This document shows, in pieces, positions 1 through 34,401 of a DNA stretch of 34,401 nt. The notes beneath the pieces were generated by a model that saw nothing but the letters and a program-made list of their open reading frames with translations, was not told the DNA's origin and made no database searches. The stretch covers positions 65,087 to 99,487 of the forward strand of contig REEN01000064.1 in assembly GCA_007695015.1 (NCBI GenBank), read 5' to 3'. The position numbers were made by a program, and so were the translations under genes. Positions within the stretch are counted from its first letter, which is position 1, and each line of letters begins with the position of its first letter. Origin of the DNA: Marinilabiliales bacterium (GTDB lineage Bacteria; Bacteroidota; Bacteroidia; Bacteroidales; PUMT01).

Positions 1-116
1 GTGTTGTTGCTTTTCTTCGCTTCCTTTTCTGATTTGTCCCTGTCAGGTGTGACACCAGCGAAAGTCAATGCTGCTGCAATTGTCGCAAGAACAAAAAACG
101 ATGATATTCTTTTCAT
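1..116 (-). CDS. N-terminal fragment of an exported protein (cut by window edge)
   Basis: An ATG at 116 opens a minus-strand frame that runs off the left edge after 38 codons. The visible N-terminus has a basic start (MKRIS), a hydrophobic core of about 15 residues rich in A, V, L and F, and then a highly charged stretch rich in D, K and E. This is what a Sec signal peptide followed by a charged mature protein looks like. A TAnnTTTG promoter element lies about 60 nt upstream. The gene lies downstream of psd on the same strand but has its own promoter signal. Too little is present to name a family. Confidence 0.6.
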   Translation of the reverse strand, partial: MKRISSFFVLATIAAALTFAGVTPDRDKSEKEAKKSNN

Positions 117-175
117 GATTTCCGGTGTTTTAGTTTAACAGATAATAGCCGGATGCGGCCTATTTTTATTTAGAC

Positions 176-183
176 CAAATATA
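176..183 (-). promoter_or_regulatory. -7 promoter element for the left-edge gene
   Basis: Read on the minus strand this is TATATTTG, matching the Bacteroidota -7 consensus TAnnTTTG. A TTTG lies 25 nt upstream (212..209), farther than the usual 19-21 nt. The predicted leader is about 55 nt and contains an imperfect inverted repeat (144..164). Confidence 0.4.
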
Positions 184-242
184 TGGATAAAGACTGTAAA
201 TTCTGTTACAAACTGGTTATAAATAACAGGTCAACCCGGAGG

Positions 243-899
243 TCAGTTGAATGAAGCAATTACAGAGGATTTGCCGTTCACCTTCTGACCGATCTGAACA
301 TTGAGTTTAATATCGGTCGGCAAAAAGAGATCAACCCTTGATCCGAATTTGATAAACCCGAGCTCCTGGCCCTGATCAACCTTTTCTCCCGGCCTGGCGT
401 AGCATACTATCCTGCGGGCAAGTACACCCGCAATCTGCCTTACAAGAACGGCATGGCTGCCATTATCAACCACCACTGAACTGCGTTCATTGGCAGATGA
501 AGCCTTTGGGTGCCAGGCAACCAGGTACTTACCCGGATGATATTTAAAATAACTCACAGTACCTGTAATCGGAAAAAGATTAACGTGTACATTAAGCGGC
601 GACATGAATATTGACACCTGCAGACGCTTATCGTTAAAAAACTCATTTTCATCTGTCTCTTCGATAGCAACAATTTTCCCGTCGGCAGGGGCAATCACAA
701 GGTTGTCATTTAGTTCCATATCCCTTCCTGGAAGCCTGAAGAACCAAAGTACAAATAAAAGGAAAGCAACAGAAACTGCAAGAAATACCCGCAGCAATAA
801 GCTGCCGGGCTCCAGCAGCAACCATATAAGGATATTTGCAGCCGTCAGGATGCCAAGTAAGGTTATAAGAATTTTATATCCCTCTTTGTGAATTTTCAT
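243..899 (-). CDS. psd: Phosphatidylserine decarboxylase proenzyme, short form
   Basis: This 218-residue protein matches the short Psd class that makes phosphatidylethanolamine by decarboxylating phosphatidylserine at the membrane. Two hydrophobic segments (about residues 9-28 and 34-54) anchor the N-terminus. The PADG motif holds Asp73 and the NVHVN motif His105. The FGS motif (Gly186-Ser187) is the expected self-cleavage site that yields the pyruvoyl alpha chain; the residue after Ser187 is Arg, where the long-form LGST motif has Thr. The ATG start is 6 nt after the cdsA stop, so the genes are probably co-transcribed. CdsA makes CDP-diacylglycerol, the precursor for phosphatidylserine, so the two are steps of one pathway. 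The phosphatidylserine synthase gene is not in the window. Confidence 0.93.
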   Translation of the reverse strand: MKIHKEGYKILITLLGILTAANILIWLLLEPGSLLLRVFLAVSVAFLLFVLWFFRLPGRDMELNDNLVIAPADGKIVAIEETDENEFFNDKRLQVSIFMSPLNVHVNLFPITGTVSYFKYHPGKYLVAWHPKASSANERSSVVVDNGSHAVLVRQIAGVLARRIVCYARPGEKVDQGQELGFIKFGSRVDLFLPTDIKLNVQIGQKVNGKSSVIASFN

Positions 900-905
900 T
901 ATCTG

Positions 906-1730
906 TCAATTTAATACCAATCTCAAATAAACCAATATTGCAGGAAAAACAAGAAGCCATGCATCAATACGGTCAAGCACCCCACCGTGTCCCGGAAGCA
1001 TACTGCCTGAATCCTTGACCCCCAGTTGTCGTTTGATCATTGATTCAACAAGGTCGCCGTAGATGCCGAATACAATGACTATTGCCCCGGCGGGGATCCA
1101 TTGGTACATATCCATGACAGGGAAAAGATGTGTCATGAACCAGGCTGCACCAAGTGTAAAAAATGCACCTCCAATGGTACCCTCCCATGTCTTCCCTGGT
1201 GAAATACGGGCAAAAAGCCGGTTCCGTCCAAACGAGACCCCAACCAGGTAAGCTGCAGTATCATTAACCATTATCATGATCAGCACTCCTGCCAGGATCC
1301 CCGGGTAATAACCGGCTCCGGTAACAGCTCCGGGATACACAAGGAGGTTAAGAAGAGACAGGGGTAAAGCAACATATATAATGCCCAGGAATTGTATCCC
1401 GACTTTCTCAAAAGGCTTTCCCCTGCCCAGGTAAAGTTCAGATATCATTACCAAAGGAGGCAAAAGAAAAAGCAATGTCAGCCATCCGGCACCGATGCCG
1501 CCGGAAGCATAGCCATGTACGAGAAAAAAGAGAGTCAGGGCGACCAGGGCAGCTGTTATCTTCCTGGCAGGGGTTGTTCCCGTGCCTTCAAGGTTAAGAA
1601 ACTCCAGAAGCGCAATAACCATCAGGGCAGGATAAACTAACACGAAAGCCAAACTTCCGGCAAAAAGTGAACCGTATATCACAACACCGAATACAACACC
1701 GGTTAAAGTACGTTTATAAAACTCACTCAA
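906..1730 (-). CDS. cdsA: Phosphatidate cytidylyltransferase (CDP-diacylglycerol synthase)
   Basis: A 274-residue multi-spanning membrane protein that makes CDP-diacylglycerol from phosphatidate and CTP. The family signature is complete near residues 230-256: a SMIKR segment, then KDSG, LPGHGG and DRID. An upstream NDTAAY motif (around Asp157) and SPGKTWEG (177-184) are also typical. About seven hydrophobic segments are visible before the signature. No in-frame ATG occurs near the N-terminus; the frame opens with TTG at 1730, which overlaps the end of the DUF2007 gene by 8 nt. The overlap makes TTG credible through translational coupling. psd follows 6 nt after the stop. Confidence 0.93.
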   Translation of the reverse strand: MSEFYKRTLTGVVFGVVIYGSLFAGSLAFVLVYPALMVIALLEFLNLEGTGTTPARKITAALVALTLFFLVHGYASGGIGAGWLTLLFLLPPLVMISELYLGRGKPFEKVGIQFLGIIYVALPLSLLNLLVYPGAVTGAGYYPGILAGVLIMIMVNDTAAYLVGVSFGRNRLFARISPGKTWEGTIGGAFFTLGAAWFMTHLFPVMDMYQWIPAGAIVIVFGIYGDLVESMIKRQLGVKDSGSMLPGHGGVLDRIDAWLLVFPAILVYLRLVLN

Positions 1731-1932
1731 GGTTCAATTTATTTAACAGATCCCTGGCTTTAATCTCATCAGCCTTCCTTACCATAATGTCGATATGGCC
1801 GAACAAACCGTATGCTGAATCCCTTTTGTTCATTATGACTGCCTCAAGCCCGTTCGTCTCCAGAGCCTGCCTTACCATTTCGGCACGGTATTGTTCTGCA
1901 GTGGTATATGCTACTGTCCAGTCGTTATCCAT
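1723..1932 (-). CDS. DUF2007-type small protein
   Basis: This 69-residue soluble protein resembles the DUF2007 family, short ferredoxin-like-fold proteins sometimes labelled putative signal-transducing proteins. The visible pattern is an N-terminal beta strand (WTVAYTT), a helix carrying an AEMVRQALE segment, a GLEAVIMN strand, and a closing strand plus helix (IDIMVRKADEIKARDLL). There are no membrane segments or catalytic motifs. It lies between ftsH (stop 14 nt upstream) and cdsA (8-nt overlap) in one minus-strand run. A role in lipid or membrane quality control would be a guess from position only. Confidence 0.75.
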   Translation of the reverse strand: MDNDWTVAYTTAEQYRAEMVRQALETNGLEAVIMNKRDSAYGLFGHIDIMVRKADEIKARDLLNKLNLE

Positions 1933-1946
1933 AGGTCTGGTGTTTA

Positions 1947-4118
1947 TTATGCTCTTTCCCTGTCGGGTATATCGTCAATGTCTCTTGCTGCATCTATCGT
2001 TTTTCCGGGATCCTCCTGGCTGCCTCCTTCTTTTTGAAGAGACTTGTCACTTTTCCCGTCAGGTTTCTCTTTTTCCGGCTCACCGGTGCCGGGTGTGGAT
2101 TTCCCTGCTGCTCCTTCATTATTATTTGACGGCTGCTGCCTGATCATGGGTTCCTTCTCCGGTTTTTTGAATTTTCTTTTGCCAAATATCTTCTCAAGGT
2201 CTTCACTGAATATCACCTCCTTCTCCAGCAGCAAATCAGCAAGGCGGCTCAGCCCATCCCTGTTCCGGGTAAGCAGGTCCTTTGCCCTTTTGTAGGCTTT
2301 ATCCAAAATATCCTTTACCTCCTTATCAATCAGCTCGGCAGTCGTATCGCTGTATGGCTTTGAGAATGTGTACTCGTTCTGACCAGAGGAATCGTAGTAA
2401 CTGATATTACCGATCTTCTTGCTCATACCAAAATAGGTTACCATAGCATAGGCTTGCTTGGTCACCCTCTCAAGGTCGTTGAGCGCCCCGGTCGACACCT
2501 TTTTAAAATTTATCTCTTCAGAGGCCCTGCCACCAAGGGCAACACACATCTCATCATTAAGCTGTTCAGTCGTAGTTATCTGCCTCTCCTCTGGGAGATA
2601 CCAGGCAGCCCCAAGTGTCCTGCCCCTTGGTATGATGGTCACCTTGACCAGTGGGTTTGCATGCTCGAGCAACCAGCTGAGCGTGGCATGGCCCGCTTCA
2701 TGGTAAGCTATGGTGCGCTTCTCCTCCATTGATATGATCTTGTTCTTCCGTTCAAGTCCTCCGATTATCCGGTCAATAGCATCGAGAAAATCCTGTTTGC
2801 CGACCGAATTTTTATTGCGCCTGGCAGCAATAAGTGCAGCCTCATTGCAAACATTGGCTATATCTGCACCGGAGAAGCCTGGTGTCTGCTTGGCAAGGAA
2901 ACTGATATCGAAATCTTCTTCAAGTTTCACTGTGCGCAGATGCACCTCGAATATCTCAAGCCTTTCATTAAGGTCGGGCAATTCTACATGTATCTGCCTG
3001 TCAAACCTGCCGGCCCTGAGCAATGCGCGGTCAAGTACGTCGGCACGGTTTGTCGCCGCCAGCAGTATGACGCCCAGGTTTGGCTCAAACCCATCCATTT
3101 CTGTAAGCAGCTGGTTGAGCGTGTTTTCCCGCTCATCATTTGCCCCGAAGCCGGGATTTTTTCCCCTGGCTCTCCCGACTGCATCAATCTCATCAATAAA
3201 AACAATACAAGGAGCCTTGTCCTTCGCCTGTTTAAACAGGTCCCTTACCCTTGATGCCCCGACACCAACAAACATCTCGACAAAATCTGATCCTGATATT
3301 GAGAAGAAAGGGACATTGGCCTCACCTGCCACAGCTTTAGCCAGCAACGTCTTTCCCGTGCCCGGAGGACCAACAAGAAGCACTCCCTTTGGGATCTTGC
3401 CGCCCAGCTGTGTATATTTCTGCGGGGTCTTCAGGAAATCGACCACCTCCATAACCTCCATCTTCGCCTCCTCTAGTCCCGCCACATCCTTGAAATCGGT
3501 CTTTACATTTGACTCCCTGTCAAACATCTTGGCTTTGGACTTACCCACGTTGAATATTCCACCGGGCCCTCCCCCCCCTGCGGCACCGCTCATACGGCGG
3601 AATATGAAAAGCCAGATTGCAACCAGTATGAAAATTGGAAGGAGCCAGCTAAGAACATCTGAGAAATAATCTCTCTCAGTCACATAGTTTACACTTACTA
3701 CCTGATCCTGCGCAAATTCCTCCTGTGCTTCACGCAGCCTGTCCTCAAAGAGTTCAACCGAGCCAATAGTGAAAAAGTAATGAGGCCCGGACCTTGATGC
3801 TGATGATAACCCGCGGTCAAACAGGCCCTCGTGTCTCGGAAGGTCCAGCCTCTCCTGTTTAATATAGATCCTGGCCTTCTCACGGTTGACAATCTCGATC
3901 TTTTCAACATCATGGTTCCTGAGCATCTCCCTCTCAAACTGCTGAAAATTTATCTCAACAGGCTGGCTGCCGGTGCCGAATATCTGTATTCCGATAAATG
4001 CAAGCGCAATAATGCCGTAAACCCAGTAGAGGTTGAATTTAGGCTTTTTGCTGCCGGAATCATCAGGCTTCCCATCCTTATTGTTGCGGTTGTCCTGATT
4101 CTTGTTCTGATCAAACAT
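1947..4118 (-). CDS. ftsH: ATP-dependent zinc metalloprotease FtsH
   Basis: A 723-residue membrane-anchored AAA+ protease that degrades misfolded membrane proteins and short-lived regulators. Two transmembrane segments (about residues 30-47 and 155-173) flank a periplasmic domain. The ATPase domain has Walker A GPPGTGKT (250-257), pore motif FVGVG (283-287), Walker B ending FIDEID (307-312) and a second region of homology with ATNRAD and RAGRFDR. The protease has HEAGH (473-477) and a probable third zinc ligand, Asp548, in TGALND. A charged tail of about 100 residues rich in K, E, P and G follows and is longer than in E. coli FtsH. rsfS lies 159 nt upstream, the usual Bacteroidota neighbour. 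No clean TAnnTTTG site precedes ftsH, so read-through from rsfS is plausible. Confidence 0.97.
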
Positions 4119-4277
4119 ATTATGGTTTATAATGAACTTTCATTCGTATAAAGTATAGTTAGCAAATTGTTTAACAATGTGTTACAAATTCACATAACGG
4201 TTAAAATGCTTTTCAATTCCCATGGAACCCCCATGCTTTATTCATGTTATTTTGTCTGACGAAGTCTGATGGGGCTT

Positions 4278-4646
4278 TCATTCAAATTTCTCAATTTTTC
4301 CATCGCCCCATAGCTCCTCGAGACGGTAAAATTCCCGGTATTCCTTCTGAAATACATGCACGACAATGCTGCCAAAATCCAGCAGCACCCATTGGGCATT
4401 ATCCTGTCCCTCCTTGTGCATAAGGTGTCTTCCGGTTTTCTGCCGAACCTCCCTGTCAACTGAATTGGCAATAGAATTGACATGTATATTGGAGTCGCCG
4501 TGGCATATGACAAAATGGCTGCAAACCCGGTGTTCAAGATCTGCAAGGTCAATGTTGATAATATCCTTACCTTTTACCTTCCTGATACCTTCAATGATAT
4601 TGCCAAGCAATGCTTCCGTGCTTATTTCCCTTATCCCGTCTGCCAT
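4278..4646 (-). CDS. rsfS: Ribosome silencing factor RsfS (Iojap family)
   Basis: RsfS binds ribosomal protein L14 and blocks subunit joining when nutrients are short. The 122-residue product has family landmarks: a KGKDIINIDLADLEHR segment, the FVICHGDSN strand, the HLMHKEGQDNAQWVLLDFG core and VHVFQKEYREFYRLEELWGD at the C-terminus. A longer frame could begin at a TTG at 4664, but the ATG at 4646 is a better start: it gives the usual N-terminus and leaves room for the promoter element at 4662..4669. Downstream is ftsH; upstream and divergent is birA. Confidence 0.93.
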   Translation of the reverse strand: MADGIREISTEALLGNIIEGIRKVKGKDIINIDLADLEHRVCSHFVICHGDSNIHVNSIANSVDREVRQKTGRHLMHKEGQDNAQWVLLDFGSIVVHVFQKEYREFYRLEELWGDGKIEKFE

Positions 4647-4661
4647 TAAAAAGTTTTGCCG

Positions 4662-4669
4662 CAAAGTTA
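4662..4669 (-). promoter_or_regulatory. -7 promoter element for rsfS
   Basis: On the minus strand this reads TAACTTTG, a match to TAnnTTTG. The G is 15 nt before the rsfS ATG, implying a leader of only about 10 nt. No good TTTG was seen at the -33 spacing. Confidence 0.45.
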
Positions 4670-4760
4670 ATTAAATTTTGGGACATCCGTTCCATGCATG
4701 CTGCATGGTTTTACCCTGAAAATAATTGATTGTCAATGCCTGTAATTCATTCCTAAAACG

Positions 4761-4768
4761 TACTTTTG
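4761..4768 (+). promoter_or_regulatory. -7 promoter element for birA
   Basis: TACTTTTG on the plus strand matches TAnnTTTG, 38 nt before the birA ATG. The nearest TTG upstream (4730-4732) is 28 nt away, so the -33 element is weak or absent. Confidence 0.4.
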
Positions 4769-4806
4769 ATGCTCATATTGCAGATCAAAATCTCTACTGG
4801 TAAGAT

Positions 4807-5565
4807 ATGCACCCTGGAAATACTGACTGGATCATACAGACCTATCCGGTACTTGAATCTACAAATGACTTTTGCCGGGGCCTCCTCGATAACGAAGATG
4901 TTAATGAGGGCACAGTTGTCAGGGCTGTTATACAGAGGAAGGGAAGGGGACAGGGCAATAACAGCTGGTATGGGGGTAAAGGAGAAAACCTCACATTCTC
5001 AATCATCCTCCGCCCCCGATTCCTCAGTCCGGCAAACCAGTTTATGCTTTCTATGTTGGCATCACTGGCGATCAGTCGCTTTCTTGACATTTACACTTCA
5101 GGGGTTAGAATAAAATGGCCTAATGACATATTTGCAGGCGATAAGAAAATTGCCGGGATCCTCATAGAGAACTCGGTAATGAATAACCGGATTGAAAGCT
5201 CTGTGGTCGGCATTGGTCTTAATATCAACCAGGAATTACCCGGCAGTCACCTGCCCGGTGCCGTCTCGCTCAGACAACTTACCGGCAGCATATTTGACCT
5301 TGATGAATGCCTTGATCTTTTATTGCTGAAAGTTGACCGGCTATATGCAATGCTCAGTGAAGGCAGGGATGAAATTATAAAACAGATGTACAAAGAAAGG
5401 CTCTACCTGCTTGACAGTGAAGGCGTCTACCGGTCAGAAGGAACTGTTTTCAGTGCCTTTTTAAGAGGCGTAGACAACATGGGGAGGCTTGTGCTTGAAA
5501 AGACTGACGGCGAAAAGATCTGTTACAGCATGCAGGAAGTTGAGTTTATCAGGCCGGCAGACTGA
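4807..5565 (+). CDS. birA: Biotin--[acetyl-CoA-carboxylase] ligase
   Basis: A 252-residue biotin protein ligase that activates biotin with ATP and attaches it to the lysine of biotin carrier domains. Motifs in order: STN (18-20), the biotinyl-AMP loop KGRGQGNNSW (45-54), KWPNDI (103-108), KIAGILIEN (114-122) and GIGLNIN (135-141). It lacks the N-terminal DNA-binding domain of the E. coli repressor form, so it should be a pure enzyme. The loop reads GRGQGNNSW where many homologues have an Arg-Gly pair; this may be lineage variation. It is transcribed away from rsfS and converges on the SRPBCC gene with 15 nt between stops. Confidence 0.93.
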   Translation: MHPGNTDWIIQTYPVLESTNDFCRGLLDNEDVNEGTVVRAVIQRKGRGQGNNSWYGGKGENLTFSIILRPRFLSPANQFMLSMLASLAISRFLDIYTSGVRIKWPNDIFAGDKKIAGILIENSVMNNRIESSVVGIGLNINQELPGSHLPGAVSLRQLTGSIFDLDECLDLLLLKVDRLYAMLSEGRDEIIKQMYKERLYLLDSEGVYRSEGTVFSAFLRGVDNMGRLVLEKTDGEKICYSMQEVEFIRPAD

Positions 5566-5580
5566 AAGTCCGGCTACCTG

Positions 5581-6006
5581 TCAACCACCTTGAAGCTGCT
5601 TATTGTTAAGCTCCTCCGACAACATGGAAGCAATAATCTCAACTCCTTCCTGTATAGGTTTTCTTGCCATCATCCTCATCATTGCGTTTAGTTTCGCCGA
5701 GAGCACCAGCCTGAGAACAGTGTTATTACCCGGTGTTTCATCAAGTTCAATTGCCAGGTCAAAAGAGAAAGGCTGTGATCCCTCCGATTCAAATCTTATA
5801 ACCCCCTCTTCACGGGAAGGAAGTCTGCGAATACCGATCTCCCCGATACCGTCTACAGTAAAACGGCATACATCCTGATGCACTTCCAGGTTCCTCACCC
5901 GGCCCTCAGGCACAAGTTTCTCAAGATTGCCTATATCCGAAAGAAAGCCGTGTACAGGCTTTCTGGGTGCATTTATGGTTTTTGCTGTACTCTCGAAGGT
6001 TGTCAT
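5581..6006 (-). CDS. SRPBCC-fold (START-like) protein
   Basis: A small soluble protein of about 141 residues with the layout of SRPBCC lipid/ligand-binding domains: an N-terminal strand (TTFESTAKTINAP), a helix with FLSDIGNLEKLVP, a run of antiparallel strands and a long C-terminal helix (ARKPIQEGVEIIASMLSEEL). Ligand unknown. Three starts are possible. An ATG at 6012 overlaps the pyrE stop in an ATGA; a second ATG at 6006 gives the start most like related Bacteroidota proteins as I remember them; an upstream ATG at 6030 lies inside pyrE. I chose 6006. In every case translation should be coupled to pyrE. Confidence 0.8.
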   Translation of the reverse strand: MTTFESTAKTINAPRKPVHGFLSDIGNLEKLVPEGRVRNLEVHQDVCRFTVDGIGEIGIRRLPSREEGVIRFESEGSQPFSFDLAIELDETPGNNTVLRLVLSAKLNAMMRMMARKPIQEGVEIIASMLSEELNNKQLQGG

Positions 6007-6008
6007 TA

Positions 6009-6650
6009 TCATTGGTTTTGAATACCCCATCCTGCAGGATCAATGCGCCACTGCTCAAGAGTTGCAAGCTGGTTGTCGCTAACAAGATCCATTGTCCTGG
6101 CAGTTTCAATCAACGCAGTATAGTTGGTAAGAGAATGCAGTTCACATTGCATTTGCCTGAAACTGTGTTCTGCCTCCGCAAACCCGTAAGTAAAAATTGC
6201 AAGCATACCCTCAACATGGCACCCAGCCGATCTGAGGGCCTCTACAGCCGACAATGAGCTGCGTCCCGTTGAAACCAGATCCTCAATGACCACAACCCTG
6301 TCATCTTCAGAGACCCTTCCCTCAATCCGGTTTGCGAGACCGTGTCCCTTGGGCTCCGGCCTCACATAAGCGAATGGAAGGCCCAGTGCTTCAGCTACCA
6401 GTACTCCATGAGCTATGGCACCTGTGGCAACACCTGCAACAAGGCTGGCGTCAGGATAAAGTTCGGCGGTCAACCGGCTGAATTCATCCCGCACAAGTGT
6501 CCGAACCTCAGGGAAGGAAAGGATGAGCCTGTTATCGCAATATATAGGTGATCGCCAGCCTGAGGACCATAAAAATGGGTTTGCTGGTTCCAATTTTATT
6601 GCCTTAATTTGCAATAGTTGCTGGGCAATTCCAGTTCCGTTTACTTTCAT
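6009..6650 (-). CDS. pyrE: Orotate phosphoribosyltransferase
   Basis: This 213-residue enzyme joins orotate to PRPP to form orotidine 5'-phosphate in de novo pyrimidine synthesis. The PRPP-binding loop VVVIEDLVSTGRSS (119-132) is complete, the flexible loop RPEPKGHG (97-104) carries the expected Lys and His, and SPIYCDNR near the N-terminus is typical of the family. A TTG at 6677 would extend the frame, but the ATG at 6650 gives a standard start (MKVNGTGIAQQLL). The promoter element sits 5 nt upstream, so the mRNA is probably leaderless or nearly so. The divergent NUDIX gene starts at 6658, leaving 7 bp between start codons. Confidence 0.95.
   Translation of the reverse strand: MKVNGTGIAQQLLQIKAIKLEPANPFLWSSGWRSPIYCDNRLILSFPEVRTLVRDEFSRLTAELYPDASLVAGVATGAIAHGVLVAEALGLPFAYVRPEPKGHGLANRIEGRVSEDDRVVVIEDLVSTGRSSLSAVEALRSAGCHVEGMLAIFTYGFAEAEHSFRQMQCELHSLTNYTALIETARTMDLVSDNQLATLEQWRIDPAGWGIQNQ
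6618..6649 (+). promoter_or_regulatory. Possible promoter for the NUDIX gene inside pyrE
   Basis: A TTG at 6618-6620 is followed after 21 nt by TACTTTCA (6642-6649), an imperfect match to TAnnTTTG. It lies over the first codons of pyrE and ends 8 nt before the NUDIX ATG. The spacing is right, but the last two bases of the -7 element do not match. Confidence 0.3.
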
Positions 6651-6654
6651 CGTG

Positions 6655-6662
6655 CAAATGTA
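6655..6662 (-). promoter_or_regulatory. -7 promoter element for pyrE
   Basis: On the minus strand this reads TACATTTG, a match to TAnnTTTG, with only CACG between it and the pyrE ATG. It overlaps the divergent NUDIX start codon at 6658. No convincing -33 TTTG was seen. Transcription would begin at or next to the ATG. Confidence 0.5.
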
Positions 6663-7272
6663 TAAAGTTTTTTTCAACGAACGAATAGTCTTTCTTTCAC
6701 CTGATTTTCTTAAAAGTTTCGAGGAAAATCAGGGTCTATTCTACAAATACCGGGATAAAAGTGAGCTTAAAGAGCTACTCCTCGTATTTCTTGCACTCAA
6801 CAAGATAAATCAGTTATTTGTCTGTCATCCCGACGTCGATAATCTCATGAAAGAGTTCAAATCCTGCTTCAGGTACGTTGAGGCCGGGGGGGGACTGGTA
6901 CGGAACGATCGTAACGAGGTGCTGTTCATAAACCGGTTTGACAAGTGGGATTTGCCGAAGGGAAAGTCCGACGGCAATGAGTCCGCGCAGGATACAGCAA
7001 TCAGGGAAGTGGAAGAGGAATGCGGCATCAGTGGTCTGGAGATTGAATCGGAGTTGTCGCCTACTTATCACACCTACTTCGAAAAAGCAGTCCCTCATCT
7101 GAAGAAAACCAGGTGGTTCAGTATGCGTTATCAAGGGAATGAAAAACCAAAGCCGCAGACCGAGGAATTCATCACCAAAATCATCTGGGGTAAGGAAAAA
7201 GACCTTAATCTGATAAGGAAGAATACATACCCTTCAATCATAGACCTTCTGAAAGAAGCCGGCATTATCTGA
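6658..7272 (+). CDS. NUDIX hydrolase with N-terminal extension
   Basis: A 204-residue protein with a complete Nudix box at residues 102-124: Gly, five residues, Glu108, seven residues, then REVEEECGI. The motif binds the divalent metal used to cleave nucleoside diphosphates linked to another group. The substrate cannot be read from the box. The first ~70 residues (MYKVFFNERIVFLSPDF) form a separate domain seen in a Bacteroidota-type NUDIX group. An open frame extends upstream to 6523 across pyrE, but the ATG at 6658 fits the family start. Its stop overlaps the stop of the convergent thioredoxin-fold gene by 8 bp. Confidence 0.88.
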   Translation: MYKVFFNERIVFLSPDFLKSFEENQGLFYKYRDKSELKELLLVFLALNKINQLFVCHPDVDNLMKEFKSCFRYVEAGGGLVRNDRNEVLFINRFDKWDLPKGKSDGNESAQDTAIREVEEECGISGLEIESELSPTYHTYFEKAVPHLKKTRWFSMRYQGNEKPKPQTEEFITKIIWGKEKDLNLIRKNTYPSIIDLLKEAGII

Positions 7273-8689
7273 TTAGTCCGTCCGACCGCAGGGTCCGTAC
7301 AAGAAATCTTTCAAAATCTTCAGATGGAAGCGGTGCAGGGGACATTAAAAGTTTGCCGTCACGGCCGATAAAATAGCAGGTTGGAAACATCCTTATATCA
7401 TAGTCCTTCAGAACCGAAGGCTGGTCGCCGTAAAAAAGGAAGTCCCAGTTGTAATCATTTTTTTCCAGGAAGCCGGTCATCGCTTCAAATTCCTCAGCAA
7501 TGAAAATTGTGACAATCCTGAAATGTTCGCCAAACCTTTCATCAAGACGCTGAAGCAGATCATATTCAGAAAGGCAGCTGTAACTTGCTGCTGTGCAAAA
7601 ATTGAGATACACATACTCTCCGTGATAATCTGACAGGTTTACAAAGACACCCTCCCGGTTTTTCATATTTATCTCAGGTGGTCTGAAACCGGTCATCAGC
7701 CGGGTAGTCTTCTCCCTTATATTCCGGGCTATATGAGCATGTTCCGGATAGTTTGTACTGACAGCCAGCGAATCAAGGATCCTGAGCAGCGCAGACCTGG
7801 AAAAGTCCGAACCATAGAATGAGTCATGCAGCCCCTTCAGCATTACCATCTCAAGCAGCCTGTCACCGCCAAGCACGTCGTCGTTCTGCAGCGTATTCAT
7901 TAATCTCGAATAACTTGCAAACTTGTTTATATCATCATGTATACTTTTACCCCTGGCCGTTCTGGCCAGGAACAGGAAGTAGTTATTGTATACCTGGTTA
8001 AAAAGCTCCATGTATGCAATATTGTCATAAAGTACGGGGGCATCCCTGAAGTAGTTGTCGGATATGCCGCGTGATGCTTCCACCCGGGCCATCATCCTGA
8101 AAAAGGCCATCCTGTATCTCCTGTAATCATCAAACCAATCATTTCCGGTACCGGAAAAAAGTCTTTCGTTTTCCAGGCTGACAGAGTCAAGTATTTGCTG
8201 ATCCCTTTGTGCAGTAAGAGCTAAGAAGGGTTCCCCGAAAAGGGTTTCATAATACCCGTCAAACTCACTGATAAGGTTGTTTAATTCGTCATCATCATGA
8301 TTTAAAACCGCAATATGGGTGGGAGTTCCTTCAAAATAGGGGTTAAGGGATTCCCAGCGTGTCCTGGGTGTTTTTTCAGGCAGAACAACCTGGTAATGCT
8401 TACCTGATTCAACGTACATATATAGATAATGAACACCCGAGTTTGAAAATACATATAAAGGATTATCCTTTGCAGCAGCAGTTGCTGAGAAGCTTTCAGT
8501 GCTGTCAACACTGATTGTGACAAAAACCTCCTCTGTAAAAGTTATGTTGTCTTTATGGTAATGGAATACAATATCATGTCCGGCATAACCGGGAGCATGA
8601 CCGGAAATCCTGACGCTGTCAGGGTGCCCCGAGGAAGTGCCGACCAGGGCAAACATAACTACAAGTATAAAAACAATCCGGATCTGCAT
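7265..8689 (-). CDS. Exported protein with C-terminal thioredoxin-like domain and degenerate CXXC
   Basis: A 474-residue protein with an N-terminal signal peptide (ending near TSSG), a long helical middle region and a TlpA/AhpC-like thioredoxin fold over about the last 135 residues. The fold is marked by FVNLSDYHGEYVYLNF, a FPTCYFIGRDG segment with the cis-proline (about Pro436) and a terminal helix. Where an active protein has CxxC, this one has Ser369-Tyr-Ser-Cys372: the attacking cysteine is serine, and a separate Cys lies four residues before it (Cys365). Ordinary disulfide reductase activity is therefore doubtful. The ATG at 8689 is preferred over a TTG at 8695. It starts 11 nt after coaD, so the two are probably co-transcribed. 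Confidence 0.8.
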   Translation of the reverse strand: MQIRIVFILVVMFALVGTSSGHPDSVRISGHAPGYAGHDIVFHYHKDNITFTEEVFVTISVDSTESFSATAAAKDNPLYVFSNSGVHYLYMYVESGKHYQVVLPEKTPRTRWESLNPYFEGTPTHIAVLNHDDDELNNLISEFDGYYETLFGEPFLALTAQRDQQILDSVSLENERLFSGTGNDWFDDYRRYRMAFFRMMARVEASRGISDNYFRDAPVLYDNIAYMELFNQVYNNYFLFLARTARGKSIHDDINKFASYSRLMNTLQNDDVLGGDRLLEMVMLKGLHDSFYGSDFSRSALLRILDSLAVSTNYPEHAHIARNIREKTTRLMTGFRPPEINMKNREGVFVNLSDYHGEYVYLNFCTAASYSCLSEYDLLQRLDERFGEHFRIVTIFIAEEFEAMTGFLEKNDYNWDFLFYGDQPSVLKDYDIRMFPTCYFIGRDGKLLMSPAPLPSEDFERFLVRTLRSDGLIR

Positions 8690-8700
8690 TATCAAAATAC

Positions 8701-9174
8701 TCAGGGTTTGAATTCAGCCAGTTTCACTCCAGGGGGAACAAACTTCGAGGCATCACCTCCGTGTCTGACTATATCACGAACAATTGTCGAGTTGACCGGG
8801 GTGTGTTCAGGCCTGGTTAGCAAAAAAACTGACTCAATACTATCATCCATGGCTTTGTTTACCTGGGCAATGGCTCTCTCAAACTCAAAGTCCGCCGCTG
8901 TGCGTAAGCCCCGCAAAATGAACCGGGCATCCTTCTTCCGGCAAAAATCAACAGTAAGTCCGCTGAACCATGTAACCTCCACCCTTGGTTCATTTTTAAA
9001 AACATTGCCGATCCACTCCAATCTTGTCTCCAGGGGGAAATAACCCTGTTTGCTCGAATTGTAACCAACCGAAACAATTATCCGGTCAAAGATGGAGAGG
9101 GCTCTGTTTACTATCGATTCGTGTCCAACGGTAAAAGGGTCAAAGGAGCCCGGAAAGATAGCTGTATTCTGCAT
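8701..9174 (-). CDS. coaD: Phosphopantetheine adenylyltransferase
   Basis: A 157-residue enzyme that transfers AMP from ATP to 4'-phosphopantetheine, the penultimate step of coenzyme A synthesis. The nucleotidyltransferase motif GSFDPFTVGH is at residues 9-18, RGLRTAADFEFE at about 89-100 is typical of CoaD, and the C-terminal NSTIVRDIV segment replaces the more usual SSTxVRE. Length is normal. A TAnnTTTG element lies about 50 nt upstream, and the thioredoxin-fold gene follows closely. Confidence 0.95.
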   Translation of the reverse strand: MQNTAIFPGSFDPFTVGHESIVNRALSIFDRIIVSVGYNSSKQGYFPLETRLEWIGNVFKNEPRVEVTWFSGLTVDFCRKKDARFILRGLRTAADFEFERAIAQVNKAMDDSIESVFLLTRPEHTPVNSTIVRDIVRHGGDASKFVPPGVKLAEFKP

Positions 9175-9223
9175 CGTATTTTTTTTTATTCTGCACTGGG
9201 ATCAGGGCAAAAGCTCATTAATG

Positions 9224-9231
9224 CAAATGTA
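9224..9231 (-). promoter_or_regulatory. -7 promoter element for coaD
   Basis: Minus-strand TACATTTG matches TAnnTTTG. The -33 region reads AGTTTT at the right distance, a poor match to TTTG. The predicted leader is about 43 nt and includes an A-rich run just before the ATG. Confidence 0.45.
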
Positions 9232-9271
9232 GTTCAAAGAAATATAAAACTTCGGAGTTTACTGTTGTAAT

Positions 9272-9817
9272 TTAATCGCCGTACGAAAAGGTCACACTGC
9301 CAAATATTGAATTCGCACTGATTAAAAGATGCGGTTTGTCGGACTCAAAATCATCAGACAAGAATCTTCCCCTTCCGAAAACAGGAGTGTTGACCCCCGG
9401 CATTTTAACCCCTGCAAATATCGCATCAACCGTTACAGAAACAGGAATGCCTTCGGGCAGATAAATTGTACTGGCTGAAAACAGGTTATTGATTCTCAGC
9501 TCCTTTTTTGTGTTAAGCCCTGACAGGTTATCCAGAATAACCACTGCCTTTGAAAAGACTATATGAAGGTCGCCGGGTAACGTATCCCCTGCCTGAATGG
9601 TCTCTGTTTTGAAAAATATCTCGTTCCCGGCAGTTTTTACCGGCCATGGCATTGGGTTGCCCGACAGAAGCCTGATACCGGTAAGTATCACCAAGAGGCC
9701 AAAAATGGTCCTCAAAACAGGGAACCTAAGGTTGAATATAACCCTGGCAAGCAAAACACCTCCGCAAAGCACCAGGAATATGCCCCAAAAAGCCAGGTTA
9801 TCAATCTGCATAAACAT
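9272..9817 (-). CDS. LiaF-like membrane protein
   Basis: About 181 residues: two hydrophobic segments near the N-terminus (about residues 6-27 and 31-52), then a soluble beta-rich domain resembling the LiaF C-terminal / DUF2154 domain. Alternating strands and the closing pattern (NSIFGSVTFSYGD) are typical. LiaF proteins sense or restrain cell-envelope stress signalling in Firmicutes; in Bacteroidota the role is unclear, and no LiaRS-type two-component genes are present here. The ATG at 9817 lies 2 nt after the lon stop, implying translational coupling; a second ATG at 9811 is equally possible. Confidence 0.65.
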   Translation of the reverse strand: MFMQIDNLAFWGIFLVLCGGVLLARVIFNLRFPVLRTIFGLLVILTGIRLLSGNPMPWPVKTAGNEIFFKTETIQAGDTLPGDLHIVFSKAVVILDNLSGLNTKKELRINNLFSASTIYLPEGIPVSVTVDAIFAGVKMPGVNTPVFGRGRFLSDDFESDKPHLLISANSIFGSVTFSYGD

Positions 9818-9819
9818 GA

Positions 9820-12285
9820 TCAAAGGCCTTCCATGAATGCGGGCTCACTGACCTTCTCCTTCAGCAGAGCTATATCGAGCACATCCAGTATGGTTTTAAC
9901 ATAATGGAAGTTAATTCCCCTGAGATATATTTCATTTATCTTCTCCATATCCTTTTTGTTATCCTCCGAAAGGATAACATTTGTAATATTCGCCCTTTTC
10001 GCAGCCAGTATCTTCTCTTTAATGCCGCCTACCGGCAGCACCCTGCCGCGAAGGGTTATCTCACCGGTCATTGCGGTTGCCTTCCTGATTTTCCTTCGCG
10101 TAAAAGCAGAGGCCATCGAAGTGACCATTGTTATGCCTGCTGAGGGGCCGTCTTTTGGTATCGCTCCTTCGGGTACATGAATATGGACATTAACCTTCTC
10201 AAATATTTCCGGGTCAAGATTCATGTATCCGGCGTGAGATTTGAGGTATTCGTGGGCAAGCTGGGCAGATTCCTTCATCACATCGCCCAGGTTGCCGGTA
10301 ATAGTAAGGTTTCCTTTGCCTTTGCTAAGGCTGGTCTCCACAAAAAGTATCTCGCCTCCCGAGGGAGTTACGGCAAGACCTGTAACCACCCCGGCAAGAT
10401 CATTACCCTGATAGAAATCCTTATTGTATTCCGGCGGCCCCATCAACTTCCTTACAAGTTCGGCTGAAACCTTCCTGCCGGGCTCTTCACCAAATGCGAC
10501 CATTTTGGCAACACCCCTGATAATCTTGGCAATCTTCTTGTCAAGTTCCCTTACTCCTGATTCCCTGGTATAGTTTTCAACTATCACTTCAAGAACTTTC
10601 GCGGTAAAAGATAGAGCTTTGGCGCCCATTCCATGATTCTCAAGTTGTTTGGGAACCAAATGCCGGCGTGCAATCTCAACTTTTTCTTCAACAATGTACC
10701 CGTTCACGTTAATGATCTCCATCCTGTCCCTCAGCGCAGGATGAATTGTATTTACCGTATTGGCGGTTGCTATAAACATTACCCTCGATAAGTCATAATC
10801 AAGTTCCAGGTAGTTGTCATGAAAAGCAAAGTTCTGCTCAGGGTCAAGCACCTCCAGCAGAGCCGAAGCCGGATCGCCATGCACATCACGTCCCACCTTG
10901 TCTATCTCATCAAGGATGAAGACAGGGTTTGATGTTTTTACCCTCTTGATGTTCTGGATTATCCTTCCGGGCATTGCACCAATATAAGTTTTCCTGTGAC
11001 CCCGTATTTCAGACTCATCATGCAGCCCCCCGAGCGACATTCTTGAAAATTTCCTCCCGATTGCTGATGCGACCGATTTTCCGAGCGATGTTTTCCCTAC
11101 TCCCGGAGGACCTACAAGGCAAATTATCGGAGATTTCATGTCGCCCTTAAGTTTGAGCACGGCCAGATGTTCCAGTATCCTCTCCTTAACACTCTCAAGT
11201 CCGCTATGATCCCTGTCAAGAATCCTCCGTGCCCTTTTCAGGTCAAAATTATCCTTTGAATACTCTCTCCAGGGCAGCTCCAGGAGAAGATGCACATAGT
11301 TTACCTGTACAGAATATTCCCCGGAGGCAGGATTAAGACGTTGCAGCTTTACCAGCTCCTTCTCAAAGGCCTCGCCCGTCTCCTTTGACCACTTCTTTTT
11401 CGAAGCCCTGTCACGCATCTCGGCTATCTCCTTCTCCATCGGATTACCCCCAAGCTCATTCTGGATGGTCTTCATCTGCTGGTGCAGGAGGTATTCCCTC
11501 TGTTGCTGATCGAGCTCCGATTTAACCTTTGACTGTATATCCTTTTTAAGTTCCAGCATCTGTACTTCCCTGCTCAAATGCTCCAGGAGCATTTCGGCCC
11601 TTTTGTACAGCTGATCTATTTCCAGTAATTTCTGTTTTGCAGAAATGTCAACATCCGAATTGGAACAGATGAAATTGATTAGAAAAGTGGAACTCTCAAT
11701 ATTCTTGACTGCAAAAGATGCTTCAGGGGGAATATTGGTAGATAGTGTTATTATCTTAAGCGACAAATCCTTCAATGACCCGATCAGTGCCTGAAACTTA
11801 TTGTCCTTTCGCTTTGGTACCACATCATCAAGTCCACGCACACTGGCTTTAATATAAGGCTTCTCTGTTACCAGGCCTGTAACCTCAAAACGTTTTTTGC
11901 CCTGTATTATAACAGACGTGGCCCCGTCAGGCATCTCAAGTATCTTAAGTATCTGTGCAACTGTACCGACCTTGTACAGATCATCCAGGGAGGGATTGTC
12001 GGTCTCCATGTCCTTTTGTGCCAGGGCGCCTACCAGCTTGTTTCCCTTATAAGCATCGCGTACCAGCTTAATTGATTTCTCACGTCCGACAGTTATGGGT
12101 ATTATAACCCCGGGGAACAGCACTGAGTTCCTGAGGGGCAGCAGTGGAAGAATTTCAGGCACCTCGGTACGGCTGAGCATATCTTCATCTTCCTCCGAAA
12201 TAAGCGTAATATAGTCAGCATCCTCATCTCCCGGATTACCCCCCAGAATATCTGACCATAATAGATCTGTATGTTTTTTCCTCAT
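9820..12285 (-). CDS. lon: ATP-dependent serine protease Lon
   Basis: An 821-residue LonA-type AAA+ protease that removes misfolded and regulatory proteins in the cytoplasm. The N-terminal substrate-binding domain spans about residues 42-250, followed by a coiled-coil-like helical region with [16 protein letters not shown]. Walker [10 protein letters not shown] is at 392-400, and Walker B gives [10 protein letters not shown]. The protease domain has the catalytic dyad Ser715 in PKDGPSAG and Lys758 in GGIKEK. The first ~40 residues are acidic and variable. Its promoter lies against the rpmE2 terminator, and the LiaF-like gene follows with a 2-nt gap. Confidence 0.97.
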
Positions 12286-12314
12286 TTTACAATTTAATCA
12301 GTCATTAGTATAAA

Positions 12315-12343
12315 CAAAATTATCCGGCTTTGGTTCGCACAAA
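12315..12343 (-). promoter_or_regulatory. Promoter for lon
   Basis: On the minus strand TTTG (12343..12340) is followed after 17 nt by TAATTTTG (12322..12315). The -7 element is a full match; the spacing is 2 nt short of the usual 19. The TTTG is the end of the T-run of the rpmE2 terminator. Confidence 0.5.
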
Positions 12344-12365
12344 AAAACCCCGCACTGGCAGGGTT
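12341..12365 (-). terminator. Rho-independent terminator after rpmE2
   Basis: On the minus strand AACCCTGC (12365..12358), a CAGT loop and GCGGGGTT (12353..12346) form an 8-bp stem with one G-U pair, followed directly by a run of T. It lies 29 nt past the rpmE2 stop. Confidence 0.85.
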
Positions 12366-12393
12366 TATTTTAGGTTTTCACTGATTATTAGCC

Positions 12394-12657
12394 TCACTTT
12401 TTCTTATCCATGTGTTTCTTGTATCGGTTCATGAACTTATCAACCCGTCCGGCAGTGTCAACCAGTTTCATCTTGCCTGTATAAAAGGGGTGTGAGGTGT
12501 TTGATATTTCAAGCTTGAACAACGGATACTCCTTACCGTCATCAAGTTTTATGGTCTCCTTGGTCGGAGCCGTAGACCTCGAAATAAAATACTGATCATT
12601 GGACATATCCTTGAACACCACAAGGCGATAATTTTCAGGATGAGTTTCTTTCTTCAT
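12394..12657 (-). CDS. rpmE2: 50S ribosomal protein L31 type B
   Basis: An 87-residue ribosomal protein of the zinc-independent L31 type B. It has the type B features [12 protein letters not shown] near the N-terminus and [12 protein letters not shown] in the middle, and it lacks the cysteines of type A. It has a very good promoter on one side and a strong terminator on the other, so it is probably a single-gene unit. Confidence 0.95.
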
Positions 12658-12680
12658 ATCTTAAAGTTTTTATCGGAGTG

Positions 12681-12711
12681 CAAAGATAATTTTTGTATTT
12701 ATAATTACAAA
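12681..12711 (-). promoter_or_regulatory. Strong Bacteroidota promoter for rpmE2
   Basis: On the minus strand TTTG (12711..12708), exactly 19 nt, then TATCTTTG (12688..12681). Both elements and the spacing fit the consensus. The start would fall near 12675, giving a leader of about 18 nt. Confidence 0.8.
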
Positions 12712-12758
12712 ATATTTTACAGCTTAATCCACTCAAACATCAGTCAATATCAGCGGGC

Positions 12759-14240
12759 CTAAAAGCCTGTACTTATCTCAAACAGGTGTGCCAGCTTCTC
12801 TTCCGACAGTTCAGGAAAACTTTTGTGTACAAACTCATTTTTTTTGAGCTCATGCCGGTACCCTGACGCAAGTGTTTTATGATTGAGGGTAATATCCCTT
12901 ACCGCTTCGATTATATAGCCAATCTCTTTGTCAGTCGTTGTGGGGTGCAGGGACATCCTTACCCAGCCGGGTTTGGATGACAGGTCGCCGTGATTGATCA
13001 TATCGGTTATCTCCTGAGACTTTTCATGGCTCACCTCAAGTAAAAAATGTCCGTAGGTACCTGCGCATGCACAACCCCCGCGAACCTGAATGCCAAATTT
13101 GTCGTTGAGAAGCTTCACAAAAAGGTTGTAGTGAATATCGGAATGGTAAAACGAAAACACGGCAAGCCTGTCCTCGACATTGTCGGCAAGTATTTTAATG
13201 CCCTCAATGCTTCGCAGTTCATTAAACACCCTGTTCACTATCTCCCCCTCCCTCTCAATGATATTTGATGTACCCATAAGCTCCTTCAATTCGATTGCCA
13301 GTGCCGCCCTTATTGCCTGCAGAAAACCAGGGGTACCTCCATCTTCCCGTGCCTCGATATCATCAACATATTTATACTTGCCCCAGGGATTGGTCCAATC
13401 CACCGTCCCTCCTCCTGAGTCGTCGGGTGATTCACTGTTGTAGAGGCTTGCATCAAAAATAAGCACTCCCGATGATCCCGGTCCTCCAAGGAACTTGTGA
13501 GGAGAAAAATAGATCGCATCAAGCTTCTCCATAGGATCAGGCGGATGCATATCAATATCGACATAAGGTGCGGAAGCGGCAAAGTCGACAAAACACACCC
13601 CTCCATGTTCATGCATTATCCTGGCAAGCTGTCGGTAAGGGGTCTTTATACCTGTAACATTTGAACAGGCTGTGAATGCCCCTATCTTAAATTTCCTGTT
13701 GGTGTAATCCTTCAGTTTGGTCCTGAGCGAATCGAGGTTCACCAAAAGGTTTTCATCAGGTTCAATCAGCACCACATCGGCAATCGTCTCATACCATGAG
13801 GTGTGGTTGGAGTGATGTTCCATATGGGTAAGGAACACGACTGGCCTGTCAATTTCCCTGAGGCATTCCCTGTTCATGAGCTTTCCGCAGCCCTTAAGTC
13901 CCAGTATCCTCTGAAGCTTGTTTACAACAGTTGTCATACCGCTGCCTGCAGTAATTATCACATCGTTGGATCCGGCGTTGACATGTTTTTTTATAATCTT
14001 CTGGGCCAGATGGTAGCAGTGTGTAGTGTGGCTGCCGTTATGACTCGTTTCGGTATGGGTATTCCCCACAAAGGGCCCGAAAACGCCCGACATCCTGGCT
14101 TCTATGTCGGCGTAAAGCCTGCCGCTCGCAATCCAGTCAGCATAAATAACCTTCTGAAGTCCAAAAGGCGATTCAAAAGATGCATCCACACCTACAATCC
14201 TCTGTCTGAACGGAGTAAAATATTTCTCTAGTTCGGTCAT
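12759..14240 (-). CDS. Class V aminotransferase-fold PLP enzyme (cysteine desulfurase-like)
   Basis: A 493-residue fold-type I PLP protein. The PLP lysine is Lys249 in SPHKFLGG, the cofactor Asp219 is in VDFAASAPY, and an EHHSN motif (141-145) carries the ring-stacking His. A Cys-rich loop RGGCACAG (387-394) resembles the SufS/CsdA region, but the protein is about 90 residues longer than cysteine desulfurases and has an extra C-terminal tail. The substrate is not predictable; it may be a desulfurase or another class V lyase or aminotransferase. The ATG at 14240 is preferred over a TTG-initiated extension to 14303. It has its own promoter element and no close operon partner. Confidence 0.8.
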   Translation of the reverse strand: MTELEKYFTPFRQRIVGVDASFESPFGLQKVIYADWIASGRLYADIEARMSGVFGPFVGNTHTETSHNGSHTTHCYHLAQKIIKKHVNAGSNDVIITAGSGMTTVVNKLQRILGLKGCGKLMNRECLREIDRPVVFLTHMEHHSNHTSWYETIADVVLIEPDENLLVNLDSLRTKLKDYTNRKFKIGAFTACSNVTGIKTPYRQLARIMHEHGGVCFVDFAASAPYVDIDMHPPDPMEKLDAIYFSPHKFLGGPGSSGVLIFDASLYNSESPDDSGGGTVDWTNPWGKYKYVDDIEAREDGGTPGFLQAIRAALAIELKELMGTSNIIEREGEIVNRVFNELRSIEGIKILADNVEDRLAVFSFYHSDIHYNLFVKLLNDKFGIQVRGGCACAGTYGHFLLEVSHEKSQEITDMINHGDLSSKPGWVRMSLHPTTTDKEIGYIIEAVRDITLNHKTLASGYRHELKKNEFVHKSFPELSEEKLAHLFEISTGF

Positions 14241-14300
14241 TTTTTCATACTTTAGTATATACAGCTGGCTGCCTTTGCATCTGCAACCTCCGGCATCCTG

Positions 14301-14308
14301 CAAATTTA
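14301..14308 (-). promoter_or_regulatory. -7 promoter element for the class V PLP gene
   Basis: Minus-strand TAAATTTG matches TAnnTTTG, about 60 nt before the ATG at 14240. The -33 region is not a clear TTTG. Confidence 0.4.
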
Positions 14309-14376
14309 ATCCCGTTTAACATTTAAAAACGTGATAAATACCATGTTTTGTGACACACCACCCGGCATTGACCTCA

Positions 14377-15720
14377 TTAATAAAATTCTATGATCCTCAT
14401 GGCGATTAGCAGAAATACAACTATGATAAGAAAGGAATACCCGAGATAAATGCCTACCGGAATATACTCCCATGGCTTTATTTTAAGCCTGAAATAATTA
14501 TATAACACGAGGATCAGTTTCTCAACAAAGAAAACAATCGCGGTTGCCAGGGCAACCCCTAGAAGGCCATAGTGCCCGATGAGAAAAATACTCAGCGACA
14601 CATTAAGAATTATCTCAACCAGTGATGCGCCCATCACTACCCTTGTCTTCTTCAGTCCTATCAGTATTGTCTGGGGGAAAAGCAACCGGCTCGTGATCAG
14701 CAGCAGATATACCATGAACACATCGGCGCTGCGTGAAAACTCCGGACTGAAAAGATTGACATAAATCACTTTGCTGAAGAAAAGCAGTAATATGGAAACA
14801 GGGAAGAGTATGTGCATCAGACGGGCTGACCTTTTTTTAATATTAACAAGTGCCGGCCTGATCCTGCCCGGATCAGAAAACTCAGGCAGCATGGCATTGC
14901 TCAGGCCGTTGGCCATCAATATTACCAGCGGCATCTCCTTGGCACCAAATCTGAAAAGTGCAAAGTTCGCCGAATCATAAAATGCCGTTATGATCACGCC
15001 GTCAATATACTGTGCCGAGCCGCTCAGGAGTGAACTGATAATAAGCGGCATCCCCAGGGATATATGTTCTTTCATGAAGCCGGGTGAAAACCTCCATTTG
15101 GCATGTCTTTTGAGCAGCACGCCAAGCCAGAGCAACCTGAGGACGGATATTCCTATCAGGCCCCAGACAGCATATTCAACAGGGTAACCGGCCAGAACAG
15201 GCAGTGTTACCATTGCAAGCTGAACGGCGAATGTAACAACACCGTAAATAACCATGTTGGCAGGACGGTTCTTAAGAAGGTATATATACTCAATTAGGTG
15301 CCCGGGATTGCTTATAAGTACATATACGAACACCAGATTCATGAAGGTGATATCCCTTACTCCCTCAAAAAGGTGAAAGGCCCTCTGAAAAAGAACACAG
15401 AAAATGAATGCAAGAAAGCTGAATGCGGAAAGCAGGAGGAACGCATTGAAAAGCTCGGGTGACTTCGACTTCCTGTTGAGAGATACAACCCTGAATGCCT
15501 TGTTGCTGTTGTATAGCGGGAGAAGAGACTGGATCAGTCCGTTAACCCAGAAAAAACTCACCGCGCTTGCAATGAAAAGCGAAAGCTCATAATAACCTAT
15601 CTCGGCCACTGAAAGCGAACTACGTGCAAAGATCACGCTTATCAGGAGAAATGTGGTAAACCTCAGGACCTGGAATGCCTGGAGGCTTCCCACATTTGAT
15701 ATTTTCTTCAGAAAAACCAA
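14377..15720 (-). CDS. Polysaccharide/oligosaccharide flippase-like membrane protein
   Basis: A 447-residue membrane protein with about twelve hydrophobic segments spread over its whole length, in the pattern of the MATE-related Wzx/RfbX polysaccharide exporters that flip lipid-linked glycans across the inner membrane. No glycosyltransferase genes lie nearby, so it is an orphan flippase. No in-frame ATG is available near the N-terminus: an in-frame TAA stops the frame 15 nt before the TTG at 15720, which is the most likely start, and a GTG ten codons in is the main alternative. Upstream TATATTTA (15751..15744) is a near-match to a -7 element. Confidence 0.8.
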   Translation of the reverse strand: MVFLKKISNVGSLQAFQVLRFTTFLLISVIFARSSLSVAEIGYYELSLFIASAVSFFWVNGLIQSLLPLYNSNKAFRVVSLNRKSKSPELFNAFLLLSAFSFLAFIFCVLFQRAFHLFEGVRDITFMNLVFVYVLISNPGHLIEYIYLLKNRPANMVIYGVVTFAVQLAMVTLPVLAGYPVEYAVWGLIGISVLRLLWLGVLLKRHAKWRFSPGFMKEHISLGMPLIISSLLSGSAQYIDGVIITAFYDSANFALFRFGAKEMPLVILMANGLSNAMLPEFSDPGRIRPALVNIKKRSARLMHILFPVSILLLFFSKVIYVNLFSPEFSRSADVFMVYLLLITSRLLFPQTILIGLKKTRVVMGASLVEIILNVSLSIFLIGHYGLLGVALATAIVFFVEKLILVLYNYFRLKIKPWEYIPVGIYLGYSFLIIVVFLLIAMRIIEFY

Positions 15721-15790
15721 GTCTTGTATATTGTTTTAGTGGGTAAATATATGGATAAAATATATTCCTGATCCATAAATGGTATTGTGG

Positions 15791-15823
15791 TTGTCTATAC
15801 TTAAAAATTAATATTTATCTTTG
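15791..15823 (+). promoter_or_regulatory. Promoter for tRNA-His
   Basis: TTG at 15791-15793, 22 nt, then TATCTTTG (15816-15823), a full -7 match. It ends 12 nt before the tRNA. Confidence 0.6.
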
Positions 15824-15835
15824 CACTCGCAAAAT

Positions 15836-15911
15836 GGTGGTCGTAGCTCAGTAGGTTAGAGCGTCAGATTGTGGCTCTGAAGGTCGCCGGTTCGAATCCG
15901 GTCTTCCACCC
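15836..15911 (+). tRNA. tRNA-His (anticodon GTG)
   Basis: A cloverleaf can be drawn: acceptor GTGGTCG, D arm GCTC/GAGC, anticodon stem TCAGA/TCTGA around loop TTGTGGC with anticodon GTG, and T arm GCCGG-TTCGAAT-CCGGT. A G at 15836 can serve as the extra G(-1) of tRNA-His, opposite C73 at 15910. Two acceptor pairs (5-68 and 6-67) are non-Watson-Crick as read. The 3' CCA is not encoded. A strong terminator follows. Confidence 0.95.
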
Positions 15912-15927
15912 GTAAAAATGAAAACCT

Positions 15928-15971
15928 GAGAGTGGGGTTGCTGCCATCATGGTACAGCCCCACTCTCTTTT
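15928..15971 (+). terminator. Rho-independent terminator after tRNA-His
   Basis: GAGAGTGGGG (15928-15937) pairs perfectly with CCCCACTCTC (15958-15967), a 10-bp stem extended inward by CTG/CAG, followed by TTTTC. It lies 17 nt after the tRNA. Confidence 0.9.
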
Positions 15972-16033
15972 CATTCATCCCTTCTTAAAACTATCACTGC
16001 ACGTCCATTTTCGGCATATTAAGGTATATTGAG

Positions 16034-16041
16034 TAATTTTG
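16034..16041 (+). promoter_or_regulatory. -7 promoter element for rtcB
   Basis: TAATTTTG matches TAnnTTTG, 37 nt before the rtcB ATG. A TTTTCG at 16008-16013 is a weak -33 candidate. Confidence 0.45.
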
Positions 16042-16078
16042 TTTATATAACGGAAGGCAATTATCAAATTCAGCAGAT

Positions 16079-17242
16079 ATGATACGAACCATAACCACCG
16101 AAAATATCCCCATCAAACTCTGGATTGACGATATTGAACCCGGTGCCATGGATCAGGCAAAGGACATTGCAAACCATCCCTATGCAGTTCACCATGTTGC
16201 AATAATGCCCGACTGCCACCAGGGTTTCGGCATGCCTATAGGCGGAGTTCTCGGGACAAGGGATGTTGTAATACCCAATGCCGTGGGAGTTGATATCGGA
16301 TGCGGAATGTGCGCAACGAGGACATCTCTCAGGGAGCTCTCGCGCGTCAGGCTTGCCGGTATTGCAGACGAAATAAGAAGAAACATACCTGTCGGTTTCA
16401 GACATCACAAATCAGCCCGCGACACCAGACTGATGCCTGGTCTAAAAGGGCGGCTGCCGGTAGTTGAAAGGGAGTACAAAAGTGCAACATATCAGCTTGG
16501 CACACTCGGGGGCGGGAACCATTTTATCGAGCTCCAGAAGGGATCAGACGGGTTTATCTGGATAATGATCCACTCGGGCAGCAGGAATATAGGAAAGCAG
16601 GTAGCGGATTACTATTACCGTAAGGCTGTAACTCTTAACGAGAAGAGCTTCAGAAACCTGAAAACCCCTAAGCAGCTCTCATTCCTGCCTCTTGATAGCG
16701 AAGAGGGAGACAAATACCTGAGTGAAATGGATTATTGCGTCAGGTTCGCATATGCCAACAGGAAGCAGATGATGGATGTGGTTTCATCGGTAGTGGCCGG
16801 CCATGCCGGCAGAGGAGTTGAATTCTCCCGGTTTATCAACATAGCCCACAACTATGCAAGCCGGGAAGAGCACTTTGGAATGCCCATGGTAATTCACCGT
16901 AAAGGTGCCACGTCAGCCCGTAAGGGTGAATACGGGATCGTGCCGGGCTCCCAGGGAAGTAACAGCTATATAACAATCGGGCGCGGCAACCCACAGAGTT
17001 TTGAAAGCTGTTCGCACGGGGCAGGCAGGGTGATGGGCAGGAAAGAGGCACAAAGGAAACTTGATCTGAACTTCGAAAGGGAAAAGCTTGAAAAGAAGGG
17101 AATAATCCACAGTATATACCGCACCAGAGACCTTGATGAAGCTTCAGGTGCCTACAAGGACATAAACCGGGTTATGAAGTTGCAGTCCGATCTGGTAGAG
17201 ATCGATACGGTACTTGAGCCTCTTGCAGTGGTCAAAGGGTAA
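16079..17242 (+). CDS. rtcB: RtcB family RNA-splicing/repair ligase
   Basis: A 387-residue member of the RtcB family, which joins RNA 2',3'-cyclic phosphate or 3'-phosphate ends to 5'-OH ends using GTP and manganese. Metal and active-site motifs are intact: MPDCHQGFG (43-51), VDIGCGM with Cys75, GGGNHFIE with His148, IHSGSRN with His165, INIAHNYA with His257 and the guanylylated histidine His313 in SCSHGAGR. It is somewhat shorter than E. coli RtcB. No RtcA, archease or release-factor-H gene is adjacent. Likely roles are tRNA or rRNA repair. It is separated from tRNA-His by a terminator and has its own promoter element. Confidence 0.92.
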   Translation: MIRTITTENIPIKLWIDDIEPGAMDQAKDIANHPYAVHHVAIMPDCHQGFGMPIGGVLGTRDVVIPNAVGVDIGCGMCATRTSLRELSRVRLAGIADEIRRNIPVGFRHHKSARDTRLMPGLKGRLPVVEREYKSATYQLGTLGGGNHFIELQKGSDGFIWIMIHSGSRNIGKQVADYYYRKAVTLNEKSFRNLKTPKQLSFLPLDSEEGDKYLSEMDYCVRFAYANRKQMMDVVSSVVAGHAGRGVEFSRFINIAHNYASREEHFGMPMVIHRKGATSARKGEYGIVPGSQGSNSYITIGRGNPQSFESCSHGAGRVMGRKEAQRKLDLNFEREKLEKKGIIHSIYRTRDLDEASGAYKDINRVMKLQSDLVEIDTVLEPLAVVKG

Positions 17243-17249
17243 CCCTTTG
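17233..17249. other. Hairpin at the rtcB/rpoD convergence
   Basis: CAAAGGG and CCCTTTG form a perfect 7-bp inverted repeat around the rtcB stop codon TAA, which is the whole 3-nt loop. It lies in the gap between two convergent genes. There is no T-run on either side, so it is not a classic terminator but may slow or protect transcripts from both directions. Confidence 0.5.
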
Positions 17250-17266
17250 CATGATATAAATCCCCG

Positions 17267-18127
17267 CTAACCGAGATACATTCTGAGGAGTTTGTTCTTG
17301 GATTTATGACGAAGCCGCTTGAGCGCCTTCTCCTTTATCTGTCTTGTCCTTTCTTTGGTAAGTCCGAGTTCCTCTCCTATGGCCTCAAGAGACATCTCCT
17401 GCCTTCCAAGTCCGAAATAGCATTCAAGCACATTGCGCTCCTTTTCAGACAGAATACTTAGGGTGCGGGATATCTCCTTGCGAAGAGAATCTACCATCAG
17501 CTCAGAGTCGGCAATGGGGGAGTCCTTGTTCTCCATTACATCCAAAAGGCTGTTGTCCTCTCCGTCGACGAACGGGGCATCAAAGGACATCGGTCGTCCG
17601 TTGAGTTTAAGTGTTCCGGCAACTTTCTCCCTTGTCATTTCAAGTTTCTCTGCAAGTTCCTCATCAGAAGGATCACGCTCATTCTCCTGCTCGAAACGGG
17701 AGCTTATCTTGTGTATCTTGCCAAGTGAACCAACCTGGTTAAGGGGAAGCCTTACGACCCTTGCCTGCTCAGATATGGCCTGCAGTATGGACTGCCTGAT
17801 CCACCATACTGCATAGGAAATGAACTTGAAACCTTTTGTTTCGTCAAACTTGGTTGCTGCCTTAATAAGCCCAAGGTTACCTTCATTGATGAGGTCGGGC
17901 AGGCTCAACCCCTGGAACTGGTATTGCTTGGCGACCGAAACAACAAAACGCAGATTTGCCTTGACCATTTTCTCGAGCGCCACCTGGTCACCCTTTTTAA
18001 TCCTTTGGGCAAGTTCCACTTCCATTTCAGGTGAAATAAGATCCTCCTTGCCTATCTCCTGCAAATACTTCTCAATCGAGTTCGAATCACGGTTTGTGAT
18101 CGACTTTGTAATCTTTAATTGCCTCAT
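17267..18127 (-). CDS. rpoD: Primary sigma factor RpoD/SigA (Bacteroidota short form)
   Basis: A 286-residue housekeeping sigma factor that directs RNA polymerase to TAnnTTTG promoters. It starts directly with region 1.2 ([13 protein letters not shown]) and lacks region 1.1, as usual in this phylum. Region 2 (about 56-120) holds the core-binding and melting segments [13 protein letters not shown] and [13 protein letters not shown]; region 3 follows; and region 4 near the C-terminus has the helix-turn-helix [19 protein letters not shown]. The winged-helix gene ends 25 nt upstream on the same strand, with no clear promoter between them, so some rpoD transcription may come from the upstream racemase run. 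Confidence 0.96.
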
Positions 18128-18152
18128 ATCTTATTTTTTGTAAATTTCAAAA

Positions 18153-18440
18153 TCAGTCATCCTTGCTTAAAGAGATCAGCGTACTGTACCTCTCTTCATT
18201 CAAATTGAAATTGGGCGGATCGGTTTTCTTTTCGATCAATCCGAGAAGTTTCAGTTCCAGGATATGATTGGTGGCCGATTGCTGTGAAACACCCAGATCA
18301 CGGACTATGTCGCCGAAAGAAGAGGGACCTTTCCTTTTCAGCATTTCGAGTATTTCCATCTTCACCTTATCATTCAAAATTTCCCGGGACCTGATAACGG
18401 TCAACTTTTCAACAATATTGCCCCTGGTTTGTTCATGCAT
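18153..18440 (-). CDS. Small winged-helix transcription regulator (ArsR-like)
   Basis: A 95-residue protein that is essentially one winged helix-turn-helix domain: ILNDKVKMEILEML as the first helix, SFGDIVRDLG and SQQSATNHILELK as the HTH, and GLIEKK leading to the wing. It lacks the metal-binding cysteines of classical ArsR sensors. It lies 15 nt after the ornithine/alanine racemase-like gene and 25 nt before rpoD. The obvious guess is a local regulator of the racemase genes; binding targets are unknown. Confidence 0.75.
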   Translation of the reverse strand: MHEQTRGNIVEKLTVIRSREILNDKVKMEILEMLKRKGPSSFGDIVRDLGVSQQSATNHILELKLLGLIEKKTDPPNFNLNEERYSTLISLSKDD

Positions 18441-18455
18441 ACCAACATTTTTTTG

Positions 18456-19526
18456 TTAGACAATCTTTTTATCAATATAATTTGAATTCATTATATGCAA
18501 AGTACCCATATAGTTCAATTTGAGTTCAATTGTATCACCTACCCTGTACTTTGGTTTCCTGGTGCCAAGGTCAACGACTATCATATCTGACGTTGCCCCT
18601 GATATCTTTATCTTTTTGTCAGCAGGCTCAATATAATCAACACTTATATCCAGTATCCCGATATCCAGGATTGCCCGGTATGTTGTTTTTCCAAGTTCGC
18701 TGTCGTCAAACTCCGGAGTGTCGCCGGTAAGATTGGTGCCTATTTCTCCCACAGGCACGATCGGTTTTTCAGTCAGTTCTATGATCTCTGCATGAAGTTT
18801 GAATATTCCATTCCTCATTCCCTTAATAAGCTTGCCGGTAAAAAGGTCCTTGCCGAAAAAAAGGCTCTCCCCCACCCTGAAATGATCAACCGTGACCGGC
18901 AGGATACGCTTTACAAGCAATGGTATCGTGACTGAAGATCCACCTGAAACATAAGGGATCTTTTTCCCGAATTTTGCTTCGATCAGCTGCTTGTAAAGCC
19001 CCAGCTGTATAAGTTTATCCTGACTGGGCATGATCCCGTAAAGGCAGTTCAGATTAGTCCCGATACCAATAACCTCGATATTGGGAAGGTTAAAAATACT
19101 GCCGTAGAAATCAACCAACTGGTCTCCCAAAACACCTTCCCGAAGATCTCCCATTTCGATCATAATTATGATCTTATGCACCGTTCCCTGCCTTGTGGCC
19201 TCCTCATTCAAGAGCTTTATGGTATAAAGCTCGGTGTTCAGGCTGATATCGGCATACTTCACGACCGACCTTATTGCCCGTTTGGCCGGGGGTTTGATAT
19301 ATACCGTCTCAACTTCCGGCGCCAGACTCTTAATAGTCTTCAGATTGCTGACCCTGGAGTCGCACAATTGCTTTGCGCCCAGACCTATCACCTCTTTCAG
19401 GTAGGTCCTGTTGCCGCATAACAGTTTTGTAACGATGCCCCATTCAATATTATTATCCCTGAACAGTCCTTCCAGATAGTTGTAGTTATGTTGAAGCACC
19501 TCCCTGCGGAGTTCCATAAATGCCAT
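18456..19526 (-). CDS. Ornithine/alanine racemase family PLP enzyme (fold type III)
   Basis: A 356-residue protein of the Orr/YhfX group, which shares the alanine racemase N-terminal TIM barrel. Lys34 in GIVTKLLCGN is the probable PLP lysine. Supporting segments are DSRVSNLKTIK, EMGDLREGV, GIGTNLNCLYG and PYVSGGSS, the last a phosphate-binding-like loop. Known members include clostridial ornithine racemase, but the substrate cannot be read here, and the other ornithine-fermentation genes are not in the window. The ATG at 19526 is 11 nt after the Alr-like stop; a second ATG at 19517 is possible. It follows an Alr-like gene, so two PLP racemase-type proteins are made together. Confidence 0.85.
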   Translation of the reverse strand: MAFMELRREVLQHNYNYLEGLFRDNNIEWGIVTKLLCGNRTYLKEVIGLGAKQLCDSRVSNLKTIKSLAPEVETVYIKPPAKRAIRSVVKYADISLNTELYTIKLLNEEATRQGTVHKIIIMIEMGDLREGVLGDQLVDFYGSIFNLPNIEVIGIGTNLNCLYGIMPSQDKLIQLGLYKQLIEAKFGKKIPYVSGGSSVTIPLLVKRILPVTVDHFRVGESLFFGKDLFTGKLIKGMRNGIFKLHAEIIELTEKPIVPVGEIGTNLTGDTPEFDDSELGKTTYRAILDIGILDISVDYIEPADKKIKISGATSDMIVVDLGTRKPKYRVGDTIELKLNYMGTLHIMNSNYIDKKIV

Positions 19527-19537
19527 ACTATGGTATT

Positions 19538-20689
19538 TTAGTTTACAATAAATCTGGGAATAGCTTCCGGCAACCTGGTAAGCAATTCATAGTTAAGCTG
19601 GTTACTGAATTCACTGAACGAAGCAACTGAAATAGTCAGGTCGCCCTGACTTCCTATAAGCACAACCTCATCACCGGTTTTTACATCCGGCAGCTGGGTT
19701 ACATCGGCAATCAGCATGTTCATATTTACCAGCCCAATCACACCAACGCGCTGACTGTTTATCAAAACACGCCCCTGATTACTCAGCGACCGGTTGTAAC
19801 CGTGAGAATAACCCACGGGAATCACTGCAATCTTCTTGTCCTCCTGTGCCAGGTATATTGTCCCGTAACTGACGAACTCGCCCCTTTTAACCTTTTGGAT
19901 GCTCATTATCCTGCTTTTCCAGCTAATAACACGGTTCAGCGGGTCTTCCTTGTCCTTCCTTCTTCCAATATACTGGATAAACGTTTCCGCACTGGGCCAG
20001 TATCCGTATTGCAGAATTCCCATCCGCACCATGTCAAACCTTGCTGAAGGATATGTCAGGGCGGCAGCCGAGCTGGCTACATGCCGGTATTCGGGCACAA
20101 GGCCACGTTCTGCAAACCACTTGCAAATTCTTGTGAACCGGGATATCTGTTTCTGAATTCTGACATGGTTTGCTATGCTCTCGGCTCCGGCAAGATGTGT
20201 GCAAATACCCTTCAGCTCAAAGGAGCGCCGCTCACCTGATATTATCTCTGCTGCCTTCCTAAGCTCACTCTGCTTCATTCCTGTCCGGTTCATGCCGGTC
20301 TCCGTCTCCAGGTGCACAAGTGCCGGGTTACCGGTGCGTTCATTTAATTCCACAACCTTTTTCAGCCGGTAAAGATCGAAAACAAAAAACTCCACCTCGT
20401 TTCTTACGGCCCATTCAATATCATTATCATCAAGCCATCCCATGATCATGATCCTTGAACCGGGACTTGTGATCTTTTTGAGTCTTTTTGCCTCACATGC
20501 GCTGAATACAGAAAAGTGATCAATCCCTGTTCCCTCTGCCACCGGGACATATTGCTCCATTCCGTGTCCATAGGCATTTGACTTCACTACCGAGGTAATC
20601 TGTACCTTATCGCCAAGATGATGGCGCAAAAACCCGATATTGCCCTCAACAGCTTTTCTGCTTATCTCAATAATTGATGTATCAGCCAT
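19538..20689 (-). CDS. Alanine racemase-like PLP enzyme
   Basis: A 383-residue fold-type III racemase. The PLP lysine Lys36 is in VVKSNAYGHG, Arg135 is in TGMNRTG, and the second catalytic base Tyr279 is in SYGTIYLAQ. In the C-terminal domain, the usual VCMDQ-type motif reads VNMNM (321-325), so both the Cys and the Asp positions are Asn. That region shapes the substrate pocket in Alr, so specificity may differ from alanine. Many Bacteroidales carry Alr fused to MurF for cell-wall synthesis, which makes a second, non-peptidoglycan role here plausible. The start is 4 nt after the M20 stop, and the next racemase follows after 11 nt. Confidence 0.88.
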   Translation of the reverse strand: MADTSIIEISRKAVEGNIGFLRHHLGDKVQITSVVKSNAYGHGMEQYVPVAEGTGIDHFSVFSACEAKRLKKITSPGSRIMIMGWLDDNDIEWAVRNEVEFFVFDLYRLKKVVELNERTGNPALVHLETETGMNRTGMKQSELRKAAEIISGERRSFELKGICTHLAGAESIANHVRIQKQISRFTRICKWFAERGLVPEYRHVASSAAALTYPSARFDMVRMGILQYGYWPSAETFIQYIGRRKDKEDPLNRVISWKSRIMSIQKVKRGEFVSYGTIYLAQEDKKIAVIPVGYSHGYNRSLSNQGRVLINSQRVGVIGLVNMNMLIADVTQLPDVKTGDEVVLIGSQGDLTISVASFSEFSNQLNYELLTRLPEAIPRFIVN

Positions 20690-20693
20690 CTCT

Positions 20694-21836
20694 TTATCCT
20701 AAAATCTTTAATGACATCCTGGTAAGCATATTAATACCAGCTGATGTTATATCGTCAGGAAAATCATAGTCCGGGTTATGCAGCTCGGGGTGCCCCTTCC
20801 CGGCACCAATCCCGAAAAGCAGACCACGGGTCTTCCTGGTAAACCAGCCAAAATCCTCCGACCATCTGAAGGCATCCCCGGGGTCACAAACTTCAAGTGA
20901 CAGCTCCTTTGCTGTGTCTGAAGCCATTTGTGCCAGGCCCGGATCATTAACCGTAGCCGGAAATCTCTCCGTAAAGCTTACTGAACACTTCAAGCCCTCT
21001 TCACCGGCAATACTTTGGGCAAGCTGAACCGCCCTGCCGGAAAGTTCCTCCATCTCATTATCGGCACATGCCCGGAGAGTTGCCATGACCAGGGCATGAC
21101 CCGGACTTGTACCGAAAGCAACCTCACCAAGTCTTGCATGTATTACCGTTACCAGTGCAAAGCTTTTAAAGATATCTGATCCGGCTATTCCCGGCAGTAC
21201 CTCCAACAAACGCGACACCGCCCTGGCGGGACTTAATCCGTTTTCAGGTTCAGCCGCATGCGATGTTTTGCCCTCAAGCCTTATAATAATGCCTTCAGAT
21301 GCCATTGCAAACACATCCGGCCTGACGATAACACTATTTTTTTTGTACCCCGGAAGATTATGCATCGCTATGGCAAAATCGGGCATCAGCCTCTCAAACC
21401 GCGGATCACCCAGTACTGCCTCAGCACCTTTACCGTTCTCTTCCGAGGGTTGAAAAAGGACTACCACCTCTCCCTTTTCAGGTCTTTCAGAGGCAAAAAA
21501 CTTTGCCACACCTGCAGCAACCGCCATATGTCCGTCATGCCCGCAGGCATGAGATACTCCGGTGTTAACAGACCTGTAATCAAAATTATTCATTTCGGTA
21601 ACCGGTAAGGCATCAAGCTCAGCCCTGATGAGCAACCTCCTGCCATGACTGTCACCGCTGAACCTTGCTGCGACCCCGTAACCACCAATACCACAAACAA
21701 TCTCATCAGGCTGCAACTCTTCCAGAAAGCGAATAATCCTTCGTGATGTGACCTTTTCATTACCTGACAATTCGGGATATTTATGCAGCTCTTTCCGTAA
21801 ATTGACAATTAACTCCAGGTCTGATATTTCGGGCAT
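20694..21836 (-). CDS. M20 family metal-dependent amidohydrolase
   Basis: A 380-residue protein of the M20D group (HipO/AbgB-like), which removes acyl or aminoacyl groups from amino acids. The metal-site motif HACGHDGH holds Cys98 and His100, FQPSEENGKGA holds Glu132/Glu133, AMHNLPG holds His159, and the C-terminal ELHNPDYDFPD supplies the last histidine. A dimerisation lid domain occupies the middle (about 180-295). Substrates in the family include N-acetylated and N-benzoylated amino acids. Position between an acetyltransferase and two racemases suggests N-acyl amino acid handling. It is 20 nt after the GNAT stop and 4 nt before the Alr-like gene. Confidence 0.9.
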   Translation of the reverse strand: MPEISDLELIVNLRKELHKYPELSGNEKVTSRRIIRFLEELQPDEIVCGIGGYGVAARFSGDSHGRRLLIRAELDALPVTEMNNFDYRSVNTGVSHACGHDGHMAVAAGVAKFFASERPEKGEVVVLFQPSEENGKGAEAVLGDPRFERLMPDFAIAMHNLPGYKKNSVIVRPDVFAMASEGIIIRLEGKTSHAAEPENGLSPARAVSRLLEVLPGIAGSDIFKSFALVTVIHARLGEVAFGTSPGHALVMATLRACADNEMEELSGRAVQLAQSIAGEEGLKCSVSFTERFPATVNDPGLAQMASDTAKELSLEVCDPGDAFRWSEDFGWFTRKTRGLLFGIGAGKGHPELHNPDYDFPDDITSAGINMLTRMSLKILG

Positions 21837-21856
21837 AAATCGTTTAAGTGGGTAAA

Positions 21857-22303
21857 TTACTTCTTTTTGGACAGCCTCATTTCCATGTACTTGTTGGTAA
21901 AGCCAAGCTTCTCGTACAGGAACCTTGCAGGATTATCATGCTCCACATGAAGCTTGACATCGCCTTCTGCAAGATCTATGGCTTTGATCATGAGTTCCTT
22001 GCCATACCCTTTCCCTCTGAACTTCTGGTCAACTGCAATATATACCAGTATGTTTTCGGGAATATATCCCTCCATACCTGTCTTGTTGATCACCACCACA
22101 CCTACAATATCATCATCGACTTTACCCTGAAGCACAAAACCGCCCGGACCGGGAATCTCGCTCATCGCGTAGGCAGTGGCCCTGCCAATGGCCTCTTTGG
22201 TGTCGCGAAACTGGTCAAGATGTGTATGAAGAAAATCAATAATCTCTGTTCTCTCTCCGTCGCTAATCGGATTGGATGAATTGAAAATTTTGAATCGTAA
22301 CAT
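21857..22303 (-). CDS. GNAT family N-acetyltransferase
   Basis: A 148-residue GNAT protein. The acetyl-CoA pyrophosphate loop RGKGYGKEL (about 115-123) follows the strand ILVYIAVDQKF, and the closing HDNPARFLYEKLGF segment is typical of motif B. The acceptor is unknown. It is the first gene of a minus-strand run with a very good promoter upstream, so it and the M20, Alr-like and Orr-like genes are probably one transcript. An N-acetyltransferase and an amidohydrolase in one operon could act on the same amino acid, but this is inference. Confidence 0.85.
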   Translation of the reverse strand: MLRFKIFNSSNPISDGERTEIIDFLHTHLDQFRDTKEAIGRATAYAMSEIPGPGGFVLQGKVDDDIVGVVVINKTGMEGYIPENILVYIAVDQKFRGKGYGKELMIKAIDLAEGDVKLHVEHDNPARFLYEKLGFTNKYMEMRLSKKK

Positions 22304-22336
22304 AGACTTTAATATTAGCTATTAATTTCTGCACGA

Positions 22337-22368
22337 CAAAAATACGAAAAATCGGGGAGAGATGCAAA
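22337..22368 (-). promoter_or_regulatory. Strong Bacteroidota promoter for the GNAT-M20-racemase run
   Basis: On the minus strand TTTG (22368..22365), 20 nt, then TATTTTTG (22344..22337). Both elements and spacing match consensus. The expected start is near 22331, giving a leader of about 28 nt before the GNAT ATG. Confidence 0.8.
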
Positions 22369-22415
22369 TAATTCTATAACCACTGCGCCCGTATGGGGAT
22401 GGCGGGGCCACGGCC

Positions 22416-22543
22416 GGTTGCAACCCTTTACTGCTATATATGTGATATATACGGGAGACACAACCGTGAAATACACGCATTCACAGATATAACCTTTCAA
22501 TACAACGTTGCAAGAACAGGAATATATTAGTTTCTATAGAAAC
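22416..22543. repeat. Palindrome-rich spacer between marR and the GNAT run
   Basis: The non-coding stretch 22304-22725 (422 bp) holds the promoter at 22337-22368 and several palindromes: GGTTGCAACC (22416-22425), TATATAT-GTG-ATATATA (22435-22451), CAACGTTG (22503-22510) and a perfect 14-bp GTTTCTATAGAAAC (22530-22543). The rest, 22544-22725, shows only a weak hairpin and no gene. These look like protein-binding sites, and the neighbouring MarR protein is one candidate binder, but no second copy of any site was found to link them. Confidence 0.45.
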
Positions 22544-22725
22544 CATTTTAACGGATATCGCTTAGTTCTCTGTCATATAAACTATTACCCCGAAAACAGT
22601 GTTCCGAAGCATCAAATAGAAAAAGTATTGCCTTTCCGGGGAAGTTAACCCGGTAAATCAGTGCCGGCCTGCTGTTAACTTATATGCCGTAATATTTCGA
22701 GTATGCAATTTCCTGACCAGCATGA

Positions 22726-23232
22726 TTATTTCTGTCCGGTAACTATCTCATCTTCGAAGGTAATGACCGGACTTGCATCTATGCTCTGGATATCAAGGTA
22801 GTCGATCAGCAGGTCAAGTGCATTGTTGATGGTTTGCGCATCGCCGGGTGACACAGTCCTCAGATTCTCCGACAGGCGCTCATGCAAAAGCGGGGGTATC
22901 GAATCAAGGAGGTCTGAGGACTTTGAAGTTAGCACAATTGTAGTTTTCCTTTTATCATCCTTTTTCGGAAGTCTTGCAATAAGTCCCCTGCTCTCCAACC
23001 GGTTAATTATACCGGTAACGGTGCTGGGATTAAGGTTGAGGAAACTGCATATATCCTTCTGGGTAGACCTGAAATCGGGAGAATTCCTGAGGAAGTTGAG
23101 ACACAGCACCTGGGGGATGCTCACCCCGTGTTCCCTGAGTATCTTTTTGGATTCCAGATTAATGGAACGAACTATCTTCCTTATCTTGATCAGGATATCT
23201 GTATTATCCACTTCTTCCGTGCTTGGTTGCAC
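22726..23232 (-). CDS. MarR family transcriptional regulator
   Basis: A 168-residue winged-helix regulator. The MarR core is clear: STQKDICSFLNLNPSTVTG, then IINRLESRGLIARLP and the basic wing KKDDKRKTTIVLT at about residues 56-102, flanked by dimerisation helices. A C-terminal extension of about 20 residues follows. The frame has no ATG: a TAG stop lies just upstream and GTG at 23232 is the first possible start. It begins about 25 nt after the terminator of the receptor operon, so it is a separate unit. The target could be the palindromes downstream at 22416-22543, but this is not shown. Confidence 0.88.
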   Translation of the reverse strand: MQPSTEEVDNTDILIKIRKIVRSINLESKKILREHGVSIPQVLCLNFLRNSPDFRSTQKDICSFLNLNPSTVTGIINRLESRGLIARLPKKDDKRKTTIVLTSKSSDLLDSIPPLLHERLSENLRTVSPGDAQTINNALDLLIDYLDIQSIDASPVITFEDEIVTGQK

Positions 23233-23256
23233 CGGCTAAATTATATAGAATTCCGA

Positions 23257-23287
23257 TAAAAGGAAAGCAAAATCAGATTTGCTTTCC
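23257..23287 (-). terminator. Rho-independent terminator of the TonB-receptor unit
   Basis: On the minus strand GGAAAGCAAA (23287..23278), a 6-nt loop and TTTGCTTTCC (23271..23262) form a perfect 10-bp stem followed by TTTT. It lies 29 nt past the stop of the phytase-esterase-like gene. Confidence 0.9.
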
Positions 23288-23316
23288 TCTACCGGGTCCT
23301 GGCCAGATTCATAATA

Positions 23317-24615
23317 TCAGTCAACAACACCGGCCAAAGTCAGGTGTTCTGGAAGACTGAACAGATAAAGACATGTCTGGTGCCCGGGCTTGATAATATG
23401 GGCGTCGTTATAAGGTGCATCAATATCGTAATCATTATCATTGATTATTGCGATGGTCCTTTCATCTATGATGGTAATCCCCTCCGGCTTATCAAGTTCA
23501 GGGTCATAACCGGCAGCTATCATGTCGAAGAGGTGGGTTTTAGCAACCACCCTGATACCGTGCTGCATTGCTCCCTGTGCATCATTTAGCTGCTCCGGGG
23601 TATAACCTCCATAATCTTCACCTTTCAAAGGAGTGGCCTTGCTTATGTCAATTCTGTAAACATCCATAAACTGTGAATTCCCACGGGTGGCATGCTCAAT
23701 AACCAGGAATTCTGTATCATTTATTGCCACCATATCGGCGACTTTCCAGTCCCTTACCTTTACATTATCGCTGGCATCGGCATGCTCATATAAAAACATC
23801 CTGGTCCGGCCAGTACCCGGATCAAGTTCAAGCATCCGCACCAGTCTTGATTCTTCACTCACCTCAGGCCCCGGGAACCACATGGGCGACTGCAGTATTG
23901 CATACACAAGTCCTGACGGAGTTATGGCAACACTCTCAAATCCGCGGTTGGGCCTCCGGTACTTAAATACGGTATCAATTGTCCTGTAATATTCATTTAC
24001 AGGCTCAGGCCCCCAGATGGCACGTGTGATCCCTGTACGGGCATCAACATTCCAAATAGAAGTTCTGTATTCGTCTGCTATCCAGAAATCATTATCATGC
24101 CCTATGGCAATACCTTCTGCGTCAATACCCCAGGTGTCTTCACCGGCAGGAGTTGCTTCAAGGTCCTTCCAGGCTATTTCACGGTTCATGTCAAGGCTGC
24201 CCGGAAAGGGAAGCCCTGTAACGGTCTCTCCGTCTGGTTTTCTAAGCGGCATTTCATCAATTATAAAGAACCTGTCACTCTCCAACCTTGCCCTGAATAT
24301 TTTTGGGGCGTATCCAGGAAACGGGAAAATCTTCACATTCTCTCCATCCGCTAATGGATGAGCTGTAGCAACCAGATTGGGGCCCCTGTCGTTTACCAGA
24401 TAAAACTCCAGGTCAGTGCCGGGAATATATGCAAGCCCGGAGATCCCGCCCTCAAATATCTCCATCTCATTGAAAACGCCTATCAGTGGAGGGTTATCAA
24501 GACAGAAGACCTGCATCCTGACAGGAGGAGTGCCGGCTGGGCCGGCATTCCTTGATCCGCAGGACTTTAAACTGACTGCAGTACAAATTATAGCTATGAT
24601 CAATAATCTTTTCAT
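23317..24615 (-). CDS. Lipoprotein with esterase-like/phytase-like domain
   Basis: A 432-residue lipoprotein. The signal peptide ends in a lipobox with Cys19 (LKSC). The mature part resembles the esterase-like activity of phytase domain: GISGLAYIPG near the N-terminus, the paired strands DAEGIAIGHDNDFWIADEY and GFESVAITPSG, and DKPEGITIIDERTIAIINDNDYD near the end. The repeated strand-turn pattern suggests a beta propeller. Family members are linked to phosphoester hydrolysis, but substrate and activity are not proven. It is the last gene of the receptor unit, 17 nt after the beta-helix lipoprotein, with a terminator following. Confidence 0.8.
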   Translation of the reverse strand: MKRLLIIAIICTAVSLKSCGSRNAGPAGTPPVRMQVFCLDNPPLIGVFNEMEIFEGGISGLAYIPGTDLEFYLVNDRGPNLVATAHPLADGENVKIFPFPGYAPKIFRARLESDRFFIIDEMPLRKPDGETVTGLPFPGSLDMNREIAWKDLEATPAGEDTWGIDAEGIAIGHDNDFWIADEYRTSIWNVDARTGITRAIWGPEPVNEYYRTIDTVFKYRRPNRGFESVAITPSGLVYAILQSPMWFPGPEVSEESRLVRMLELDPGTGRTRMFLYEHADASDNVKVRDWKVADMVAINDTEFLVIEHATRGNSQFMDVYRIDISKATPLKGEDYGGYTPEQLNDAQGAMQHGIRVVAKTHLFDMIAAGYDPELDKPEGITIIDERTIAIINDNDYDIDAPYNDAHIIKPGHQTCLYLFSLPEHLTLAGVVD

Positions 24616-24632
24616 ACTCCCGGGAAATTTAA

Positions 24633-26048
24633 TCAGGGCGCATAATAATCACGTACATTATGCCGGTTGCCTGCACCGTTGCTAAATCCACCAAGCGGGT
24701 AGCAACCAATATCTGCGCTCGGCGGAGGGACTGGATATGAAAGAGCTTTCGGCCCAACTTCTGTTATTGATGCAGTCGGGGTAAAGGCATCAGCGCTGCC
24801 GGCGCCCACAAGCGGTGACCCTTCCTGGAGCCTGAAATCCTGGTCTCCCACAAAATTCAGGTTGAGCGGCATTATCGACGAATTTTCATGAACATTCCGG
24901 TAATCAGCCTGATCAAACTGATCAGCAACATAATTCACAAACATCGGATCTATATTTTCAAGATTGTCGTTAACGATGTGCTCCCAGGGAAAATCGCCCC
25001 CGATAGTTCCGTTGGCAGGATAAAAGTTATCAAGGAGCGGACCTTCATTATCATCGAAAACTCCATGTCCGTAATAATGGGTATGTCCGATGAAGGTTTT
25101 GGTATAATCGGCGCTATTTACTACCCGCATACCATAACGGCAGTTGATTACCGCATTATTGTACCAGTAACCTCCGGCACCACTTTCAACATTCATCGAT
25201 CCTCCGCGACCCGGAGCCACCCTGCGGTAACCCCCGCCTACAATAGTATTGTTATATACATCGATTATGCTCTGGGTAGGCAGTCCTCCCCCTGAGCCTG
25301 TTTTGGGACCGTTTGTGGCCTGACCAATTATCATATTGTAGGCAAAAACCCCAACCGTTCCGCTTTTGGCGTTGAGGGCCTCACCTTCAACTTCACCGTT
25401 GCCCTCAAACGTGTTCCTCAGGATTGCTATCTTGCCGCCTTCCGGCCTGATAGCATCATCGAGAAAATAACGAAACCAGCTATCCTCAATAATCAGGCGG
25501 GTATCTTCATCCTCGGTGTAGAACCCGTAAATGGTTTCCCCTTCATCAAAGACAGACGAAACCCCTCTCATGCGGCCACCGAAATATTCCATATGTGTCC
25601 ACTTAATAACTATATCCCTGGCACCCACAAGACCAATGAATCCGCCGATATAACCCTGGTTCCAGTTTTCTTTCTTCCTGTTCTCGGATATGGTTGTTAT
25701 CCAGTTGGGGTTCTGTTCAGTGCCCAGCGAATAGAAGCTGCCATAAATAATAAAAGAAAAGGCCTCATTACCATCTTCCCCTTTGGCACGGGATTCTATC
25801 CTTGAGCCTGCTTCCATAACAATCTCCATATCTTCAGGAACAATCAGATCTCCGGTAAGGTAGTAAGTCCTGCCGGACTTCAGCGTGCCGAACATCTCAC
25901 CCGACAGCTCATTAGTTTCATCTGTTATTTCAACAGGCCCGGTCACTCCGTTCGGATCTCCGTTTTCGGGTTCATCATCTTCTTTGTCGCAGGCTGCAAT
26001 AACTGCAACAATCGCAAGAATAAAAATGCTTATTTTCCAAATTTTCAT
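24633..26048 (-). CDS. Parallel beta-helix surface lipoprotein
   Basis: A 471-residue lipoprotein. The signal peptide ends with lipobox Cys20 (IAAC), then a linker rich in D, E, P and G tethers the domain. The mature part carries short repeated strands with Asn-rich turns (for example AILRNTFEGNGE, IDVYNNTIVGGG and WYNNAVINC) typical of right-handed parallel beta-helix proteins. No polysaccharide-lyase catalytic motif stands out. It sits 44 nt after the receptor gene and probably forms its outer-membrane partner, in the place where SusD-like proteins usually sit, although it is not SusD-like. Confidence 0.75.
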   Translation of the reverse strand: MKIWKISIFILAIVAVIAACDKEDDEPENGDPNGVTGPVEITDETNELSGEMFGTLKSGRTYYLTGDLIVPEDMEIVMEAGSRIESRAKGEDGNEAFSFIIYGSFYSLGTEQNPNWITTISENRKKENWNQGYIGGFIGLVGARDIVIKWTHMEYFGGRMRGVSSVFDEGETIYGFYTEDEDTRLIIEDSWFRYFLDDAIRPEGGKIAILRNTFEGNGEVEGEALNAKSGTVGVFAYNMIIGQATNGPKTGSGGGLPTQSIIDVYNNTIVGGGYRRVAPGRGGSMNVESGAGGYWYNNAVINCRYGMRVVNSADYTKTFIGHTHYYGHGVFDDNEGPLLDNFYPANGTIGGDFPWEHIVNDNLENIDPMFVNYVADQFDQADYRNVHENSSIMPLNLNFVGDQDFRLQEGSPLVGAGSADAFTPTASITEVGPKALSYPVPPPSADIGCYPLGGFSNGAGNRHNVRDYYAP

Positions 26049-26092
26049 AATAATTGATTTTAAATTATAAATAGTTATGATGATTATTATTG

Positions 26093-28891
26093 TCAGTTGA
26101 TACTGTATCTTAACCCCAAAAGCACGGTGCGGTGGAAAAGGTCGCTTCTTGAGAGCACGCGGTGCGAATCGGGTTGCAGGTGTGGTTCTGCTGCAAATGC
26201 AGCTTCATTTGATGCAGGTATCTCCAGCTCAAAAGGAGTGTTAAGGATATTGTTGACCTTAAGATAGGCAATCAAACCCGGGATAATTCGCTGATCAAAC
26301 GAGAAATCAAGCTGGGTGATGGCGCGTTGCCACTGATCATTGTCCTTGTATGCTGAGATATACGCGATCCTCCTGCCGGTATATACTGCCGCAATCTGGG
26401 CATCGGTTCCTGTCGTCTGGTTCTTGTACAGGACAGACAGGTTGCCCAGATGAGCAGACTGTCCCTGAAGAGGCCTGGTCTGGGGCTCAATCCGGCTTGC
26501 CAGGCTACCGTTAACATCCCGGTAATTGACAATCTTATCAGAGGTTATCCGGGAATTTGTAAAGGTGTAGTTACTCCTTATGCCAAAACGGTTAAAGTAC
26601 TTTATAAAATCGATCTCAACTCCCATATTGGTTGCGGTGCCAAAATTCTGAGGTGTAAGAAAAAGCCGGTTGGCAAGATCCTCCCGTCTGACCACGGCAG
26701 TCTCTATAGGGTTTTCGATCTGCTTGGCAAACAGACCAACCATAAACTGATCAAGGGGATTTGGAAAATACTCGTACCGGAAATCCAGATTCCTCGCGTA
26801 AGCATGTTTCAGATCAGGATTTCCGGCCTCCCTGAACTGATCCTCTTCATAGAAATTGTATGGTATGATCTCAAAATAACCCTGCCGGCTGATAGATTCA
26901 TAGTACGAAGTCCTGATATTCTGGGACGCATCAAGTTCATACTTAAGATGCAGATGTGGCAGCAATTCGGTATATTCGGTTGTACCAGTAGAACCGACAA
27001 CACCTCCCGGTGCCTTTGTATCCCAATTCATTTCAGTCATTTCAAGGCGCATCCCGGTCATAACATTCAGTTTATCGAGAAGCCTGAAATCTACCATCGC
27101 GTATCCCGCAAGTACATTTTCAGATAGCTGATAATTCAGTGCATTCAAAGGTGACCCATTAATAGCCACCCTGAAAGTGTTTTCGGTTATATCACCCTGG
27201 TATAGCTGGTATGTGGGAGAGGTACCAAGCCTGTATCGGTCAAAATAATTCTCTCTCTCTTTATTCCTGAACATCCCACCGGTCTTGAAGGCAAAAGTTC
27301 GTCCGAACAAATCTGCATTATAAAGAATGTTCAGGTATGCAGCCAGATCGCGGTCAGAATTACCCATCCAGCGCCTGAAGAAACCGCGGTGGTTTGTATT
27401 GTCGTAAACCCAGTCGCCCTGTCTGAAAGTGCCGTCAGGTTGCAATCTTCTCTCAGATATGACCATAAACTCGGCCATGTCGGGATCCTCATATGTTGCC
27501 CTGGAATAAACAGCTGACCAGTCGACAGACAGTTGGTCTGTTATCCTGTGGGTCCCATGCAGGTTGTTTGTATTTATATTACTGATCCTTTGCCGCGTCC
27601 TAATCCATTTTTCAATTCTGCCGGTTCCGGGGCCTGAACGTGCAAGCTGCAAGGCTGTATCGACCATGACCCTTGTCTCTTCCTCGGCCAGTCTCATCAG
27701 TGAAGAATAGAAGCTGATGTAGTTGTCCTGATCAAGGCGGTAATCAAGTTTTGCATGTGCACCTGACCTGGTTTGCCGTGTTGATCTGTCAGCCGTAATG
27801 GCATTGTCAAGGACGGGCAAATTGGTTTCCCGGTCGGTTGAAAAATGGAAGAAATCACTTTCTGAGCCCCTGACTGTATTCTGGTGAGAAAAAGCGGCTA
27901 AAACCCCAAGTTGACTGCTGCTGCCAAATCGCCTGCCGGCAGATAACCCGTACACATGGTTCAATGGCATTGATGAATGAACCGTATGATTTGCGCTTTC
28001 GATGGGAAAATCTCCCTCCGTGCTCTGATAATCATCTCCATTATTCATGCGGGGTGATTTCTTGCTCACACTGCTCTTGTCGAATGATGCAAAATCCCTT
28101 TCAAGAAACAGGCTGTTCAATCCGCTACCCAGGTTTAAACTGAGCATCGGCGTTTCAGGTGCATCCTTGAGTTTCATATCAACCACCCCTCCAATTGCAT
28201 CGGCCTCCATATCCGGAGTCAGCGATTTCGTAACTTCAAGCCGCTCCAGCAAGTCGGCAGGAAATATGTCAAGGGGAACATATCGATTATTGTTATCCGG
28301 GCTGGGTATTTTTATACCATTCACCAGCGTGTAGTTATACCTTTTGTCCATGCCGCGGACAATAGTATGCTGACCGTCACCGGTGGGGCTTCTTTCAAGG
28401 GCTACCCCTGATATGCGCTGTGCAACATTTGCAACTGTGATATCAGGTGAGAGCTCTATGGTACTCTGTGCTATTACATTCTTGACATTCGGGGCCAATC
28501 TTTCAGTGGCCCTTGCGCTTGTCTCAGTTCCGGCAATCCTTGTCCCGATAATAGATACACCAGCAATATCAAGGCTTGATATCTCAAGTTCGAAATCAAC
28601 TCTCAGGTTGTTTTCAATAACTACCTCGATTGTCTGGGTTTCATATGATATAAAGGAGACCCGGACTGAATAATTACCTGCAGGTACGCCTCTTACCCTG
28701 TAACTGCCGTCAAGTCCGGCGATAGCATGAAGGTTGGTACCTTCAACAACTACTGTGGCACCAGTTAAAAGATCACCATTTCCTCTTTCAGAAACGGTAC
28801 CGGAAAGAATATAACCCTGTGAACTGACATCAAATGAAGAAAATCCGAGAATACAAACCAGGAAAAGAACAGACTTTTTAAAAAACACCAT
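26093..28891 (-). CDS. TonB-dependent outer-membrane receptor
   Basis: A 932-residue receptor. The signal peptide (ending near VSSQG) is followed by a carboxypeptidase-D-like regulatory domain (about 28-110), a plug domain with SPDITVANVAQRISGVALER and a VRGMDKRYNYTLVNGIKI segment, and a long beta barrel ending in LGLRYSIN. The plug features are those of the large receptor group that imports complex organic ligands; the ligand cannot be read. TTG codons precede the ATG at 28891, which gives a normal signal peptide. No SusD gene is next to it. A TAnnTTTG element lies about 40 nt upstream, and the gene leads a three-gene unit. Confidence 0.93.
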   Translation of the reverse strand: MVFFKKSVLFLVCILGFSSFDVSSQGYILSGTVSERGNGDLLTGATVVVEGTNLHAIAGLDGSYRVRGVPAGNYSVRVSFISYETQTIEVVIENNLRVDFELEISSLDIAGVSIIGTRIAGTETSARATERLAPNVKNVIAQSTIELSPDITVANVAQRISGVALERSPTGDGQHTIVRGMDKRYNYTLVNGIKIPSPDNNNRYVPLDIFPADLLERLEVTKSLTPDMEADAIGGVVDMKLKDAPETPMLSLNLGSGLNSLFLERDFASFDKSSVSKKSPRMNNGDDYQSTEGDFPIESANHTVHSSMPLNHVYGLSAGRRFGSSSQLGVLAAFSHQNTVRGSESDFFHFSTDRETNLPVLDNAITADRSTRQTRSGAHAKLDYRLDQDNYISFYSSLMRLAEEETRVMVDTALQLARSGPGTGRIEKWIRTRQRISNINTNNLHGTHRITDQLSVDWSAVYSRATYEDPDMAEFMVISERRLQPDGTFRQGDWVYDNTNHRGFFRRWMGNSDRDLAAYLNILYNADLFGRTFAFKTGGMFRNKERENYFDRYRLGTSPTYQLYQGDITENTFRVAINGSPLNALNYQLSENVLAGYAMVDFRLLDKLNVMTGMRLEMTEMNWDTKAPGGVVGSTGTTEYTELLPHLHLKYELDASQNIRTSYYESISRQGYFEIIPYNFYEEDQFREAGNPDLKHAYARNLDFRYEYFPNPLDQFMVGLFAKQIENPIETAVVRREDLANRLFLTPQNFGTATNMGVEIDFIKYFNRFGIRSNYTFTNSRITSDKIVNYRDVNGSLASRIEPQTRPLQGQSAHLGNLSVLYKNQTTGTDAQIAAVYTGRRIAYISAYKDNDQWQRAITQLDFSFDQRIIPGLIAYLKVNNILNTPFELEIPASNEAAFAAEPHLQPDSHRVLSRSDLFHRTVLLGLRYSIN

Positions 28892-28931
28892 CAACAAGCA
28901 GTTTTACATTCAGCAGTTAAAAATCTTTCTG

Positions 28932-28939
28932 CAAAACTA
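28932..28939 (-). promoter_or_regulatory. -7 promoter element for the TonB-receptor unit
   Basis: Minus-strand TAGTTTTG matches TAnnTTTG, 40 nt before the receptor ATG. The -33 region has no clear TTTG, so an activator may be needed. Confidence 0.5.
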
Positions 28940-29052
28940 CTTAGGGTAGGTTAAGAGGATGTTAGCTAAACATTAATAATTGTTTAAACCTGGCCTGTCT
29001 CACCTGAACACCACTATTTTCGGGCAATATGATGCCAGACAGTCTCTTTTTC

Positions 29053-29946
29053 CTACAGGTTGTCAACCAGCATCCGGAGTCCCCTCAGGTTGCGCTCAAG
29101 CACCTTTTCAATATCCTCACCCTCGGTATGCCCAAGTATGCCGACAGTGCCATTAAAACCTGAACGGGCCAGCACTTCCATCATTTCTGCTTCATGGTCG
29201 CCGCTTCCGATATCAAGGATCTTCGGGCCGTCCCTACTCATACCATTAAGATTGACCGTGTAAAGATACGGCAGCATAACATCAAGCATCCCGGAAAAAT
29301 CATCAATATGGTGATGGGCATGGTGGAAGTTGTACACTATGCCGATACTGTCCCTTCCGGTTTGTTCTATTATCCGCACCTGGTTTTCAGGCTCCCCGAA
29401 CCAGTCCATGTGATTATACAGCGCAACCCTGCAGCCATAGCCCCTGACCCGGTCGTGCACCTTCAGAACCGCCCGGGCAGCACGCGCGACTTTCTCTTCG
29501 TCTTCCAGTCCGTCAAAATAATCACTCCTGAAACTAACCCAGAAGTCGGTTTCAGCACCACTGTCCCTTACCGCATCGAATATGCGTTCCTGGTGCGGTA
29601 AAAACCCGTTTTCCACTTCATGGTCAATCCAGAACCATACTGCCGTCAGCTCAATGCCATAATTCCCAAGGGTCTCTATCTCTGCCGGCAGGGTTTCAAT
29701 ATGCTCCATCCGCCAGTCCCACGCCATCTTCTCAAAACCCAGTCGCTTAAGCATTTCAGCCCTTTCAACGGATGTTCTCTCAAGTGCGTCAAATGGAACT
29801 ATGCACCATGCAACAAGGTTATCCATGGCAAATATATCGGCTTCCTGGCCTTCGTCTCCGGAATAGCTGCATGAAACCACCGGGAAGCACAGTAAAAGAA
29901 GCAGGTATCTCATACCCTGGGTCCGAAATGATATTATTGGCTTCAT
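29053..29946 (-). CDS. Lipoprotein with xylose-isomerase-like TIM barrel
   Basis: A 297-residue protein with an N-terminal lipobox (Cys26 in VVSC) and a body resembling sugar phosphate isomerase/epimerase TIM barrels: KRLGFEKMAWDW, ALYNHMDWFGEPEN and GIVYNFHHAHHHIDDF mark successive strands, and the latter two carry possible metal ligands. Where many homologues have a metal-binding His late in the barrel, this one reads VNLNG, so catalysis is uncertain. The protein should be membrane-anchored outside the cytoplasm, where sugar phosphates are not expected; it may act on free sugars or bind them. It is separated from the upstream TIM-barrel gene by a strong terminator. Confidence 0.75.
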   Translation of the reverse strand: MKPIISFRTQGMRYLLLLLCFPVVSCSYSGDEGQEADIFAMDNLVAWCIVPFDALERTSVERAEMLKRLGFEKMAWDWRMEHIETLPAEIETLGNYGIELTAVWFWIDHEVENGFLPHQERIFDAVRDSGAETDFWVSFRSDYFDGLEDEEKVARAARAVLKVHDRVRGYGCRVALYNHMDWFGEPENQVRIIEQTGRDSIGIVYNFHHAHHHIDDFSGMLDVMLPYLYTVNLNGMSRDGPKILDIGSGDHEAEMMEVLARSGFNGTVGILGHTEGEDIEKVLERNLRGLRMLVDNL

Positions 29947-30039
29947 ATTCTAATTTTTAAAATTCAATTACCTGAATACTCCCGACCCGCTAAAGAACCC
30001 TGCATTCCGGGTTTAAAACTCACTTGTACCGTTAATTGT

Positions 30040-30073
30040 AAAAACCGGCTGTGAAATTAACTTTCACAGCCGG
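30040..30073 (-). terminator. Rho-independent terminator after the second TIM-barrel lipoprotein
   Basis: On the minus strand CCGGCTGTGAAA (30073..30062), a 5-nt loop and TTTCACAGCCGG (30056..30045) form a perfect 12-bp stem followed by five T. It lies 42 nt after the stop at 30116. Confidence 0.92.
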
Positions 30074-30115
30074 CTCTGACTGACCGCGGCCAGAAGCCGC
30101 CGGTGAAACATTGTA

Positions 30116-30988
30116 TTACCTGTAGTCTGCCTTTACATAGTCGGCGTTCAGCAGGTACTCAAGGCTGATCCTTACGCTCTCGATGGGCTCGTAGTTGTAC
30201 TGTTCAACCTCTACGACGTGGTATCTCATACCTGCAAGTTCGGCATTCTCATATGCAGGCCTGAAGTCCATTGTACCGCTTGCTCCTATCTCTTCCCTGT
30301 CTTTGACATGGAACATGAGCCAACGGCCGGGGTATCTCCTGAAATAATCAACGGGGTCCTTGCCGCCCTCAGCTATCCAGTAAAGGTCAAGCTGAAAGAA
30401 TACATATTCTGGATCGGTGTTCTCCAGCATATAATCCATTGCAACAACCCCCTCTACTTCTGAGAATTCAATCGCATGGTTGTGGAACCCGAACTTAACT
30501 CCCCTTTCGCTCGCCCTTCTGCCGATTTCGTTGAAATAGTCTACCCATTTCCGGAGATTCTCAAGGCTTTCAAAAGCTGAGCGGTCCATCGTGGGAGCTA
30601 TCATATAGGAAATTCCTCCCCTGACATGGGCCTCAATGGCCTGATCCCACCATTCCATTGCTTCATCCCATCCATCTTCCTGCGGAAGCGGACGGTATAC
30701 ATGGGTGCTGAGATGTTTCATTCCGTTGGCCTCGACAAGTGCACCAAAATCTTCAGGAGACATACGGTAAAACTGGCCATTCTGATATCCGGCCGATTCA
30801 ACAAAGCTGTATCCCATTTCGCCAAGCGCCTGGATAGTTCCTTCAGGATCTGCATTCATATCGCCCCGCACTGACCAGAGCTGTATCCCTATGAACTTCT
30901 CCTCGGCGGGAGCTTCGCACGAAACCATGCCTGCAGCCATAAAGCAGGCTATCAGAATAAATCCGAATAAATAAGTGATTCTTTTCAT
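30116..30988 (-). CDS. Lipoprotein sugar isomerase/epimerase-like TIM barrel
   Basis: A 290-residue lipoprotein. The signal peptide ends at Cys24 (MVSC) after an ATG at 30988; a longer frame to 31159 has no credible start. The mature part is a clear xylose-isomerase-like TIM barrel: GIQLWSVRGDM, FVESAGYQNG, FGFHNHAIEF, FFQLDLYWIAEGG, WLMFHVKDRE and YHVVEVEQYNY at the end, supplying plausible His, Asp and Glu metal ligands. Relatives are annotated as sugar phosphate isomerases or epimerases. It lies 163 nt after the GH130 gene on the same strand, suggesting a sugar-related role outside the cytoplasm. Confidence 0.82.
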   Translation of the reverse strand: MKRITYLFGFILIACFMAAGMVSCEAPAEEKFIGIQLWSVRGDMNADPEGTIQALGEMGYSFVESAGYQNGQFYRMSPEDFGALVEANGMKHLSTHVYRPLPQEDGWDEAMEWWDQAIEAHVRGGISYMIAPTMDRSAFESLENLRKWVDYFNEIGRRASERGVKFGFHNHAIEFSEVEGVVAMDYMLENTDPEYVFFQLDLYWIAEGGKDPVDYFRRYPGRWLMFHVKDREEIGASGTMDFRPAYENAELAGMRYHVVEVEQYNYEPIESVRISLEYLLNADYVKADYR

Positions 30989-31151
30989 AATACTGTTTTT
31001 TGTTTTTAAGATATTTAAGTTAGTAACTTCAGCAATGTTGCAACCTGTAAATTTATGAAAAAAACCGGTGTAAAGCCATTTACTTCTAACATTTTTTAAC
31101 CCTTCCACAGCATATCCGTGGTTCACCCGGGAACACAACCTGTATGCGCTT

Positions 31152-32330
31152 TTACACAACAGTCATATTGCGGTCAATTATCCCATTCAGTATTTCAACA
31201 TTTCCAGCCGAAGTCAGGCTGTCCTCCGGTGTATTTACCGCATAGTCAACCAGCCTGTCCACGGTGGTTTCAGCAACATGCATCCTGGTATCTGACGATC
31301 CGTAATATATCAGCACCCTTCCGCCATCCATCTCTACCCAGCCGTTCGAAAAGACAACGTTGGAAACATCCCCTACACGCTCTTCGTACTCCGGAGCAAG
31401 AAAATAGCCGGCAGGACGGTGCGTGACCTCCGACGGGTCATTCAGGCCGGTCATGAAAACATAGAGCACATAGCGTAACCCTGCAGCACACATCCGAACC
31501 CCGTGGGCCAGATGGAGCCATCCCTTGTCTGTCTTTATCGGTGCGGGGCCCTGTCCGTTCTTCGATTCTTTTATAGTATGGTAAACCCTCCCGTCAACTA
31601 TCTTCTCCTCATCTATCCCGGCGCTTTCCATCGATTCAGTCAGCGCCCAGCCTATGCCGCCTCCCGAGCCCGCTTCGATAAAGGAATCCTGTGGCCGGGT
31701 ATACAGGGCATATTTACCATCAATAAACTCCGGATGCAGAACGACATTCCGCTGCTGCGCCGAAGCTGTTTCCAGGTCAGGCAGACGCTCCCATTCCTTA
31801 AGATCCCTGGTGCGTGCAATACCGCAGGCAGCCAGCGCCGATGATGTGTCTGAGGCCGGCACCGAAGGGTCCTTTCTCTCGGCACAGAAAAGTCCGTAGA
31901 TCCAGCCGTCCTCATGCCGGGTAAGCCGCATATCGTAAACATTCGTCTCGTCAGGATGTGCCGGGGGCAGAACAACCGGCCTGTCCCAAAACCTGAATCC
32001 GTTTATCCCGTCACTGCTTTCAGCAACAGCAAAGAAGGATTTCCGGTCGTATCCCTCGACCCTTGCAACAAGCAGCACTTTACCCTCATGCCTGATCGCA
32101 CCGGCATTAAACACACTGTTTATCCCGAAGCGCTGTATCAGCAGGGGATTTCTCCCGGGGTCCAGGTCATATTTCCAGAATACGGGTATATGCCCGGCTG
32201 TCAGTACCGGGTACCTGTACCTGGTAAAAAGCCCGTTATACTCATCCAGAGGTTCATTTTTCCTTTCAACAAGTTCTCTGTACCTCTCATAAAGCTCCTT
32301 AAGCCTCGTTTCAAAACCTTTTTCCTGCAT
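31152..32330 (-). CDS. GH130 phosphorylase, probable 4-O-beta-mannosyl-glucose phosphorylase
   Basis: A 392-residue family GH130 enzyme. The whole length closely follows my memory of the Bacteroides fragilis 4-O-beta-D-mannosyl-D-glucose phosphorylase: [39 protein letters not shown], the general acid Asp133 in [31 protein letters not shown] and SGGGIGWAL. The reaction would turn Man-Glc plus phosphate into mannose 1-phosphate and glucose in the cytoplasm. There is no signal peptide, as expected. The upstream symporter would supply the disaccharide, an arrangement also known for Bacteroides mannan genes. No mannanase or epimerase gene is visible in the window. The 191-bp gap before it contains a tandem-repeat array. 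Confidence 0.92.
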
Positions 32331-32367
32331 ATCACGTAGTTTTATTATTATACGAACGGTTTACAGC

Positions 32368-32482
32368 CGGCCCCGGCATGCCATAACAGCCTGCCGCATC
32401 AACTCAAGGCAGCAGGTCGCACCAACTAATGACAGCCTGCCGCATCAACTCAAGGCAGCCGGCCGCATCAACTCCAATCCGG
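32368..32482. repeat. 23-bp tandem repeat array between symporter and GH130 genes
   Basis: Units of 23 bp in register: 32391-32413, 32414-32436, 32437-32459 and 32460-32482. The first and third are identical; the second and fourth match at 16 and 17 of 23 positions. A degenerate unit may precede them at 32368-32390 (13 of 23). The identical units contain CTGCC and GGCAG as a 5-bp inverted repeat, so each can fold into a small stem-loop on either strand. The unit length is not a multiple of three, so the array is not a coding repeat. It lies in the gap of a minus-strand gene pair, just before the GH130 start. Confidence 0.85.
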
Positions 32483-32521
32483 CAAACCACGGTATTTCAG
32501 GGCAGGGGGCAATGCAGCGCC

Positions 32522-34396
32522 CTACCTCCCCGTGTGGATGCCCTCGGTCCTCTCCCTCTGCCACTCAGCCTCGTGCTTATCCATATTATCATACCAGAAC
32601 CGTTTCAGGAACAAACCGCACAGCGCCAGTCCGCCAAGGACTGCAGCCAGCCAGCCGTACCTGCCAAGAATGATATAGAACGGGATCAGCACCAGCAATA
32701 CCTGCGCGGTGGTGGCAACAACTATGTTTATCATATCCCTGCTAAAATCATTGTTCTTCCTGAAACCGGGCTCCCTTGCAACGACCTTCTCATGTACGGG
32801 CTTCCAGAAGCCCCATGGCCTGACGTTCCTGTAGAAATCGACCAGCACCTTTTCCTCAGTCGGCGGATGAGCATAGGTACCCCAGATACATCCCGCGACA
32901 GAAACCGCCAGGAATATCGGGAAAAGGTAGAGATGCAGCACGCCCGGGAAGAAGAAGGGAACTATCATGGCCGCCAGCAGTCCCGAAACCATACCCCAGA
33001 AATACCCGTAGCCGTTGAACCGCCACCAGTACCATTTCACCACGTTTGGCGCCACATAGCTGCCGTACAGCGCCGACACTATCCACTGAAGTATAGCATT
33101 CACATTCTCTGCAAATATGCCGAACCCGATGCTTATCACGACCACCAGGATGCCGAACAGGTATGAGACATTGCTCACCGTCCTGTTGGACGCATCAGGC
33201 TTAACGTACTTCAGGTATATGTCGTTTACCAGGTAGGCCTGTGCGGCATTCAGCGTTCCGGCGAAAGTCGACATGAACGCGGCCAGCAAGCCCGCCACAA
33301 GCAATCCCAGGAGTCCGACCGGCACAAAGCTGCTGATGGCTGCCGGCAGTATCTGCTCAAAATCAACGACTCCCCCCACGAGAAGATTAAGTTCATCATA
33401 ATAGAGCAGTCCGAGTATGGCAAACCCCACAACCATAAAATAGCGTACCGGGAAGAGCACCACCGACACAAACCCGCTAAGCAGCGATGCCTCTTTCGGA
33501 CTCTTTGATGACAGTATCTTCTGCATATCGTAATTGGGCGCAGGACCCGCTGCGCTTACCAGTATCCCCTTGAACAGCACCATCCCCATGAATATGCTGA
33601 AAAGCGAGTAGCCGTCACTCCTGATATGCTCATTAACACCCGCGATGATCCCGCTCCAGTCCATGTCAAGCCTCCACCCGAACCATGGTGAGTGCCAGCT
33701 TTCCGGCACCACGAGAGGATTTGCGCTCAGCGCATTCATCGCGATTATGCCAACGGCAACAGCCGATACCGTCATAATAATATACTGCAGCACATCGGCC
33801 CACACTATGGAGCTCATCCCGCCCAGCACTGTGTAAAACATGGCGAACAGTGTGAAAAGGATACCATACACATGAGGTATGTAGGCTTCAGGCACATGAA
33901 AAGGCACAATTACCGAAACGTACTCCCACGGAATGAACAGCATCATGAACTTCCCCAGTCCGATAAACCCGTAGGCAAGGAACCCGAGGCATGACACCAG
34001 CGCATAGACAACCACAATGTTGTGCGACATCAGTCCGCTCCGCCCCGTCCCGAAACGGGTGCCTATCCACTCGGCACCTGTAGTCGCCCCCGACCGGCGC
34101 AGCCACATCGAAAGGTATATCATCAGGAACACCTGGTTAAAGGTGGGCCAGAGCCATGGTATCCAGATACTCTTGAACCCGTATACAAATGCCCATGTCA
34201 CCAGGAGCATGGTGCCCGAAATATCGAACATGCCCGAGGCATTCGACAGTCCGAGCATATACCACGGAAGCTTTTTCCCTCCCAGCAGGTAGGCCTCCTT
34301 GCCCTGCTGCGCACGCCGCTTCATCACCAGTCCGATCACCACCGTGGCCGAAAGGTATGAGAGGATGATCACAATGTCGAGAACAGATAGCTGCAT
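32522..34396 (-). CDS. Sodium:solute symporter (SSS family), probable sugar transporter
   Basis: A 624-residue inner-membrane protein with about 14 hydrophobic segments. Family features include KEAYLLGGKKLPWYMLGLS near the N-terminus, GATTGAEWIGTRFG in the fourth segment region, GGMSSIVWADVLQY (the SSS signature region) and LLVAGLLAAFMSTFAGTLN. It should couple sodium entry to uptake of a small solute. Next to a cytosolic mannosyl-glucose phosphorylase, an oligosaccharide such as Man-Glc is the natural guess. The ATG at 34396 is complete, 5 nt from the window edge, so its promoter is outside. The tail after the last membrane segment is basic and hydrophilic. Confidence 0.9.
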   Translation of the reverse strand: MQLSVLDIVIILSYLSATVVIGLVMKRRAQQGKEAYLLGGKKLPWYMLGLSNASGMFDISGTMLLVTWAFVYGFKSIWIPWLWPTFNQVFLMIYLSMWLRRSGATTGAEWIGTRFGTGRSGLMSHNIVVVYALVSCLGFLAYGFIGLGKFMMLFIPWEYVSVIVPFHVPEAYIPHVYGILFTLFAMFYTVLGGMSSIVWADVLQYIIMTVSAVAVGIIAMNALSANPLVVPESWHSPWFGWRLDMDWSGIIAGVNEHIRSDGYSLFSIFMGMVLFKGILVSAAGPAPNYDMQKILSSKSPKEASLLSGFVSVVLFPVRYFMVVGFAILGLLYYDELNLLVGGVVDFEQILPAAISSFVPVGLLGLLVAGLLAAFMSTFAGTLNAAQAYLVNDIYLKYVKPDASNRTVSNVSYLFGILVVVISIGFGIFAENVNAILQWIVSALYGSYVAPNVVKWYWWRFNGYGYFWGMVSGLLAAMIVPFFFPGVLHLYLFPIFLAVSVAGCIWGTYAHPPTEEKVLVDFYRNVRPWGFWKPVHEKVVAREPGFRKNNDFSRDMINIVVATTAQVLLVLIPFYIILGRYGWLAAVLGGLALCGLFLKRFWYDNMDKHEAEWQRERTEGIHTGR

Positions 34397-34401
34397 ATTT
34401 T

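Follow-up and report, generated by a model that had tools for sequence, protein, structure and literature searches.

The Bacillus subtilis yxe operon combines the GNAT acetyltransferase YxeL with the M20 deacetylase YxeP and, to our knowledge, contains no racemases. Clostridial ornithine racemase (Orr), represented by the curated model NF040742, has an Alr-type fold with a presumed PLP lysine and belongs to oxidative ornithine degradation, whose partner genes in the excerpted text of PMC8803604 are oraSE, ord, and ortAB. In the DgcN-DgcA D-glutamate route, an N-acetyltransferase gene lies beside a racemase-type gene (excerpts of PMC12363236 and PMC10845958). The broad-specificity and lysine racemases Lyr, Bar, and BsrV, which have the Alr fold, lack Lys129, and a rule for the Lyr/Bar/Bsr group calls for Asn next to Arg136 and for the replacement of Tyr354 by a small residue (excerpt of PMC3485190).

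The window, i.e., the whole 34,401-nucleotide stretch of DNA analyzed here, carries six minus-strand ORFs in the order GNAT, M20, Alr-like, Orr-like, small winged helix, and sigma, separated by gaps of 20, 4, 11, 15, and 25 nt. A first-pass annotation of this DNA had reported these genes, families, and spacing correctly, as the ORF coordinates are exact and the family models agree. A MarR-family gene upstream of the cassette, missing from that list, is a likely further member. The features are as follows.

22726..23232, minus strand, MarR-family regulator, likely further member (Pfam MarR, E 7.8e-14)
22530..22543, no strand assigned, palindrome GTTTCTATAGAAAC, candidate MarR operator, recurring between MarR and the cassette
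22337..22368, minus strand, promoter TTTG-N20-TATTTTTG, which we take to be the Bacteroidetes consensus
21857..22303, minus strand, GNAT acetyltransferase, 148 aa (PF00583; predicted model pLDDT 92.9)
20694..21836, minus strand, M20 amidohydrolase, 380 aa (PF01546, TIGR01891)
19538..20689, minus strand, Alr-like PLP racemase with a noncanonical active site, 383 aa (PF01168 and PF00842; TIGR00492 above cut-off)
18456..19526, minus strand, Orr-like (ornithine-racemase-like) PLP enzyme, 356 aa (NF040742, below cut-off)
18153..18440, minus strand, small winged-helix protein, 95 aa (HTH_20/MarR_2)
17267..18127, minus strand, RpoD-family sigma paralog, 286 aa (sigma-70 regions 1.2-4)

The reading that we prefer, with a probability of about 0.5, is that of one operon that acts to convert D- and N-acyl amino acids, is controlled by MarR in some lineages, and appears to have been joined at its 3′ end in the window lineage by the small winged-helix gene and the diverged RpoD paralog. 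The commonest unit in Bacteroidota is GNAT with the Orr-like racemase, to which many lineages add an SSS symporter, M20, and a specialized Alr. The symporter would import compounds, a role that may fall in this genome to a homolog on contig C63 (71% identical, unlinked to the cassette). M20 would free N-acylated amino acids, and each of the two racemases would interconvert the enantiomers of a different amino acid, the one handled by Orr probably being basic. Peptidoglycan may be a source of the D-amino acids. Acetylation of one product by GNAT would pull the reversible racemization. The order of steps suggested in the first-pass annotation (acetylation, deacylation, two racemizations) is hypothetical. 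As PLP racemases need a free amine, acetylation cannot directly precede racemization of the same molecule; GNAT and M20 may act on separate substrates.

Recurrence of the cassette was analyzed in two samples. The order sample comprises 295 genomes, 65 of them with an Orr match including the window's own, and 67 Orr loci besides that of the window were retrieved. The named-genome sample consists of the best 80 of 310 relatives and favors close relatives; several order loci lie on the same contigs as named loci (L149/L045, L152/L050, L157/L062). Neighbors were labeled in tblastn searches whose queries came from the window, L002, L003, L051, L096, L108, and L202-L205 and were joined if on the same strand within 700 nt, a procedure to which unrelated replacements and contig-end losses are invisible. 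Loci whose Orr start lies less than 450 nt from a contig edge with nothing recognized upstream were left unscored. At the level of the phylum, Orr-like genes were found in 66 of 395 sampled genomes at E 0.001, a count that includes the window's own and three doubtful weakest matches.

Of the 46 close-Orr loci scored in the order sample, 42 have GNAT upstream of Orr, as do all 14 scored loci of that sample with a 43-48% Orr and 70/78 scored loci of the named sample (best 80 of 310 relatives). Conservation of gene order, which the first-pass annotation had put forward as a check, is borne out by this recurrence. Where neighborhoods can be read the pair is mostly together, yet it is without a description in the literature searched. 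No published description of the whole gene set was found in that literature either, in agreement with the earlier statement that it matched no described pathway. The set is widespread in Bacteroidota and apparently undescribed, and proteins now annotated by superfamily alone gain from it a function that can be tested.

Longer arrangements recur as well: among the named loci (best 80 of 310 relatives), the order SSS-GNAT-M20-Alr-Orr was found in 24/80 and MarR-SSS-GNAT-M20-Alr-Orr in 9/80, and long cassettes of the SSS-GNAT-M20-Alr-Orr type occur in Flavobacterium, Fulvivirga, and Bacteroidales. Because M20, Alr, and SSS genes are near only a minority of the 46 close-Orr loci scored in the order sample (13, 15, and 10, respectively), the core must be able to do without the long pathway. 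Wall peptidases were recognized near 10 of 147 loci only (M23 in 7, M15 in 3), in the arrangements GNAT-Orr-M23-Alr (L205, L206), Orr-M23-Alr (L197), and DgcN-Orr-M15 (L202, L203) and as an Orr-M15 fusion (L201); none was recognized near the cassette in the window.

Plain GNAT-orr pairs account for 34 of the 67 order loci, some of them at contig ends, making an acetyltransferase and a racemase without a nearby deacylase the commonest unit. The operon could make, rather than consume, an N-acetylated (D-)diamino acid, such as an acetyl-ornithine or acetyl-lysine, as a compatible solute or for excretion, with Orr supplying the isomer, GNAT capping it, and M20 and the symporter recycling the product. 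Acetylated diamino acids are osmolytes, and among relatives the nearest are sediment MAGs labeled CSSed and T-Sed, which we presume to be soda-lake samples. However, many Flavobacterium species, which live in non-saline habitats, carry the cassette too, and sequence and structure comparisons of GNAT gave no hint of a substrate, the Foldseek matches of its predicted structure being generic acetyltransferases with PH1933 as the best. We regard a synthesis of this kind as rather unlikely.

The cassette shares with the yxe operon the combination of GNAT and M20, and the best PDB sequence match of its M20 protein is YxeP (1ysj). The presumed metal-ligand residues are kept in 62-63 of 63 cassette M20s. 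The Alr-like protein scores 297 bits with TIGR00492, against a cut-off of 168, and Lys39, Arg136, Tyr265, and Tyr354 (numbered as in G. stearothermophilus and located by motif) are kept in 80/80 cassette Alrs. The active site is nevertheless altered: Asn occupies the site of the canonical Asp313 in all 80, and the canonical Lys129 is absent, its site being taken by Glu (73), Asp (6), or Asn (1). Loss of Lys129 is a weak criterion and non-diagnostic alone, because B. subtilis alanine racemase 2 (5irp), the best PDB match of the cassette Alr, has Asn there. Met-Asp is kept at the 313 site both in 5irp and in a separate MurF-Alr fusion of this genome (an 822-aa frame on contig C55), and lysine racemase 4dza, read by eye, seems to share Met-Asn at that site with the cassette Alr. 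The cassette Alrs thus resemble Lyr, Bar, and BsrV in fold and in lacking Lys129 but depart from the Lyr/Bar/Bsr rule, as they keep Tyr354 and mostly have Thr after Arg136 (Thr 76, Ser 3, Asp 1). They represent a distinct subfamily, to which current models would give the name "alanine racemase."

In the Orr-like protein, the presumed PLP residue Lys34 is invariant in 42 aligned sequences, and the predicted model (pLDDT 92.6) matched alanine and lysine racemases in Foldseek (5yyc, 4dza), as expected of an Alr-type fold. A PDB sequence search with the single protein gave no match, and an Orr profile retrieved lysine racemase 4dza only, weakly. The closest curated model is that of ornithine racemase, which raises the idea that the cassette is a remnant of ornithine fermentation in which Orr would supply D-ornithine to an aminomutase route of the clostridial kind. 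Yet the protein reaches only 316 bits with NF040742, below the cut-off of 480, and its partners are GNAT, M20, Alr, SSS, and MarR rather than oraSE, ord, and ortAB. By eye, no ornithine-fermentation genes were recognized among the cassette neighbors inspected, as the first-pass annotation had noted for the window. Models of OraS and Lys-aminomutase had no match in the genome, but they had none in control genomes either. Such a remnant is highly improbable. The DgcN-DgcA route differs as well, since the window cassette has GNAT instead of DgcN and its racemases are PLP enzymes; a DgcN-like DUF1611 neighbor was confined to the most distant Orr class (4/5 loci), and the match in L202 scored 158 bits where the cut-off is 480.

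That GNAT, M20, Alr, and Orr are linked repeatedly across Bacteroidota fits the earlier proposal of a common pathway for D- or N-acyl amino acids, but the connection with the housekeeping sigma factor that had accompanied it fell away. The window sigma resembles housekeeping Bacteroidetes RpoD in its length of 286 aa and in having sigma regions 1.2 to 4, but it is a diverged paralog. The genome contains three RpoD-like genes, and both trees and identities place the ortholog on contig C27, so that the window gene was rejected as housekeeping rpoD. Mean identity to 26 other Bacteroidales RpoD copies is 71.5% for the window sigma and 84.8% for the C27 copy (L130, L144, and L078, all three included in a quick tree, were left out of this comparison). 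In the sigma trees the C27 copy groups with other Bacteroidales copies, and the window copy falls in a clade of its own lineage.

Within the window lineage, sigma lies behind Orr in 13/13 distinct Orr-bearing relatives, at short spacing in most (528 nt in L043), and the winged-helix gene lies between them in 12 of the 13. Both genes are probably cotranscribed with the enzyme genes in this lineage. The sigma and winged-helix tail was not found outside the window lineage among the loci scanned. This restriction of the sigma clade to the cassettes of one lineage, like the lack of a detectable winged-helix gene in L043, is what would be seen if a duplicated rpoD had landed once behind the operon and been read through, sigma and winged helix being passengers without a tie to amino acid chemistry. 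Extra RpoD-type sigmas are also common in the order, 40/60 genomes having at least two matches at E 1e-80. Against mere carriage speak the retention in every distinct relative, mostly at short spacing, and the presence of a different RpoD-type sigma (52-57% identical) between GNAT and M20 of the same cassette in L078, L096, and L153. We consider the passenger origin plausible, although at somewhat less than an even chance.

Retention and the second sigma would also agree with a functional alternative sigma acting as a growth-phase or stress switch for the racemase operon and for other genes, with the winged-helix protein as partner. A small winged-helix match lies behind Orr in L078 and L096 too, and the window-lineage sigma shows 26 fixed differences, 8 of them in region 4, from 29 housekeeping-clade rows, a subset picked from the rows of the quick sigma tree. 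However, an 18-residue stretch of the protein is unchanged relative to the housekeeping factor, the cassette promoter fits the ordinary consensus, and the winged-helix frame of L078 has only 42 aa and may be broken. The abundance of extra sigmas in the order makes a landing beside the operon less surprising. In the quick tree, moreover, the paralogs of G037, G042, and G043, from genomes with no Orr match, group with that of the window (97 by SH-aLRT, long branches flagged), although this grouping is absent from the careful tree and in another tree only G037 and G043 join (93/78). A functional sigma of this kind seems unlikely.

A further reading, which we hold to be quite improbable, is that of a D-amino-acid operon with its own RpoD-type alternative sigma and small winged-helix partner. 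If true, D-amino-acid production or recycling in Bacteroidota would be coupled to a global transcription switch, and this coupling may have evolved two or more times, with two different sigma groups placed at two positions of the same cassette. One clade for both cassette sigma groups was not rejected by the AU test (p 0.205), and two recruitments are therefore not claimed. The tie between a sigma clade and an amino acid operon bears on possible alternative sigma control in a phylum with an unusual primary sigma.

Returning to the preferred reading of a MarR-controlled operon, the winged-helix protein, which had been proposed as the regulator of the pathway, was rejected as its main regulator, being found in the window lineage only, whereas MarR has a recurring palindrome. 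The upstream MarR is the likelier regulator of the cassette because this palindrome, a candidate operator, recurs between MarR and the cassette in several lineages, in which the MarR homologs are 33-94% identical; control would be exerted through a GTTTCTNNAGAAAC operator in some lineages. MarR is adjacent in 25/124 scored close-Orr loci (8/46 in the order sample, 17/78 in the named sample drawn from the best 80 of 310 relatives). Where it is adjacent, 13/23 loci combine this conserved adjacency with a palindromic site, GTTTCTNNAGAAAC with at most 1 mismatch, between MarR and the first cassette gene, and 10/23 lack the site; of the duplicate loci only L152 and L157 were dropped from the count, and five positive loci are near relatives (Fulvivirga type). 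The palindrome itself had been found in the window, L039, L044, and L148; outside the latter three it is present in 10/20 MarR loci, five of them near relatives. Between MarR and the cassette, 13 sites occur in 7,448 bases, against 5 in 333,957 bases in the rest of those loci.

The window copy, GTTTCTATAGAAAC, is the only exact match in the genome, where about one is expected from a reversed-pattern control. Exact copies also lie 35 nt (L098) and 78 nt (L178) upstream of the first recognized gene in two loci in which no MarR was detected, and at places other than the cassette start in L048, L084, and L107. Roughly 160 nt separate the window palindrome from the conserved promoter downstream of it, an odd position for simple repression. 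That promoter, at 22368..22337, was confirmed as the consensus promoter claimed for the start of the operon, since a match to the pattern is also present within 440 nt upstream of GNAT in 12/12 relatives examined. The match alone is weak, because the window contains 2 matches versus 0.80 expected and 17/100 shuffles reach the same count. A near-consensus second promoter, not evident in aligned relatives, was read by eye directly downstream of the palindrome.

The ornithine-racemase-like (Orr) PLP enzyme of the window belongs to a gene set whose order recurs. Orr-like genes were found in 65 of the 295 genomes sampled from the order and in 66 of the 395 sampled across the phylum (three of them weak), the window's own genome counting in both. 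In the order sample, a GNAT gene lies upstream of Orr at 42 of the 46 close-Orr loci that were scored and at all 14 scored loci of the class with 43-48% identity; among the best 80 of 310 relatives (the named loci), it does so at 70 of the 78 that were scored. Conservation of gene order across Bacteroidales was proposed as a check in the first-pass annotation, and for GNAT ahead of Orr the order does recur. In the most distant class (34-39%) the cassette GNAT is upstream in none of five loci; four carry a DgcN-like DUF1611 gene before Orr, and in the fifth Pfam recognises another type of GNAT. Of the order loci, about half (34/67) show a bare GNAT-Orr pair, and the order SSS-GNAT-M20-Alr-Orr, with or without MarR (SSS, sodium-solute symporter), occurs in Flavobacterium, Fulvivirga and Bacteroidales. 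GNAT and Orr distances are correlated (0.84 over 116 loci), which shared ancestry alone could produce. The cassette is a real, recurring operon type of familiar enzymes, and apparently an undescribed one: among the papers searched, which include a minority of the subscription literature, none combined an ornithine racemase with an acetyltransferase and Bacteroidetes. Ornithine racemase is mentioned in PMC12838360 and PMC8803604.

The features of the locus are as follows.

22303-21857, minus strand: GNAT acetyltransferase
21836-20694, minus strand: M20 amidohydrolase
20689-19538, minus strand: Alr-like racemase
19526-18456, minus strand: Orr-like racemase
18440-18153, minus strand: winged-helix protein
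18127-17267, minus strand: RpoD-type sigma factor
22368..22337: promoter, TTTG-N20-TAnnTTTG
22530-22543: palindrome GTTTCTNNAGAAAC, sole exact match in the genome
Contig C67 of the same genome, 64776-65633 (G000, L003): a further RpoD-type sigma, sharing 60% identity with that of the window, in a paralog clade spanning several Bacteroidales families in the tree

The six ORFs, their gaps (20, 4, 11, 15 and 25 nt) and the exact promoter match agree with the initial description, as do the family assignments by Pfam and NCBIfam, Orr scoring under the curated ornithine-racemase cut-off. The promoter pattern occurs twice in the window against 0.80 expected, which alone is not significant; all 12 relatives examined have a match ahead of GNAT, and a pattern search of the window gave no further exact match inside the six genes. 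An RtcB-family RNA ligase gene (16079-17242) meets the sigma gene tail to tail across a 24-nt gap, an arrangement kept in several relatives.

The cassette had been described as linked to the housekeeping sigma factor. The window's genome, 98.5% complete with 3.4 Mb in 118 contigs, contains three RpoD-like genes, with mean identities to 26 other Bacteroidales copies of 84.8% (contig C27), 71.5% (window) and 65.4% (C67). In three trees the C27 copy was placed among housekeeping copies, and the window sigma joined sigmas from its own lineage in a clade with full support. Twenty-six fixed differences separate this clade (9 rows) from 29 housekeeping rows, eight of them in region 4, including R258K and V261T; an 18-residue stretch is unchanged between the two. 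The cassette is thus linked to a sigma paralog, C27 carrying the housekeeping type, and the earlier attribution is wrong. Additional copies are in themselves unremarkable: of 60 genomes sampled in the order, 40 have at least two RpoD-type matches at E 1e-80. Two genomes of the window's genus (G150, G244) have three apiece. A quick tree set the sigmas of three genomes without an Orr match in the order sample (G037, G042, G043) beside the window clade, a placement absent from the careful tree. According to PMC9723704, the Bacteroidetes primary sigma is unusual, and one flavobacterium has one primary sigma, one sigma-54 and seven ECF sigmas.

Among the loci scored, the window-type sigma tail is confined to the window's lineage. 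A window-type sigma lies behind Orr in 13 of 13 distinct contigs (L148, L150 and the 11 named loci L039-L049, whose Orr shares at least 72% identity with that of the window), and the winged-helix gene was detected in 12, the exception being L043. A neighbor scan of the remaining 68 scored named loci found no window-type tail. In L078, L096 and, from the order sample, L153, an RpoD-type sigma of another kind, with 52-57% identity to that of the window, lies between GNAT and M20. Small winged-helix matches occur behind Orr in L078 (a frame of only 42 aa, which may be broken), L096 and L108, and at greater distance in L079. The two cassette sigma types are separate in the trees, a joint clade not being rejected (AU p 0.205). 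The presence of RpoD-type paralogs in the cassettes of at least two lineages is worth testing.

Upstream, the palindrome lies between the cassette and a MarR gene (23232-22726). It was first spotted in loci of the window lineage and then tested in others. Allowing one mismatch, 13 of 23 MarR loci have it in the interval from MarR to the first cassette gene and ten lack it; the count is 10 of 20 when the three lineage loci of discovery are left out. Elsewhere in the same loci there are 5 sites per 333,957 other bases. A reversed-pattern control also gave one match in the genome, so that the place of the palindrome, not its rarity, is what counts. Exact copies outside the cassette upstream region occur in L048, L084 and L107. 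In Fulvivirga-type loci (L051, L052, L056, L061, L066) it stands 24-29 nt upstream of the symporter match start. MarR adjoins the cassette at 25 of the 124 close-Orr loci that were scored, so any control by MarR cannot be general. No symporter is linked to the cassette in the window; a 71% identical homolog is encoded elsewhere (C63, 18611-20017), and the 14 kb around it contain no palindrome within one mismatch. The matches of the symporter to the PutP and PanF models are both under cut-off.

The cassette Alr retains equivalents of Lys39, Arg136, Tyr265, Tyr284 and Tyr354. In all 80 sequences, however, Asn occupies the Asp313 site; the Lys129 site holds Glu, Asp or Asn, and the residue after Arg136 is mostly Thr. 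Lysine and broad-specificity racemases, as described in PMC3485190, also do without Lys129, but have Asn after the Arg and have lost Tyr354. Lys129 is likewise missing from an alanine racemase, 5irp, which leaves the Asn at 313 as the clearest mark of the cassette Alr; judged by these residues, the enzyme fully matches neither the alanine nor the lysine/broad-specificity type. A MurF-Alr fusion elsewhere in the genome presumably serves the wall. The presumed PLP lysine of Orr is invariant, and its confident structure model resembles alanine and lysine racemases; the metal-ligand residues of the cassette M20s are conserved.

Wall peptidases lie near 10 of 147 loci: M23 in L197, L205 and L206, and on the opposite strand in L051, L063, L066 and L068; M15 in L201 (fused), L202 and L203. 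These neighbors suggest peptidoglycan-derived substrates, which by extension may apply to the window. The DgcN-DgcA route for D-glutamate (PMC12363236, PMC10845958) is a precedent for an acetyltransferase beside a racemase that could carry over to the window by analogy. In L204, a saccharopine-dehydrogenase-like gene (3-1337) directly upstream of DgcN-like and Orr-like genes hints at lysine or ornithine metabolism at that locus. L201 (2410-4149) encodes a 579-aa fusion of an Orr-like racemase with a D-Ala-D-Ala dipeptidase (M15/VanY), behind a DgcN-like DUF1611 gene, and L202 and L203 have unfused DgcN-Orr-M15 trios. In another lineage (L205, L206), GNAT, Orr, M23 peptidase and Alr genes form one run, with both racemases beside the wall peptidase.
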